The notes under the pieces are model-generated. The model saw only the letters and a program-made list of their open reading frames with translations. It was not told where the DNA came from and did not search any database. DNA of 64,000 nt from Bacteroidota bacterium (GTDB taxonomy: Bacteria > Bacteroidota > Bacteroidia > B-17B0 > Aurantibacillaceae), in NCBI GenBank assembly GCA_013297775.1, contig JAAFIL010000008.1:1-64000 (forward strand), read 5' to 3'. The number at the start of each line of letters is the position of its first letter. The stretch's first letter is position 1. Shown here piece by piece: positions 1-64,000 of the stretch. The translations under genes and the position numbers were made by a program.

Positions 1-386
1 GAGCGAGGCGGCTGAGGCACGAAGACCCCGCAGCGACTTGGGCAGGCTCGGCGAGGCAGCAGCAAAATAGCAAAACGCCCAAGGGGCTAAAGCGGATGAC
101 CCGACCCCAAAGTAGAACCAATGTTAACTTAAAACTGATAGTGTAATTATTACACTAAGCTAAGTAAAACTTGATAGGGGACACGCCCAAAAATTTCTAA
201 TAAACCTTAATTTCAAGAAATCGGATGATCTAGAATAAAACGTTTAACTGTGTAAAAGACTGCCACTAACAAAGGTTTTAAATTGAGCGTTTGTGCTTTC
301 ATTTTGCATTTGTGCTAAACTGAATACTCGTGCTTCTAATCCCTCCACATCGCCAAGCCCAGACCGTTGATGTGGACTTTGATAAC
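1..386. other. Gene-free left edge with GC-rich tract and degenerate repeat head
   Basis: No convincing gene is seen. Bases 1 to about 115 are far richer in G and C than the rest of the window and carry no repeat seen elsewhere here; they could be the tail of a structured element or another intergenic repeat cut by the window edge. Bases about 200-262 resemble a degenerate copy of the head repeat found at 6032-6128 (shared pieces such as TTTCAAGAAATCGG and AGAATAAAA). The short reading frame at 244-468 on the minus strand overlaps the next gene and has no recognisable family. Confidence 0.5.
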
Positions 387-1613
387 TTATTTTGCTATCA
401 TTTCGGCTACTTCTCGTCCGGTTTTCATGGCAGCATTTAATGAAGGATAGGCTGTGTAATCGCCACAACGGTACATAAAATCATTTATTTGTAAAGAAGC
501 ATAAAGTGGATTAGCTCCGATGTATTGCGGCAATGCCTCGGGTATGTGATAAGAGCGAAGGTGTTGCCAAGAATAGGCATCTCCAAACCATTTCGTTAAT
601 TCGGCTTGTACTTCTTCGACTAAATTTTCGCTTGGTACTTGTTTTCCATTTACGATGCTTACCGAAACCAATGATTTTCCGTTGGGTGCGTAGGAAGGCG
701 CAAAGGCCGATAAAACCAGCAAATGATCAATTAATTCATCGGTGTTCGAATTGATAATAAGGTAAGGTGTTTTAAATCTATTGAATGGGACATGACTTGT
801 GAAATAAAGACAAGTGGTGCCATTAAACGCTGTTGTTGGGATTTCGCCTAATAGACGAGCCGTTGCACTGGCGTCTGTGGCTACTACAATTTTTTCGGCA
901 ATGATTGTTTCTCCGTTTTTAAGGTGTAGTGTTTTACCCTCTATTTTACTAACGTGTGTGTTTAACTTAATTTGATGCGGCGCAAGATGAGCGGCAATTT
1001 GAAGCGGAATTGCTTGCATTCCCTCTTGGGGTACAACAACATCGCCTTTAGCAAATTGACTGAATAAAAACTTAAATAAGGAGGCCTCTGTTTTTAAATT
1101 TCGTTCTAAAAAAACACCTCTAAAAAATGGTTTAAAAAAACGGTTAAGAATTGTGTCGGAGTAGCCCATGCTTTTCAAAAAATCGGCGGTGGTTTGTTTA
1201 TGGGCTGGTGCTATGCGTGTGGGTTCGGATGCGTTTCGGAGTTTTACATTCAAATGTAAAATCTTTAGTTTATCCCATACATTGCCAATGGGGGCCACTA
1301 GGGCTTTTGGTGCTGTACTCCAATTTTTTAAAGGATTAGGCATCACGTGAAACCGATTGCCTACTCGGATGCGCGCGCCCGAAGGCACTTTTTTAAGATG
1401 TAAAGCCTTGTAATTTAATAAACGTTGCGCTTCGGGATACGAGGTTAAAAGCACTTGAAAGCCTTTATCTAACTTAAAGCCATCAACAGTATCGGTTTGT
1501 ACACGGCCTCCAACTTGTGTTGAAGATTCTAAAACAATGCACTCGATACCTTTATCTTTTAAATATTTGGCGCAAGTTAACCCTGCCATGCCAGCCCCTA
1601 TTATAACAACCAT
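387..1613 (-). CDS. NAD(P)/FAD-dependent oxidoreductase, flavin amine oxidase fold
   Basis: A 408-residue flavoprotein. The N-terminus starts directly with the dinucleotide-binding strand: GAGMAG at residues 6-11, the ribose-binding acidic residue E29 and the GGRV motif at 35-38, which is the hallmark of the amine oxidase, protoporphyrinogen oxidase and phytoene desaturase superfamily. Near the C-terminus (about 380-405) a CGDYTAYPSLNAA segment matches the second FAD contact of these enzymes. No signal peptide or membrane anchor is seen, so it is probably cytosolic. The substrate cannot be told: members act on amines, porphyrinogens or carotenoids, and no carotenoid or haem genes are adjacent. 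It stands alone, convergent with nothing, and its start is fixed by the motif beginning within five residues of the ATG. Confidence 0.85.
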   Translation of the reverse strand: MVVIIGAGMAGLTCAKYLKDKGIECIVLESSTQVGGRVQTDTVDGFKLDKGFQVLLTSYPEAQRLLNYKALHLKKVPSGARIRVGNRFHVMPNPLKNWSTAPKALVAPIGNVWDKLKILHLNVKLRNASEPTRIAPAHKQTTADFLKSMGYSDTILNRFFKPFFRGVFLERNLKTEASLFKFLFSQFAKGDVVVPQEGMQAIPLQIAAHLAPHQIKLNTHVSKIEGKTLHLKNGETIIAEKIVVATDASATARLLGEIPTTAFNGTTCLYFTSHVPFNRFKTPYLIINSNTDELIDHLLVLSAFAPSYAPNGKSLVSVSIVNGKQVPSENLVEEVQAELTKWFGDAYSWQHLRSYHIPEALPQYIGANPLYASLQINDFMYRCGDYTAYPSLNAAMKTGREVAEMIAK

Positions 1614-1773
1614 AATCTTATTTATTAATCTCTTAGTTTAAAAACAAACCGTTAAACTGCCGAAACTCTTGTTTAATCTTATCTTTCTATATTTTGCTTT
1701 CTTTACTAAATCAATATCTCTTAAACATTTAATGCCTAAAAGTTGTTCATGTAAGTAGTATATATTTTAATCC

Positions 1774-2259
1774 ATGCAGCATTTACTTTTTTACAGTTTA
1801 CTAATAATTACTTCGTGTAGCTTGGCACAAACTAAAGGCAAGTCCACTTGTAGCCCAGTTAACGAAACCAAACCCTCTAAAACAATGAAGGATAAAACAA
1901 TTACCCATGGCAAAAATGTTCTTGGAACAGATTTAAAAATTGCAGGAACCAACCCTATTACGGGCTATTACCGCGATGGTTTTTGCTCGTCGGGCGAAGA
2001 GGATAAAGGCGTTCACGTTGTAGCCGCTGTGGTAACCGATGCGTTTTTACAATTTTCAAAAGCCAGAGGCAACGACCTCATCACTCCTTTACCAGCTTAT
2101 GGTTTTCCGGGTTTAAAAGTGAATGATAAATGGTGCTTGTGCGCTAGTAGATGGAAAGAAGCCTACGATGCGGGTGTGGCACCACCTGTTATATTAGAGG
2201 CCACACACGAAAAAGCACTTGAGTTTGCAACTTTAGAACAGCTAAAATCTGCAAAGTAA
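1774..2259 (+). CDS. DUF2237 family protein with N-terminal extension
   Basis: A 161-residue protein. From about residue 48 to the end it matches the DUF2237 family: NVLG near the start, then GYYRDGFC, the acidic SSGEEDKGVH segment, FSKARGNDL, GFPGLK, WCLCASRW and VAPPVILEATHE. The family usually has about 120 residues and no known function. Here about 37 extra residues precede it and look like a signal peptide (hydrophobic core FYSLLIITSCSLA) followed by a KT/S-rich linker, so the protein may be exported or a lipoprotein (C15). An internal ATG encodes M38 and would give a cytosolic protein of family length. Which start is used is not settled by the sequence. It is convergent with the metalloregulator downstream. 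Confidence 0.8.
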   Translation: MQHLLFYSLLIITSCSLAQTKGKSTCSPVNETKPSKTMKDKTITHGKNVLGTDLKIAGTNPITGYYRDGFCSSGEEDKGVHVVAAVVTDAFLQFSKARGNDLITPLPAYGFPGLKVNDKWCLCASRWKEAYDAGVAPPVILEATHEKALEFATLEQLKSAK

Positions 2260-2348
2260 AATTAAAAGAGTCATTCAGTAGTTTCATCCCGTTTGTGCAT
2301 ACAAGATATTCTGGTTACTGATAAAATTTTGGAGTCTTTTACATAGTT

Positions 2349-3035
2349 TTATTTTTTGCAATCGCAGTTGGGTTTAAGGCATGAAACTAGAATATTACTG
2401 GCGGCTTTTGACGATATCAATACGGTATCTTTATATTTATTAATTAGTTTAATGGTTTCGTCGTAAGTTATAATTTGTTCTACTTGTAACTTATCGTTTA
2501 ATGAAATTTTTAATTCGGTAAGATAGTTTAAAAACGCTTCGCTATGTTCGTTCACTCCTAAAACAAGGCATTTACAGCCCTTCGTACTTTTCGATAAAGG
2601 TCTTCTGTTAGATTTTGGTAGTTCGCCTTGTTTATTAGGAATAGGATCGCCATGCGGGTCAAATTCGGGCTTACCTAAATTCGTATATATTTTATCTATC
2701 AATTTATCAGAATTAACGTGTTCTAATTGTTCGGCTATTTCATGTATTTCACTCCAACTAAATTTTAATTCTTTGTACAAATAGGTTTCCCAAATTCGGT
2801 GACGGCGCACAATGTTAACCGCAATTTCAAATCCTTTTTTAGTCAATTTTATACCTCGTGCTTTATGGTAAGTTATTAAACCTTTGATGGATAAAACCGA
2901 AAGTTTTTCTAAGACCGTTGGTGGTTTTAGTGCCAACCAGTTAGCCAGTTCGGTAGGGGTAACCAGTTTATTCTTATCCAAATCATGCAGTTGATAAATG
3001 GCCTTTAAATAATTTTCTTCAATAAACGATTTCAT
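2349..3035 (-). CDS. mntR: DtxR/MntR-family metal-dependent transcriptional repressor
   Basis: A 228-residue regulator. Residues 1-65 form the winged helix of the family (EENYLKAIYQL at the start, then a helix-turn-helix with LKPPTVLEKLSVL and the wing GIKLTKKG). Residues about 70-140 form the metal-binding dimerisation domain (RRHRIWETYL, then WSEIHEIAEQLEHV). The C-terminus (about 150-225) is a FeoA/SH3-like domain ending in a cysteine-containing tail (CLKPNCDCKK). With Fe(II) or Mn(II) bound, such proteins repress metal uptake genes. It is transcribed away from a TonB receptor operon, and a DtxR-box-like palindrome lies in the shared 103-bp gap, so it very likely controls that operon and itself. 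Iron or manganese as effector cannot be decided; the symbol reflects family usage. Confidence 0.88.
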   Translation of the reverse strand: MKSFIEENYLKAIYQLHDLDKNKLVTPTELANWLALKPPTVLEKLSVLSIKGLITYHKARGIKLTKKGFEIAVNIVRRHRIWETYLYKELKFSWSEIHEIAEQLEHVNSDKLIDKIYTNLGKPEFDPHGDPIPNKQGELPKSNRRPLSKSTKGCKCLVLGVNEHSEAFLNYLTELKISLNDKLQVEQIITYDETIKLINKYKDTVLISSKAASNILVSCLKPNCDCKK

Positions 3036-3060
3036 GGTATAAAGGTATAAATAAGTTTAT

Positions 3061-3106
3061 AAATTAGGTTACCCTAATTTTAATAAAAAGATACTACTTA
3101 TATTTG
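3061..3106 (+). promoter_or_regulatory. DtxR-box-like operator overlapping a Bacteroidota promoter
   Basis: Bases 3061-3080 read AAATTAGGTTACCCTAATTT; the two 10-base arms are reverse complements at 9 of 10 positions. The core TTAGGTTA-CCTAA resembles the known DtxR/IdeR box. About 19 bases downstream, TATATTTG at 3099-3106 fits the Bacteroidota -7 consensus TAnnTTTG, so the palindrome covers the -33 region of the promoter for the TonB receptor at 3139. It also lies 26 bases in front of the regulator gene on the other strand. Binding by the adjacent regulator is inferred, not shown. Confidence 0.75.
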
Positions 3107-3138
3107 TACTCTATTAAATACTATCTATGACTTAATTT

Positions 3139-5466
3139 ATGAGAAACCATCGTTCTTTTAAAATAATACTCGTGCAGTTCTTGTTCTTTTTATCGTTCTT
3201 GCAAGTTATATACGCGCAAGAGAAAGGCAGCGTGCAAGGTGTTATTACTTCTAATGGAACTGTGTTAGAGTTTGCGGTGATTGGTTTAAAAAAAACTACA
3301 AACGGCACAACTAGCGATGGTAAGGGCTATTATGAACTAAAAAATATACCCTTTGGCACTTACGATATTGAAGCCTCGTGTATTGGTTATGAAAAGCAAA
3401 CTAAAAAAATTACCCTTTCGGCTAACCAAGCCCAAATGATTTTAGCATTCGATTTAAAAGAAAGCGGAACTTATTTAAACGAGGTGGTTGTATCGGGAAC
3501 AATGAAAGAAGTATCGAAATTGGAAAGTCCAGTTTCGGTTGAAGTTTACGCTGCGTCCTTTTTTAAAGCCAATCCAAACCCAACTATTTTTGAAGCCATG
3601 CAAACAATAAATGGTGTGCGTCCTCAACTTAACTGCAATGTTTGTAACACGGGCAATATAAAAATAAACGGATTAGAGGGTCCCTACACTATGGTTCTCA
3701 TTGATGGGATGCCACTGGTAAGCGGTTTATCAACGGTTTATGGTTTAAGCGGGATTCCTACTTCGTTAATTGAACGCGTAGAAATTGTAAAAGGCCCCGC
3801 CTCTACTCTATATGGCTCGGAGGCGGTTGGGGGTTTAATTAACGTGATTACCAAAAAACCAAATCATGCACCAATTATTGCCGCCGATATTTTTAGCACT
3901 TCGTGGGGCGAAGTGAATACAGATTTAGCAACAAAATTTTCTCTTGGCAAAAAGGTACAATCGCTATTGGGCGTTAATTACTTTAATTTTCAACAACGGA
4001 TTGATAAAAATGAGGATGGCTTTACAGATATGACGCTTCAAAACAGGTTATCGGTTTTTAATAAATGGACGTTTGAGCGCAAAGATAACCGTGTGTTTAC
4101 ACTAGCTGGGCGTTATGTGCATGAATCTCGCTGGGGCGGGGATATGCGATGGAATGAACAATTTAGAGGCGGTGATAGCATTTACGGCGAAAGTATTTAC
4201 ACCAAACGTTGGGAGTTGTTTGGCGTTTATCAGTTGCCCGTAAAAGAAAAAATCTTATTTCAATTTAGTACCAATGGTCATCATCAAAATTCGTACTATG
4301 GCAATACCCCTTATTTTGCCGACCAAAAGATACTGTTTGGGCAATTAACGTGGCATAAAGAATTAGGGAGAAATAATGACTTACTTTTTGGATTGGCAAC
4401 ACGTTATACGTTTTATGATGACAATACCCCTGCAACCGCCACTTTTGATACGCTTGCAACTCCAAAAAATAAGCCATCGCACATTTATTTACCAGGTTTA
4501 TTTATTCAAGATGAAATTAAATTTAATGAAAGTAACAAATTATTAGTGGGTGTACGCTACGATTACAACAGCATTCATGGCTCCATTTTTTCGCCACGCT
4601 TAAATTATAAGTTGTCTTCGCGCAATAAGAAAAATAGTTTTCGAGTAGGATTGGGCAATGGGTATAGAGTTGCTAATATTTTTACCGAAGACCATGCGGC
4701 TTTAACGGGTGCAAGAACAGTTGTATTTTTAAACAATTTAAAACCCGAAACATCGTATAACGGAAACCTTAATTTTGTGAAAAAAATAGAGGCTAAAAAT
4801 AATACGTTTATTAGTTTGGATGCAAGTGCCTGGTACACCTACTTTACCAATAAAATTATTGCAGATTATGATAGCGATCCAAATAAAATTATTTACGATA
4901 ACTTAAAAGGCTATGCCATTTCGAGGGGCGTTTCTTTAAACTTAGATGTTGCGTTTAATAATGGCTTAACTTTTTTAGTAGGTGCAACAGCCATGGATGT
5001 GTATCAAGTAAATAATTCGGTACGCGTTCTACAACTGCTTACAGAGCGTTACTCGGGTGTTTGGACTATTGGTTATACGTTTAAAAAAATAGGACTGTCT
5101 GTTAATTACACCGGTAATTTATATGGGCCTATGCGTTTGCCATTGTTAAATGCGTTAGATCCTCGCTCGGCATTTTCGCCATGGTGGAGCATTCAAAACA
5201 TACAACTAACTAAAACATTTAACGAACGCTTTGAAATTTATGGCGGTATTAAAAACTTATTAAACTGGACTCCTACTAAAGGAAATCCGTTTATTATTGC
5301 CCGGAGTGGGGATCCATTTGATAAAGAGGTTACATTTGATGCCAATGGCCAAGCAGTGCCAACCAGTAACAATCCTTATGGGTTAACCTTTGATCCAACT
5401 TACATGTACGCCCCCAACCAAGGTATTAGAGCATTCTTGGGATTACGGTACAATTTTAATAAATGA
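3139..5466 (+). CDS. TonB-dependent outer-membrane receptor, probably for metal uptake
   Basis: A 775-residue outer-membrane receptor. A signal peptide (about 1-26, hydrophobic FLFFLSFLQVIYA) is followed by a carboxypeptidase-regulatory-like beta-sandwich (about 30-110, GSVQGVIT to GYEKQTKKI), typical of Bacteroidota receptors. The plug follows (about 125-240) with INGLEGPYTMVLIDGMPL and IERVEIVKGPASTLYGSEAVGGLINVITKK split over its two signature blocks, then a 22-strand-type barrel rich in alternating aromatic residues ending in F-N-K. A CNVC pair in the plug is a possible metal contact. The gene follows a DtxR-type operator and overlaps the next gene by 4 bp. Substrate is inferred as an iron or manganese complex, possibly haem or a siderophore; a general nutrient receptor remains possible. 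Confidence 0.88.
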   Translation: MRNHRSFKIILVQFLFFLSFLQVIYAQEKGSVQGVITSNGTVLEFAVIGLKKTTNGTTSDGKGYYELKNIPFGTYDIEASCIGYEKQTKKITLSANQAQMILAFDLKESGTYLNEVVVSGTMKEVSKLESPVSVEVYAASFFKANPNPTIFEAMQTINGVRPQLNCNVCNTGNIKINGLEGPYTMVLIDGMPLVSGLSTVYGLSGIPTSLIERVEIVKGPASTLYGSEAVGGLINVITKKPNHAPIIAADIFSTSWGEVNTDLATKFSLGKKVQSLLGVNYFNFQQRIDKNEDGFTDMTLQNRLSVFNKWTFERKDNRVFTLAGRYVHESRWGGDMRWNEQFRGGDSIYGESIYTKRWELFGVYQLPVKEKILFQFSTNGHHQNSYYGNTPYFADQKILFGQLTWHKELGRNNDLLFGLATRYTFYDDNTPATATFDTLATPKNKPSHIYLPGLFIQDEIKFNESNKLLVGVRYDYNSIHGSIFSPRLNYKLSSRNKKNSFRVGLGNGYRVANIFTEDHAALTGARTVVFLNNLKPETSYNGNLNFVKKIEAKNNTFISLDASAWYTYFTNKIIADYDSDPNKIIYDNLKGYAISRGVSLNLDVAFNNGLTFLVGATAMDVYQVNNSVRVLQLLTERYSGVWTIGYTFKKIGLSVNYTGNLYGPMRLPLLNALDPRSAFSPWWSIQNIQLTKTFNERFEIYGGIKNLLNWTPTKGNPFIIARSGDPFDKEVTFDANGQAVPTSNNPYGLTFDPTYMYAPNQGIRAFLGLRYNFNK

Positions 5467-5927
5467 TGAGACCAGCTTTTTACATTATACTGTTTATTAC
5501 TTTGAGTTGTCGTTTATTTTCGCAAGTGAATTGGACGGCCTTTGAAAATTTAAACGATAGTATGCACAAACAAAAAAAGCCGCTTTTAATTTTTGTTCAT
5601 ACGGATTGGTGTAAGTTTTGTTATTTACAAGATAACAAAACTTTTACGGATAGTTTAGTATTTACACTTTCTAAAAACTTTTATTGTTTGCGTTTAAATG
5701 CCGAAACTAAAACTGCCATTACTTTTATAAACAGAACTTATACTTATAAGGCAACAGGTGTAAACACGGGGCAACACCAATTAGCCGATTATTTAGCTAA
5801 AGAAAAAGGGCTTGTTAGTTACCCAACCACAATTCTTTTGAATACCAAGCTAGAACTGACGAAGCGTTTGGTGGGCTTTTATAACGCCAATGATCTCATT
5901 AAACATTTAATTCTGATGGCGCATTAA
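5463..5927 (+). CDS. Secreted thioredoxin-fold protein
   Basis: A 154-residue protein with an N-terminal signal peptide (about 1-21, IILFITLSCRLFS) and a thioredoxin-fold domain. The redox motif is WCKFC (C50 and C53), preceded by a PLLIFVHTD strand, and the cis-proline loop is SYPTTILL near residue 120. This is the pattern of periplasmic DUF255-like thiol proteins that reduce or oxidise disulfides. Its ATG overlaps the receptor stop codon by 4 bp (ATGA), so the two are translated together and share the DtxR-like control. A role in maturing the cysteine-containing receptor, or in reductive release of bound metal, is inference. Confidence 0.85.
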   Translation: MMRPAFYIILFITLSCRLFSQVNWTAFENLNDSMHKQKKPLLIFVHTDWCKFCYLQDNKTFTDSLVFTLSKNFYCLRLNAETKTAITFINRTYTYKATGVNTGQHQLADYLAKEKGLVSYPTTILLNTKLELTKRLVGFYNANDLIKHLILMAH

Positions 5928-6031
5928 ATAAAAAAGAATAATTGTGTTTAGAAGCTATTTAAGATTATTTGTTTAGTATTCTTAATTTTTGATTTATTTT
6001 AATACTTGTTTTTTAAACTATGGTACCTTCT

Positions 6032-6128
6032 TTAACCGAGATTTTAAGAAAGAAGTTATTTAGAATAAAATAGCTAACTCTGTAAAACGCTTAAAATCAA
6101 TACTTAAAAAATGAGTTAGATGGAATTA
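6032..6128 (+). repeat. Head repeat (family B), copy 1
   Basis: About 95 bases from TTAACCGAGATTTTAAG through AGAATAAAATAGCTAACTC to GAGTTAGATGG. It contains the short inverted pair CTAACTC/GAGTTAG about 35 bases apart. Near copies occur at 6325-6419, 12701-12788 (minus), 38988-39076 and, split, at 49242-49500 (minus). The bases after it (ATTATGCAATAAGAATCG) match the end of the hairpin tail at 49098-49241, so a fused head-tail unit was once present here. Confidence 0.85.
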
Positions 6129-6161
6129 TGCAATAAGAATCGAACTCAGATTAAACTCTAT

Positions 6162-6295
6162 CTCGTCCTTGTTTAGCGAAGCGTAACGAGGACGTTTGAG
6201 AACTGCGTTTGTAACGCAGATATAGTGATGAAGTGGGCGTTACAAACGCCCGTTTAACACGTCCTCGTTTCCGCTAACGCTCAAACAAGGACGAG
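6162..6295 (-). repeat. 134-bp palindromic element (family A), copy 1
   Basis: The element begins CTCGTCCTTGTTT and ends with the exact inverse AAACAAGGACGAG, a 13-base terminal inverted repeat. Each half also contains its own inverted repeats (CGTCCTCG/CGAGGACG, GGGCGTT/AACGCCC, CTGCGTT/AACGCAG). The copy at 49287-49420 has the same length in the opposite orientation and differs at about five positions. A third copy at 38911-39318 is interrupted. No reading frame is carried. It lies between two head repeats. Confidence 0.9.
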
Positions 6296-6324
6296 GGGAG
6301 TAGTATCAAACTAAAAATAATCAT

Positions 6325-6419
6325 CCGAGATTTTAAGGAAGAAGTTATTTAGAATAAAATAGCTAACTCTGTAAAACGCTTAAAATCAATATTTAAAAAA
6401 TGAGTTAGATGGCATTATA
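6325..6419 (+). repeat. Head repeat (family B), copy 2
   Basis: Almost the same sequence as copy 1 about 290 bases upstream and in the same direction, starting CCGAGATTTTAAGG and ending GAGTTAGATGGCATTATA. The two copies flank the family A element, giving the order B-A-B. Confidence 0.85.
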
Positions 6420-6456
6420 CTCTTTTTTAATACACGATTATTATTTCATAAATACA

Positions 6457-6494
6457 AATGGTAGCATCTATCCATTCGATTAAATGCTACCATT
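6457..6494 (-). terminator. Perfect hairpin downstream of the 6557-7279 gene
   Basis: AATGGTAGCAT at the left and its exact inverse ATGCTACCATT at the right are separated by about 15 bases. It lies about 60 bases downstream of the minus-strand gene ending at 6557. There is no clear T-run after it, so terminator is a tentative reading; an mRNA-stabilising hairpin is equally possible. Confidence 0.45.
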
Positions 6495-6556
6495 GTGACC
6501 TGTTCTTTCTCAACGATTTTTTTGGAGTTATTACACAGGCTCTGAGTTAATTTATA

Positions 6557-7279
6557 TTACTGATTATTGGCTTGCTTTAAAATTTGAATGGCTTTATTTT
6601 GCTTTAACAAAGCAGATGTTTCGCTTTCGTCGGCATTGCCCATTGAACCTAGTTTAGAACTACTTGTTGGCATGGCATACGCTTCTTCGCGCATTTCGCT
6701 ACCTATGCGCATGTCGCGTTCGGCTTCAAAATAAATGGATTCGGCTTCTAAGGTAGTTTTGGCCGAAGCACGATTAATAGCCGAAAGTTTATTGTAGTGA
6801 TTTTTATTGGAGGTATAGTGTTCCATGTTTATTTTGCCACGTATTTCTGAAGCGTAAACCATTTTTTGTTCGGCTTCTAAGGCTAGTTTAGCCGCGTGTT
6901 CTAACAAGGCTTTCCGTTCTTCGGGCGATTTTTGGCGGGCTTTTAAGCGTGCGGCCAATTCCTCGTTATAAAGTGCGTCGGCTTCTTCTTGTAATTTATC
7001 CATGTAATGACGGGCAATGTTTAAAAGGGCTGTTGTTGAATTTTCATTATTAATATTATCCAACTTTAAAATTTCTTTTAAACTGAGTTCGGCATAAGAT
7101 AATTTATTAGTAACCGCAGCTAATGTGGCGGTTGAAGAAGAACCCAACGTAACTAAAACCCGTTTGTTAATGGGCGAAGTTGTGGAAGGTATTACCGAAA
7201 AATTATCGGTTGTTTGGCTATTTAAACCTAAGGTTAAGAACACTAACCCGATCCAGATAAGGTAAATTTGAGTTTTCAT
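6557..7279 (-). CDS. Small secreted coiled-coil protein, paralogue of the giant SPOR protein
   Basis: About 240 residues from the ATG at 7279, which gives a clean signal peptide (MKTQIYLIWIGLVFLTLG then LNSQ); an in-frame ATG eight codons earlier at 7303 is possible but spoils it. After a short linker the protein is helical and rich in A, E, K and L, with heptad-like spacing, as in periplasmic coiled coils. Its last 35 residues (KLGSMGNADESETSALL then KQNKAIQILK) match two segments inside the 2425-residue protein at 25017-32294 (IGAMSNAEEKENEI and LGAIENAEEKETEL, each followed by a KQ-containing helix). It therefore looks like a single-repeat relative of that protein. No known domain family is recognised. 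Predicted to be periplasmic or outer-membrane associated. Confidence 0.75.
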   Translation of the reverse strand: MKTQIYLIWIGLVFLTLGLNSQTTDNFSVIPSTTSPINKRVLVTLGSSSTATLAAVTNKLSYAELSLKEILKLDNINNENSTTALLNIARHYMDKLQEEADALYNEELAARLKARQKSPEERKALLEHAAKLALEAEQKMVYASEIRGKINMEHYTSNKNHYNKLSAINRASAKTTLEAESIYFEAERDMRIGSEMREEAYAMPTSSSKLGSMGNADESETSALLKQNKAIQILKQANNQ

Positions 7280-7590
7280 GGGAGTCTGTTTTAAAAGGTT
7301 CATTAATTGTTTGATTTGTTAGTATTTCCGATTTTATATTTTCTTTTCTTTTTAGTTCACCAACCCTTTAAAGATTATTTATTGGGTATCTGGTAGGCAA
7401 CGTTTTATATTTTTTACGCTTGGGGTTCAAAAAAGTTAGGTGTTTTTCCGCCTCCAATACAAACAACGCTTGGTGAATAGCTTTATTGGCTTAATTAAGG
7501 TATCTAAAACGGTTTTAGGAATGATGTTTTTTTTAAGAGTACAAGAATGCACTCAAACTTATGAGTTAAATGATTTTGATTTATAGTTAA

Positions 7591-7733
7591 TACTAATATC
7601 GATTCAAAAAAATACATATAAACTCATTCTTTTTCACTCACACTTCTCTAAAAAATAGTTTCAGGGCAAACATATAGTATATATTTGAGCCAGTTCGTGT
7701 GCTGGGGCTATGCAACGATTTTTTTGAATCGTC
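7591..7733 (+). repeat. Diverged family D element
   Basis: Starts TACTAATATCGATTC and carries a 14-base perfect inverted pair, CGATTCAAAAAAAT at about 7598 and ATTTTTTTGAATCG at about 7712. Its left half aligns position by position with the intact D elements (same order of ATTCTTTTTC, ACTTCTC and CAAAAA-type blocks) but with many changes. It looks like an old copy next to a recent one. Confidence 0.55.
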
Positions 7734-7783
7734 TGAATAAAATTTATGCTGAGGGCAGCCGAAGTGAATAATTTCGTTTCTAT

Positions 7784-7971
7784 TGTATCTTTTAGAACCG
7801 ATATTGGTATAATACCAACATCATTTCTAAAAGATACATTGACCCAGTTTCTTTTCTCTTATACTTCCTCAAAAATTATACCCGTAGGCCTGGCTACGCC
7901 TATAATTTTTTCGTCGCCTAAAAGAAAAATAATTCTGGTTCAACTTGTATCTTTTAGAACCGATATTGGTA
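7784..7971 (+). mobile_element. MITE-like family D element, copy 1, with abutting right-end fragment
   Basis: Bases 7813-7971 are a 159-bp element starting TACCAACATCATTTCTAAAA and ending in the near inverse (TTTTAGAACCGATATTGGTA), that is about 26 bases of imperfect terminal inverted repeat flanked by TA. The centre is a second palindrome (AAAAATTATACCCGTAGGCC to CCTATAATTTTT). Bases 7784-7811 repeat the right end (TATCTTTTAGAACCGATATT), so a broken copy abuts the full one. The copy differs from those at 12263 and 44998 at three or four positions only. Confidence 0.85.
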
Positions 7972-8042
7972 TAAATCATTTATTTCAACTTTAAACAACT
8001 TCATATTTTATTTTAAAGTAACCGATTTAATAAAATTTAGGT

Positions 8043-11000
8043 TTAATTTTCGATAATTAGTTTAGTGCGTGTAACATTGCCATTCATATTTTGAATGGTT
8101 ACTAAATAGATAGAGGCTTGAAGGAATGGTACATCTAAATGATACAATCCATCTTTACCTTTGATACTGCGTTTGTAAACCACTTTTCCGTTCACATCTA
8201 TTATACTTATATTCAATTCATCATTACCTAGGTTTGTATCAATTAGGTTTAATAAACCTTTAGAAGGATTTGGGTAAATAGTTATGGTATTCAACCTATT
8301 TATTTCATCTGTTTTTAAATGTGATGGTGTTTGATTTGTTCGCTGACTGGGAACTGGACTGTAAACAGTTGGGAACAAACAATCGGCACCCATTAAAGCA
8401 CTTTCGACAGACGATTGTGGACCACCTGCAATAAAAGGTAAAGCCCCTGGTGCGTTGCAATTAAAAATAGGTAAACCTATGTAGGGCTGCTCGCACCATA
8501 AAAGTGTTCCTGGAAAAGCGTTTGTAGCGGGGCCAACGTAAGTTTGACAATGATTGGGCCAAATATCTGTAACTGCATCAACCCAGCGATCGGCGCAGGC
8601 TTGTGTTAAACTTCCTTGTATTCCAATTTCGGCTTGCGATACTAAGGCTAAACCTCTTTCCATGGGTTGTTTCATTAAATTACCTCTCCACATCGTATTT
8701 TTCTGCGAGAGCTCGAATTCAAAACCAACATAAGCACTATCAATGTTATTGCAGGTTATAATAGGTGAGGTATTTGGCCCCGAATTGCTTTGGTTGTCGT
8801 AAGAATAAATCCCCTTCATATTGGTATTAAACAAGCCTGCACCTGTAACGTTATTTTGATTAATGAATAAATTACCTAAACTATTTTTAGCCGAAATACC
8901 AAACTGCATGTTAAATGGCCAAGGCTCAAATAAGTTATCATCAATAATCCTAATCTCATTTCCACCCACTTCAATAGGGTAATTATCGGTTTTAAATAAA
9001 TCAATTCCCCTAAAGGCTCTGTTAATTTTATTACTTACTATATTGCAAGTTCCTACAATAGACCAGTTGCTGCCACTAGTACCATTAAATGTTATAGCTC
9101 TATTGCAATAATTAGTATTTAGTATATTTATGCTATTCACGTCGGCTCCAAAATAATTTTCTTTAACGTTTATAGCATCAGCATAAGTACCATTGCTCAC
9201 TCCTGCCCCCATATTGTATGGGCCACTTTTTGTACCTATCCAAAGTCCCCATCTTATGTTATTAAACTCATTTTTTTCTATGGAATACTTGCATCTGTTT
9301 GAATACAGACTAACGCCAGATGAGCCTATTGGCACGGAAGGATTGTTTATGTCTTGAGTGCTTCTAAAAGTACCATAAGCCACCATTACTTCAAAAGCAT
9401 TATCGGCAAATACACCTACATTGCAATTCCAAAAACGGTTTCCAAAACTAGTTGAAGGTGTTGTAGGAACTAAATTTAACTTTGTATTCATTAGATTTGT
9501 AATAGTAACGTGAATACCCATACCACCAAAACTTCCATTTCCAGTATTATATACTTGAGTATTTTGAAAAGTATTTCTATGAGTTGTTAAACTAGCATTG
9601 GTTACTTCAATACCTTTACCTAGGCCATCAAATAAATTAAAATTATTAGTAATGGATCCTGGGTAGGTTAAGCCAATATCTACACCAACATTAGGTACAA
9701 TGCCGTTAGGATCTCCAAGGTTATTTATTTTAATTCCTATATGCCCAGGTTGGTTATTATAAGGAGACTTTAAATTACTTTGCATATAGTTTAAAAGTGC
9801 ATAAGGTGGCGTAAGTCCTGAGAGCGCACTAGAGGTAGTGTAGCGAAGCCCAGTAGTAAGAATCATATCTGAACTTGGCCACATTAATGTGAGTGGGTAA
9901 GTACCAAAAGGCATTTGTCGGCTAGAAAACACGCAGCCATTTATACCCAGTGCCAGAGTATTAAGTGTCGGAACCGAGTTACTAATTTTAATGCCAATGT
10001 AGTTTTTATTAAATACGACTCCTTCAATGTCTATTGGCGGATTGGGATTTGAATTAGTCAAACTAATGCCATCTAAGTCTATACCTACTTTTGCATCTTC
10101 AATCATACTATTTAATTTTCGACTGTTAGAGGTAATAACTCTACCGCCATCTTGCACAACAATACCATCCCACATATTTATACCACAAGCAAATAAGTGC
10201 GCACCATCTAAGTTTAATACAAGTCCTGACGGAACGATTATTTGTACATTAGGCATAATAAGTACTTCTGCGCTTTGAAACGTGGTGTTGTTTGTTAGAG
10301 TTATAGTGTTTTCAAGAAAGTAAGAGGTGTTAGAATAATTTCCTGATAAACTTGTTATAGGTAAAAGTCCAGCAGTAGATTGTGAGCAACAATTAGTGGT
10401 AACAATAACTGCTGTGGTTGCCGATCCAGCGCAGCCATTGGGCGAGTTGGCTGTAATTGTATATACTCCAGTTACCAAAGGGTTAGGACATACGTTTACA
10501 GTTGCCCCAGTGAGGTTAAGACCTCCATTGGGCTGCTGCCAAGTGTAGTTGACAGGGCCTGCGCTAAATGTGGTACTAGCCGATAAAACCGCACAGGTAT
10601 TGGCATTGGTGCAAAGGGTTACTGTATTAACCATTGGTAAAATAACATTGCCCGAATTGAGGGTAACTGCTGCACTACCAGTGCAACCATTTAGGCCTGT
10701 ACCCACCACATTATAGGTAGCCGGACCACCCGAGGGCGTAACAGTAATAACATTAGTATTAGGGTTCGTAATTGGCGAAGCGGACGACCAAATATATGAG
10801 TTAGCACCACTTGCGGTTAAAACATTAGGTATTCCCGAACAAATAATAGAAGGAGCGGTATTAATAGTTATGTTAGGTGCAGGTAAAACGGTAATAGTAA
10901 TTTGACTGGTTTTAGTACAACCATTACTATCAGTTCCCGTAACGAAATAGGTTGTTGTAACCAATGGTGTTACCGTTTTTTGGTTGCCTGTGCCACCCGA

Positions 11001-11945
11001 AGACCAATTATAATTAAGTGCGCCCGATGCCGTTAAAGTAACAGGCGTACCCGGACATACAGTTAATGCAGAAGCCGAGATGTTAACATTAGGAGCTGCT
11101 AATACAGTTACAGGTAAGCTAGCTGCGCCTAAACACGATGAGCCATTACTAACAGTTACCTTAATTAAACCACTACCTGATGAAGATGGTGCTGTTGTAC
11201 TAATAACATTGGTTGGTGAGATACCAGTCCACCCAACTGGCAAAACCCAACTATAATTAGAAGCACCACCAACAGGAGCAATAGAGTATTGATTATTGCT
11301 ACTCGGACAAACCATACTGGGACCCGAGATATTAATAGCATTAGGTAATGATTTAATCATTAAGCCACACCAGTTTGATGTTGGTGGAAAATAGGGACCA
11401 GAAACTACATGAATAATAATGGTATTAAGACCTGTTACCCAGTTGCTACAATGCCTGAAGTTATAAGGTGTATTGAATGTACCAGCATTGGGCGATACTA
11501 CGGGCGTACTCAAGTTGTTTACATAAATGTCGGCTACTATATTATCAGCCCAAATCGTCCAGTTAACGGCATAAACAGGATTAGCTGGTAGTGTAAATTG
11601 TACTCTATAGTATAGATGTAAGTTTGTTATTCCTGTGCCAACACAACCATGGTTGGCGGGGTCATTAGGAATACAGGCAAACGTGGGCGTTATCCAAGCG
11701 TGATTTGGATTAACACCGGGAGTTGCCCACCCAGCTACTGGTGCTACTCTGTATGCATTATTGTATGTTCCAGATATCCCATTTAATGAAACTTTCCAAT
11801 TAAGATCAGGAAAAGTTAAAAGAGGAATGTAACTATTAAAGGGGACACCTGCATTGGCGGTATTAAACATACGTTGATCGGGTTGCGCTAAAAACTGCAT
11901 CATGCAAATTAAAAATAAGCCGCTAATCATAAATTTTGTTTTCAT
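8043..11945 (-). CDS. Large secreted adhesin-like protein with T9SS type A sorting domain
   Basis: A 1300-residue exported protein. A signal peptide (about 1-20, MISGLFLICMMQFLA) leads into an N-terminal region that may bind ligand, then several Ig/PKD-like repeats between about 205 and 500, each with a core such as VCPGTPVTLTASGA or YNWSSGG. From about 540 to 1130 the sequence is N- and G-rich with repeated short strands, as in right-handed parallel beta-helices. The last 85 residues (ITIYPNPSKG, then VNGKVVYKR and a terminal LIIEN) are a T9SS type A sorting domain, which directs passage through the outer membrane and cell-surface attachment. No catalytic motif is seen; a role in adhesion or matrix binding is inferred from architecture only. 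Confidence 0.82.
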   Translation of the reverse strand: MKTKFMISGLFLICMMQFLAQPDQRMFNTANAGVPFNSYIPLLTFPDLNWKVSLNGISGTYNNAYRVAPVAGWATPGVNPNHAWITPTFACIPNDPANHGCVGTGITNLHLYYRVQFTLPANPVYAVNWTIWADNIVADIYVNNLSTPVVSPNAGTFNTPYNFRHCSNWVTGLNTIIIHVVSGPYFPPTSNWCGLMIKSLPNAINISGPSMVCPSSNNQYSIAPVGGASNYSWVLPVGWTGISPTNVISTTAPSSSGSGLIKVTVSNGSSCLGAASLPVTVLAAPNVNISASALTVCPGTPVTLTASGALNYNWSSGGTGNQKTVTPLVTTTYFVTGTDSNGCTKTSQITITVLPAPNITINTAPSIICSGIPNVLTASGANSYIWSSASPITNPNTNVITVTPSGGPATYNVVGTGLNGCTGSAAVTLNSGNVILPMVNTVTLCTNANTCAVLSASTTFSAGPVNYTWQQPNGGLNLTGATVNVCPNPLVTGVYTITANSPNGCAGSATTAVIVTTNCCSQSTAGLLPITSLSGNYSNTSYFLENTITLTNNTTFQSAEVLIMPNVQIIVPSGLVLNLDGAHLFACGINMWDGIVVQDGGRVITSNSRKLNSMIEDAKVGIDLDGISLTNSNPNPPIDIEGVVFNKNYIGIKISNSVPTLNTLALGINGCVFSSRQMPFGTYPLTLMWPSSDMILTTGLRYTTSSALSGLTPPYALLNYMQSNLKSPYNNQPGHIGIKINNLGDPNGIVPNVGVDIGLTYPGSITNNFNLFDGLGKGIEVTNASLTTHRNTFQNTQVYNTGNGSFGGMGIHVTITNLMNTKLNLVPTTPSTSFGNRFWNCNVGVFADNAFEVMVAYGTFRSTQDINNPSVPIGSSGVSLYSNRCKYSIEKNEFNNIRWGLWIGTKSGPYNMGAGVSNGTYADAINVKENYFGADVNSINILNTNYCNRAITFNGTSGSNWSIVGTCNIVSNKINRAFRGIDLFKTDNYPIEVGGNEIRIIDDNLFEPWPFNMQFGISAKNSLGNLFINQNNVTGAGLFNTNMKGIYSYDNQSNSGPNTSPIITCNNIDSAYVGFEFELSQKNTMWRGNLMKQPMERGLALVSQAEIGIQGSLTQACADRWVDAVTDIWPNHCQTYVGPATNAFPGTLLWCEQPYIGLPIFNCNAPGALPFIAGGPQSSVESALMGADCLFPTVYSPVPSQRTNQTPSHLKTDEINRLNTITIYPNPSKGLLNLIDTNLGNDELNISIIDVNGKVVYKRSIKGKDGLYHLDVPFLQASIYLVTIQNMNGNVTRTKLIIEN

Positions 11946-12262
11946 GTTTTCTGATTTTAAGTTGGAGGGAGAAGTTTGTTATTTAAATTTACATAAAAAT
12001 AACTTTACTTATTATGAGTTAATTCGTTTTAACAGTGTTAGCTTTACAATATTTAGTTTATTATGTAGAGTTAATTCGATTAAATTTACTACTAGTTATA
12101 TTATTGCGTCAAAACTAGTGCGCAGCCATAAGGCCTATTAACAAAAAATATTGATTTAAAATACCGATGTCGTAACATTATATTTGGAGGAATATAGAAC
12201 TAGTTAGAATATTTGCTGCTGCCATTTTACAATTATATTTCCTATTGCTTATCATTGTGTTA

Positions 12263-12422
12263 TACCAATATCGGTTCTAAAAGATACAAGTTGAAGCAGA
12301 ATTATTTTTCTTTTAGGCGACGAAAAAATTATAGGCGTAGCAAGGCCTACGGGTATAATTTTTGAGGAAGTATAAGAGAAAAAGAAACTGGGTCAACGTA
12401 TCTTTTAGAAATGATGTTGGTA
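12263..12422 (-). mobile_element. MITE-like family D element, copy 2
   Basis: A 160-bp element in the opposite orientation to copies 1 and 3. Its reverse complement matches the copy at 44998-45157 at all but one position. It has the same imperfect terminal inverted repeats (TACCAATATCGGTTC at one end, the inverse of the TACCAACATCATTTC end at the other) and TA at both borders. There is no coding capacity. Confidence 0.9.
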
Positions 12423-12528
12423 TTAGCTAATTAAAGCGATGGTTTTTTCGAAATCTCTTGTTCTTAAAACTTAACACTAAAGACTCATACATTTTCCTCC
12501 TTTTCTAATTTTACACGCCATTTTTTAT

Positions 12529-12788
12529 CCGTAAATGGCCAGTTGAAATCGTAATGAAAGACAAAAGTTGCAAGGATATTAGGAAGCGCAGGTTCGAGGA
12601 CTGTAAGAATAGCTAACGCTATTTTGAAGACCGCAGAACCGAGCATTTCTAATAGCCGCGGCAGATTTTGTTTTGTAATAGATTTCAACTGTCTATTTCC
12701 ATGTAACTCATTTTTAAGTTTTGATTTTAAATGTTTTACAGAGTTAGATATTTTATTCTAAAGAACTTCTTTCTTGAAATTACGGTTT
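12529..12788 (-). repeat. Head-plus-tail repeat: family C tail and family B head
   Basis: Read on the minus strand, the head (12788 to about 12701, CCGTAATTTCAAGAAAG to GAGTTACATGG) is followed directly by a 172-bp tail (12700-12529). The tail has inverted ends, AATAGACAGTTGAAATC against its near inverse GATTTCAACTGGCCATTTAC. The tail matches the one at 16381-16554 at about 95% of positions, while its head matches those at 6 kb and 39 kb. Confidence 0.85.
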
Positions 12789-12969
12789 ATACTGCCACTC
12801 ATCTAATCCAGTTTTTGTATAAACAAAGTTTTAATTCAATAACAACTATTATGTTGAAGGCTACCTTCTTTACGGTTTACTGTTACAATTGTTTATAATA
12901 GTATTTATTTCGGTTCAAGCTGTATTAACACTAATTACCAAAACTGTCAAAAACTAATAATGAATTGCT

Positions 12970-13001
12970 ATTGGCTAAATTAAGCGCATTGTGTACTTTT
13001 A
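12970..13001 (+). promoter_or_regulatory. Possible promoter of the BatA-dihydroorotase pair
   Basis: TTGG near 12970 and TACTTTTA at 12994-13001 are spaced like the Bacteroidota -33 (TTTG) and -7 (TAnnTTTG) boxes, with one mismatch in each. The -7 box ends only six bases before the ATG at 13008, so the transcript would have almost no leader. Confidence 0.4.
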
Positions 13002-13007
13002 AACACT

Positions 13008-15059
13008 ATGATTTTTGCTTATCCAGCATTCTTATGGGCACTCTTAGCTGTTTCTATTCCAGTTATTATCCATTTATTCAATTTCAGGAAATACAAAAAG
13101 GTTTATTTTACTAACGTCAAATTTTTAAAAGCCCTTCAACAAGAAACCCAATCTAAATCGCGCTTAAAAGAATTACTTATTTTGGCGGCTCGCATTTTAG
13201 CCATTGCTTGTTTGGTGTTAGCGTTTGCGCAACCCATCCTACCGAACAATAAGGGTGTTAAACAATCGGGTAAAAAAAGCATTAGTATTTACCTCGACAA
13301 TTCGTTTAGTATGGAAGCCGTTAACAAGCAAGGTACTTTACTCGATAATGCTAAACGACGCGCCGTTGAAATAATTAATGCTTTCGATAATGGCGATAGG
13401 TTTCAAATTATTAGTAACGATTTTGAAGGCAAGCAACAACGTTTATTGTCGAAAGAAGATGCTTTAACGGCCATAGACGAGGTTAAGTTATCGTCGGCTG
13501 TTAAAAACGCTAGTCAAGTTATTAAACGCCAAAGCGATTTTTTAAACGGTCAAAAAAGTAAACAAAAGCAAATTTACCTCATCTCCGATTTGCAACAGTC
13601 CACCTTTGATGCGACTGCCTTTGTAAACGACACCACCATTGCCGTTAACATTGTGCCTTTAAAAGCCAACCAAACGGCTAATGTTTATATAGACAGTTGT
13701 TGGTTCGAGAGTCCGGTGCAACAAAAAGGATTTATTTTAAAACTACACGCCAACATTATTAACCGAAGTTCGAAACCCATAGAGGCAGGCAGTGCCCGTT
13801 TGTTTTTAAACCAGCAAGCCATTGCGTTGAGTTCGTTTAGTGTTGAAGCCGAGTCTGAAAAAGAAATAACCTTTTCGTTCGAGTGTAAACAAAATGGAAT
13901 TAATTATGGCTCCATTAAACTAGAAGATTATCCAGTTACGTTCGATGATGAATTGCTATTTACGTTTAACTCGCAACTTAATATTTCAACCGTTCTAATT
14001 AATGGCAATAACGCTGCGAATAGTGGAATGTATTTTAATACCCTCATGCAAAACGATAGTTTGTTTCAATTCAAAGCTTTTAACGAAACAGCTATTGATT
14101 ATGCAGCCTTCAAATCCACCAACTTACTTATTTTAAATGAAGTAGAACAATGGAGCAACGGTTTACTTTCTGAACTCGAAAAATATACACAGAAAGGAGG
14201 GAGCTTGGTTATAATACCCGCACTCAATGCCGATTTAAAACAATACGAAACAGCTTATCAATTTTTAAAATTACCCTTAATCTTAACAAAAGATACGCAC
14301 GCTTTGCGGGTAAATAGTTTAAAAGAAAATCCTCTATTTTACGAAGGCGTATTCGAAAAAATAGATGAACGGGTTAATTTACCTTTGATTTCGCAACATT
14401 ATGTTCACGTTAAAAACAGTCGCAGTACCGGCCAAACTATTTTAAGTTTACAAAATGGCGATTTTTTTATTCAGCAAATACCGCATCAAAACAGTAGTAT
14501 CTATTTATTTTCATCCTCCTTATCCGATAAAGCCAGCAACTTTGGCAAGCACGCTTTGTTTGTGCCCAGTTTTATTAAGATGGCTATTTTGGGTTTAAAG
14601 CCCATTCCGCTTTTTTATACAGTAAAAACCAATGCACTCATTACTTTAGATCAAGCCAATTTAAGTGCCGAAGCCATTCCACATTTGGTAGAAAGCAACG
14701 CTAAATACGATGTGATACCCGAAATACGCAACCTTAACGGGAATGTTTCTTTATTTACACAACAACAAATTGAACAGCAAGGGTTTTATAATGTAAAATT
14801 AAATAACGTAACGTTAAACGGATTGGCCTTTAACTTCAACAGAAAAGAAAGTAATTTAAGTGTGCTAGAACCCGAAGCCTTGCAAACGCTTATCAATACT
14901 AAGAATTTATCAAATTTTAAACTTGTATCGGTTAGCGAAAATACATTAACCGATGCTGTAAAACAAGATAGCGAAGGCCGCACCTTGTGGAAATTTTTTA
15001 TACTTTTAACCCTAGTGTTTTTATTGGTAGAAACACTTCTAATCCGTTTTTTTAAATAG
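13008..15059 (+). CDS. BatA-type membrane protein with VWA domain
   Basis: A 683-residue inner-membrane protein. Residues 1-78 are the BatA N-terminal domain: two membrane helices (about 8-24 and 57-78) separated by the conserved loop with HLFNFRKYKKVYFTN. A VWFA domain follows, with the metal-ion-dependent adhesion site DNSFS at 97-101. The middle of the protein resembles the extracytoplasmic region of Bacteroidota BatA-like proteins and contains a GATase-like sheet (about 350-440). A final helix (about 660-680, FILLTLVFLLVETLLI) anchors the C-terminus. Function is unproven; related Bat proteins take part in stress tolerance. The stop codon is one base before the next ATG, so it forms an operon with the dihydroorotase-like gene. 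Confidence 0.85.
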   Translation: MIFAYPAFLWALLAVSIPVIIHLFNFRKYKKVYFTNVKFLKALQQETQSKSRLKELLILAARILAIACLVLAFAQPILPNNKGVKQSGKKSISIYLDNSFSMEAVNKQGTLLDNAKRRAVEIINAFDNGDRFQIISNDFEGKQQRLLSKEDALTAIDEVKLSSAVKNASQVIKRQSDFLNGQKSKQKQIYLISDLQQSTFDATAFVNDTTIAVNIVPLKANQTANVYIDSCWFESPVQQKGFILKLHANIINRSSKPIEAGSARLFLNQQAIALSSFSVEAESEKEITFSFECKQNGINYGSIKLEDYPVTFDDELLFTFNSQLNISTVLINGNNAANSGMYFNTLMQNDSLFQFKAFNETAIDYAAFKSTNLLILNEVEQWSNGLLSELEKYTQKGGSLVIIPALNADLKQYETAYQFLKLPLILTKDTHALRVNSLKENPLFYEGVFEKIDERVNLPLISQHYVHVKNSRSTGQTILSLQNGDFFIQQIPHQNSSIYLFSSSLSDKASNFGKHALFVPSFIKMAILGLKPIPLFYTVKTNALITLDQANLSAEAIPHLVESNAKYDVIPEIRNLNGNVSLFTQQQIEQQGFYNVKLNNVTLNGLAFNFNRKESNLSVLEPEALQTLINTKNLSNFKLVSVSENTLTDAVKQDSEGRTLWKFFILLTLVFLLVETLLIRFFK

Positions 15060-15060
15060 C

Positions 15061-16326
15061 ATGAGTACTGTAATTAAACAAGCTAAAATTATTGACCCCA
15101 ATGGTCCTCATCATTTAAAAACAATGGATGTGGTGATTGAAGGTGGAAAAATTATAGAAATCAAAAAAAACAGTTTACTTAAAGCCAACAAAGTTATTGA
15201 AGGCGATAACCTTTGCGTATCTGTTGGGTGGATAGACATGCAAGCGGTATTTTGCGACCCAGGACACGAGCATAAAGAAACCATTGAAAGCGGTATAAAA
15301 GCCGCAGCAGCAGGCGGGTTTACGGGGGTGTGTGTGCATAGCGCCAATAGCCCAAGCCTTAGTACAAAATCGCAAATTGAATACATTAAAAACAAAGCCG
15401 AAAATAAAGTGGTTACTGTTTTTCCGTTTGGAACGCTTACTCAAAAACAAGAAGGGCGCGATTTAGCGGAGATGTACGATATGCAACTTGCGGGGGCGTT
15501 TGCTTTTAGCGATTATAAATTAAGCATTAGCAATGCGGGCTTATTAATGCGAGCCTTACAATACAGCCACAACATTAACAGTTTTATTGTAGCCTATTGC
15601 AACGAAGAAAGTTTAACGCATGGTGGTCAAATGAACGAAGGCGAAACAGCTATTAAGCTCGGTTTAAAAGGCATTCCGGCAGTAGCCGAAGAAATTAGTT
15701 TAGCGCAGCACATTGCAGTATTAGAATATGTTGGGGGCAGGTTACACATCTCCACCATTAGTACCAAAGGAAGTGTAGAGCTAATTAAAAAAGCCAAAGC
15801 CAATGGATTGGCTATAACTGCTGGCGTTTCGGCCATGCACTTGTTTAAAACGGAAACCGAGTTAGAAGAATTTGATTCTAATTATAAATTGATGCCGCCC
15901 TTGCGTACTAAAAAAGATGTAGAAGCCTTGCGCAGAGCCGTAGAGAACGGGATTATTGATGTGATTGTAAGCGACCATCAACCGCAAGATGTAGAAAGTA
16001 AAGAATTGGAATTTGATTTGGCAGATGCAGGAGCTATACAATTGCAAACGGCGTTTAACTGTGCGTTGGCGGGTTTAAAAGAAGAAAACATTGAACACTT
16101 AATAACAGCGTTTACAAGCGGGCCGCGTAAAGTATTAGGCTTAGCACCCTTATTTATTGAAGAAGGACAAAACGCTGAATTAACGGTATTTACAACGAAA
16201 GATAGTTTTACTTTAACAGAAAAAAATAATAAATCATTATCGGCCAATACCCCTTTTTTAAATACAGCCCTGCCGGGGAAAGTAATTGGGGTTATCAATG
16301 GTGGAAAAAGTTATTGGAATGCTTAG
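15061..16326 (+). CDS. Dihydroorotase-like amidohydrolase lacking most zinc ligands
   Basis: A 421-residue amidohydrolase-fold protein of the type I dihydroorotase family. Typical blocks are present: GWIDM at 56-60, ETIESGIKAAAAGGFTGV at 74-90, LHISTISTKGSVELI near 228-243 and VSDHQPQD at 303-310. The metal site is degenerate. The HxH that follows the first D in active enzymes is QAV here (residues 61-63), the later H of the HAED region is C180/N181, and the second H of HVxHVST is T232. H229 and D305 remain. Proteins with the same losses are common in Bacteroidota, usually named dihydroorotase or pyrC. It is probably catalytically dead or uses another chemistry; a scaffold for aspartate transcarbamoylase is one possibility by analogy with known inactive homologues. 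One base separates it from the BatA-like gene. Confidence 0.82.
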   Translation: MSTVIKQAKIIDPNGPHHLKTMDVVIEGGKIIEIKKNSLLKANKVIEGDNLCVSVGWIDMQAVFCDPGHEHKETIESGIKAAAAGGFTGVCVHSANSPSLSTKSQIEYIKNKAENKVVTVFPFGTLTQKQEGRDLAEMYDMQLAGAFAFSDYKLSISNAGLLMRALQYSHNINSFIVAYCNEESLTHGGQMNEGETAIKLGLKGIPAVAEEISLAQHIAVLEYVGGRLHISTISTKGSVELIKKAKANGLAITAGVSAMHLFKTETELEEFDSNYKLMPPLRTKKDVEALRRAVENGIIDVIVSDHQPQDVESKELEFDLADAGAIQLQTAFNCALAGLKEENIEHLITAFTSGPRKVLGLAPLFIEEGQNAELTVFTTKDSFTLTEKNNKSLSANTPFLNTALPGKVIGVINGGKSYWNA

Positions 16327-16380
16327 TTCATGTTTTTAAGAAAGTACTGTTTTGAATAATGAGTTGCCTTTTACCTTTAA

Positions 16381-16554
16381 CCGTAAATAGACAGTAGAAA
16401 TCTATTACAAAACAAAATCTGCGGCAGCTATTAGAAATGCTCGGTTCTGCGGTCTTCAAAATAGCGTTAGCTATTCTTACAGTCCTCGAACCTGTGCTTC
16501 CTAATATCCTTGCAGCTTTTGTCTTTCACCACGATTTCAACTGTCTATTTACGG
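16381..16554 (+). repeat. Family C hairpin tail, second copy
   Basis: A 174-bp element from CCGTAAATAGACAGTAGAAA to TTTCAACTGTCTATTTACGG, so its ends form an almost perfect 20-base inverted repeat. It is the inverted counterpart of the tail at 12529-12700. A weak head-like segment (TTTTTAAGAAAGTACTG) precedes it at about 16333. The pair encloses the BatA and dihydroorotase-like genes and this copy borders the restriction-modification cluster. Confidence 0.88.
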
Positions 16555-16681
16555 TTTAACTCAGATTATGCACTAGTAACCTATTATACCAAAAGCAGGT
16601 CTTTAGAATAAAAGCTATAACTGTATTAAATAGGAGGTTGACTTGGTAGCTTTTTTTTATTTTGTTCAGGTTATGTGCGGG

Positions 16682-18667
16682 CTAAAATGCATGAAATAGG
16701 TTACCCAAATAATGTTTTAGGTTATACTTCTTTGTTGTGTCTAATGCTCGTTCTAAGCAAATGAATTTCTGGTTAGTATGCTTTTTGAAATGTTCTACTG
16801 TGTCCGCATCAATTGCAACGTCTAAGCAAATCAAAGTTTCTTTTATTCCATCTGTTGCTAAGAGAATTTCGTTTTTCTTAAATTGCTCTTGTTTATCGGC
16901 TTTGTAGTTTAGTTGAAAACCTTTCTTTAATAAAATCTCTGTCAATAATTCGTTGCGATTAAAAGCTGTTACCAATTGAGCTTCTTTGTCGGCAATATAT
17001 TTTTTGAGCAATACGATGTTTTCTTCTTCTGTTTTGTCCACATCGGGAGCCCATTCTACTCTTGGGAAATTTGATTTTACCAACTTGAAAACCTTAAAAC
17101 CCAAACCTTTTATAACATCTTCCTTGTGTCCGTTGGTAAACAAGTCCAGTTGTTTATTGCTCTTTTCTTCAATTATTTTTTCAACTACTCTTTTGTTGCG
17201 TTCAATGGTTATGTCGCTTATTTTTTTGTAGTTGTTCTTAAACGCCTCGGTCTTCGAGTTAGTTAACTCAGGAATTTGAACTAAGATAAACTTTCTATCT
17301 AAATTATCTTGTTTATTGAGTTCAAACACAGCTTGACCAGTTGAACCACTACCACCAAAAAAATCTAATATTAAATCGTTTTCATTGGTAACAAATTTGA
17401 TAATATGTTTTAAAAAATTAACTGACTTTGGATTATTAAAAACTTTAACGCCTCCAAATAATGCTTTTAATTCGCCAGATGTAGCTCTATTATCTTCATA
17501 GTAGTAGCTTTTTAATTTTTGAGAAACTGTATCAAGTCTTTTCTTTATTTTGGGAATGGTATTTTCGTCGTCACCCCATTGTACATCTCCTCGTTTATCA
17601 GCTTCTGTAAAAGTTTCAAAAGTCCATCTATAACCATATTCTGGCTTAGAACAAACATTTTGTGTAAGAGGATGAATGATATCGTATGTGTAACCACCAG
17701 GTTTCGTATTTGCTGAATTTCCAGGATAGTAAATGCCCTGTTCATCTACATAAGAATAGTGAGCAACGCCCGATAAATCATTGCCGTTAGTTTGAGACCT
17801 AATCCATTTCCTTAATTCAGTCTGAATGTTTTCAATATCTTCTGAATATTTGGTTTTTAGTTCATCATATTTTTCTTGAATAATTTTGCCTTTATCAGAT
17901 GGAACTTCCCAAAAATCTTGTTCGTTTTTGTCTTTTAAATAACACAACACATATTCATGTTCCGTTGCAATTTGTGTGGGATTATTATCTGTCGCTGTTT
18001 GCCAAATAATTTGACCACCAAAATTTTCTTCCCCAAATACTTCATCACATAATTTACGCAAATGATGAACTTCGTTATCATCAATGGAAATAAAAATAAC
18101 GCCATCAGGTTTTAGCATTGACCTTGCGATAAGTAAACGGCTATACAACATATTTAGCCAATTACTATGGTAGCGACCATCAGTATCAACATTCGTGTCT
18201 ATTTTAATACCATTTTCAGTAACGCCTGTTTGTTCCCAATAAGGTTTTTTATCTTCGGTAAAGTTATCGCTATATACAAAATCTTTACCTGTGTTGTATG
18301 GTGGGTCAATGTAAATGCACTTTACTTGTTCACGGTAACTGTCGCTTAAAAGTTTTAAGGCTTCTAAATTTTCGCCTTCAATTATGATGTTTTCGCTTTC
18401 TGTTGCGTTTACACTTCTGCCTTCATCAAACAATAAAGTTGCATTGCTTGGTGTATATGCATTTCTTTTTGAAGTACTTTTGCCAAACCATCGAAACTCA
18501 TAGCGTTCAGTTTCTGAAACGCTTGAAGGGTCAACCACTTTTTTAAGTTCTTCAATATTTAATTTGCCTTCGTTGGTAAATAAATCAGGGAAAAGTTTTT
18601 TTAACTGCATTAATCTTTCCTTGTTCCAGTCGTTGCTCAAAGGCATTAGGTCATTTATATTTTCCAT
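16682..18667 (-). CDS. mod: Type III restriction-modification methyltransferase subunit Mod
   Basis: A 661-residue adenine-N6 DNA methyltransferase of the beta class. The catalytic motif IV is DPPYNTG at 121-127, followed by SNWLNMLYSRL, the target-recognition region (about 230-400) and then the AdoMet-binding motif FFGGSGSTG with preceding LILD at about 430, the order expected for the beta class. Length fits Mod subunits. Its gene begins three bases after the Res stop codon, so Res and Mod are co-transcribed. Mod alone methylates one strand of an asymmetric site and with Res forms the restriction complex. The recognition sequence cannot be read from the protein. No simple-sequence repeat that would make it phase variable is seen in the gene. 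Confidence 0.93.
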   Translation of the reverse strand: MENINDLMPLSNDWNKERLMQLKKLFPDLFTNEGKLNIEELKKVVDPSSVSETERYEFRWFGKSTSKRNAYTPSNATLLFDEGRSVNATESENIIIEGENLEALKLLSDSYREQVKCIYIDPPYNTGKDFVYSDNFTEDKKPYWEQTGVTENGIKIDTNVDTDGRYHSNWLNMLYSRLLIARSMLKPDGVIFISIDDNEVHHLRKLCDEVFGEENFGGQIIWQTATDNNPTQIATEHEYVLCYLKDKNEQDFWEVPSDKGKIIQEKYDELKTKYSEDIENIQTELRKWIRSQTNGNDLSGVAHYSYVDEQGIYYPGNSANTKPGGYTYDIIHPLTQNVCSKPEYGYRWTFETFTEADKRGDVQWGDDENTIPKIKKRLDTVSQKLKSYYYEDNRATSGELKALFGGVKVFNNPKSVNFLKHIIKFVTNENDLILDFFGGSGSTGQAVFELNKQDNLDRKFILVQIPELTNSKTEAFKNNYKKISDITIERNKRVVEKIIEEKSNKQLDLFTNGHKEDVIKGLGFKVFKLVKSNFPRVEWAPDVDKTEEENIVLLKKYIADKEAQLVTAFNRNELLTEILLKKGFQLNYKADKQEQFKKNEILLATDGIKETLICLDVAIDADTVEHFKKHTNQKFICLERALDTTKKYNLKHYLGNLFHAF

Positions 18668-18670
18668 TTC

Positions 18671-21445
18671 CTATTTTTCGTTTAACGCGTTAATTGTTTT
18701 GTCAGCTTCCTTTTGAAAGTAGTGATACTCTTTTACAGGTGCTTTGTAATGCACTTCCACACCCAAAGTTTCAAAGTGTTTCATTGCACATTTTATTTTA
18801 TACACTTCGCTTTCGGTCAATGCTTTTTTATCGTTGATGTCATTTGTTCCTTTGGTTTCAATTACAAAGTAATATTCCGTTTCATCACCAGTTTTTAAAC
18901 TTTTGCGTTTCATTGCCAAACCAAAATCTGGTTCGTATTCGCCTATAGGAGTTTTGATTTTATACCAACTTGGAAGTTTGAGAAAACACACAATGTCGGG
19001 TTGATTGTCAGATGCTTTTGCAAAATTATATTCCACATTACTGTCAATAAGCATTTTGTCAAACACGCCTCTGTTTGGTGTTTCCACATAATCTGATTTG
19101 GAAACATTTCTAACGAAGTCGTTAAAGCTAAAAGGAAAATCTTCGCCGGTTAAATGATAATCTAATCCCCGAAGCATTTCGTCCAGTTCTATGTTGCGAA
19201 TAATTCCAGCAGCCGCATGAATGTATTGCGGTGGATTTTTAATGATGTGGTCTAAATTGGTAATGTTGTTTACGATTTTGAAAAGCGTTGTATAACTCAA
19301 ACCTGTGTTTTCGCTTAGTTCTTCTACCAAATCCAAAGGTGTAAATTTTGCTTTCAGTTTGTAGGTTTCAGTTCCGCCAAAACTATCTTCAATACCTTCT
19401 TCCGTTATTGTTCCAATGTTTCTGCTGCTCACTTCAGCAACATAATCTGAAATTGTTATCCTATTTATTTGTTCCGTTGCTTTAGCAATTAGATTTTCTT
19501 CATCAAAGGCAATTACATAATCTGTCTTTTTTGCTAATGATTTCCAGAAGCGTTTAAATGCTTCATCAATAGAAGTATTTGTATTGCGTTTGAAACTTAC
19601 TTCGTTTTGAGGTGTGCCTTTGTGCGTATGCGACATACCTGCACCTGCCGAAGTTGTTCCATAAACATCTTTAATTTCTTTTTGGTATTGCGTTACAAAG
19701 GTTTCGTAAGTTTCATTTGGAATTATTGTCAATTGATTTACTCGGTCTGCATCTTCTGTATTTAAAGCATCATAAACCCTTTGTCCTTGTTGGTTTACAC
19801 AAATCCGCAAACCTCTACCGATTTCTTGTCGTTTGCGAATTTCGGAGTAAGCTGTGTTGAGTGTTGCAATGTTGAAAACGTTGGGGTTGTCCCATCCAAC
19901 ACCTAAAGCAGAGTGAGAAAATACAAACTCAATAGCGTTACCAATGGTCAGCAACTCGTCTTTCTTTTGTAAAATCAGTTCGTAAATTTTCTTTTGTTCC
20001 TTTAATCCTCCTTCGTTGTCTGAAAATTCGCCTTTTGCATTTTGTGCAAAATAATAACCTTGTAATTCGTGAATGTGTTGGGCTGTCGGAACTTTCCCAT
20101 CGTTATACTCTGGATAAATAGCTTTGTATTTTTCAACGAATAGGTTTTTTATTTTGGGATCTTCGCCCATATAATTTGAAACCTTGTCAATGAAAACTAA
20201 ACTCAAAACTTTAATTCCTTTTGGTTGTAATTTTTGAGATTTTGCAAAGTGGCGATGTATAAGCCACTCCAACTGCAAAGCCCAAATATTTTCTACGTTT
20301 CCTGATGCTTGCTTTTCAAAAAGCTCAACACCATTGGTAAAAGTGATGCTCCATTTTTGCGTTTTCAAACTCTTGTTGATGCGTTCAACTTTATAGTTTA
20401 AATAACTTGGGTTATTTGTTTTCTCTCCTAAGTTGTCGCCAACTTTAAGCCAGCTTGTTTCTTCAAAAACAAACTTTCCTGCTTTCAATTTCCACGCTTT
20501 TACTTTTGCTTTCGGTTCGCTTGCTCCGTTTTGTGTTTCGGTTAATTCAATTTTTATAGTCGCTTCATCGTTTTTCTCTGTTACGGTCAGCACTTCAATT
20601 TTCTTTACCAGTCCTTGTTTGTAGCTGTCGTAAGGCGTTAAGCGATACAATAAATTCTTAACGGTTTTATGTGTTGCCGAATATCGAATTTTAAAAAGTG
20701 GGTCAAGGGTTTTGAAGATTGTTTTTTCTCTTTCGTTTTCCTTTGTGCTGTAACGTTCTTTTCTTTCGTTTGCTGAAAGTGTTTTTAAACGTTCCACCAT
20801 ATTGTCGCTGTCCATTCCTTCTTGTGGCTCATCCATAAAAATAAATGGTCGCACTTTGGCAATAGCATCAATGTAAGGAAGGTTGTTAAACAAATCTTCT
20901 CTTTGTGTTCGGTTTAAAATTCTGTCGTCAGAAGAAAAAGCACCAGTTGTCATAATCATTAATTGCGGATGCTGTTCTTCAATAAAGTTGGTTACTTTAT
21001 TTAGTTTCTTGCTGTCGTAGTCAAATGCCTGAACTTTGAAACCGTAAATGCTTTCAAGTTGCTTTTCAAAAGTTTTGAAAGTACCTAAAGTTCCTTGTCT
21101 GATAGCGATTGAAGGAACTAGTATGATGAATTTTGTAAAAGCATAATGTTTATGTAACTCGTAAATGGTCTTGATGTAAACAAGTGTTTTACCTGTTCCC
21201 GTTTCCATTTCAATACACAAATCATTGTCTGCTGAATATTTTGCTATTTCATCGTCAATGCCGTTTTCTTTTGCAATGGCTTTGATGTTGTCGGTTAATT
21301 GTTTTGCGGTAAGTTTGCAAAAATTAGAACGGATGCCTTCAATACAAGCATTGTCAAACGTGTTTTTCTCTATTCCGTCAAACACTTTAATAACCGATTG
21401 AATAGCGGTGTCCTGATATTTTAAATTCTCTAATTGTAACTCCAT
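18671..21445 (-). CDS. res: Type III restriction endonuclease subunit Res
   Basis: A 924-residue helicase-nuclease. Superfamily 2 helicase motifs are in order: Walker A ETGTGKT at 81-87, motif Ia IILVPSIAIRQG near 107, Walker B-type MDEPQ near 205, SATHK near 258 and motif VI RQEIGRGLRI near 552. A PD-(D/E)xK nuclease lies close to the C-terminus (EPDFGLAMK, then VIETKGTND at about 850-890). This is the ATP-dependent cutting subunit that works with Mod. Its ATG shares one base with the stop of the upstream XRE regulator (TAATG), which implies coupled translation. All motifs are intact, so the system is probably active. Confidence 0.93.
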   Translation of the reverse strand: MELQLENLKYQDTAIQSVIKVFDGIEKNTFDNACIEGIRSNFCKLTAKQLTDNIKAIAKENGIDDEIAKYSADNDLCIEMETGTGKTLVYIKTIYELHKHYAFTKFIILVPSIAIRQGTLGTFKTFEKQLESIYGFKVQAFDYDSKKLNKVTNFIEEQHPQLMIMTTGAFSSDDRILNRTQREDLFNNLPYIDAIAKVRPFIFMDEPQEGMDSDNMVERLKTLSANERKERYSTKENEREKTIFKTLDPLFKIRYSATHKTVKNLLYRLTPYDSYKQGLVKKIEVLTVTEKNDEATIKIELTETQNGASEPKAKVKAWKLKAGKFVFEETSWLKVGDNLGEKTNNPSYLNYKVERINKSLKTQKWSITFTNGVELFEKQASGNVENIWALQLEWLIHRHFAKSQKLQPKGIKVLSLVFIDKVSNYMGEDPKIKNLFVEKYKAIYPEYNDGKVPTAQHIHELQGYYFAQNAKGEFSDNEGGLKEQKKIYELILQKKDELLTIGNAIEFVFSHSALGVGWDNPNVFNIATLNTAYSEIRKRQEIGRGLRICVNQQGQRVYDALNTEDADRVNQLTIIPNETYETFVTQYQKEIKDVYGTTSAGAGMSHTHKGTPQNEVSFKRNTNTSIDEAFKRFWKSLAKKTDYVIAFDEENLIAKATEQINRITISDYVAEVSSRNIGTITEEGIEDSFGGTETYKLKAKFTPLDLVEELSENTGLSYTTLFKIVNNITNLDHIIKNPPQYIHAAAGIIRNIELDEMLRGLDYHLTGEDFPFSFNDFVRNVSKSDYVETPNRGVFDKMLIDSNVEYNFAKASDNQPDIVCFLKLPSWYKIKTPIGEYEPDFGLAMKRKSLKTGDETEYYFVIETKGTNDINDKKALTESEVYKIKCAMKHFETLGVEVHYKAPVKEYHYFQKEADKTINALNEK

Positions 21446-21753
21446 TATTTCTTACCGTTCTTTTTGGTTAGGTATTTTATTTTGTCCTCCGCAACTTGCA
21501 TTGCTTGCAATGCTAAGTCTTCGTCTTGAACTTCGTAAACTAATTTGTCCGAAAGCCAAGCAATAATTACTTCATTCTTTTGGTCTTTGTAAAAGTCGGC
21601 AAGTGCTTTTACTTGCTCCCTTGTCGGCATACGCTTGTCTTGCTCAATTTTACTCAAAATTGTTAGGTCAAGCGAAAGTTTAGCTCCAACTTCTCTAAGC
21701 AGAAGTCCTTTAGCCTCTCTCAACTCCCTAAGTATTGTTCCGACTGTATTCAA
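21445..21753 (-). CDS. XRE-family regulator of the type III restriction operon
   Basis: A 102-residue protein. Residues about 5-62 form a Cro/C1-type helix-turn-helix (LRELREAKGLLLREVGAKL, then LSKIEQDKRMPTREQ), followed by a charged helical tail ending KKNGKK. It is the first gene of a tightly packed three-gene operon and overlaps the Res start by one base. The role is most likely that of a controller protein that delays or limits Res expression, as C proteins do for type II systems; for type III systems this arrangement is less often described. The upstream 75 bases contain AT-rich near-palindromes (around 21795-21812) that could be the operator, but none is convincing. Confidence 0.85.
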   Translation of the reverse strand: MNTVGTILRELREAKGLLLREVGAKLSLDLTILSKIEQDKRMPTREQVKALADFYKDQKNEVIIAWLSDKLVYEVQDEDLALQAMQVAEDKIKYLTKKNGKK

Positions 21754-22022
21754 TCTGCTTTATTCTGACTTGACAAATATTGGCAAATTTAAAAAGAGTA
21801 TTTTATATCTCTCGTATAAAAGTCAGTAAATGTTGTCAACAAATTTTCGGGTGACGATTGGGCTTTTGGGTGTGGTTGGGAAAATTAGGGGGGAGTTTAA
21901 AAGCTTTGGTTTTGTGGGGCGACTTGCCTTTCTTTTAATTTTGCGAAGCGATAGCATTTTCGTCCACCGTTTCTGTTGGTTTATTTTATTCAAAAGCTCC
22001 ACTTTCTTGAAATATGGGTTAA
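21754..22022. other. Gene-free interval upstream of the restriction operon
   Basis: The promoter of the XRE regulator must lie in 21754-21830. The 71-codon plus-strand frame starting at 21830 has no family signature and ends inside a repeat, so it is rejected. Bases about 21975-22020 look like a degenerate minus-strand head repeat (TTTATTTTATTC, then CTTTCTTGAAAT). Confidence 0.4.
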
Positions 22023-22214
22023 TACCAAAAGCAAATATATTTTAGTCCAATCTTTTGATAAAAATTGGTATTATTTTCGTTGCTAATTTTCGACAGGGTA
22101 AATACCTAGTGGGTATTTAAGCCAACTTGCGCAAAGCCTGCTACGCTTGTAATTACCGCCTCAATTTCACCAATTTTTATTGGCAAAATCTTTGGACTAA
22201 AATACATCTGCATT
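22023..22214. repeat. Inverted-repeat element (family E)
   Basis: The left arm, about 22027-22070 (AAATATATTTTAGTCCAA, then TAAAAATTGG), is mirrored by the right arm at about 22170-22214 (CCAATTTTTATTGG, then TTGGACTAAAATACATCTGC). Arms are about 40 bases with small gaps and enclose about 100 bases of non-coding sequence. TACCAA at the left border recalls family D. Only one copy is evident in this window. Confidence 0.7.
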
Positions 22215-22226
22215 TATTATAAGCAT

Positions 22227-22269
22227 AAAAAAAAGGTTTAGCAAAATCAATTTCACTAAACCCTTTTTA
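22227..22269 (-). terminator. Rho-independent terminator of lpdA
   Basis: AAAAAGGTTTAG and CTAAACCCTTTTT form a stem with a 14-base loop, flanked by A and T runs on the two sides. It lies about 65 bases after the lpdA stop and could work in both directions. Confidence 0.75.
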
Positions 22270-22333
22270 AATACTTTGTCTTGTTATTTTTTGAGCCTTG
22301 GACTAATCCCTCTCATTGCATTTACTGCGTCAA

Positions 22334-23722
22334 CTATAAATGGATAACCTCGCCATAAGCGGCGGCGGCGGCTTCCATAATGGCTTCACTCATGGTAGGA
22401 TGAGGATGAACGGTTTTGATTAACTCGTGTCCTGTTGTTTCCAATTTACGTAAAGCAACGGCTTCGGCAATCATTTCGGTTACATTGGCACCAATCATGT
22501 GCGCACCCAATAACTCGCCATACTTCGCATCAAAAATTAGTTTAATAAATCCATCGCTTGCACCAGCGGCTTTGGCTTTACCCGAAGCACTAAATGGAAA
22601 TTTACCTACTTTAATTTCGTAACCTGCTTCTTTTGCTTTTTTCTCGGTGTAGCCCACCGAAGCAATTTCGGGTTGGCAATAGGTGCAACCCGGAATGTTA
22701 TTGTAATCCATGGCTTCGGTATGCAAGCCTTTAATTTTTTCGACACAGGTAATGCCTTCGGCACTGGCTACGTGAGCCAATGCTTGCCCTGCTGTACAAT
22801 CGCCAATTGCATAATAGCCCGCTACATTGGTGGCATAAAACGCATCTGTAATAATTTTGCCTTTGTCGGTTTTAATGCCGGCTTCTTCTAATCCTAAATT
22901 TTGAATATTAGCTTCGATACCCACTGCTGATAGCACTATATCGGCTTCTAAGGTTACGTTACCTGTTTTCGTTTTAACGAGTACTTTACAACCTTCTCCT
23001 TTGGTATCCACACTTTCAACGCTGGCTTCGGTCATAATATCTATGCCAACTTTTTTAAACGATTTTTCGAGTTGTTTAGAAACGTCTTCGTCTTCGACAG
23101 GAACAATGTTGGGCATAAACTCAACAATGGTTACTTTGGTACCCATGGTAGCATAAAAGTAAGCAAACTCTACGCCAATGGCACCGCTTCCAACCACCAC
23201 AAGTTGCTTGGGTTGTTTAGGTAAAACCATGGCATCGCGATAGCCAAGAATTTTTTTGCCATCTTGCGGCAAATTGGGTAATTGACGCGAGCGTGCCCCT
23301 GTGGCAATAATGATATGATTAGCCGTATAAGTTGTAAGTTTTCCATCGGCTGTTGTAACCTCTATCTTTTTACCAGCCTTAACTTTGGCTGTACCCATAA
23401 TAACATCAATCTTATTTTTTTTCATTAAAAATTGTACACCTTTACTCATGCCCTCAGCCACATCGCGACTACGTTTAATAACGGCATTAAAATCGGCTTT
23501 AATGTTATCAGCACTTATTCCATAATCTTTGGCATGGGTTAAATACTCATATACTTGCGCACTTTTTAACAACGCTTTTGTTGGAATACAACCCCAGTTT
23601 AAGCAAACACCGCCTAAACTTTCTTTTTCGATAACGGCGGTTTTAAAACCCAATTGTGAGGCACGAATGGCCGTAACGTATCCACCCGGACCGCTTCCTA
23701 TAACTATAATATCGTAATTCAT
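22334..23722 (-). CDS. lpdA: Dihydrolipoyl dehydrogenase (E3)
   Basis: A 462-residue flavoprotein disulfide reductase that reoxidises dihydrolipoamide in 2-oxoacid dehydrogenase complexes and the glycine cleavage system. The FAD motif is IVIGSGPGGY at 6-15, the redox disulfide is C40-LNWG-C45, the NAD motif VVVGSGAIGVEFAY lies near 180, the second FAD contact is YAIGDCTAGQALAHVA near 305, and the catalytic His-Glu pair is in HPHPTMSEAIMEA near the C-terminus. Length and all active-site residues are standard. It is a single gene here; no E1 or E2 genes are in the window. Confidence 0.97.
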   Translation of the reverse strand: MNYDIIVIGSGPGGYVTAIRASQLGFKTAVIEKESLGGVCLNWGCIPTKALLKSAQVYEYLTHAKDYGISADNIKADFNAVIKRSRDVAEGMSKGVQFLMKKNKIDVIMGTAKVKAGKKIEVTTADGKLTTYTANHIIIATGARSRQLPNLPQDGKKILGYRDAMVLPKQPKQLVVVGSGAIGVEFAYFYATMGTKVTIVEFMPNIVPVEDEDVSKQLEKSFKKVGIDIMTEASVESVDTKGEGCKVLVKTKTGNVTLEADIVLSAVGIEANIQNLGLEEAGIKTDKGKIITDAFYATNVAGYYAIGDCTAGQALAHVASAEGITCVEKIKGLHTEAMDYNNIPGCTYCQPEIASVGYTEKKAKEAGYEIKVGKFPFSASGKAKAAGASDGFIKLIFDAKYGELLGAHMIGANVTEMIAEAVALRKLETTGHELIKTVHPHPTMSEAIMEAAAAAYGEVIHL

Positions 23723-24014
23723 GATTTTTAAATAAACGCTACTAATTTACCATTAAAATTTTAGTGAACCACTAATTAAAACAGTTTTAATGCGCGTTTA
23801 TTTTATTTTTATAAGTTGCATCAAAAGCAGATGTCTTTTAGAGCAATGTATCGGATTTTGCTATACTAAAAAACTGTATCTTTAAAATCAGTTTTTAATT
23901 TTTGGTACTAGAACTGTTTATTTATCGAACAAAGTGGGTTTAAATCGAAGCATTATAAAGCCCAAAAAAATTGACAAGATAGTACTGCCATGTGGAGCGT
24001 AATAGAATAGTAAA

Positions 24015-24950
24015 ATGAAACCATATTTAGAAGATAAAATTCAATGTCAATGTTGTTTAAATGCCGACAAATCGAAGTTTGAAGAAAAGTTTAAGAAAGG
24101 CGATTTGATTATTTTAGAATGTAAAAATTGTTCTTTTGTATTTATTCCTTGGTACTATAGAAAAAATATTACTTATCACGATTATAAGAATGAAGAGGTA
24201 TTGAATCAAATTCGTAAAGGAAACAATTGGTTAAAAATTCAACGGCATTTATTACGATTTAAACTTATACAGAAATACATCAAGTCGGGAAAATTATTTG
24301 ATTTAGGTGTGGGTTGGGGGCATTTTTTGTTAACTGGTCAGCAATTGGGCTACGAGGTATCTGGAATCGAAATCTCAAAATACCCTTACCTCTACTCTAA
24401 AAATGATTTAAACCTTCCGGTTGAACACATTGACTTTTTCGATATGGAACGGAAGATGTTCGACATTATTACCATGTGGGATGTGTTGGAACACATTGAC
24501 GATGCCGATCGCGTTATTGAAAAATGTTCGGCCATGATTAACCCAAATGGACTCATTGTTATTCAAGTTCCTCAAATTGATAGTTTCATTGCTCAACGAA
24601 AAAAAGAAAACTGGAACATGATGGGCCTCGATCATGTTAATTATTTTTCTAAATCAACAATTACGTTGCTTTTAAATAGACATGGCTTTGAAGTTGTAAA
24701 AATTAAATCATCCATCGAGTTAAAACTCTTGTTAATGTACACCATCTTGCCATGGGTGAAACGCATGAAAGGCAATTCTAAAAAAGAAGTTGCCATTTCA
24801 TCTTCCGAGCGGCAAGCTTACTATAACAAAACAACTCAAAAACCTAAGTGGGTATTAGTGTTGATGATTTTTTTCCACAATTGTATTTACCGCTTCTTAT
24901 CGTTTTTAAACATTGGTGAAGAGATGATTGTGGTGGCGCGAAAAAAATAA
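24015..24950 (+). CDS. Class I SAM-dependent methyltransferase with N-terminal zinc-finger-like motif
   Basis: A 311-residue protein. The first 45 residues carry cysteines C11, C13 and C14 and a CKNC pair near 36-39, which suggests a zinc ribbon as in sugar and polyketide C-methyltransferases. The Methyltransf_23-type domain follows: motif I is LFDLGVGWGHFL (glycines spaced as usual but with V and W inserted), then SGIEIS for motif II and WDVLEHIDDAD for the post-motif region. The C-terminus has a hydrophobic stretch (about 277-300, LVLMIFFHNCIYRFLSFL) that may sit on the membrane. Homologues often lie in surface polysaccharide clusters, but no such cluster is present here, so the substrate is unknown. 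Confidence 0.8.
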   Translation: MKPYLEDKIQCQCCLNADKSKFEEKFKKGDLIILECKNCSFVFIPWYYRKNITYHDYKNEEVLNQIRKGNNWLKIQRHLLRFKLIQKYIKSGKLFDLGVGWGHFLLTGQQLGYEVSGIEISKYPYLYSKNDLNLPVEHIDFFDMERKMFDIITMWDVLEHIDDADRVIEKCSAMINPNGLIVIQVPQIDSFIAQRKKENWNMMGLDHVNYFSKSTITLLLNRHGFEVVKIKSSIELKLLLMYTILPWVKRMKGNSKKEVAISSSERQAYYNKTTQKPKWVLVLMIFFHNCIYRFLSFLNIGEEMIVVARKK

Positions 24951-25016
24951 GTGTTTCACTTACCTTTCTACATACGGTTGATGTAATCCATTTTGATTTG
25001 TTGGTGTGGAACTATT

Positions 25017-28000
25017 TTAGCGATTTATCAATGCTGCCGCCTCAGCACTTGATAATTTTACACCATCTCTGTAAACGGTAACAAAGGCATCGCTTATGCC
25101 CAGGGCTTTCACTTCTTCTTTTAATTTTTTAGCAAAGGTGGCACCTACAAAATTACCGATGCTATAAATGTATAGCCCATTGCTGCTTAAATTTTCGATG
25201 GGCCAAGTTTTAATCGTTAAAAATTTCGCAGCTACATCGTTAGGCACCTGACGGCTAAATGCACCAATTTGCACTTTAAAACTCAAGCCTGTATTATCGG
25301 CTTTTACACCATTTTCGGCCGTAGGCTCTGGGCTTTTGCTAACGCCATTACTAAACGGTGTAACCGAAGGTGTTGGCAAATTAGTGGTATTGGGCAAAGT
25401 AATTGCGGGCAAGGCTGAACTTAACGTACTTGTAATACTTGGTGTTACATTCCCATTCGGAAACACAATCGGATTTTCGGCTTCCATGCGGATGTTTGCC
25501 TCTGTATCTTGTTTTTGGCGGGCTTCGGCAAATGCAATACGTTTACCATTTAAGTAAGCCGTTGTAAAGGCATCCTTTATACCTAAGGTAATAACCCGAT
25601 TTTTATCGTTTATTATTTTTTCGGCTTTATTATAAATGCCCGCTGTGTAGCGATACAAGCCACTTGGCAAACGTTCGGTATAAATAGGACTTAAATTACC
25701 GAGTTGCAATTTGGTAACTTGTTTACTGTAAACGCCAATTTGAACGGTGTATAATAAATCTTTGGTTTGCTCTAGCTCTTTAGTAACCACCACTTGCTCG
25801 CTTACTACCACATTGGTTTGCAAAATAGTTTCGGGTTTAGGGATGTTCATATTGCCCGTAATACCCGCTGTTTGCGCCAGTGAGTTTTCTATGGTTTTAC
25901 CCTCGTTTTTTAGAATTTCGCTGGCTTCTGATAACGTCATTTTTTTACCATTAAAATAAACCACTACAAACGCATCGTTATACCCTAAACGGCGTAAATC
26001 GTTTTTAACACCATTGGCATTGGCGTAGTTATTAAAATTGCCAACCGTGTAACGCACGTAACCGTTAGACGTTGTTTGACCATTAACAGGGGTTAAACCC
26101 TTAAATGCTGTATTGGGCAATTGTTGTTTAAACGCACCAACTTGTACCCGAAACACTAAGCCATCGGGTATTTTTTCATCAATAGGAATGGGTTTGGTTG
26201 CCGAATACGCATTGCCATTAATTATTTCTAAACCTTCTACACGCAAGGTTCTATTTCCTGTAGGGGTATTGCTTGGGCGCGTAGTGGCATTTGTTGCATT
26301 ACGTGGCGCATTAGCGGCTGTGGCGGCATTGCCTGTATTGCGAGGATTGACAAGAGCAGTATTGGGAGGAGTAACTTGCGGAACATTAGCCGCTGTGGTG
26401 TTAGTAGCTGAAGAGGTTGTGGCAGTGGTATTTGTTCCTGAATTTTTATCGGGATTGTTAGCACTAACCGCATTAGTAGCTGTTTCATCTAACAGGGTGT
26501 TTAATTGTTTTACGGCTTCGTAACTATTTTTTGCAGCTTGTGCATATAACTTGGTGCGGTCGGTATTCGATTGGGTTTTGCTCGCTTGAATGAGCAAACG
26601 TTTCGAGTCGGTGCTTAATTGTTCAACTTTAGTTTTAGTAGTTTGTTGTTTGGCAGTTAAGGTTTTGGGTAAACGACTTTTGTTGGTTTCAATAGATAAA
26701 TTATAAGCATTGGTTAATAAGGTGAGCGCATCAAATTGTTTGTTGCTCAGTTCGTTTTGTTGTTGGGTAAACAATTCGCCATTTGCCAAGTTAGCATAGG
26801 TGTTGGCACTTTTTACCACATACGTTGGATAGGCTTGCTTTAATTCCTCTACTAAACTTTTTTGTTTTTGTAATAACTCGGTTTCTTTTTCTTCGGCATT
26901 TTCGATGGCACCTAAGCGAGCAGCGTCGTTGGTTAACGCATTGGCTTCTTGTCTTAAATTATTGGCTTCTTTGCGAAGGTTTATCAATGTTGCTTGGGTT
27001 TCTTCTAAGCGTGAGGTTTGCACTAAATTATCGCCTTTCGATTTGTTGAGTAGTTCGGTTATAGCAGCATTATATACTTCATATTGTGCGTCGTTAGTTT
27101 GTAAAGTTATTTGCGCGGCTTCTACCTTTTTAAGAATGGCTTGGTTATCCAATTGCTTGGCTTCATTTAATAAACGTTCTTTTTCTTTTCCTTTTTTAGC
27201 ATTGGCTTCTTGGCGTTTAAGCGTGGCTTGTCGGGTTATGTTTTCAATCTCTTCTTCCAATTGCAAACTACTTAATGTGTTAGTACTAACTGCACTGGTA
27301 GCTGTTGCCGTGGCTTTTGTTGCATTTAATTCATCTAATTGCGCATTCGTTAGTTTTAAATCGTTCAATGCTTTTTCGACCATGCTATTCGATGCCGGAT
27401 TTTTTAGTTCAGTAGGATTACGCTCAAAAAAAGTACTGAGGCTTTTAAACGAAGTATCTGGATTGGTAAGCGTGTTTACATCAACGGTATAAGTTGCAGT
27501 AAGCACGGGATTAGTTGTATTAGAAGTACTATTGGTAGTTGAAGAAAGCGTTGCCGATGAATTGTTACTGGTAGTGTTGCCGCTGGTAGCAAGGGTATTA
27601 CTTGGTGTAGCAGAATTTAAAGTGTTACCAGAAGTAGTGTTTGCATTAACGAGAGGTGCATTACCGTTAGAGGTTTCAACTGTTGATGTTGGTTTGGTAT
27701 TGGCGTTTCCATTATTAGCAGTTGCCTCATTTGTAACAGTATTACTCGAATTAGTAGATGAAGTATTGGTTGTGCCAGACGTTGAATTACTCGGTAGATT
27801 TGCAACAGTATTCTCTGAATTGGTAGAGGAAGTATTGGTTGTGCCAGACGTTGAATTACTCGGTGGATTTGTAACTGTATTCTCTGAATTAGTAGATGAA
27901 GTATTGGTTGTGCCAGACGTTGAATTGCTCGGTGGATTTGCAACAGTATTCTCTGAATTAGTAGAAGAAGTATTGGTTGTACCAGACGTTGAATTGTTGG

Positions 28001-31000
28001 GTGGATTTATAACTGTATTATTTGAATTGGTAGAGGAAGTATTGGTTGAGCTGGAGGTTGAATTGCTAGATGGATTTGTAGCAGTATTACTTGAATTGGT
28101 AGCTAACGCATTAGTTGTATTGGCGGTTGAGTTAGGAGCATCATTTGTAGTTGATGGAGTGCCACCGCTTGTTGTACTATTTTTTACAGTTGGTGAATTG
28201 GTGGTACTCGCTGCGTTGCTAACCACAGCCTCTGCTGCTGTTTTCAAATTGTTGGATAGGGCGTTAAACTGAACAATAGCTTCTTGTTGTTGTTTGGCGG
28301 CCTTTTCAACTAAACTCAATTTTTGAGACAGTAACTCTGTTTTATTGGCTTCGTTTAATAAAGCATTCGATGCTTTTACTGATTGTTGAACGGCCGTGTA
28401 AGCGGCTTTCAAATCAGCATTGGCGGCTAAGGTTTTCGCTTGCTTGGCAATGCTTGCATTTTGCGCGTTAAGTTCGGCATTGTTGGCTTCAACCACGTTG
28501 GCTAATACATTTACTTTTTCGCGATTTAAAGTAATGAGTTGGGTATTGATAGCCTCTATATTTTCTTTTGCTATATTAACAGATGTAGCTGTTCCATTTG
28601 CTTTTTTTAGAGGGTAATTGGGATTCGTTTTTAGCAAAATAAAAATAGCTTGCTCTTGCTTTTGAATAATTTCATTTTCTTTTTCTTCGGCATTGCTCAT
28701 GGCACCAATTTTAGCACCATAACTCACTTGCGAGTCGGCCTCTGTTCTTAACTCAAAATCTTGTTTTTTGAGTTGTTCAATTTCTATGGCTAATTTTTTT
28801 ACGGCTTCTACATCACTATTTACACTTTTGCCAGTGTTCAATAAACCCTCTATGTTGGCAGCATTGGCGGCTATTTCTCCTTGTTTTAATTTTTTGGTTT
28901 CGGCAGCAGCGTTTAAATACGTTTCGTTCGATTGTTGATCTAATGTTTTGGCCTCAGTCATTAATTTTTCTTTTTCATCTCCTTTTTTTGTTTTGGCCTC
29001 TTCGCGTTTTTGACGAGCTTGTGTCATTAAATCTTCGGCTTGTTTTATTAAATTAGGGATACTTGTTGATGTTGCACTTGCCGCTGCGGCTTGGTTTTTA
29101 ATAGTTTCATTCAATGTGTTTAAACTTTGTTTTAAATTGGTTTCTTGTTGGGTAAGCGTTTCTAATTTTTGTAAAGTTTGGGTTTGCTTTTCGATAGCCG
29201 TTGCATTGGTATAATTATTAAACGTATAAATGGCTTTTAGTTCGGTATCTAACAGTTGATTTTGAAGAACACCCGTTGCATTTACCACTTCGGCTTCGGT
29301 GTTGGCAACAAAAACTTTTTCAGAAGTGCCAGCCGTTGCCGAAATAGGAGCCAAACTTACACTTGCTACATTTGATTTAGGATTAGTAGTACTTGAAGTG
29401 CTGTTACCCGCAGTAGCCGCGCTAGTTGAAACTGAGGTACTTGATCCCAATTGTACTTTTTTAGCTTGCGCTATTAAAGTTGTATTGTCTTGTTTTTGCT
29501 TATCTAAGGCTTTTAATTCGCTCGTAATTTTTGCTTTTTCAGTAGGTGCTTTGGTTTTAGTTAAATCTAATTTATTTTGCGCAATGGCCTCGTTAATTGC
29601 GGCATTGTAGGTGTTTAATTCTTCTAAACGTAGTTGGGCTTCGTTGGGTGTTTGGGCAGGTGTAATGGCTGTGCTAAATTTTTCTTTTAAATCGGTAAAA
29701 CGAATGGCTTTACTTTCTGAAAGCGAGTTGGTATTGCTATTGACAGCGGTAAGGCTTGTGCTGGCTTCGGTATTTATAACTGGAGGTAAACTGCTAATAG
29801 GATTTGTAACCGCTTCGTTTTTGATGCGGTTAGTTAATTCTAAATCGGCTTTCACGGTTTCTAATTCGGTAGTTTGATTTTGATTTTCGGCTAAAGCATC
29901 GGTATAAACTTTTTCTTTAATGGCTAGTTCAGTTTTTAAATTGGCAATATCAGTTTCAATTTCTTTTTTCTCTTTTCGTTTGGCTTTTCCTAAGTCTTCT
30001 TCACGAATTTTAATGGTTGCTTCAAGCTCTTCTTTATTGGCTTTCGCATCGTTTACGCGTTCTACACTTTTAGCTAGATCTTTTTCTTTTTCATCAACCG
30101 TTAGTTTAATGGCATTGTAAGCCTCGTTGGCAATGGGCTTATCGTTTTCAATGGTTTCTAATTGCTTTTGAAGGGCTTCTAATTTGCTGAGGGTTTCTTT
30201 GCTGGCTTTAGGGTTGACAATATCTTCGAGCACTTTGGCGTATTGTTGATTCAGGATTCCTTCTTTTTGTTTATTGCTGGCATCGGTTTGAAGGGCTTTG
30301 GCCAATCCTTCTAGTTTAACGAGGGTGTTGCGTTTGGCAGTGGCTTCTTTTTGAATGGCGTTTGCTTTTTCAATGGCGGCTTTTTTTTCTGAGGCATCGC
30401 TTATGTTTTCGGCATTGGCTAAAGCTGTTTTAGCAGTTGCTTCTAGTTTATCGGTTTCGATGCGGGTTTGTTGAAGAAGTTCGTTGGCATCGTTAGCATC
30501 GTTTTGCAATTGAATGGCTTCTTTGTTGGCTTCTTCGGCCTCTTTTTTAGCCAAATCTATAAGTGCTTTATTGTCTATTCCTTTTTTAGAATCTGTTTTG
30601 GGTAGAGCCTTAGTTGCTGCGGCAGTTCCGTTTGTTTCAGATGTAAGGGGCGTGTTATCAACTACCGTTGGACGAGTGGTAGCCACCGAAGTGGCGGTGT
30701 TGCTGGTAGAAGTGTTGGATGGGTTTGAGACGTTAGCCAAAGTATTTGTTTCAGTTGAACTGGCGTTAGCCGTGTTGCTTACAATGGATGGGGTATTTTC
30801 TACAACGGTTGGTGTAGTAGGTTTAACAGTTCCTTTTACATCTAACTTGGCTTTTTCTTCAATGAGCTTTAGGTATTGAACGTAGCTATCGTCGCTTGGG
30901 GTTTCATCAAAGTAATTGATAATTTTTAAAAGTTTCGAGTCGTAAGAAATGGTTTGCTTAAACGGTTTAAGGCTGGTGGCAACGGGCAAGGCCACTCGGT

Positions 31001-32294
31001 CGGATTGGGTTTCTAAACCTGGGGTTTCAACAGTAAAAATAAATTGCCCACCGTTGGGTAATAGCATATTATAGTTGCCATTGTTTTCGGCCATAAAGGT
31101 ACCAACCACAGCACCATTGTCCATATTTTTAACTGTAATTTTAGAGTTTACACTTTGGGTCGGATTTTCTTTTACTACCGTTCCTTTTAAGCTAACTACA
31201 TCTAGGGGTATGCGCTCGGTGTTTACTTTTAACACATCTATTTTGTTAGGAGGTGCGTAACGTCCCGTGCTAAAGTACGCCACTTTTTCTGATTCGTCGG
31301 TTACAAATAAATAATCATCATCGGGCGAGTTAATCGGAAACTCTAAATTAATAGGTTGCGACCACGAGTCGGTTTCGGCAATGTAGGTTGATTTAAAAAT
31401 ATCGTAGCCTCCCATGCTGTTATGTCCTTTGGAAGCAAAGTAAAGTGTTCGTCCGTTGGGGTGTAAAAAAGGGAAATCTTCGTCGAAGGGGGTGTTAACT
31501 CCTTTTACAGGTTTGGGTTTAGAGAAGGTGCCATTGGGGAGTTTAATGGCATAAAATAAATCGCGTCCATTTTCGTAATTATCGCCATAACTGCTATAAA
31601 ATACTTTTTCGCCGCCTTTGGGTAAAAACACTACCGATTTATCTTTTTTCTTTTTATCAGCATTGGTTTTAAAATCTTCGGGTTTAACTAACAAGCGGCC
31701 GCCAATGCTGCTTAAATCGTAGCTGCGAAAATAATCTACTTCGTTTAATTGTTTTTTGGCAAGTACTTCTAAATCGGCAAAACTGCCCAGCAAGCGTTTG
31801 CCATTTACGCAGGCTTTTATTTCTTTATCAACTTGTAGTTTTTTTTGTTGATTGGCAGGGGCTATTTTTTTATAATCGTTATAGTATTTTAGGGCATCGT
31901 CGAATTGGTAATTGAGGTGATAGGCTTTGGCTAAAAAGAAAACGGCATCTTTGGGTGTATCGTCGGGTTTGCTAACGGCAAATTGTAAAAAGTTAAATGC
32001 TTTTTTTTTGTCGGGTTCGCAAAACAGAATGCAAACCCCCAAGCGGTAATTATATTCGGGGTCTTTAGGATAATTGGAAACTAATTGCGAGTAAAGTTTA
32101 TAGCATTTGGCGTATTCATCGTCTTCAAACAAGCGATTGGCTTCGGCTTTAAGTTCGTCAACAGTATTGAAGGCTGTGTTTTGCGCAATGAGTTTGCCGC
32201 TTATAAAAACACACCATAGTACAACAACTAATAAACGGTGTACTTTACGAGTACGTTTCTTTAAAACTGTGTAGGCTATACACCCAACATCCAT
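25017..32294 (-). CDS. Giant PorE-like TPR-PD40-CRD protein with coiled-coil middle and three SPOR-like domains
   Basis: A 2425-residue envelope protein. An N-terminal anchor or signal peptide (about 1-38, core LLVVVLWCVFISG) precedes TPR repeats (about 40-150), PD40 beta-propeller blades (about 215-350, e.g. GGEKVFYSSYG and PNGRTLYFASKGHNSMGGYD) and a carboxypeptidase-regulatory-like sheet (about 365-450). This order is that of the T9SS protein PorE, whose OmpA domain is missing. The middle is coiled coil rich in A, K, E and Q with two related blocks ending in GAxxNAEEKE, plus N/S/T-rich linkers, one made of 23-residue tandem repeats (about 1400-1515). Three SPOR-like domains (about 2030-2110, 2175-2255, 2330-2415) close the protein, each starting FxVQxGxF/Y-type. 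SPOR domains bind denuded peptidoglycan, so it may tie a surface or T9SS-related assembly to the cell wall. Confidence 0.8.
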   Translation of the reverse strand: MDVGCIAYTVLKKRTRKVHRLLVVVLWCVFISGKLIAQNTAFNTVDELKAEANRLFEDDEYAKCYKLYSQLVSNYPKDPEYNYRLGVCILFCEPDKKKAFNFLQFAVSKPDDTPKDAVFFLAKAYHLNYQFDDALKYYNDYKKIAPANQQKKLQVDKEIKACVNGKRLLGSFADLEVLAKKQLNEVDYFRSYDLSSIGGRLLVKPEDFKTNADKKKKDKSVVFLPKGGEKVFYSSYGDNYENGRDLFYAIKLPNGTFSKPKPVKGVNTPFDEDFPFLHPNGRTLYFASKGHNSMGGYDIFKSTYIAETDSWSQPINLEFPINSPDDDYLFVTDESEKVAYFSTGRYAPPNKIDVLKVNTERIPLDVVSLKGTVVKENPTQSVNSKITVKNMDNGAVVGTFMAENNGNYNMLLPNGGQFIFTVETPGLETQSDRVALPVATSLKPFKQTISYDSKLLKIINYFDETPSDDSYVQYLKLIEEKAKLDVKGTVKPTTPTVVENTPSIVSNTANASSTETNTLANVSNPSNTSTSNTATSVATTRPTVVDNTPLTSETNGTAAATKALPKTDSKKGIDNKALIDLAKKEAEEANKEAIQLQNDANDANELLQQTRIETDKLEATAKTALANAENISDASEKKAAIEKANAIQKEATAKRNTLVKLEGLAKALQTDASNKQKEGILNQQYAKVLEDIVNPKASKETLSKLEALQKQLETIENDKPIANEAYNAIKLTVDEKEKDLAKSVERVNDAKANKEELEATIKIREEDLGKAKRKEKKEIETDIANLKTELAIKEKVYTDALAENQNQTTELETVKADLELTNRIKNEAVTNPISSLPPVINTEASTSLTAVNSNTNSLSESKAIRFTDLKEKFSTAITPAQTPNEAQLRLEELNTYNAAINEAIAQNKLDLTKTKAPTEKAKITSELKALDKQKQDNTTLIAQAKKVQLGSSTSVSTSAATAGNSTSSTTNPKSNVASVSLAPISATAGTSEKVFVANTEAEVVNATGVLQNQLLDTELKAIYTFNNYTNATAIEKQTQTLQKLETLTQQETNLKQSLNTLNETIKNQAAAASATSTSIPNLIKQAEDLMTQARQKREEAKTKKGDEKEKLMTEAKTLDQQSNETYLNAAAETKKLKQGEIAANAANIEGLLNTGKSVNSDVEAVKKLAIEIEQLKKQDFELRTEADSQVSYGAKIGAMSNAEEKENEIIQKQEQAIFILLKTNPNYPLKKANGTATSVNIAKENIEAINTQLITLNREKVNVLANVVEANNAELNAQNASIAKQAKTLAANADLKAAYTAVQQSVKASNALLNEANKTELLSQKLSLVEKAAKQQQEAIVQFNALSNNLKTAAEAVVSNAASTTNSPTVKNSTTSGGTPSTTNDAPNSTANTTNALATNSSNTATNPSSNSTSSSTNTSSTNSNNTVINPPNNSTSGTTNTSSTNSENTVANPPSNSTSGTTNTSSTNSENTVTNPPSNSTSGTTNTSSTNSENTVANLPSNSTSGTTNTSSTNSSNTVTNEATANNGNANTKPTSTVETSNGNAPLVNANTTSGNTLNSATPSNTLATSGNTTSNNSSATLSSTTNSTSNTTNPVLTATYTVDVNTLTNPDTSFKSLSTFFERNPTELKNPASNSMVEKALNDLKLTNAQLDELNATKATATATSAVSTNTLSSLQLEEEIENITRQATLKRQEANAKKGKEKERLLNEAKQLDNQAILKKVEAAQITLQTNDAQYEVYNAAITELLNKSKGDNLVQTSRLEETQATLINLRKEANNLRQEANALTNDAARLGAIENAEEKETELLQKQKSLVEELKQAYPTYVVKSANTYANLANGELFTQQQNELSNKQFDALTLLTNAYNLSIETNKSRLPKTLTAKQQTTKTKVEQLSTDSKRLLIQASKTQSNTDRTKLYAQAAKNSYEAVKQLNTLLDETATNAVSANNPDKNSGTNTTATTSSATNTTAANVPQVTPPNTALVNPRNTGNAATAANAPRNATNATTRPSNTPTGNRTLRVEGLEIINGNAYSATKPIPIDEKIPDGLVFRVQVGAFKQQLPNTAFKGLTPVNGQTTSNGYVRYTVGNFNNYANANGVKNDLRRLGYNDAFVVVYFNGKKMTLSEASEILKNEGKTIENSLAQTAGITGNMNIPKPETILQTNVVVSEQVVVTKELEQTKDLLYTVQIGVYSKQVTKLQLGNLSPIYTERLPSGLYRYTAGIYNKAEKIINDKNRVITLGIKDAFTTAYLNGKRIAFAEARQKQDTEANIRMEAENPIVFPNGNVTPSITSTLSSALPAITLPNTTNLPTPSVTPFSNGVSKSPEPTAENGVKADNTGLSFKVQIGAFSRQVPNDVAAKFLTIKTWPIENLSSNGLYIYSIGNFVGATFAKKLKEEVKALGISDAFVTVYRDGVKLSSAEAAALINR
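27748..28092 (-). repeat. 69-bp in-frame tandem repeat inside the giant protein gene
   Basis: Five consecutive 69-bp units begin at 27748, 27817, 27886, 27955 and 28024, each starting GAATT(A/G)GTAGA. They encode 23-residue units of the kind NPPSNSTSGTTNTSSTNSEN. Unit differences are few between the first four and larger at the 28 kb end, where a degenerate sixth unit follows. Because the unit is a multiple of three, copy number can change without loss of frame. Confidence 0.95.
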
Positions 32295-32548
32295 AGGTAA
32301 AAGGTAAATTTACTAATATTTACGATTAAGATGCTATTTTTTTAGAATTTCATAACAGGGGTTTAGGGTTTACTAGTTGAAATTGGAATTATAACTTTAT
32401 TGGATGGGTTTTGTATATAATAAATTTAGAACACCAAGTTTAACGAGGAAGAAAGGAAGCAAACGTTGGTGCTAATTTTGAGTTAGGGCAATTTAGAAAA
32501 GACGAGGTGTTGTCCTCATGGTCCACTAGGTTTAATAATTTTCGATTG

Positions 32549-33081
32549 TTATGCCGTTGTTTCGTTTGAATGCTGAGTATAAAAGTCATAGTGAACCTCA
32601 CCTAAATAGTCGTGAAAGCCCCAGCCTATGTCGCTTGTATCAGTTACCACTTTTTCAGCTCGGTCGGCAAATTTGTTAAGTAAGTTTTCTTTTTTCATCA
32701 GTTTTAACGCAGCAAGATAAGTTGTTTCTAAACTCGAATAAAAACCTTCGTCAATATCGCCAAAGTCGTTAGTGAATTTTACACCTGTCTCCACATAAAA
32801 TAGCATGAGGTCTGCAAGTAAATCAGCCGAAGGTCCGAGTTTTTTGAAGTCGCTAATGGCTTGTTTGCCGTCTTTTAGTTTATAGTTGTAGCCGCGCTTC
32901 GGATAAAACGCTTCAAAAACTTTGTTTCGGTATTTTTCAAAAAGTTCTCTCTCATTTGGAGTTACATAAAAGTCGAAGAACTCTTTAACTGATTTATTTT
33001 TTTGTACAATTCAGCAACAAGGTCAATAAGTTTATCCTTATCGAGTTGTCTAAGTTCTTTTTTTATGTCTGTTAGTCCCAT
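32549..33081 (-). pseudogene. DUF6155 family gene split by a one-base frameshift
   Basis: The ATG at 33081 opens a frame MGLTDIKKELRQLDKDKLID... that after about 28 codons runs into TAC, seven A, TAAATC and then stops about 12 codons later. In the other frame the sequence continues KSVKEFFDFYVTPNERELF and on through the frame that includes the 85-codon stretch at 32549-32806 (MLFYVETGVKFTNDFGD, ending SNETTA). One added A in the A7 run (eight A) restores a single protein of about 177 residues with the pattern I recognise as DUF6155. Function of the family is unknown. The break may be a true mutation, slippage-controlled expression, or a homopolymer sequencing error. Confidence 0.8.
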
Positions 33082-33421
33082 TATTTTTTAAGTTGTTATG
33101 GTTGTTCTACCATTGGCTTTACCAGTTTACATATATATAGTTTAACCTTCGATTTTTATGAATTTATACTCCAAAAAAAGTCGTTTAAAGATAACTATTT
33201 ATGAGTGAGGTACAAAAAATTTTAAGAGGCGAGATGTTCTGATTCTTAATTTATTGAGTTGGACTGTGCGCAGTTTGAGGCTTTATGAAGGTGATGGTTT
33301 TTTAGCTCAAATGTTGATGCGAAGAATTGAACTTTGATTAACCACAAATGTAGTATCGCGGAGTACTGAATCGCCACTTTTGCCAAACCCGTATTAGTAG
33401 TAGTGTCTCTTTTCATTATTG
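33082..33421. other. Gene-free interval in the accessory island
   Basis: No gene is supported. Bases about 33371-33395 (CGCCACTTTTGCCAAACC) are an inverted near match to bases about 34110-34140 on the other side of the PIN module (read on the minus strand CCGCCACTTCGCCAAGCCGC). The rest is AT-rich without visible signals. Confidence 0.45.
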
Positions 33422-33583
33422 TTAGTGTCCAACGAGTTGCGTGTTGTTGTCGTCAAGTTTTTGTTTGATGTATGCTTTCAATTCGTCAAAAGTCATATTC
33501 TGTGTTTCAGAACTTATTTTGTCTCTGATGTCTCTCATCATTTTTACAGCATCAAACTGTTTTTCTTTTTTAGTCGTTTCCAT
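33422..33583 (-). CDS. 53-residue partner of the PIN toxin, putative antitoxin
   Basis: A short frame of 53 residues from the ATG at 33583, starting METTKKEKQFDAVKMMRDIR and ending NTQLVGH. It overlaps the end of the PIN gene by 14 bases in another frame, so the two are translationally linked. Composition is charged and helical (MRDIRDKISSE, then MTFDELKAYIKQKL), as in small antitoxins that wrap a PIN toxin with an amphipathic C-terminal helix. I recall similar short proteins next to PIN genes in Bacteroidota, but no named family is assigned. It lies downstream of the toxin rather than upstream, the reverse of the usual VapBC order. Confidence 0.75.
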   Translation of the reverse strand: METTKKEKQFDAVKMMRDIRDKISSETQNMTFDELKAYIKQKLDDNNTQLVGH

Positions 33584-34034
33584 AATTTACTAAGTCTTTT
33601 GGGCTTCTTATTTCAATCATTGAATATCCAAGTCGTAAATTCACAGAATTATAGCCCTTAATTCTGTCAAGGTTTACGATGTGTTTAAAGTTCCAACTTG
33701 CTAAAACATCCACTTTGTGAATAGTTGCCATAGCAATGTGACGGCAGTCTTCTGAACTCGTTTTACCAACTACTTTTTCATCAATGTAAGTGTTTGCCAG
33801 TTTAATGGCTTCCTCTGTGAGTTCAACTCTTTGGAATTTGTCTGCCGAGTATTTTAATAAATGTTCTCTAACGTATTGTGGTGCATTTATTAATTCAAGG
33901 TCAAGTAAGTCAGAAACTACAAAAATTATTTCGTTTTTATCGAGCCTTTCAAATAGCTTTATTGTTGCCTCTTTGAACTCTTCATCAAAGTAACCACCAA
34001 CAACTGAAGTATCTATGTAAACTCTTTGTTTCAT
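33570..34034 (-). CDS. PIN-domain ribonuclease, VapC-like toxin
   Basis: A 154-residue PIN-domain protein. Expected acidic active-site positions are present: the first D in YIDTSVVGGYFD (residues 6-17), an E in the DLLDLELINAP region near 47, and the D of SSEDCRHIAMAT near 98, followed by ASWNFKHIVN, which is typical of this PIN subgroup. Such enzymes cut RNA and act as toxins when free of their antitoxin. The only partner in reach is the 53-residue frame that overlaps its 3' end. There is no gene directly upstream on the same strand within 180 bases, so this module starts with the toxin. Confidence 0.85.
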   Translation of the reverse strand: MKQRVYIDTSVVGGYFDEEFKEATIKLFERLDKNEIIFVVSDLLDLELINAPQYVREHLLKYSADKFQRVELTEEAIKLANTYIDEKVVGKTSSEDCRHIAMATIHKVDVLASWNFKHIVNLDRIKGYNSVNLRLGYSMIEIRSPKDLVNYGND

Positions 34035-34221
34035 TTAATTTTTATTAATATAAAGATAGTCAAAATAGTGTTGCTTAAAATTTTCGTTGTTGTTTGAGGT
34101 ATGCTGGCTTTACTAGCAGCGGTTTGCGGCTTGGCGAAGTGGCGGTTTAGAAGTACAAATATTGATGTGGAGGACTGAATTTTCTATGAAGAACGATACC
34201 CTGCATATTAAGAATACGTTA

Positions 34222-35238
34222 TTATGAGTAGTTTCTTTCAATTTTCATTAAGTTTATAAAGTCCTGAAATTTGTAAGCTTTACCCGCAGAAAGACATTTA
34301 GAAATCCAGTCGAATAAATGATTGAAGTCAGGATTCTGAATTTTTAAATCTTTGATGTGTTCCCAGTCCAATGACTCCCTTTCTCGTCCAGTGTTTATGA
34401 AGTTTATTTTAATTTCTTTAGTTATGGTATCAAATTCTTGTTCTGACATTTTCAAAATTTGATTTGCATCTGGGAAATTGTCAATTTTATCACCTGTTAG
34501 TCCGTAAGTAGTAATAGAAACATCATAGGACTTTCCTAATCTGCTTAACTCCTCAATTAATTTGGAGTCCGTAATATCTATTGCTATTGATAATTGGGCA
34601 ATATGTGACCATTTACTATTGCTTACACATTGAAAAAAATTCTCTCGAAAATTTGTAAATCGTAACTCAGATTTTAGTTCGTTACTTATGAGTCTGAAAG
34701 GCTGTTCACCTAGACTTTTTCTAACTTCTAACATAGTATTGCTGATTTTGTACTCATCTCCCAAAAGTTCTCCAACTTCCCAATTAAGCAAGATAACATC
34801 TGGGTATTTCCATTTATTAAGACCCTTTTCATCTTTTTTCCCTTTGGTATGTTCAACATTCATGGAATATAGCCCACTTGTTAACTCATTATACCTCATA
34901 AAAATTGAACGAAATTTTTCCTCTCTCTGTTCATCTCTTTTACTAGCGGCTTCTTCGGCTTCCTCAATTTTTTTGGCTTGTTTACTTGTTAATCCTACTG
35001 TTTGATCTGCCAAAAGTTTTGGTCTTTTATAATATCCATGCCTACCTGGTATTTTAGCTAAAACCGAAGTCGAGTCGGTATGCATTACAGAAAAATATTG
35101 TCTAACTGAAGTTTCTTTTTCATCAGGTAGTTTTTCTAAAACTTTTGTTGCTAGTTCTGGACCATTGATAGCATCGTCTGGATTGTCAGGAAGAATATTT
35201 GGAAGAATTTCTTCTAATTTATCTCGAAGTGTTTTCAT
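34222..35238 (-). CDS. Uncharacterised protein, possibly HrgA-like with winged-helix N-terminus
   Basis: A 338-residue cytosolic protein, no signal or membrane segment. Residues 1-70 look like a winged-helix (HARE-HTH-like) domain: LRDKLEEILPNILPDNP, then ELATKVLEKLP and the glycine-rich wing PGRHGYYKRP. Residues about 85-110 are a charged coiled coil (KKIEEAEEAASKRDEQREE). The C-terminal half has EHTKGKK and KWKYPDVILLNWE, which I associate with HrgA-type proteins linked to restriction loci, possibly with a nuclease-like fold. The assignment is by motif memory, not by search. It is a single gene in an island that also carries a toxin module and the broken DUF6155 gene, which fits a defence or accessory role. 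Confidence 0.5.
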   Translation of the reverse strand: MKTLRDKLEEILPNILPDNPDDAINGPELATKVLEKLPDEKETSVRQYFSVMHTDSTSVLAKIPGRHGYYKRPKLLADQTVGLTSKQAKKIEEAEEAASKRDEQREEKFRSIFMRYNELTSGLYSMNVEHTKGKKDEKGLNKWKYPDVILLNWEVGELLGDEYKISNTMLEVRKSLGEQPFRLISNELKSELRFTNFRENFFQCVSNSKWSHIAQLSIAIDITDSKLIEELSRLGKSYDVSITTYGLTGDKIDNFPDANQILKMSEQEFDTITKEIKINFINTGRERESLDWEHIKDLKIQNPDFNHLFDWISKCLSAGKAYKFQDFINLMKIERNYS

Positions 35239-35348
35239 TTAAAACAAGATTGTATGTATTTTAAAATTACAAATAATTGATTGATAAACTAAGCCCGCTT
35301 AATTACCTAATTCACTCCCCCACAAACCAATCTCCCCAAAAACTTCTT

Positions 35349-36239
35349 CTACTCTATTCCAAAAAACGAAATAATATGCTTGAGTTCGTTTTCGTTGCTA
35401 AAGCTAAGTGTAATATTTCCACCACCTTTGGCATTGCGTTTAAATTGAAAACTTTTATTAAAAATGGTTTCTAATTGTTGAGCAATGGCTTTGTCTTCAA
35501 TGGGTAAAGGCTTTTCAACCCGCGTGGTTTTGGGTGTAAATTTTATTTTTTCGCCACGGGCAAGGTCTTCTACTTGGCGCACCGATAAATCTTGTTCGAG
35601 TGCCAATGCAAAAATGGCTAATTGCCTATCTTCGTTATCAATGCTCACCAAGGCTTTGGCATGCCCCATGCTTAGCTCTTTATCGCGTAAGGCTTTTTGA
35701 ATGGGTGCAGGTAATTTTAATAAGCGTAAAAAGTTAGTAACCGTACTGCGTTGTTTGCCTACTTTCTCGCTTAATTGTTCTTGGGTTAAATTGCACTCGT
35801 CCATTAAACGTTTGTAAGACAAAGATACCTCAATGGGGTCTAAGTCTTCGCGTTGTATGTTTTCAACTAAAGCCATTTCGAGCATGGCTTGGTCGTCGGC
35901 AACACGAATGTAGGCGGGTACTTCTTTTAAGCCGGCCATCTGCGAGGCGCGAAAACGACGCTCGCCCGAGATGAGTTGGTAACGGTCGTATCCCAATTTA
36001 CGCAAGGTAATGGGCTGAATGATGCCGTGTTGTTGAATGCTATGGCTTAATTCTTGTAAGGCGAGTTCTTCAAAATTAGTGCGTGGCTGAAAGGGATTGG
36101 TTTCGATGTGGGCTATTTTAATCATAGCCACCGACCCAACTACGGGTGCGCCTTCGCCAACTTGTTTGGTGGTAATATCAGTTTTAGCGTTTTCTAGGAG
36201 TGCGCCTAATCCTCTTCCTAATGCGGGTTTCTTGCTCAT
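35349..36239 (-). CDS. parB: Chromosome-partitioning protein ParB
   Basis: A 296-residue ParB/Spo0J protein. It starts with the conserved KPALGRGLGALL, followed by the nuclease-like CTP-binding N-domain (NPFQPRTNF, LSHSIQQHGIIQPI, GERRFRASQ at about 50-115), the helix-turn-helix for parS (about 135-200, LSEKVGKQRSTVTNFLRLL, then LSMGHAKALV) and a short C-terminal dimerisation domain (LSFSNENELKHIISFF). CTP-dependent ParB clamps load at parS and direct origin segregation with ParA. It lies 18 bases after parA. No clear parS palindrome was seen in this neighbourhood. Confidence 0.95.
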   Translation of the reverse strand: MSKKPALGRGLGALLENAKTDITTKQVGEGAPVVGSVAMIKIAHIETNPFQPRTNFEELALQELSHSIQQHGIIQPITLRKLGYDRYQLISGERRFRASQMAGLKEVPAYIRVADDQAMLEMALVENIQREDLDPIEVSLSYKRLMDECNLTQEQLSEKVGKQRSTVTNFLRLLKLPAPIQKALRDKELSMGHAKALVSIDNEDRQLAIFALALEQDLSVRQVEDLARGEKIKFTPKTTRVEKPLPIEDKAIAQQLETIFNKSFQFKRNAKGGGNITLSFSNENELKHIISFFGIE

Positions 36240-36257
36240 GACTCGTTTTTTCGCTGC

Positions 36258-37091
36258 TTAAATATCTTCACTTAATTCGGTTATATCGTCCACTTCAATG
36301 GTACGGTCTTCGTCGCTAATTTTAGTTAGGCCATTGCGCTGCAAAATTTCGCGGGCTAGGTTGAGGTAATTTACCGAGCCTTTGCCAATGGCATCGTGCA
36401 TAATAATCGTTTTCCCAAAACTAGGAGCTTCGGCTAATTTGGTGTTGCGTTGCACCAAAGTATTAAATACCATGTTTTGAAAATGTGATTTTACTTCTTC
36501 TACCACTTGGTTAGCCAAACGCAAACGGGCATCGTACATGGTTAATAAAACGCCTTCAATGTCTAAATTGGTATTCAAATGGGTTTGTACAATTTTAATA
36601 GTTTGCAACAACTTACCCATGCCTTCGAGGGCAAAGTATTCGCATTGTACAGGAATGATAACGCTATCGGCCGCACACAAGGCATTCATAACGGTTAAGC
36701 CTAACGATGGGCAACAATCCACAATAATAAAATCGTATTTATCTTTTATTTTGTCAACTGCTTTTTTCATCATGTACTCGCGATTGGTGAGGTTCACCAG
36801 TTCTAACTCAACACCCACTAAATCGGCATTGGTTGGCAATAAAAATAAGTTGGGGGTATCCGTTTTTAAAATCACATCTTTCGGATGCACGCTATCAATA
36901 ATACATTCGTACAATCCCGCTTTTACATTAGCCGAATCTATGCCTACGCCCGAGGTGGCATTCGATTGCGGGTCGGCATCAATTAATAATGTTTTGTATT
37001 CTAAAACGGCTAAACTTGCTGCTAAGTTAATGGCTGTCGTCGTTTTTCCAACCCCTCCTTTTTGATTTGCAATAGCAATTATTTTTCCCAT
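36258..37091 (-). CDS. parA: Chromosome-partitioning ATPase ParA (Soj)
   Basis: A 277-residue deviant Walker-A ATPase. KGGVGKTTTAINLAASL at residues 11-27 is the P-loop with the signature lysine, LLIDADPQSNATSG is the A' motif and FIIVDCCPSLGLTVMNAL the Walker B region. Length and the absence of an N-terminal DNA-binding domain fit chromosomal Soj-type ParA. ATP-bound dimers coat the nucleoid and are cleared by ParB, moving origins apart. The parAB operon is the only partition locus here and points to a chromosomal location, perhaps near the origin, although no dnaA, gidA or origin boxes are in view. Confidence 0.95.
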   Translation of the reverse strand: MGKIIAIANQKGGVGKTTTAINLAASLAVLEYKTLLIDADPQSNATSGVGIDSANVKAGLYECIIDSVHPKDVILKTDTPNLFLLPTNADLVGVELELVNLTNREYMMKKAVDKIKDKYDFIIVDCCPSLGLTVMNALCAADSVIIPVQCEYFALEGMGKLLQTIKIVQTHLNTNLDIEGVLLTMYDARLRLANQVVEEVKSHFQNMVFNTLVQRNTKLAEAPSFGKTIIMHDAIGKGSVNYLNLAREILQRNGLTKISDEDRTIEVDDITELSEDI

Positions 37092-37130
37092 GTTCGCTTC
37101 TTCGCTTAAATTATATGGTTTGTTGTTTAA

Positions 37131-37811
37131 TTAGTATTTGATGGTTTCACCTATTTGTAAAAGTTTTAGGTTATGCCCTGCTTTATTAAATTTTGAAATG
37201 GCTTCGGCTTTATCTATTTGAATATACCCAAAAGTATCGAAGTGCATTCCAATGATGTTGCCGCATTTAATAAACTCGCAAGCAATGATGGCATTATCAA
37301 CCCCCATGGTAAAGTTATCGCCAATGGGTAAAAAGGCAAAATCTATTTTTCGGTAGTCGCCAATTAATTTCATATCGTAAGTGAGGGCTGTATCGCCCGC
37401 ATAGTAAAAACTACCTTCGGTGCTTTCGATAACAAACCCCATGGGGTTGCCTCCATAACTGCCATCGGGTAAGCTGCTGCTGTGTTGTGCAACAACGCAT
37501 TTTATACTTCCAAAATCAAATTTTACTTTCCCTCCGGTGTTCATGGGGTGTATGTTGGTTAACCCCTGTTTACTGACCCATTGATAAATTTCCCAACTGC
37601 AAATAATTTTAGCTTGCGTTTGTTTAGCCAATGCTATCAAATCGGCCACGTGGTCTTCGTGCCCATGCGAAACTAAAATGTAATCGGCTTTTACATCACT
37701 AAGCTGAATGTGAGCCGCTAATTCGTTAGGCGTGATAAATGGGTCAAATACCAAATGTTTTCCGCTCACTTCTACCCCAAAGCAGGAGTGACCATAATAT
37801 GTAACTTTCAT
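37131..37811 (-). CDS. UPF0173-family metal-dependent hydrolase
   Basis: A 226-residue metallo-beta-lactamase-fold protein of the UPF0173/UlaG-like group. Visible metal ligands are H9 in YYGHSCF, the VSHGHEDHVAD motif near 49-59, the D in AGDTALT near 137 and H in GMHFDTF near 192. Substrate is unknown; members hydrolyse phosphodiester or lactone bonds. It lies 39 bases upstream of parA on the same strand, so it may be co-transcribed with parAB. Confidence 0.9.
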   Translation of the reverse strand: MKVTYYGHSCFGVEVSGKHLVFDPFITPNELAAHIQLSDVKADYILVSHGHEDHVADLIALAKQTQAKIICSWEIYQWVSKQGLTNIHPMNTGGKVKFDFGSIKCVVAQHSSSLPDGSYGGNPMGFVIESTEGSFYYAGDTALTYDMKLIGDYRKIDFAFLPIGDNFTMGVDNAIIACEFIKCGNIIGMHFDTFGYIQIDKAEAISKFNKAGHNLKLLQIGETIKY

Positions 37812-37997
37812 CGTTTTTTAGTGCAACTATTACTTAATTTTTGTTTTGTAAAGTTAAAATTATCCCAACGGTAAAAGGCGTTTAGTTACTAACAAAAACG
37901 CTTGTTTACAAAGATGTGATGTTAATAAAACAATAAGAAAATCTATTTTTAGTGATGTTGTTTTTAAAGTACCGATTTACTAAAATTACGGTTAAAT

Positions 37998-38035
37998 AAA
38001 AATGCCGTTAATTACTTTAAATAACGGCATTTTTT
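37998..38035 (-). terminator. Rho-independent terminator after the 38062-38493 gene
   Basis: AATGCCGTTA and its inverse TAACGGCATT form a stem with a 10-base loop, preceded by A-rich and followed by T-rich sequence (TTTTT). It lies about 27 bases past the stop of the small membrane protein on the minus strand. Confidence 0.85.
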
Positions 38036-38061
38036 GGGTTATAAATTTTCGTTTTAAGTTT

Positions 38062-38493
38062 TCATTTTTTCAAATAATTAATTACTTTTTCAACGTTAAC
38101 TCTATTTCGCTCGTTATCAAAATTTGAAATTGGAAATGAAGACACAGAAGTGATCGTATATTTTTCTTTGTCGAATTTTAAAAAAATCGTTTCTCCAAAA
38201 GTAAAATAATTGTTTCTAGAAGCTAACTTTACTTCTGTTAAAGTAGTGTTTGCCTCAACTAATTTAAACCCTGATACTTTTGCCATTTCATAAACGTTAA
38301 TCATCTGGGACTTATATTCTGCATGGTATGATTTACTATTGCCTTTAATTTTTTTTTGAATATGTATTAACGTTAAATAAATAGAAATACAGAATAATAA
38401 GAATAAAACAAATAAGTAAACAGGGAGTGATACATATCTGTAAAAAATTGCCGACCAAATTATTGTAAGAAGAAAAATTATTAATCTGTTCAT
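38062..38493 (-). CDS. Hypothetical membrane protein
   Basis: A 143-residue protein of unknown family. Two adjacent hydrophobic helices occupy residues about 3-20 and 23-44 (LIIFLLTIIWSAIFYRYV and LPVYLFVLFLLFCISIYLTL), followed by a basic linker and a soluble domain of about 90 residues with alternating beta-strand character (GFKLVEANTTLTEVKLAS, then FTFGETIFLKF). The soluble part probably faces the cytoplasm by the positive-inside rule (KKIKGNSKS after helix 2). Its ATG overlaps the stop of a 39-residue frame by 4 bp, so both come from one transcript. I do not recognise it. Confidence 0.65.
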   Translation of the reverse strand: MNRLIIFLLTIIWSAIFYRYVSLPVYLFVLFLLFCISIYLTLIHIQKKIKGNSKSYHAEYKSQMINVYEMAKVSGFKLVEANTTLTEVKLASRNNYFTFGETIFLKFDKEKYTITSVSSFPISNFDNERNRVNVEKVINYLKK

Positions 38494-38609
38494 CGTTTAA
38501 CCAAATATTTTGTCCAAACCTTGTCTAAGCTATATTCGTTACAAGAGCCAATCAAACCTCCAGCAACACCAACTGGAATGCAAATTGCTAGATAAATTGT
38601 TTTTTTCAT
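38490..38609 (-). CDS. 39-residue membrane or lipoprotein-like peptide coupled to the next gene
   Basis: A 39-residue frame from the ATG at 38609: MKKTIYLAICIPVGVAGG, LIGSC and a charged tail ending WTKYLVKR. It has a lysine start, one hydrophobic segment and an IGSC sequence that weakly resembles a lipobox. The stop overlaps the ATG of the 143-residue membrane protein (ATGA), the usual sign of translational coupling. It is too short to be assigned a family. The overlap is the main reason to think it is translated. Confidence 0.5.
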   Translation of the reverse strand: MKKTIYLAICIPVGVAGGLIGSCNEYSLDKVWTKYLVKR

Positions 38610-38910
38610 AACTCTTGTCATCTATTTTCAAAACAACCAATCCAATAAACGGTTTATAAACTTTAAAATTAAATTAATCTCAAATAAGTATTTGGTGTCA
38701 GAAAGCACCATTTAGAGGCTCTTTACAAACCAACGAATCCAATAATACCAAACCTTAGCGTTCTAATACCATTTGTACATGTTAAATCAATAAGTTCAGA
38801 TTATTATGTTAACTATTAAAAATTCTCTTTTTATTTTAATATAAATAAAAAAATGTAATCCATAATTCACGTTATTTAATACATTAAGTGTTGCTTAATT
38901 CCTCTTTCCC

Positions 38911-39318
38911 CTCGTCATTGTTTGAGCGTTAGCGGAAACGAGGACGTGCTAAACAGGCGTTTGTAACGCCCACACCATCAGTTTATCCCTAAATTTCAAG
39001 AAATCGGGTACTTTAGAATAAAATAGCTAACTCTGTAAAACATTTGAAATCAATACTTAAAAAATGAGTTAGATGGAAATAGACCGTTCAAAAAAAGAAG
39101 CGCCTACGATTAAGTAAAGTAAGGATTCCAGTATAAATCACTTGTAAGAAATCCTAACTTTACTAAATCAGAGCCTATCCCGAATTCACTTCGGGAATTA
39201 ACCGCACTAAGACAGGTAGTACGCCAAAAAAATGGCTTCTACTGTCTAATTGCGGTTTATCTGCGTTACAAACGCAGTTCTAAAACGTCCTCGTTACGCT
39301 TCGCTAAACAAGGACGAG
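38911..39318. repeat. Family A palindrome interrupted by a 267-bp head-plus-tail insertion
   Basis: The left half of a family A element (38911-38987, CTCGTCATTGTTTGAGCG to CACACCATCA) and its right half (39255-39318, CTGCGTTACAAACGCAG to AAACAAGGACGAG) are separated by 267 bases. The inserted piece begins with a family B head (38988-39076) and goes on with imperfect hairpins (AGTAAAGTAAGGATT against AATCCTAACTTTACT, and AACCGCACTAAGACAG against CTGTCTAATTGCGGTT) to 39254. GTTTATC occurs at both borders (38981-38987 and 39255-39261), as a 7-bp target duplication would. Confidence 0.85.
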
Positions 39319-39393
39319 GTAAGGGGTAATCCATAAATCACGTTATATTATCCATAAACACAGCGAAATGATACAATCAAAAATTTTTATTCA

Positions 39394-39424
39394 TAAAAAA
39401 ACCCCAATCACCATTGGGGTTTTT
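39394..39424 (-). terminator. Rho-independent terminator of the 1772-aa protein gene
   Basis: AAAAACCCCAAT and ATTGGGGTTTTT form a perfect stem around a four-base loop. It lies 22 bases after the stop codon at 39447 on the minus strand. Confidence 0.92.
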
Positions 39425-39446
39425 AAGATTAACAATATCGCTAGTA

Positions 39447-42400
39447 TTACTCTTTTATAATTTTTAAGGTACTAACTCCTTGTGCATTTTTTACACGTGC
39501 ATAATAAATGCCATTGCTTAATGCGGAAATATTTATTTCGTGTTTTGAGTCGCTAAATGAGTCGTTCATAACAACACGACCAGTTAAATCCATAATTTGT
39601 ATCGAAGCAGAACCTTGTTGGCTTAACTCGATGGTAAACACACCCGTATTTGGATTGGGATACGCATTGAATACAGCTTCTGAATTTTTAGTATCTGCTA
39701 GGTTCGTACAAATGATAACTAAAACGCCAGTAGTTCCCGTTCCCACACAGCCATTAGCTCCTGTTCCATTAACAGAATACAGGGTGGAACCACTTGGGCT
39801 AACCACAATAGAACTGCTATTAGACCCACCAGGTGTCCAGCTATAAGAAACAGCACCGTTAGCTGTTAGCGTAGCCGACGAAGGTGGACTAGAGCAAAGC
39901 GTTGCAACTGGCGAGGTTAAGATAGTTGGATTAGGATTAACGGTAACTGATGTTACTGCTGAACCTGTACAACCCGCAGTTGTTCCGATTACGGTGTAGG
40001 ATGAACTGCTCGTAGGCGCAACCACAACTGCTGATGTAGTTGCACTGTTGGCACTCCAACTGTAAGTACCAGCACCACTAGCGGTTAAAGTAACCGTAGC
40101 ACCCGAACAAACGGCTGTTGTACTGCTGTTAACAGAAAGGGTTGGTGCAACTCCAACGGTTAAGGTAACTGGGATGCGAGGACTGGTGCAACCTGTTTTG
40201 GTATAACGCATATTGCCATTGAAAATACGTGGTGAATTGGTTACACCAAAGTAAGAACCACCTTTCCCTTCGTTTATGGCTACATCCGCGTTACTAGAGT
40301 GTACATTACCTAACGTTGTTCCATTTGTGTAAGCAAACGAACCTCCGCCATTAGCGGTTACAAAAAAACCATAAGTTTGACCAGCAGGAACTGGAACAGT
40401 AAAGCTAGCTGGAACAAGCGTTAAGAAACCTGAACCCAAACCGTTTACCGTTGTTGTTAATACATTGGTCCAACCAACATTACTGGTTTCAAAACCTACA
40501 AATGTACCTGGGCGAAACCAAACCTCTACGGTGGTAACAGCAACCGAACTAATGTGTACGTCGAAACCATTTACCTCAATGTTACCTGCTGCCACTACAT
40601 CAAACATATTTCCGTTAGAACCGTTACCTCCCGCCATGGTACACGTTAAAGTACCTACTGCGGTAGATTGTGCTTCGGCAAAAAACGTTGTATTGGTTGG
40701 TGCAGAAGCGGTGTAAGTATTTCCTAAAGCTAGAGAGGTGGTTGAAGTAGGTGTTGCATACCAATTTACAGGAGCAAAAGCACTTGCGCTTAAAGTGGCA
40801 ACTGCAGTAGGGCTACAAACGGTTGCTCCAACACCTGTAATGGTTGGGTTTGTTAACGAAACGGTTACTATTCGTATAGAAGTACAAACACCGTCGTTTC
40901 CTGAACAGGTATAAATACTTGTTGCTGTTGGAGAAAATACAACCGACTGTGTTGTTGCTCCGCCCGTCCAACTGTAAGTAAGGCTGGCATTGCTACCTGT
41001 TAATGTAGTGCTACCGCCCGAACAAACATTAATATTACCTAAAACATTAAATATAGGATTGCTGGTTGCGGTTAACAAAGCAATATTATTGAATGTATTG
41101 GCATCGCCAGGTAAAGCTGTAGTTGCTGTAAAGGTATAAATACCCGAGAACGTCATGTTCAGCGTTCCTACTGTAAATACTGCCGTTGCACCAATAGGAA
41201 TAGAAGGCGCATAAGTGCCACTAACAGTTTGGGTTACGGCACCGCCAACAATAACATTTACTGGTATATTGCTAATAGCTGCTGTACCAAAGTTACGAAT
41301 GGTAACTACAACGGGTTCGGCATTAGTGTAACATACTAGAGGATTAGGATTAGGCGCATTTACCGCAGTAACACCAGCATCGGTGGCTAAGGCATTGGCT
41401 AAATTAATATTATCTAAATGAAAATCATAAGATTCTATATCATCAACAGGACCGTCGCTAGCTAGGAAAGCTACAATAATTTCTTGACCTGCAAAAGCAC
41501 CAAGTGGCACAATGTAATTGCTAAAAGTGTTAGAGGTGCTAACAGTGTTAGCAGCACTTAACGTAAATACAGGTGTATAAGATAAACCACAATCGGTAGA
41601 AACCATCAAGCGCACCATGTCATCGCTTCCCATGTTGTTAGAAGTAAGAATGCTACCAGGACCCGTTAACGCCACATCGAACGCTATTTGCGTGCTAGGT
41701 GTAACTAACGTACGTGGGCCTATAATCCAATCGTTACGAGTAGTTCCTAACAAGTTAATACGTGCTGTAATATTTCCTACACCATTCAAATTGGCTTGGC
41801 TTAACCAACTAGATGTTGTACCTGATGGTACTAAAACACCTTGTGCCTCTGTCCAACCAGGTTGAGCCGCTGGTAAGTTGGCTCCAGTAAAGCCAGTAAA
41901 TGGATTAGATATAGGTAAACTCACCAATGGATTAATAACTCGAACAATAGTGGTGGTATCGTTTAACGGATTACCATCACCAACTAGCGAAGAGAACCCT
42001 TTAAAAGTATAAGTGCCGCCAAACGTTAAATTAACTGAACCTACTACAACAGCTATGGTTGAAGCTGGTGCAACAGGACCTGCAATAGTAGTTGTTAAAG
42101 TGGTGGTAACAGGGCCCGAAACAATAACAGATACGTTTACATTCGACTGTGGAGCTGTTCCAAAGTTTCGGAAGGTAACGGTTACTGGGTTTGATGCTGA
42201 ATAACACCCCGAGTTTGCTGGAGTTGAAAACGCATTGACCCCCACATCACTGGCAACAACATTGTTGATATTGATGTTATCTAAATGTATATCGTAAGAT
42301 TCAATATCATCTACTAAACCATCAGTAGCTAAAAAAGCTACAATCAATTCTTGATTAGCGTAGGCTGCTAAAGGCACTACAAAATTAGAGAAATTGGTAC

Positions 42401-44765
42401 TTAAACTATTGGTAGCACTTACTGTAAAAATAGGAACGTAAGTGGCGCCACAGTCGGTAGAAACCATTACCAGTAATTGATCATCGCTACCCATGTTAGA
42501 ACCTGAAGTTAATGCCGCCACAGCAGTAATGGCTGCATCAAACGTAACTTGTGTACTGGCGGTTGCTAAAATTTTTGGACCTACAATCCACTCGCGGCGA
42601 GCGTTACCAAATAAGTTAACACGGGCAGTAATATTCCCAGCCACTCCTAAGCCAGTTTGTGATAACCAGCTAGAGGTTGTTCCCGATGGGAAACTTGCAC
42701 CAGCTGCTTCTAACCAACCATTTGGGGTAATTAAATTTAAATTAGCTCCTGTAAAGCCTGTAAAACCTTGGAAAATTGGGATAGCTGTTTGCGCAACATT
42801 AGTTCGAACTACGGTAATACCATTATTAATAGTATTATTATCTAAAGGTGTTGTCATAGATGCCGTTGCGTTAATGCTATAGGTTCCGAAAGCTGACATA
42901 TTTAATGTTGAAGCCAATGTGTATTGAACATTACTCGATGGCGGAAAACCTCCCCCAGGCACTACATAATTTGAGGTAATAGTTTGTGAGTTAGCACCAC
43001 TTAAAATAGCGGTAACCGGAATATTAACACCTGCGGCTAATGTATTAATCCCAAAATTACGAATGGTAACTACAACTGGTGATGTTGCGCTTAAACATTG
43101 CAGTACGGCTGGAGCTGTAATGGCAATTACCCCCACATCATTTGAAACACCAGCTAATCCATCAAACTCATAAGCCCCCATATCTGGGTTAGTGTTGGCA
43201 TTAATTCCTGCAGCAGGGCGGTTTACATTGTTATAATCTTTATTAGGTAACCCCAGACTTGGAATAATAACGGCACCACTTTCGATAGGTGTTACAGCAT
43301 TGGCCGCAAATTGAAGGTTTGTATTAGATGGAAATGGTGCTAAAGCATTCACAAGCGGTACAGAATTGATGTCGTTTGTAGGATTACCTACTTGAGATAC
43401 CGCTTGCCAAGGTGCCAAAGTTTGATATTCGAATGTACCCGAGGTAGTCCCTAGTTTACCAACAAAATAATCGGTTGTATTGGCAGGAGAAACCATGTAA
43501 GCATTATTATTAAAAGTCATATTCGCAAAATTATAGGCGGCTGGCATCCAAACGGCCATAAAACGCTTGGTGGTAACATTAGCGGCCGAAGAGGTCATTT
43601 GGTTATTGAAAACATTATTTCGAACATCGCCCGTTACGCCAACAGCTGTAACTAAAAAACAAGCGCTAATAGCATTAGTGTTGGCAGTAGGTGTTGGCAT
43701 ATCACCAAATAAATTAACACTATTGTAATAAACTTTGTAACCTGTACCCGCTGTTAAACGGATACCAAAGGCATTAAATGTAGTAGAAAAAACATAATTA
43801 CTACCGATAATCTCGTAAATAACGTTATTAACAATGGCACCCCAACCGTTAGTAGAAGTAGAAAAAATGCTATATATTTTGTTAGTAGAAATAAGCATGT
43901 TGGTACTAGTTGTACCATTAATTTCGATACCTGCATTGCTTGCAGATGATGATAACCTTAAATTAGAAATATCATTTCCGGATACAGTTCCGTTAACAAC
44001 TGAGGAAAGATTAATCCCTCTAAAATGAACATACTCGGCTGGTGTAGGCGAACCTATAATATTGTTCGTGATTAGCGCATTATCACCCAAGTTTGCAGCG
44101 GTATTAGCAGCATAAATAGCTTGGTAACTGCGTCTAAATTCATTATTAGAGATAAATAAGTTATCATAATTATCGCCAGTTCCAGTAGTGGTGATGTTTG
44201 CGGCATTGGTACCTGCATAAAAACAAAACGAAGAGGTTAAAGGTGCAGCCGTGTTGGCACCATCGGAGTTACCCCAAAGTTTACAATTGGTTAAACTAAA
44301 ACTGGTTATACCCAAACCTAGAGTAGTTCTGCCTATCAAACGAACGCAGGCAGTATTGATTAAAGTAGTTGCCCCAGTGTGAATGATAGATAAATCGCGA
44401 CTTACTGAACCACCAGCAATATCACCATTAATACTTACGTTATCGGCACCGTCGAATTCTAAAATACCTCGCCCAGTTACCATGTTACCACTAATAGTAG
44501 CTGTAACCGTAGGACGTAGAATTATTGAGGTATAATTGGCCAAACCTTGCCCACTAGCGGCCAAGGGAGTAGGAGTAGTTGGTTCTGTAGTGCTACCAGT
44601 AATATCTATGGTTATTGCACCTGTGTGAACACCACTATTAATGGCTAAAAACGCACTATTTACGGTTGAATAGGTGGCCGAAGCCCCACCAGTAACATTA
44701 ACCTGAGCATGAAGCGAAACTCCTATCGCTAGTGCTGAAACTGTTAAGAATAAATTTTTAATCAT
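39447..44765 (-). CDS. 1772-residue T9SS-secreted protein with internal duplication
   Basis: Signal peptide (about 1-20, LFLTVSALAIGVSLHAQ), then a beta-helix-like region (about 25-540) with repeated N-rich turns and motifs such as GRGILEFDGADNVSING. A CARDB-like region follows, with two long related units of about 300 residues (about 665-935 and 940-1240), each with PSGTTSSWLSQ, an N-I-T-A-R segment, NMGSDD, MVSTDCG and VDDIESYD-HLDNIN. These resemble jelly-roll modules. Ig-like modules (SYSWTGGATTQS types) follow, and a T9SS type A sorting domain ends the protein (FNAYPNPNTG, MDLTGRVVMND, terminal KIIKE). It is expected on the cell surface or in the medium. No enzymatic motif is seen; adhesion or matrix formation is inferred. 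Confidence 0.83.
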   Translation of the reverse strand: MIKNLFLTVSALAIGVSLHAQVNVTGGASATYSTVNSAFLAINSGVHTGAITIDITGSTTEPTTPTPLAASGQGLANYTSIILRPTVTATISGNMVTGRGILEFDGADNVSINGDIAGGSVSRDLSIIHTGATTLINTACVRLIGRTTLGLGITSFSLTNCKLWGNSDGANTAAPLTSSFCFYAGTNAANITTTGTGDNYDNLFISNNEFRRSYQAIYAANTAANLGDNALITNNIIGSPTPAEYVHFRGINLSSVVNGTVSGNDISNLRLSSSASNAGIEINGTTSTNMLISTNKIYSIFSTSTNGWGAIVNNVIYEIIGSNYVFSTTFNAFGIRLTAGTGYKVYYNSVNLFGDMPTPTANTNAISACFLVTAVGVTGDVRNNVFNNQMTSSAANVTTKRFMAVWMPAAYNFANMTFNNNAYMVSPANTTDYFVGKLGTTSGTFEYQTLAPWQAVSQVGNPTNDINSVPLVNALAPFPSNTNLQFAANAVTPIESGAVIIPSLGLPNKDYNNVNRPAAGINANTNPDMGAYEFDGLAGVSNDVGVIAITAPAVLQCLSATSPVVVTIRNFGINTLAAGVNIPVTAILSGANSQTITSNYVVPGGGFPPSSNVQYTLASTLNMSAFGTYSINATASMTTPLDNNTINNGITVVRTNVAQTAIPIFQGFTGFTGANLNLITPNGWLEAAGASFPSGTTSSWLSQTGLGVAGNITARVNLFGNARREWIVGPKILATASTQVTFDAAITAVAALTSGSNMGSDDQLLVMVSTDCGATYVPIFTVSATNSLSTNFSNFVVPLAAYANQELIVAFLATDGLVDDIESYDIHLDNININNVVASDVGVNAFSTPANSGCYSASNPVTVTFRNFGTAPQSNVNVSVIVSGPVTTTLTTTIAGPVAPASTIAVVVGSVNLTFGGTYTFKGFSSLVGDGNPLNDTTTIVRVINPLVSLPISNPFTGFTGANLPAAQPGWTEAQGVLVPSGTTSSWLSQANLNGVGNITARINLLGTTRNDWIIGPRTLVTPSTQIAFDVALTGPGSILTSNNMGSDDMVRLMVSTDCGLSYTPVFTLSAANTVSTSNTFSNYIVPLGAFAGQEIIVAFLASDGPVDDIESYDFHLDNINLANALATDAGVTAVNAPNPNPLVCYTNAEPVVVTIRNFGTAAISNIPVNVIVGGAVTQTVSGTYAPSIPIGATAVFTVGTLNMTFSGIYTFTATTALPGDANTFNNIALLTATSNPIFNVLGNINVCSGGSTTLTGSNASLTYSWTGGATTQSVVFSPTATSIYTCSGNDGVCTSIRIVTVSLTNPTITGVGATVCSPTAVATLSASAFAPVNWYATPTSTTSLALGNTYTASAPTNTTFFAEAQSTAVGTLTCTMAGGNGSNGNMFDVVAAGNIEVNGFDVHISSVAVTTVEVWFRPGTFVGFETSNVGWTNVLTTTVNGLGSGFLTLVPASFTVPVPAGQTYGFFVTANGGGSFAYTNGTTLGNVHSSNADVAINEGKGGSYFGVTNSPRIFNGNMRYTKTGCTSPRIPVTLTVGVAPTLSVNSSTTAVCSGATVTLTASGAGTYSWSANSATTSAVVVAPTSSSSYTVIGTTAGCTGSAVTSVTVNPNPTILTSPVATLCSSPPSSATLTANGAVSYSWTPGGSNSSSIVVSPSGSTLYSVNGTGANGCVGTGTTGVLVIICTNLADTKNSEAVFNAYPNPNTGVFTIELSQQGSASIQIMDLTGRVVMNDSFSDSKHEINISALSNGIYYARVKNAQGVSTLKIIKE

Positions 44766-44997
44766 TTTTTATTTTTTGTTAAGTTCTCTTGGGGATAAGA
44801 AATGTTAGGTCTCAAAGTTAATAAACATTTTGTTAAATGCTTTTAATAGGTGCTAAAACATTTAACAAAATTGTTAAAATTTGTATTTTATTTTAAAGAA
44901 GAATTGTAAGTTAGTTACTACTATTGCGAATCAAACTTTTTTCAAAATTGGAAGTTTTGCAATTTTATACATTTATTGAAATAGTGGCTTTATCTTA

Positions 44998-45157
44998 TAC
45001 CAACATCATTTCTAAAAGATACGTTGACCCAGTTTCTTTTTCTCTTATACTTCCTCAAAAATTATACCCGTAGGCCTTGCTACGCCTATAATTTTTTCGT
45101 CGCCTAAAAGAAAAATAATTCTGGTTCAACTTGTATCTTTTAGAACCGATATTGGTA
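44998..45157 (+). mobile_element. MITE-like family D element, copy 3
   Basis: A 160-bp element, TACCAACATCATTTC at the left and AACCGATATTGGTA at the right, with TA at each border and the central AAAAATTATA palindrome. It equals the reverse complement of the copy at 12263-12422 except at one base. It sits between the promoter region of the 1772-residue protein gene and the end of atpC. Confidence 0.9.
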
Positions 45158-45230
45158 TTAGTCAAAAAAGTTTAGATTTTATTGTTTTTTCGCTTTAATT
45201 ACAAATTCTTTAAGCGTGATTTATCTTAAA

Positions 45231-45267
45231 TAAAAAAGCCGATAAATTAAGTTTTATCGGCTTTTTA
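45231..45267 (-). terminator. Rho-independent terminator of atpDC
   Basis: AAAAAGCCGATAAA and TTTATCGGCTTTTT form a long stem with a short loop (AATTAAG), 20 bases after the atpC stop. Confidence 0.92.
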
Positions 45268-45285
45268 AACGATTCAATAATTTGA

Positions 45286-45522
45286 TTATTCAGCTAAAAC
45301 AATGACTTTATTTTGATTGATTTCTACAACACCGCCTTTAATGATAAATTCTCGACTTGTATTGTTTTCTTCAGTTACTTCTATTTTACCACTTTTGAGG
45401 GTGGCAATAGTGGCGGCATGGTTATTTAATACGCCAAAACTGCCTTCGCTACCCGGAAAAATAGCCGATTTAACTTGTCCTTCAAACAACTTTTTATCGG
45501 GCGTTATTATTTCTATTTTCAT
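45286..45522 (-). CDS. atpC: F-type ATP synthase epsilon subunit
   Basis: A 78-residue epsilon subunit of the F1 rotor stalk. The true start is the ATG at 45522 (MKIEIITPDKKLFEG); the longer open frame to 45585 would overlap atpD by 50 bases and adds a lysine-rich stretch absent from the family. The beta-sandwich is complete (AIFPGSEGSFGVLNNHAA, then GGVVEINQNKVIVLAE) but the C-terminal helical hairpin of longer homologues is missing, as is normal in Bacteroidota. It follows atpD by 13 bases and the operon ends at a strong terminator. Confidence 0.93.
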   Translation of the reverse strand: MKIEIITPDKKLFEGQVKSAIFPGSEGSFGVLNNHAATIATLKSGKIEVTEENNTSREFIIKGGVVEINQNKVIVLAE

Positions 45523-45535
45523 GAATGTGCTTAAT

Positions 45536-47080
<1,545 letters not shown>

Positions 47081-47172
47081 TTATACTTAATGAAGAACTA
47101 GACCCCGTCTTTTTTTTTATTTGTTCTCAACAAAACAAAAAGAATAAGTTTTGGATTGCTGGGTTAAGCCTA

Positions 47173-47204
47173 TTTGCTAAGGTTCAACGGCTTTGCTACC
47201 TTTG
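47173..47204 (+). promoter_or_regulatory. Consensus Bacteroidota promoter directly at the start codon of the response regulator
   Basis: TTTG at 47173-47176 and TACCTTTG at 47197-47204 match the -33 and -7 boxes exactly with a 20-base spacer. The ATG of the downstream gene begins at 47209, only four bases after the -7 box, so transcription would start at or near the first base of the coding region. Confidence 0.65.
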
Positions 47205-47208
47205 CAAC

Positions 47209-47892
47209 ATGTCTATTTTAATTGTTGAAGATGAGGCCAATTTAGCAAATACTTTGCAATTAAACCTCGAATTGGAAGGCTATACCTGTTTAGTGGCATC
47301 GAAAGGAAGCGAAGCCTTACGGTTGTTTAACACAAATCATACCGTGTTGCAATTGGTGTTGTTAGATGTGATGCTGCCCGAAATTAATGGATTCGATTTG
47401 TTTGAACGGTTTAAAGAAATTAATCCAAGTATTCCTATTTTATTTTTAACTGCCAAAAATCAAAGTGGTGATAAAATTGCAGGATTAAAACTAGGGGCCG
47501 AAGATTACATTACCAAACCGTTCGATTTAGAAGAATTGTTATGGCGTGTGAAAAATAATATACACCGCCGAAACCCTACCAATGAATTAAAGCATTATAA
47601 ATTTAGTCATGGTTTTATAGATTTCAATACGTTTGATATTAAGAATCACAAAGACGAAACGTTAACTTTATCGAAACGCGAAATTGGTTTATTAAAGTTG
47701 TTGATGACGCAACCCAACAAAGTAGTATCGCGCGACGAAATTATAGAAACACTTTGGAGTGCCTCTGAGAATGCCTCGGCACGAACTATTGATAATTACA
47801 TTCTTAATTTTAGGAAATACTTTGAACCTGATAATAAAAATCCGCAACATTTTTTTTCGGTGCGTGGCGTGGGTTATAAGTTTGTTCCTTAA
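47209..47892 (+). CDS. OmpR/PhoB-family response regulator, orphan
   Basis: A 227-residue two-component regulator. The receiver domain (1-118) has the acidic pair in VEDEAN (D8/E9 region), the phospho-acceptor D in LLDVMLPEINGFDLF near 54, T in FLTAKN near 83 and K in YITKPFDLEELL near 105. The C-terminal winged helix (about 130-227) has LSKREIGLLKLLMTQPNKVVSRDEI and the wing SVRGVGYKFVP. Start choice is fixed because the receiver begins at residue 2. No histidine kinase is adjacent on either side. The promoter box four bases before the ATG suggests a leaderless message. Confidence 0.93.
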   Translation: MSILIVEDEANLANTLQLNLELEGYTCLVASKGSEALRLFNTNHTVLQLVLLDVMLPEINGFDLFERFKEINPSIPILFLTAKNQSGDKIAGLKLGAEDYITKPFDLEELLWRVKNNIHRRNPTNELKHYKFSHGFIDFNTFDIKNHKDETLTLSKREIGLLKLLMTQPNKVVSRDEIIETLWSASENASARTIDNYILNFRKYFEPDNKNPQHFFSVRGVGYKFVP

Positions 47893-48005
47893 ACCACAAT
47901 TTCAAGAAATCAAATATTTGCAAACAAGTCATGGTTTTATTCTGAAACTCTCTTTCTTGAAATTACAGTTAAACCTAATGTTGTAACAGTTGAATACAAC
48001 TTTTC

Positions 48006-48040
48006 AAAAAAAAACCAGCTCTATTGAACTGGTTTTTTTA
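48006..48040 (-). terminator. Rho-independent terminator of rpoD
   Basis: AAAAAAACCAG and CTGGTTTTTTT form a stem around about 12 bases, 17 bases after the rpoD stop. Confidence 0.88.
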
Positions 48041-48056
48041 CAACTTAAACTTTTAG

Positions 48057-48920
48057 TTAGCCTAAATACTGTTGAAGCAATTTGCTGCGGCTGCTGTGGC
48101 GCAGGCGACGAATGGCCTTTTCTTTAATTTGACGCACCCGTTCGCGGGTTAAATCAAATTTATCGCCAATTTCTTCGAGCGTTAAACCGTGGTTTAAACC
48201 GATACCAAAAAATAATTTTACAACATCGCGTTCGCGCTCAGTTAAAGTGCTTAAAGCTCTGTCTATTTCGCGGCTTAAACTTTCGTTCATTAAACCTGTG
48301 TCAGCTTTAGGCGAGTCGAGGTTAATTAATACATCTAATAAACTGCTTTCTTCACCATTGGCAAATGGAGCATCCATACTTACATGGCGGCCACTCACTT
48401 TCATGGTGTCGCTTACTTTATCAATAGGTAAATCTAAAACATCGGCAAGTTCTTCGGCACTTGGCTCGCGTTCAAATTCTTGTTCTAATTTGCTATACGC
48501 CTTATTAATTTTATTTAATGAACCTACTTGATTTAGCGGTAAACGCACAATACGGCTTTGCTCGGCTAAAGCTTGAAGAATGCTTTGACGAATCCACCAA
48601 ACAGCATACGAAATAAACTTAAAACCCCGAGTTTCATCGAAACGGCGTGCTGCTTTAATTAAGCCCAAATTTCCTTCGTTGATTAAATCGGGAAGACTTA
48701 AACCTTGGTTTTGGTATTGTTTGGCTACCGAAACTACAAAGCGAAGGTTAGCTCGGGTTAATTTTTCGAGTGCCAATTGATCGCCATCTTTAATTTTTTT
48801 TGCTAGAATTACTTCTTCTTCAGCAGTAATTAACTCCTCACGGCCAATTTCTTGAAGGTATTTATCCAACGACGCACTTTCGCGATTGGTAATTGATTTG
48901 GTAATTTTGAGCTGTCTCAT
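48057..48920 (-). CDS. rpoD: Primary RNA polymerase sigma factor (RpoD/SigA type)
   Basis: A 287-residue sigma-70 factor without the long region 1.1 of proteobacterial RpoD, as is typical of Bacteroidota housekeeping sigma factors. Region 1.2 ([20 protein letters not shown]), region 2 ([20 protein letters not shown], then [17 protein letters not shown]), region 3 and region 4 ([15 protein letters not shown], then [20 protein letters not shown]) are complete. It directs transcription from TTTG / TAnnTTTG promoters of the type seen in this window. It stands alone between its own promoter and terminator. Confidence 0.96.
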
Positions 48921-48970
48921 TCTTACTTTTTAAATTATTCTTAACTTTTAGATTTATAGGATATAGCTAA

Positions 48971-48978
48971 CAAAGATA
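48971..48978 (-). promoter_or_regulatory. -7 promoter box of rpoD
   Basis: TATCTTTG on the minus strand is an exact TAnnTTTG match, 50 bases upstream of the rpoD ATG. No clear -33 TTTG is seen, only T-rich sequence. Confidence 0.45.
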
Positions 48979-49097
48979 CGGAAAAATACCTTGCCTTTTC
49001 CGTTTTTATCCGTTATACCTCATTTTATTTAATAACTCTTTTTTAGCCCTTTTGTTACTTTCAAAGCGTTAAAAATACCCAAATGCCTTAAATCGAG

Positions 49098-49241
49098 ATT
49101 ATGCAATAGAAATCTATTACGAGCCGAAATCCCTTCAAAACAGTCACTTTTTCTCCTTCACCATAGAAGCACTATGCCTCAGTCGAAAAAGTACCTGTTT
49201 TATTGGGCTTTCGCCTCTCACTACGATTCCTATTGCATAAT
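49098..49241. repeat. Hairpin tail element (family F)
   Basis: A 144-bp element whose ends, ATTATGCAATAGAAATC and TACGATTCCTATTGCATAAT, are inverted repeats with one or two mismatches. The interior is T- and C-rich with no frame. Its right end runs straight into a minus-strand head repeat (CCATCTAACTC), so it is the tail of a head-plus-tail unit. A remnant of the same end is at 6124-6142. Confidence 0.75.
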
Positions 49242-49500
49242 TCCATCTAACTCATTTTTTAAGCGGTTCTTAATTTCTCTTTTCCCCTCGTCCTTGTTTG
49301 AGCGTTAGCGGAAACGAGGACGTGCTAAACGGGCGTTTGTAACGCCCACACCATCACTGTATCTGCGTTACAAACGCAGCTCTCAAACGTCCTCGTTACG
49401 CTTCGCTAAACAAGGACGAGATAAGGGTTCAAGTATTTTTACAGAGTTAGCTATTTTATTCTAAAGACCCTCTTTCTTAAAATCTCGGTTAAAAATAAAG
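49242..49500 (-). repeat. Head repeat (family B) split by a family A palindrome
   Basis: On the minus strand the head starts TTAACCGAGATTTTAAG near 49494 and runs to ACTCTGTAAAA near 49440, is interrupted by a family A element, and resumes at about 49265 (CTTAAAAAATGAGTTAGATGG). About 13 head bases are missing at the junction. This is the reverse of the nesting seen at 38911-39318. Confidence 0.8.
49287..49420 (+). repeat. 134-bp palindromic element (family A), copy 2
   Basis: Same length as the copy at 6162-6295 in the opposite orientation, about five differences. Terminal inverted repeats CTCGTCCTTGTTT/AAACAAGGACGAG are exact. Each half folds on itself through GGGCGTT/AACGCCC and CTGCGTT/AACGCAG pairs. 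Confidence 0.9.
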
Positions 49501-49738
49501 CATTTCAAATCCAATGCCCAACACTAATTTTAAAAGCTATTTAAAAACATACCGTTTCAAAGACTAAAATTACCGCTAACTTTAAGTGTTCGAAATCCCA
49601 TGGGTTATAGGAAGAACAATCGAGTTGCTAATCTCATTCCATTTTTTCTTGTATTCTGTCTGATTTATTTCTGCGCACAACCACTTTTTTAATAGCTAAT
49701 AAAACAAAATCGTTAACTTTACGACTTTCAAATTCGGT

Positions 49739-50842
49739 ATGGAAGTAAAGGATATTAAGGATACAGATTTTATTAAAAATCCAGTAATCGCCCAAATGGC
49801 TTTAAATAATCATGAACAAGTGGTATTTTGTAACGATAACGCAACAGGTCTCAAAGCCATTGTTGCCATTCACAATACCATTTTAGGTCCTGCTTTAGGC
49901 GGTACCCGCATGTGGGCCTACACCAACGAAATGGAAGCACTTAACGATGTACTTCGCCTATCGCGCGGCATGACTTATAAATCGTCGGTAGCGGGTTTAA
50001 ATTTAGGGGGTGGAAAAGCCGTTATTATGGGCGATGCTAAAAAAATTAAAAACGAAGCCTTGTTACGCCGTTTCGGAAAGTTTATAGATAGCTTAGGTGG
50101 CAAATACATTACTGCCGAAGATGTAGCCATGACTAGCCGCGATATGGAAATTATTAAAATGGAAACAGACTATGTAAGTGGCTTACCTGAAAATATGGGA
50201 GGCAGCGGCAATCCGAGTCCGGTTACGGCATACGGCGTGTATGTGAGCATGAAAGCCAGTGCACGCGAAGTTTGGGGAAACGATAGTTTAAATGGTAAAA
50301 AAATATTAGTACAAGGGATAGGACATGTAGGTGAGGTGTTAGTGGATCATTTAACCAAAGAAGGTGCTAAAGTTTACATTAACGATTTAAGCGAAGAGCG
50401 TTTGAAAGTTGTTGCCGATAAATATAAAGCCGAAGTGGTGAGTGCTACGACTATGTTTGATTTAGACATTGATATTTATGCCCCTTGTGCTTTAGGTGCC
50501 ACCGTTAACGATGAAACCTTAGCGCAGTTAAAATGTAAAATTATTTGCGGTGCCGCCAATAATCAATTAGCAAACGAGGTGATACACGGCGAAGTTGTCG
50601 GCAAAAAAGGTATTTTATATGCACCCGATTTTGTAGTAAACGCTGGTGGTATTATTAACGTGTTTTACGAGTTAGAAGGCTATAATCGCGAGCGCGCTTT
50701 GTCTCATGCCGAAAAAATTTACGATACCACTTGGGATCTTTTTCAAATGTCGAAAAAGGAAGGCATTCCAACATACATGGCTGCCAATAAATTAGGCGAG
50801 CAACGTTTATCAGCTATTGCCCGCATTAACGCGGTGATGTAG
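49739..50842 (+). CDS. ldh: Leucine dehydrogenase (Glu/Leu/Phe/Val dehydrogenase family)
   Basis: A 367-residue NAD-dependent amino-acid dehydrogenase that reversibly deaminates branched-chain amino acids to 2-oxoacids. The substrate domain has GPALGGTRMW near 51-60 and the catalytic lysine block SSVAGLNLGGGKAVI near 82-96. The Rossmann domain starts KILVQGIGHVGEVLVDHL near 185 and has APCALGATVND and CGAANNQLA near 240-275. Length fits leucine dehydrogenase (about 365) better than glutamate dehydrogenase (about 450). A likely -7 box, TAACTTTA, is at 49714-49721. It is followed by nusB after 42 bases and may share its transcript. Confidence 0.9.
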   Translation: MEVKDIKDTDFIKNPVIAQMALNNHEQVVFCNDNATGLKAIVAIHNTILGPALGGTRMWAYTNEMEALNDVLRLSRGMTYKSSVAGLNLGGGKAVIMGDAKKIKNEALLRRFGKFIDSLGGKYITAEDVAMTSRDMEIIKMETDYVSGLPENMGGSGNPSPVTAYGVYVSMKASAREVWGNDSLNGKKILVQGIGHVGEVLVDHLTKEGAKVYINDLSEERLKVVADKYKAEVVSATTMFDLDIDIYAPCALGATVNDETLAQLKCKIICGAANNQLANEVIHGEVVGKKGILYAPDFVVNAGGIINVFYELEGYNRERALSHAEKIYDTTWDLFQMSKKEGIPTYMAANKLGEQRLSAIARINAVM

Positions 50843-50884
50843 TTGTCTCATTATTTTAATTTTAATTTTTAGTTTTCGTTCTTT

Positions 50885-51823
50885 ATGTTGAATCGTCGTT
50901 TTTTAAGAATAAAAGTCATGCAAGCCTTGTACTCCTATTTTCAGCATGAAAAGGCCGATGTACAAGTGTTTGAAAAAGAATTATTCAACAGTTTAGATAA
51001 GATGTACGATTTGTACATTTCTATTTTAGCTTTTTTGTTAGATCTTCATCACATCGCACACGTGATAGCCGACGAAAACAAAAACAAACGCCTACCCAAG
51101 CCCGAAGACTTAGACCCTAATTTGCGTTTTATTCAAAACCGATTACTGGTGGGCATGAGCAATAATATAGCACTTAAAAAACAAATTGAAACACGCAAAA
51201 TTTCGTGGCAAAACGAATTTGATATTATTCGTAAACTGTTTAATGATTTAAAAGTAAGCGACTCTTACAAGGCTTACATGGATAATACCGCTCATACAGA
51301 TAAGGACGATCGTGAGTTTTTAATTCGATTAATTACCGAATTTCTGGGCGATCATCCTGTATTAAACTCCTTGTTTGAAGACAAAAATATCCATTGGGCC
51401 GACGATGCCTTTGTAGCCTTCAACTCTGTAATACGCACCTTTGAAGGGTTTAACGGCACATTTGAGTTATTGCCTCTTTTAAAAGATGCACCCGACGATA
51501 AAGCCTTTATGACTTTGTTGTTTAAAAAAACCATTGTGTACAACGAGCACCACGAAGGTTTAATTAACGAGTTCACTAAAAATTGGGAAATGGATCGGAT
51601 AGCCAACATGGATATGTTATTAATGAAAATGGCCATTACCGAATTTTTATATATAGACTTAGTGCCTGTAAAAGCCAGCTTAAATGAGTACATCGAAATT
51701 AGCAAAGAATACAGCACCCCTAATAGCAAAATATTTATTAATGGCGTACTCGATAAAATTATTGCCCGTTTAAAAGCCGACGGGCGCATCCAAAAAATAG
51801 GAAAAGGAACTAAGGAAGAATAA
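50885..51823 (+). CDS. nusB: Transcription antitermination factor NusB, long form
   Basis: A 312-residue protein, about twice the length of E. coli NusB. It starts RRFLRIKVMQALYSYFQHE, the NusB N-terminal helix, has a long helical middle, and its last 130 residues hold the conserved fold (NWEMDRIANMDMLLMKMAITEFL, then NEYIEISKEYSTPNSKIFINGVLD). Long forms are standard in Bacteroidota. NusB binds boxA RNA with NusE and supports antitermination of rRNA transcription. Confidence 0.93.
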   Translation: MLNRRFLRIKVMQALYSYFQHEKADVQVFEKELFNSLDKMYDLYISILAFLLDLHHIAHVIADENKNKRLPKPEDLDPNLRFIQNRLLVGMSNNIALKKQIETRKISWQNEFDIIRKLFNDLKVSDSYKAYMDNTAHTDKDDREFLIRLITEFLGDHPVLNSLFEDKNIHWADDAFVAFNSVIRTFEGFNGTFELLPLLKDAPDDKAFMTLLFKKTIVYNEHHEGLINEFTKNWEMDRIANMDMLLMKMAITEFLYIDLVPVKASLNEYIEISKEYSTPNSKIFINGVLDKIIARLKADGRIQKIGKGTKEE

Positions 51824-51892
51824 AATATAATAAAAACTCTAACCTTAGTGCAAGGCAATTCCACACTATTGTTAGTACCTCAAGTATAACCT

Positions 51893-51931
51893 TAACTCTA
51901 AAGAACCTCCCTCTTAAAATTTCGGTTAAAA
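51893..51931 (-). repeat. Partial head repeat (family B)
   Basis: ACTCTAAAGAACCTCC, CTCTTAAAATTTCGGTTAAA corresponds to the outer end of the head as seen at 49460-49500. The rest of the head and any tail are missing. Confidence 0.6.
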
Positions 51932-51954
51932 CTTATCATCAACAATTGATACTT

Positions 51955-52290
51955 TTCTCCTTTGCGTCCTTTGCGCCTTTGCGTGCCAAACCTAATTTTA
52001 TGTGCATCAATTCCTATATTTTTCTTTGCGTCCTTTGCGCCCTTTGCGTGCCAAACCTAATTTTACGCACAACAATTCCTATATTTCCTTTGCGTCCTTT
52101 ACGCCTTTGCGAGCCAAACCTAATTTACGCACAACAATTCCTATATTTTTCTTTGCGTCCTTTGCGTGCCAAACCTAATTTTACGCACAACAATTTCCTA
52201 TATTTTCTTTGCGCCCTTTGCGTGCCAAACCTAATTTTACGCACATCAATTCCTATATTTTCTTTGCGTCCTTTGCGCCCTTTGCGTGCC
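51955..52290. repeat. Tandem array of about 60-bp CTTTGCG-type units
   Basis: Six imperfect units of 55-66 bases occur in a row, each with CTTTGCGTCCTTTGCG or a shorter form, then TGCCAAACCTAATTT, ACGCACAACAATTCC and TATATTT. Units differ by deletion of one CCTTTGCG block. The array lies between nusB and the terminator region of the subtilisin gene. A 128-codon frame crosses it (51946-52332) but its protein is only the repeat read through. A related single motif lies at 62187-62222. Confidence 0.9.
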
Positions 52291-52426
52291 ACCCTCGCCC
52301 TTACCCTAAAGCCTCACCTTCTTCAAACTTAGCGTAACATCAAACAAAAAGGGAAACACCTATTGGCATCTCCCCTTTCAACATACATTTAACCTCAGTT
52401 AAAAATAAAAAGTTAAAAGTAAAAAT

Positions 52427-55400
52427 CTAATTAAGTACTAATTTCAAAATAGCTTGTTCTCCTTCGCTATTTAACTTCACTAAATAAATACCTCTGTTAA
52501 ACGTATCTACCGGAATTTCAGTTAATACTTCTTGCGACTGCAACGTATAAACTAATTTACCTTGGCTATCGTAAAGGGTTAGCTCATAACGTTTAGAAGC
52601 CGTATTTTTTACCACAAACTGATGTTGTGCAGGATTAGGATATAACTGCAAATTTCCAATACTCGACAAAGGTGTTAACCCGAAAGCAAATGCAACACAA
52701 GTAGAAGCCGTTTTAACACATCCATTAACATCGGTTACAGTTAACGTGTAACAACCGGGTAATACATTTGCCACCGATGGTGTAGTGGCGGCAATGGGTT
52801 GCCAACTATAAGTATAAGGGGCTGAACCACCTATTACCGTCGAACTTAAACTACCATTGGGGCAACTGCCACAACTCGCATTCGTATGAGTGGCTGTTAC
52901 GGTTAAATTTCCAGAAGGATTAATTGAAACCGTTGAAATAACCGCCACGGTACAACTGTTGGCATCACTTACAACCGTTGTATAAACATTAGCACATAAA
53001 TTTGTACAATTAGGGGTTAAGCACCCATTGCTGCTCGTGTAAAAATAAGTGGGCGTTCCTCCACTAGCCGTTATCGAAAACGCACCTACACAAACGCCAC
53101 TGCATGCAGTAGCCGTTGTTGAACTGCTTGCCAATAAAACAGGAGGTTGTGCAATCGTAACATTAGTATTACTTATACAACCACCTACCGACCGCAACGT
53201 TACCGAATAAATACCTGCACATAAATTAGCACTTGGCATGGTTGCACTCACGCCATTAACCGAATAAGTAAAGGGTGCGCCCAAACCCGTAGCCGAAGCA
53301 TTAATTATTCCATTACAACTTCCAAAACAAGAGGCATTGGTTTTAGTTACCGCCGCAAACAGGGGCAAAGGATTTACCGTTATTGTTATTGGAGCATTTC
53401 CACTACACGCACCATTGTTTCCAAGTATCGAATACGTGCTGGTAACCGAAGGCATTACCGTAAATGTAACGGGTGTTAAACTCGAACCAGACCCAACTAA
53501 TCCACCCGGATTAAGGCTATAACTATTTGCACCAATCACCGAAATAACGGCGGTATTCCCCACACAAATCGGATTGGGTAATGCCGTTACCGTTAAGTTT
53601 ACTGTTGGTAAAACGCTTACACTACCAACCGCTACACCGCTGCACCCGTTCGTGGTTCCTGTTACGGTATAAACCGTACTTAACGTTGGAGTTACAGTGA
53701 TGGGATTAATAACAGCACCATTGCTCCAACTATAAGTAGTAGCTCCCGATGCGGTTAACGTTGTACTAAATCCTAAACAAATGCTAGTAGAATTAACACT
53801 AACAACTGGCAATGGTGTTACATTAACAGTAGTGGTTTGTGTAATGGTAGAAGAACAACCTGCATTAGCCGCAGTAATAGAATAATTGGTTGTTGCAGAA
53901 GGGTTAACAACAAAAGGAGGCGTAGTTAAATTACTTGGGCTTAACGTATAAGCGGTAGAACCCGTAACACCAATAGTAGCCGCTTGTCCGGCACAAATAC
54001 CAGAAGGAATAGTTGTAACCGTTAAACTCGGTAACGCCGCAACCGTAATGGTTTTAACAACCGTGTTGCTGCCGCTTATACTAGATGCTATTAAAGTAGT
54101 TGAATAAACGCCTGGCACATTATAAACCACACTTGGGTTGGTAGCCGTGGAGGTAGATGGTAGCCCGCCTTGAAAGGTCCAATTGTACGTGGTTGCAGTA
54201 GTGCTGGTATTCGTATAATTAACAGTAGTAGAGGCACAAACCGCCGCAGGTGCATTAAAGTTAGCCGAAGGTGTAGCGGCTGCCGTAAACGAAATGTTTA
54301 TATTATCAACGTAGATCGGTTGGCCATAATGCCCTCTATTAACAAGGGCTATCATAACACTACTTTGGCCTGCATAGGTATTTAAGTTGATGCCTTCTTT
54401 ACGCCATTGGGCGGCTGTTGGGGTAAATAAACTAACGCTATTGTTGGGTGCTGTTCCAAGAGTGGTACCTCCTTTTAAATAAATACTAGTCCACGAAGCA
54501 CCACAATTGGTTGACAAACGGAGTTCTAAAGTATCAGAAAAAGAAGCGTTATATTGTGAATAGGCCACATCGAACGATAAGCTGGCTTGAGCAACGGCAC
54601 TAAAATTATAGCGTGGGGTGCGCAATTCATCGCGGGTGTTAGCGGCATCTAAATTATAATTATCAAACATGGCACAGGCACTGCTTGTTCCAAAGCCCCC
54701 TACTCCATTTCGTAAGGTCCAAAAAATATTATCTTGGTCTATATTTAACGCCGTCCAATTGGGTGGCAAAATAGTTCCGCCTTGAAAACCTTCGTTTAAT
54801 GGCAAACTGCCCGGACTAACGACTGTAATATAACCCGTTTTAGATATAGCATTAGAACCATTGGCGTTAGATGCAGTTAACGATACCGAATAAGTACCCG
54901 GGCTTGCCCAAGTAACAGAAGGGTTGGTGGCATTTGATACGGCTGGCGTTCCGCCCTGAAAATTCCAAGTATAAGTAGTAGGATTAAACGCATAAAGGGT
55001 ACTATCTAAAAATTGAACCGCAAATCCGGGACACACATTGCGCGTAAGCGTATAAAAATTGGCAACGGGTGCATTTCCTAAAGTAGCATTAGCACAATTC
55101 ATGGCTGCAAAAGCATCTATACGTCCTGCACCAAGCGACCCTGCAAGTGTAGCGGTGTTTACCGAATAAATATTAACAGCCGTTGACGAAATACAATTTA
55201 ACACAGCAGCTTGCGTCATTAACGGATTTTTTGAAAGCATTAAACCCGCTAACCCCGCCACTAAAGGCGTTGCCATTGATGTTCCTGATTGATTGCCATA
55301 AGTATTAGAAGGTAAAGTGCTTAATATATTTTCGCCAGGTGCCGAAATATCAATCCAAGAACCATAATTACTGAACCCCGATTTGACATCGGTAGTACCT

Positions 55401-56404
55401 GTTGAGGCAACCGCGTAAACATTGCTATAACCCGCTGGATAAAACACCGTAGAAACCCCACTGTTACCCGCTGCGGCTATTACTATACAGCCACGGTTCC
55501 AAGCATAATTAATAACGCTTTGCTCGGCTGCCGACGAACCACTACCGCCCCAAGAGCAAGAAATAACACGCGCTCTCACTTTGGCAGCATAAATAATACC
55601 GCCATACCCGTTGGCAATACCTGTGTTAGAGCCTGAATTTAATTGACACTTCACGCCAATTAATTTTACATTAAAGCCAATAGCAGCAATACCTACACCG
55701 TTGTTGGTGCGCGCACCCACAATACCCGCACAATGCGTACCGTGGCTCATTCCGTTGGTAGGCGGGTTCGGGTTATTGTCGTTATCGGCGGCATCCCACC
55801 CGTTAATGTCATCTATATAACCGTTGTTATCATCATCAATATTATTACCTGCAATTTCTCCAGGGTTAACCCATAAATTTGGACTCAAATCGGGATGAGT
55901 AATATCTACCGCATTATCAATAACCGCTACGGTAATATTTGAATTGCCTGAAAACACGTTCCAAGCATTGGTAGCATTAATTTTGGTAAGGTGCCATTGC
56001 GAACCCAATTGTGGGTCGTTAGGGGTTAAAGTGGTGCGTGTAAGTGGCACTTTTTCGGCATACTCCACACTTGCATTTAATTTTAAGGTTTCGATAAAAG
56101 CATCTACCTTAGAAAAATCAGTAAACTTAATTTTTAAAATATGTTGAAGAGTTACATCATCGTTGGCTTGGTAAAAAGGCTTTTCGATTTTAGTTACACC
56201 CACTTTTGCAAAACTACTTTCAAAAGCTGGTAACAAAGTGGGCGCAATAGCTTGTGGATTAGCTGCCTTTAGTAACTTGAGTGTGCCTGTTTTAAATTTC
56301 ACATATATTTCGCCATCTGTGTAATCTTTATAAACAGATTGGGCTAAAGTAGTAAGAGATAAAAGCGAGCAGCCAATGGCTAGAATAAAATATTTTTTCT
56401 TCAT
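52427..56404 (-). CDS. Subtilisin-like serine protease with PKD domains and T9SS sorting domain
   Basis: A 1325-residue secreted S8-family protease. Signal peptide about 1-21; an inhibitor-like propeptide about 25-125. The catalytic domain (about 130-440) shows the Asp in VAVIDNAVDITHPDL, the His in SHGTHCAGIVGA, the oxyanion Asn in AAAGNSG and the Ser in GTSMATPLVAG. A PKD domain follows (about 445-530), then a jelly-roll module (about 535-700), another PKD, several Ig-like and SprB-type repeats (e.g. CFGSCNGIINASATG), and a T9SS type A sorting domain (LQLYPNPAQHQ to LKLVLN). All catalytic residues are intact. It probably degrades protein outside the cell. A weak hairpin (52350-52378, AAAAGGGA against TCCCCTTT) may end transcription. 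Confidence 0.93.
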   Translation of the reverse strand: MKKKYFILAIGCSLLSLTTLAQSVYKDYTDGEIYVKFKTGTLKLLKAANPQAIAPTLLPAFESSFAKVGVTKIEKPFYQANDDVTLQHILKIKFTDFSKVDAFIETLKLNASVEYAEKVPLTRTTLTPNDPQLGSQWHLTKINATNAWNVFSGNSNITVAVIDNAVDITHPDLSPNLWVNPGEIAGNNIDDDNNGYIDDINGWDAADNDNNPNPPTNGMSHGTHCAGIVGARTNNGVGIAAIGFNVKLIGVKCQLNSGSNTGIANGYGGIIYAAKVRARVISCSWGGSGSSAAEQSVINYAWNRGCIVIAAAGNSGVSTVFYPAGYSNVYAVASTGTTDVKSGFSNYGSWIDISAPGENILSTLPSNTYGNQSGTSMATPLVAGLAGLMLSKNPLMTQAAVLNCISSTAVNIYSVNTATLAGSLGAGRIDAFAAMNCANATLGNAPVANFYTLTRNVCPGFAVQFLDSTLYAFNPTTYTWNFQGGTPAVSNATNPSVTWASPGTYSVSLTASNANGSNAISKTGYITVVSPGSLPLNEGFQGGTILPPNWTALNIDQDNIFWTLRNGVGGFGTSSACAMFDNYNLDAANTRDELRTPRYNFSAVAQASLSFDVAYSQYNASFSDTLELRLSTNCGASWTSIYLKGGTTLGTAPNNSVSLFTPTAAQWRKEGINLNTYAGQSSVMIALVNRGHYGQPIYVDNINISFTAAATPSANFNAPAAVCASTTVNYTNTSTTATTYNWTFQGGLPSTSTATNPSVVYNVPGVYSTTLIASSISGSNTVVKTITVAALPSLTVTTIPSGICAGQAATIGVTGSTAYTLSPSNLTTPPFVVNPSATTNYSITAANAGCSSTITQTTTVNVTPLPVVSVNSTSICLGFSTTLTASGATTYSWSNGAVINPITVTPTLSTVYTVTGTTNGCSGVAVGSVSVLPTVNLTVTALPNPICVGNTAVISVIGANSYSLNPGGLVGSGSSLTPVTFTVMPSVTSTYSILGNNGACSGNAPITITVNPLPLFAAVTKTNASCFGSCNGIINASATGLGAPFTYSVNGVSATMPSANLCAGIYSVTLRSVGGCISNTNVTIAQPPVLLASSSTTATACSGVCVGAFSITASGGTPTYFYTSSNGCLTPNCTNLCANVYTTVVSDANSCTVAVISTVSINPSGNLTVTATHTNASCGSCPNGSLSSTVIGGSAPYTYSWQPIAATTPSVANVLPGCYTLTVTDVNGCVKTASTCVAFAFGLTPLSSIGNLQLYPNPAQHQFVVKNTASKRYELTLYDSQGKLVYTLQSQEVLTEIPVDTFNRGIYLVKLNSEGEQAILKLVLN

Positions 56405-56497
56405 GGTAAATAATCTTAACTAAAATAGCGTTAAATGAATATAAAACAAAATTTTAGGTCTATTTTAGGTCGAAATTTTTTGTAATTTGAAAAAGAT

Positions 56498-57439
56498 ATG
56501 GCACGGATTGCAGTTATAGATTGTGGTACAAATACGTTTAATTTGCTGATAGCAGAGGCGGATAGCGTTCAACAAACGGTTCAACGCTTGTTTTCAACAC
56601 GTATTCCAGTTAAGTTAGGTCAACAAGGTATTAACAAAGGTTTTATTGCTTTTGAACCCTATCAACGTGGTTTAGAAGCCTTAAAGGTTTTTCACCAACA
56701 CATCGAACAACAAGAAGTAACTTCGATTTTAGCCTTTGCCACCTCTGCCATTCGCGACGCACAAAACGGAGATGCGTTTATTGAAGATGCTCGAAACCGT
56801 TATGCTATTTCCATTCAAAAGATTGATGGCAACGAAGAAGCCCGCCTCATCTACGAAGGCAATAAACGTGCGGTTCAATTAAATGAAGAGTTATCGCTCA
56901 TTATGGATATTGGCGGCGGTAGCACCGAATTTATTTTATGCAATGCCAATCAAATTTTTTGGAAACAAAGTTTTCAATTAGGGGCGGCGCGCTTGCTCGA
57001 TAAATTTCAACCTTCTGACCCTATTACTTTAGCCGAACAAACAGCTATATACGATTATTTAAAAACTGAATTACAACCTTTAACCCATGCCATTCAAAAA
57101 CTGGGATTGCCGCATGCCTTAATTGGTTCTTCAGGAGCTTTTGACTCTGTTATTGAGATGATACATTTTCAATTTGGAGGCGAGCCGTTAAGCCCTTCCA
57201 AAACTGAATACACCATTAATATACCCTATTACCAAGCCATTGCCAATCAATTGATAGCTTCTACAACCCAGCAACGGCGGCAAATGCCAGGACTTTTAGA
57301 AATGCGAGTGGACATGATGGTTATATCTTGTTTATTAATGAATGTCATCTTGCAAACTTATCCCATTCCAACATTTAAAGCCTCTTCTTACTCTTTAAAA
57401 GAAGGGGCATTGTTTTCGTTTTTAGAGAATAAAAAATAA
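56498..57439 (+). CDS. Ppx/GppA-family exopolyphosphatase
   Basis: A 313-residue ASKHA-fold phosphatase. The phosphate-1 motif is AVIDCGTNTFNLLIAE near 5-20, a second block is ILAFATSAIRDAQNGDAF, and the phosphate-2 motif is IMDIGGGSTEFILCN near 140. Only the two N-terminal ASKHA lobes are present, without the C-terminal HD-like part of E. coli Ppx, as in other Bacteroidota. It removes terminal phosphate from polyphosphate or pppGpp. Confidence 0.92.
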   Translation: MARIAVIDCGTNTFNLLIAEADSVQQTVQRLFSTRIPVKLGQQGINKGFIAFEPYQRGLEALKVFHQHIEQQEVTSILAFATSAIRDAQNGDAFIEDARNRYAISIQKIDGNEEARLIYEGNKRAVQLNEELSLIMDIGGGSTEFILCNANQIFWKQSFQLGAARLLDKFQPSDPITLAEQTAIYDYLKTELQPLTHAIQKLGLPHALIGSSGAFDSVIEMIHFQFGGEPLSPSKTEYTINIPYYQAIANQLIASTTQQRRQMPGLLEMRVDMMVISCLLMNVILQTYPIPTFKASSYSLKEGALFSFLENKK

Positions 57440-57692
57440 AATCTATGCTTTTAAATGTTGAGAAATAAAGTATTCATTGGTGCTTTTTTATTCGTGCTTT
57501 GATAGGTCTTAAAAAATGAAACCATTTAAGTTAAAAGATGGTTATACTCATTCCTTCCTAAGTTTGATAAGCCCATCTTTATAAATTTTTCTTTTTATAT
57601 TTGATAAACTTTTAACATTAATACTGTTCAATATAACAGGCATCAGTTGTATTTAAAAGTTTAACGAATTGAATAAAAAATTATCTGCATCT
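57440..57692. other. AT-rich interval before the AIPR gene
   Basis: No gene is supported. The interval presumably holds the promoter of the AIPR gene; several TTTG and TA-rich stretches near 57600-57660 could act as boxes, but none is a full match. Confidence 0.4.
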
Positions 57693-59561
57693 ATGTATCT
57701 TACTGAAAAAATTAGTTTAGAGTTAACGTATTTTAAAAAACTTCATGAAACATTTAGCGTTCAATTAGGTTCAAAATCGGTATTAGTAAAAGATTTACCA
57801 GAAAATATCATTTACATGCTTTTAACGGCATCTTTAGCAATGGATGTAAGTGAAGAAGAATTTTTTGAACATTTTAAAATAACCGATAAATCTATAACAG
57901 GTAACCATGAAATGCTAGTAGATGCTTATGCGTTGATAGATACCGACGATAGCAAAGAAAAACACCTTCATGTTTTTCAGTTTAAAATTCACAATACCAC
58001 AGGACACGCCGCTTCACCTAAAGAGGTTTATCAATTTACGAGTTTAATTAATGATGTATTTTTACATCCAGAATTAAAGCAAGACTACCACAATACGGCC
58101 ATTCAAGAAATGAAAACGCTTGTAGATAATTTTGTTTTGGCTAACAGACGCAACAAAGTTAAATTCAAATGCCATTATATTAATAACGTAATTGGTATTT
58201 CTAAAGCAAACGAAAAAGATTTTGAACTTTTAAATAGATTTACCTTTGACCGAGAAACCCATGGTTTTGAGGTGCAAGTATTTGGTATAGCCGATATCGA
58301 AGATTTAGCTTTAGACGGTAAAATTAGAGTAGGTAAAGAAGTTATTAATATAGAATATGAAGACCAACATGCGTATCGTTACGAAAATAATAGTACTAAA
58401 AAAGAACTCGGATTGCCCGGTCAAACCTTAGTTGGTATGGTTAATGTTAATGAACTAATTCGTTTACAAAATAAATACCACCGAAATCAACTATACTCCG
58501 AAAATATCAGGCTTTATTTAGGAGATAGAGCCGCCGTTAATAAAGATATTATTTACACCATTACCTCCGACGAAAGCCAATGGTTTCCTTACATGAATAA
58601 TGGTATTAGTATTATATGCGATTCTTTAAAACTTGGTACACCATCTTCAAAAAAAAATATAAGTGTTGAGTTAGAAAATATGCAAATCATAAACGGCTGC
58701 CAAACTGTAAATGCTTTGTATAGTGCTAAATACAATGAAGAAACAAAAAATAATTTCAAGGCTTCTAAAGTACTAGTTAAAATATACCAAATTGAACCTA
58801 CACAAGAACGCTTCAAATTGTCAATTATTAAAGCCACTAATAATCAAAATGCAGTTAAAACATCCTCTTTGGTGGCAAACGATCCTATTCAAATAGCTAT
58901 TCAAAAAAAACTAAATGTATTGGGCTTTCTTTACGATCGAAAAGGTGAAGCTAAAGCAACAGGAAGAGAAGGAAAAGTGATAAACATGATTAATGCTGCC
59001 TTAGCCTACAGAGCCGTGTTTTGGTTTGCCGCTCAACAACTCCGTTCGGGTATTGGGCAAGGACGCGTTTTCAAAAACGAAGAGTACAAACGCTTATTTA
59101 AAAACGATTACTTAGAAGAAGAAAATTTAGAAAAGCTCAACACACTTACCTCTGAGTTATTAGTATCAACACTTTTGCTAGATAAGATGAGAGAATTAAT
59201 AAATATAAATTCTGAGAAATATAAAGACCTAGTGATTTTTAAAAAGAGTTTGTATTATTTGGTAGGTCTTTATTACGCTAATCACAAATCCTCAATAGAT
59301 GAACTAATTAAAACATTAGTGGGCTTAATATATGAAAATAATCCTCAGAAAATTCAAAATTTTAAAGGTGTTGATGCGTTTATAGAAACTATACCTAATC
59401 AATTTGACGATTTAGTAAAAAATTACTCAGCATTTTATAATCAATTGGACGCAGATAAAAAAGATATAGATAATTTACTTAAAAGTTCAACTTTCGGTAA
59501 AGGTTTTCATGCCATTCCCGCTATTCAAAGTGCCTTGCTTACCATTGATAACGACAACTAA
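57693..59561 (+). CDS. AIPR-family abortive-infection phage-resistance protein
   Basis: About 622 residues from the ATG at 57693; an in-frame TTG eight codons upstream (57669) would give 630. The family signature is clear in the middle: NNGISIICDSL, MQIINGCQTVNALY and, after the VLVKIYQIE strand, IIKATNNQNAVKTSSL, followed by LYDRKGEAKATG. The N-terminal 200 residues resemble the nuclease-like region of AIPR proteins (VDAYALIDTDDSKE, LHVFQFKIHN). The family is linked to abortive infection against phages. No methyltransferase, Lon-like protease or other known partner is adjacent; the gene stands alone between Ppx and a regulator, so it may act as a single-gene defence or have lost its partners. 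Confidence 0.88.
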   Translation: MYLTEKISLELTYFKKLHETFSVQLGSKSVLVKDLPENIIYMLLTASLAMDVSEEEFFEHFKITDKSITGNHEMLVDAYALIDTDDSKEKHLHVFQFKIHNTTGHAASPKEVYQFTSLINDVFLHPELKQDYHNTAIQEMKTLVDNFVLANRRNKVKFKCHYINNVIGISKANEKDFELLNRFTFDRETHGFEVQVFGIADIEDLALDGKIRVGKEVINIEYEDQHAYRYENNSTKKELGLPGQTLVGMVNVNELIRLQNKYHRNQLYSENIRLYLGDRAAVNKDIIYTITSDESQWFPYMNNGISIICDSLKLGTPSSKKNISVELENMQIINGCQTVNALYSAKYNEETKNNFKASKVLVKIYQIEPTQERFKLSIIKATNNQNAVKTSSLVANDPIQIAIQKKLNVLGFLYDRKGEAKATGREGKVINMINAALAYRAVFWFAAQQLRSGIGQGRVFKNEEYKRLFKNDYLEEENLEKLNTLTSELLVSTLLLDKMRELININSEKYKDLVIFKKSLYYLVGLYYANHKSSIDELIKTLVGLIYENNPQKIQNFKGVDAFIETIPNQFDDLVKNYSAFYNQLDADKKDIDNLLKSSTFGKGFHAIPAIQSALLTIDNDN

Positions 59562-59644
59562 AAAAGAACAACTCGCTTTTATTGCTTTAAATTTTTTGAT
59601 ATAAATTCTAACATCTACGAATTGATGTATCTTTACACTTAGTT

Positions 59645-60796
59645 ATGGCAAAAATTTTAATTATTGATGACGAAAAGGCAATACGCCGTTCGATGAAAGA
59701 AATACTTGAGTTTGAAAAGTACTTAGTAGAAGAAGCCGAAGATGGGGTGCAAGGTTTAGCCTTAGCACAAAAAAATAATTACGATGTGATTTTATGCGAT
59801 ATTAAAATGCCCAAATTAGATGGCACAGAGTTATTACACAAAGTAATTGAACTGCAATTGCCAAGTGCCATCATTATGATGAGCGGACATGGCAGCATCG
59901 AAACCGCCGTGGAAGCGGTTAAAAAAGGAGCTTACGATTATTTGGCAAAACCGATTGATTTGAATCGCCTGTTGGTTAGCATTCGCAACGCTCTCGAAAA
60001 AACAGAATTGGTTACCGAAACCAAAACCTTAAAACGCCGCATTGCTAAAACAGTAGATATGATTGGCGAGTCGAAAGCCATAGATGCCATTAAAGAATTA
60101 ATCGAAAAAGTAGCCCCCACCGAAGCCAAAGTTTTAATTACGGGTAGCAATGGTAGCGGAAAAGAATTAGTAGCCAAATGGATACACGAAAAAAGCAATC
60201 GTGCCAACGGGCCTTTAATAGAAGTTAACTGTGCGGCTATACCCAGCGAGTTAATTGAAAGCGAATTATTTGGACACGAGAAAGGTTCGTTTACTAGTGC
60301 CATTGCGCAAAAGAAAGGTAAGTTTGAATTGGCCGAAGGCGGTACTTTATTTTTAGATGAAGTAGGCGACATGAGTTTAAGTGCGCAAGCCAAAGTACTA
60401 CGCGCTTTGCAAGAACATAAAATAACCCGCGTGGGTGGAGACAAAGAAATTAAAGTAAACGTAAGAGTTATTGCGGCCACCAATAAAGATTTAGAAAAAG
60501 AAATTGAAAAGGAAAATTTTAGACGCGACTTATACCACCGTTTATGTGTAATTCCCATTCATGTTCCTTCGCTAAACGACCGCAAAGACGACATTCCCTT
60601 GTTAGCCGATTATTTTTTAAATTTAATTTGTACCGAAATGGGCATGGCCGTTAAAACCATTTCTAAAGAAGGTTTAAGTTTACTGCAAGCACGCAATTGG
60701 CCAGGCAACATTCGTGAATTTAGAAACGTAATGGAACGCTTAATTATTTTAGGAGGCAAAGATATTTCGGCCACCGACGTTAACCAATTTTCTTAA
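59645..60796 (+). CDS. NtrC-type sigma-54 activator lacking a DNA-binding domain
   Basis: A 383-residue response regulator. Receiver domain 1-120 with DDEKAIRR, phospho-acceptor D52 in LCDIKMPKLDG and K102 in YLAKPIDL. AAA+ domain about 140-375 with Walker A GSNGSGKE at 167-174, ESELFGHEKGSFTSA near 205-219, Walker B GGTLFLDEVGD near 233 and the arginine-finger region RRDLYHRLCVIPI near 298. It ends GGKDISATDVNQFS with no Fis-type helix-turn-helix. The loop that touches sigma-54 is GSFTSA rather than GAFTGA. Fis-less relatives are known in Bacteroidota. It is four bases upstream of the methyltransferase gene, so the two form an operon. TATCTTTA at about 59627 is a possible -7 box. Confidence 0.88.
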   Translation: MAKILIIDDEKAIRRSMKEILEFEKYLVEEAEDGVQGLALAQKNNYDVILCDIKMPKLDGTELLHKVIELQLPSAIIMMSGHGSIETAVEAVKKGAYDYLAKPIDLNRLLVSIRNALEKTELVTETKTLKRRIAKTVDMIGESKAIDAIKELIEKVAPTEAKVLITGSNGSGKELVAKWIHEKSNRANGPLIEVNCAAIPSELIESELFGHEKGSFTSAIAQKKGKFELAEGGTLFLDEVGDMSLSAQAKVLRALQEHKITRVGGDKEIKVNVRVIAATNKDLEKEIEKENFRRDLYHRLCVIPIHVPSLNDRKDDIPLLADYFLNLICTEMGMAVKTISKEGLSLLQARNWPGNIREFRNVMERLIILGGKDISATDVNQFS

Positions 60797-60800
60797 AACT

Positions 60801-61973
60801 ATGTATTCGATTGTTTACTTAAATAAAGGCAAAGAAACCTCTTTACAACGCCGTCATCCCTGGGTTTTTTCGGGAGCCATTCAAAAAAAAGAATCCAATT
60901 TAAAAGATGGAGATATTGTAGAAGTGTATTCGGCTACCAACACTTATTTAGGAACGGGCTATTACGCCAACGGAAGCATTGCCATTCGCATCATCTCGTT
61001 TGTAAAAACAAATATTGATGTAGCCTTTTGGATTCAGAAATTAAAAACAGCTTACGAATACCGTTTACAATTGGGCATTTTAAATGATGCCACCAATGTA
61101 TGCCGTTTATTTTTTGGCGAAGGAGATGGCGCATCGGGTTTAATTTTAGATTACTACGACGGGCATGTGGTGCTTCAAGCGCATAGCGTTGGCATCTATT
61201 TACAACGCCAAGCCATTGCCCAGGCTATTGAAATCGTATTAGGCGCGCAGCTAAAAAGCATTTACGATAAAAGCTTAGAAACATTACCCAAGCAATTTAC
61301 CGAAGGGCAAAGCAACGGCTTTTTAATGGGCGCGGCACAAGAAGTAATTATAAAGGAAAATAATATTTTATTTGCGATTGATTTTATCAATGGGCAAAAA
61401 ACAGGTTTTTTTGTGGACCAACGCGATAACCGTGCTTTATTGCAACGCTACAGCAAAGGCAAAACCGTGCTTAATACCTTTTGTTACAGCGGCGGCTTTA
61501 GCATTTATGCCGCATTAGCAGGAGCCAAACAAGTGGATAGCATTGACGTTAGCGAAAAAGCTATTACCTTAACCCATCAAAATGCAACTTTAAATAAAAT
61601 AGAACACCACACCGCCTACACTGCCGATACCTTTGATTTTTTGAAAGATAAAAAACAAGTTTACGATGTGATTGTATTGGACCCGCCAGCCTTTGCCAAA
61701 AGTAGAGATAGCAAGCACCAAGCCGTTATTGGGTATAAACGTTTAAACGAAATGGCCATGCGGTTAATTAAACCAGGCGGTATTTTATTTACATTTAGTT
61801 GCAGCGGTGTTGTAGATAAATTTCTATTTTACAATACCATTACAGCCGCCGCTTTTGAAGCCAAACGCACCGTTAAATTGTTACATTATTTACACCAACC
61901 CGCCGATCATCCATTAACACCAGCCTTTCCAGAGGGTGAGTATTTAAAAGGCATGGTGGTATTTGTAGAGTGA
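60801..61973 (+). CDS. rlmI: RlmI-type 23S rRNA (cytosine-C5) methyltransferase
   Basis: A 390-residue class I methyltransferase. N-terminal PUA domain (about 1-75, RRHPWVFSGAIQKKE, then GTGYYANGSIAIRIIS), central EEHEE region (LFFGEGDGASGLILDYYDG) and a C-terminal Rossmann domain with motif I VLNTFCYSGGFSIYAALAGA, an acidic SIDVSEKAI strand and motif IV VLDPPAFAKSR. The final FSCSG segment carries the usual catalytic-site cysteine. RlmI methylates C1962 of 23S rRNA in E. coli; exact site here is inferred. Co-transcribed with the sigma-54 activator. Confidence 0.9.
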   Translation: MYSIVYLNKGKETSLQRRHPWVFSGAIQKKESNLKDGDIVEVYSATNTYLGTGYYANGSIAIRIISFVKTNIDVAFWIQKLKTAYEYRLQLGILNDATNVCRLFFGEGDGASGLILDYYDGHVVLQAHSVGIYLQRQAIAQAIEIVLGAQLKSIYDKSLETLPKQFTEGQSNGFLMGAAQEVIIKENNILFAIDFINGQKTGFFVDQRDNRALLQRYSKGKTVLNTFCYSGGFSIYAALAGAKQVDSIDVSEKAITLTHQNATLNKIEHHTAYTADTFDFLKDKKQVYDVIVLDPPAFAKSRDSKHQAVIGYKRLNEMAMRLIKPGGILFTFSCSGVVDKFLFYNTITAAAFEAKRTVKLLHYLHQPADHPLTPAFPEGEYLKGMVVFVE

Positions 61974-62293
61974 TACCATTTATAAATGTAAAATAGTCTA
62001 ATCTCCGACGAAAATTTTTAATTCTATTTCTTTAGAAATACTCGACGTAACCACTGTTATACCTGCATTTTCTGCCTCGTCGAATTAAAATTTTTCATGC
62101 AAATTTTAGGTGTTTTATAGCGTTAGATGTTTTCTTATAAAGCATCCGATTTCCTGAGATTTAGTATAACACCAACAACCAACACGTTTCTTCCTTTGCG
62201 AACATTGCGCCTTTGCGTGCCATTTTTCGTGTAACCGAATCTATAATCATTCATCGCTTTTATTTTAAAGCTATGCTTTCTCATAATTTGGCA
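61974..62293. other. Gene-free interval with inverted repeat and CTTTGCG motif
   Basis: No gene. Bases about 62004-62035 and 62078-62105 form an inverted pair (CGACGAAAATTTTTAATTC and GTCGAATTAAAATTTTTC). Bases 62187-62222 hold CCTTTGCG, TTGCGCCTTTGCGTGCCA, the same motif that is repeated in tandem at 51955-52290. Confidence 0.55.
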
Positions 62294-63469
62294 CTACGCT
62301 AACTTTTGATACGTTTGCCACCAACGATCGGGTATTTCGTTATTAACAGCCATTTCGTAATCTTTATAACTACAAGGTATTAATGTATGGCGTTCAAATT
62401 TTAAATCTTTATGCGGTGGGTAAGGAATTTCCATCCACCAACGGTCGCTCTTTTTACTTTTATAAAAATTAATTTCATACTTCTCATCTTGCAACACCAC
62501 ATGAAAACGCAGGTAGTCGGGGTTGGTGCGGCTTGGGTAATCATTCTTCCGATTAAAAAAACCATCCATAAAACACCAAATCATTTGTGCAGCCAAGTGC
62601 GCCGTTTTTCCACTCACATCGTACTCCGGATTAATTTCATAAATACCAATCGAAGATAACTTATCATTCATGCCCGCATACCGCATCATTTGGCAAGCCT
62701 CCTCAGCATAAAACCCATTGGGCGAAGCATTAGGATTGGCGGGCGCATCCGAATGTTTAACCGCAGTCATATCAAAACTTATCATATCCGATTGACGGAT
62801 GATGGGCTCTGCTTCTTCAATCTTATCGCGCACCGCACCTAATCGGTAACAATCAAAATACAAACGGTTCATCATTTGTAAACTATTAGGATCCACCAAA
62901 TACGTTTGGTAACCAATGTTGCTATAATTAAATAAATAATTAGGTTGATGCAAAATAATTTTACCAAGGTAAGAAACGTGATTAATCGGTTCCTCTGGGT
63001 TTCCAAGGTCGAAGGTGCTATCAATAGCCGTAACGTTAATCGTTTGTTCTAACTCGCTATATCCCAAAAATTGTGCATACGTTAAATCTTGTGTGCCACC
63101 AATAATAATAGGAATAATATTTTTTCTGACTAAAGCATCTACCGTTTGGCGTAAAGCATAATAAGTATCTTCTACGCTGTGTCCTGCTTTAATATCGCCC
63201 AAATCAGCAATAGGTAAAGCCATAGCATACCCATATTGTTTGTATAAAAAATGCCTAACTGCCAGTGATGCGTATTGACTGCCTTGGTTATTTTCCGAGT
63301 AGCGGGCTTCGGCAACGCCCACAATGGCTAATTGAATGGTATCTAACTCCGGAAATTCAGACCCTTCTTTATAAACTGTAAACGACCTACCAAATTGAAA
63401 TTCTTTATAAACGTCCAAGTCGAACACATCGCTTGGCACAGGGGTAAAAAAATGCGCTATTTCACTCAT
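62294..63469 (-). CDS. Arginase-fold ureohydrolase-family protein with degenerate metal site
   Basis: A 391-residue protein of the arginase/agmatinase/formimidoylglutamase superfamily. Fold landmarks are visible at the usual spacing: IIPIIIGGTQDLTYAQF near 117-133, VTAIDSTFDLG near 146-156, and ISFDMTAVKHSD near 230-241, with EINPEYD and AAQMIWCF nearer the C-terminus. Active members have GGDHS, DAHxD and SxDxD. Here these are GGTQD, D150-S-T-F-D154 and SFDMT, so the histidines and one aspartate are missing. The same substitutions occur in other Bacteroidota, where the protein is labelled formimidoylglutamase or arginase. Binuclear manganese catalysis is unlikely; role unknown. The start is supported by the ordered N-terminus MSEIAHFFTPVP. 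Confidence 0.85.
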   Translation of the reverse strand: MSEIAHFFTPVPSDVFDLDVYKEFQFGRSFTVYKEGSEFPELDTIQLAIVGVAEARYSENNQGSQYASLAVRHFLYKQYGYAMALPIADLGDIKAGHSVEDTYYALRQTVDALVRKNIIPIIIGGTQDLTYAQFLGYSELEQTINVTAIDSTFDLGNPEEPINHVSYLGKIILHQPNYLFNYSNIGYQTYLVDPNSLQMMNRLYFDCYRLGAVRDKIEEAEPIIRQSDMISFDMTAVKHSDAPANPNASPNGFYAEEACQMMRYAGMNDKLSSIGIYEINPEYDVSGKTAHLAAQMIWCFMDGFFNRKNDYPSRTNPDYLRFHVVLQDEKYEINFYKSKKSDRWWMEIPYPPHKDLKFERHTLIPCSYKDYEMAVNNEIPDRWWQTYQKLA

Positions 63470-63558
63470 GCACCTAATTTAGGTACTGTTATATTATACT
63501 TTTCTACCTTAAAAAAATACTAATGAATAGCGTCTTGTTAGTAATTGAAAACTCATAA

Positions 63559-64000
63559 TTACTCGGGCTTATCAATGAGTTGCTTTAAATCAATTACAGA
63601 TGGTGGCCAATACCCTTTGCTTTGCTGGCGACTGTAGGTTAATAAACTTCGCCCTAACTCTGCTAAAAAAGGTAAAGCAATGGTGTTGTAATCGTAACGC
63701 CCGTCGTTAATAATTTCATCGTCGTTGGCGTAAAGAGCCACACTTAACATAAACTCGGTCTTGGTTTCAAAATCAACAATATAGGCGCAATCGCTCATAA
63801 AACCGTAGCTCTGCCCTACAATGTTAAGTATGCGAAGCGATTGGTTGGTAATTGTTTTTTTAGAGTCGCCATAAATTAAATATTTTTTAAAGCTATCGTA
63901 ATACGCTTTTCCTGCATAACGCGGCATTAGGCTCTCGCGTGGGTAAAGACTTAGATAGCGCAATAGCAATTGACGATCGGATTTACTTAATTTTAAATCG
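63559..64000 (-). CDS. Serine hydrolase (class A beta-lactamase fold), C-terminal part
   Basis: A partial gene cut by the right window edge; the frame stays open to 64000. The 147 visible residues start DLKLSKSDRQ, then PRESLMPRYAGKAYYDSF, KKYLIYGD and GQSYGFMSDCAYIVDFE, and end in a helical LGRSLLTYSRQQ segment. This is the closing beta-sheet and last helix of the serine beta-lactamase/D-Ala-D-Ala carboxypeptidase fold used by Bacteroidota serine hydrolases; the K(S/T)G-like strand is replaced by the SYG region. The catalytic Ser-x-x-Lys lies outside the window. Family placement is from pattern memory. Confidence 0.65.
   Translation of the reverse strand, partial: DLKLSKSDRQLLLRYLSLYPRESLMPRYAGKAYYDSFKKYLIYGDSKKTITNQSLRILNIVGQSYGFMSDCAYIVDFETKTEFMLSVALYANDDEIINDGRYDYNTIALPFLAELGRSLLTYSRQQSKGYWPPSVIDLKQLIDKPE

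Follow-up and report, generated by a model that had tools for sequence, protein, structure and literature searches.

SPOR domains bind glycan strands that have been stripped of their stem peptides, and amidases make such strands mainly at the division site. RlpA holds this glycan by Gln270 together with a basic patch, the equivalent residues in FtsN being Q251 and R285 (PMC6895207). A second point of reference is the T9SS protein PorE (PG1058) of Porphyromonas gingivalis, in which TPR, PD40 propeller and CRD-like sandwich follow one another in that order ahead of a wall-binding OmpA domain, and whose propeller comprises 269 residues in five blades (PMC7192894). In the window, by which we mean the whole 64,000-nucleotide stretch analysed (contig JAAFIL010000008.1, positions 1 to 64,000, from a Bacteroidota bacterium), one gene encodes a protein, here called the giant, that joins a head of this type, with a shortened propeller and a transthyretin/CRD-like sandwich, to about 1,500 variable residues and three SPOR domains (Table 1). 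The giant is real and strongly conserved in certain Bacteroidota, and the protein class appears to be undescribed so far: no description of PorE-like heads with SPOR tails was found in the open-access literature, a scope outside which most subscription journals lie.

Table 1. Features of the gene for the giant, with positions in the window
Feature	Position	Strand	Basis
Whole gene, 2425 aa	25017..32294	-	ORF; conserved in relatives
N-terminal hydrophobic signal-peptide-like region, residues 1-37, without lipobox	32184..32294	-	sequence by eye; lipobox pattern test
TPR domain, residues 45-168	31791..32162	-	AlphaFold2 model; CHIP TPR Z 15.6
Short PD40 beta-propeller, residues 174-362	31209..31775	-	Pfam PD40; model; TolB Z 11.5
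CRD/transthyretin-like beta sandwich, residues 366-460	30915..31199	-	model; transthyretin Z about 10
Disordered linker, residues 489-571	30582..30830	-	pLDDT under 50; poorly conserved
First long-helix region, residues 575-826	29817..30572	-	model
Variable middle, residues 827-1604; T/N/S-rich linkers and probable helices	27483..29816	-	sequence
69-bp tandem array within linker	27729..28102	-	repeat detection
Last helical bundle, residues 1616-1944	26463..27449	-	model
SPOR1, residues 2043-2126; Gln2051 and Arg2081 conserved	25917..26168	-	family profile, CwlC match, model, alignment
SPOR2, residues 2177-2261; Gln2185 and Arg2215 conserved	25512..25766	-	family profile, model, alignment
SPOR3, residues 2335-2421; Gln2342 kept, Ile2376 in place of Arg	25032..25292	-	family profile, model, alignment, structure alignment

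Domain architecture of the giant

The original prediction placed TPR, PD40 propeller and CRD in the order known from PorE, and this is borne out by Pfam, by the AlphaFold2 model and by structural comparison. Pfam recognizes PD40 at residues 266-300 above its cut-off (E 5.7e-7), TPR_14 weakly at 46-86, and SPOR at 2063-2111 with 19.9 bits, just under the cut-off of 21; no OmpA match was found in Pfam for this protein, whose C-terminus carries the three SPOR domains instead, and NCBIfam returned no family. Structure prediction of the head, as had been proposed, yielded a confident model (residues 38-840, mean pLDDT 86.5) in which the TPR, a propeller of ~185 residues in roughly four blades and the sandwich are followed by long helices. 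VIA-align found the three domains to resemble CHIP, TolB and transthyretin-like folds, respectively, with the scores given in Table 1; its rows for the helical parts showed common helical arrangements only, and with the N-terminal model as query Foldseek gave nothing that passed E 0.001. The alignments behind this model and the C-terminal one held 68 and 67 family members.

A coiled-coil rod of about 1500 residues had been proposed to follow the head. The long middle is there, but it is not a single rod: several helical segments or bundles alternate with disordered T/N/S-rich linkers, one of which contains the 5.4 copies of the 69-bp tandem unit. Because the middle ranges from 955 to 1,666 residues among relatives (best 80 of 444), it is unlikely to be a ruler of fixed length spanning the periplasm, as had also been considered; helical bundles with flexible linkers between them suggest reach and play in its place.

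The SPOR fold of the three C-terminal domains, initially described as SPOR-like, has been upheld by profile, model and structure alignments alike. The C-terminal model (residues 1605-2425, mean pLDDT 83.9, pTM 0.43) contains a helical bundle and three SPOR folds; how domains are placed relative to one another in the models is unreliable. A family SPOR profile finds the three domains at 110, 107 and 93 bits, a match that is not independent since the profile included the window's own domains, while independent support comes from the SPOR1 profile, which matches the SPOR domain of CwlC in the PDB (E 8.5e-5). The same CwlC domain is the top Foldseek row for the C-terminal model (probability 1.00, E 0.026), and the SPOR3 part of that model aligns both with CwlC (Z 7.4, 2.3 A, 73 residues) and with the RlpA SPOR domain solved with denuded glycan (6i09; Z 6.9, 2.7 A, 72 residues). 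The glycan-contact glutamine equivalent to RlpA Q270 and FtsN Q251 is present in 68 of 68 family members in both SPOR1 and SPOR2, and the arginine equivalent to FtsN R285 in 67 and 66 of them, respectively. SPOR3 has the glutamine in 47 of the 68 and the arginine in none, and is probably a weak or non-binding copy.

Relatives, paralogues and genomic surroundings

A scan of 84,980 species, each represented by one genome, yielded candidates that included 444 relatives; the analysis went on with the best 80, which biases it to close relatives. In all 80 of these, read as untruncated members of 1,774-2,584 aa, a PorE-type head and a SPOR tail lie in one ORF; the same 80 have three SPOR matches in 69 cases, two in 10 and four in one, and six carry a lipobox pattern. 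Named bearers include Brumimicrobium, Fluviicola and Vicingaceae, the majority being MAGs with loose names. Within the genus, 31 of 36 other genomes have a strong orthologue, four of the five without a strong match being only 60-86% complete, and a long match occurs in eight other families of the class. The family is patchy, because a phylum sample of 395 genomes gave a long-ORF match only in the window's own genome and one other. In the family alignment the head and SPOR domains are conserved and the middle drifts. The nearest relative has a head that is 88-93% identical, SPOR1 and SPOR2 domains with 85-92% identity and a SPOR3 with 75%; those parts of the middle that were compared reach 30-59%. 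Against that relative, most parts come close to saturation at synonymous sites, and in the head and SPOR domains replacement changes are far rarer than synonymous ones.

It had been thought that the rod and SPOR domains might replace the OmpA domain of PorE, and that bearers of the giant might have lost an OmpA-type PorE; neither idea finds support here. The genome encodes about 20 other proteins with similar heads. Among those scanned, a clear OmpA domain accompanies PD40 in ten, in most of which TPRs can be detected as well, and one more shows OmpA weakly. When four OmpA paralogues (L100, L103, L105 and L110) were compared with the solved structure of PorE OmpA (6TOP), L100 matched at 112 bits (next distinct chain, 73) and L105 at 66 bits, and L110 gave nothing at 1e-20; L103, chosen first as PorE candidate for its lipobox, was rejected on a weak match of 35 bits. 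A PorE-type protein therefore exists in this genome, L100 having an OmpA domain of PorE grade. Among 39 other bearers of the giant, 36 also have an orthologue of L100; by the threshold applied, G010, G040 and G047 are the exceptions. The giant is probably not a substitute for PorE. Whether it also stands apart from such a protein, which had been named as grounds for abandoning the original prediction, is answered in part: in a tree of giants and the genome's own paralogues, built without P. gingivalis PorE, the giants form one clade with support of 100/100, yet their grouping with L100 is not rejected (p-AU 0.206). Nearest to the clade, with modest support (85/84), are two tail-less paralogues. 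A single origin of SPOR tails is likewise neither established nor rejected (p-AU 0.137), and the SPOR tail on a PorE-like head is not unique to the giant, because the short paralogues L097, L102 and L104 (690, 704 and 674 aa) also end in one SPOR domain. Another instance of SPOR where OmpA is usual is an 819-aa protein of the same genome (L115:1997-4456), an apparent outer-membrane barrel with an Asp-rich stretch and three SPOR matches.

SprA, the translocon protein of the T9SS, is encoded in this genome, and a search of 60 genomes found it in 59, irrespective of whether they have the giant; the co-occurrence of the two is accordingly uninformative, and because genomes without the giant also have SprA, the giant is not a core part of the T9SS. 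An Amidase_3 enzyme encoded in the genome could produce the denuded-glycan ligand, and ~1 kb from its gene lies a small SPOR ORF of 138 aa (region G000:C96:19068-20846). No division or T9SS gene was found among the recurrent neighbours of the giant, which in other families resemble ClpS and an M48 peptidase (both by eye) and PlsY, together with an uncharacterised 1505-aa protein without a Pfam match (L092:9689-14206). The family of this last protein lies beside the giant in 30 loci and was rejected as a specific partner, being present in 58 of 60 genomes. Relatives of a 206-aa protein with a sub-threshold C92 papain-like match (L083:13271-13891) are directly downstream of the giant in seven loci. 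Elsewhere in the window, all on the minus strand, are two short in-line ORFs of 39 and 85 aa that are possibly the remnant of a frameshifted gene (32549-33081), a PIN-like ORF of 154 aa that falls narrowly short of the Pfam cut-off and overlaps a 53-aa ORF in the manner of a toxin-antitoxin pair (33422-34034), a protein of 1772 aa whose C-terminus looks by eye like a T9SS sorting domain (39447-44765), and adjacent genes that by eye resemble the Mod and Res pair of a Type III restriction-modification system (16682-21445).

Possible roles at the cell wall

On balance we think it probable that the giant is soluble, resides in the periplasm and acts there as a tether to peptidoglycan that is denuded, at the septum or elsewhere, with a head that docks a protein partner. 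Its signal-peptide-like start would take it to the periplasm; the likeliest docking partner of the TPR/propeller/CRD head would be a complex of the outer membrane or of T9SS type, in line with what has been proposed for PorE; the middle, being long, helical and flexible, would provide reach across the periplasm; and SPOR1 and SPOR2 are predicted to bind amidase-stripped glycan, mainly at the division site. A tether to septal peptidoglycan can fairly be deduced from the genuine SPOR folds and from the retention, in SPOR1 and SPOR2, of the residues that touch denuded glycan. Should this reading be correct, the SPOR tail alone should set the location of the protein, and the surface machines of Bacteroidota would be joined to the denuded-glycan signal of division sites, two fields so far apart. 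More tentatively, the giant could represent a previously undescribed class of tethers, which would bring a surface or secretion machine of Bacteroidota to the division site by way of septal peptidoglycan held by SPOR domains. The position of that machine would then track the cell cycle, and SPOR and OmpA tails would be interchangeable wall anchors on a single family of PorE-like heads.

Alternatively, the giant might serve the T9SS as an accessory component and second scaffold of the PorE type, fastening the translocon or motor ring to the wall at any site of denuded glycan, so that its targeting to septa would be incidental. The PorE-type head and the presence of SprA in all near-complete bearers are in keeping with this, but it seems rather unlikely to us given that the majority of sampled T9SS genomes do without the giant, that L100 already supplies a PorE-type protein, and that a PorE-type head does not indicate T9SS function in a genome with about 20 further similar heads. 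We give similarly little credence to a general envelope stabiliser without a secretion role, which in the manner of Tol-Pal would keep outer membrane and wall close together, either where the cell constricts or around its whole circumference: the giant has no membrane anchor of its own and would require a partner, and propeller folds are common to many unrelated functions, even if TolB is the closest of the solved structures to this propeller, the tail is predicted to bind the wall, and the same genome encodes the barrel-like protein with SPOR domains. The low-complexity middle and tandem array might suggest that faulty assembly or gene calling created the architecture, or that it was read by chance into low-complexity sequence. 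This is exceedingly improbable and already refuted by conservation, the same two-ended ORF recurring in many assemblies and replacement changes in the head and SPOR domains being so outnumbered by synonymous ones.

Comparison with known systems

Like PorE, the giant begins with TPR, propeller and sandwich and ends in a tail of a wall-binding type, but it differs in having no OmpA domain, a propeller that is shorter in the model, ~1,500 extra residues, three SPOR domains and, in the tree, a clade separate from the OmpA paralogues of its own genome; it also has no lipobox, and F. johnsoniae PorE homologues are likewise without a lipoprotein signal (PMC7192894). The short paralogues L097, L102 and L104 share with it a propeller-type front and a SPOR end with the Gln...Arg pattern (by eye), whereas they have only the one SPOR domain, no long middle and a longer propeller region (~277 residues in L097, by eye). 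TolB shares its propeller fold with the giant at 11% identity (Z 11.5, 129 residues), and lacks TPR, long middle and SPOR domains. Finally, FtsN, DamX, DedD, RlpA and CwlC, which unlike the giant lack a TPR/propeller head and are membrane-anchored proteins, lipoproteins or enzymes of the wall, have in common with it the SPOR fold, the conserved glutamine and a basic residue at the glycan site.
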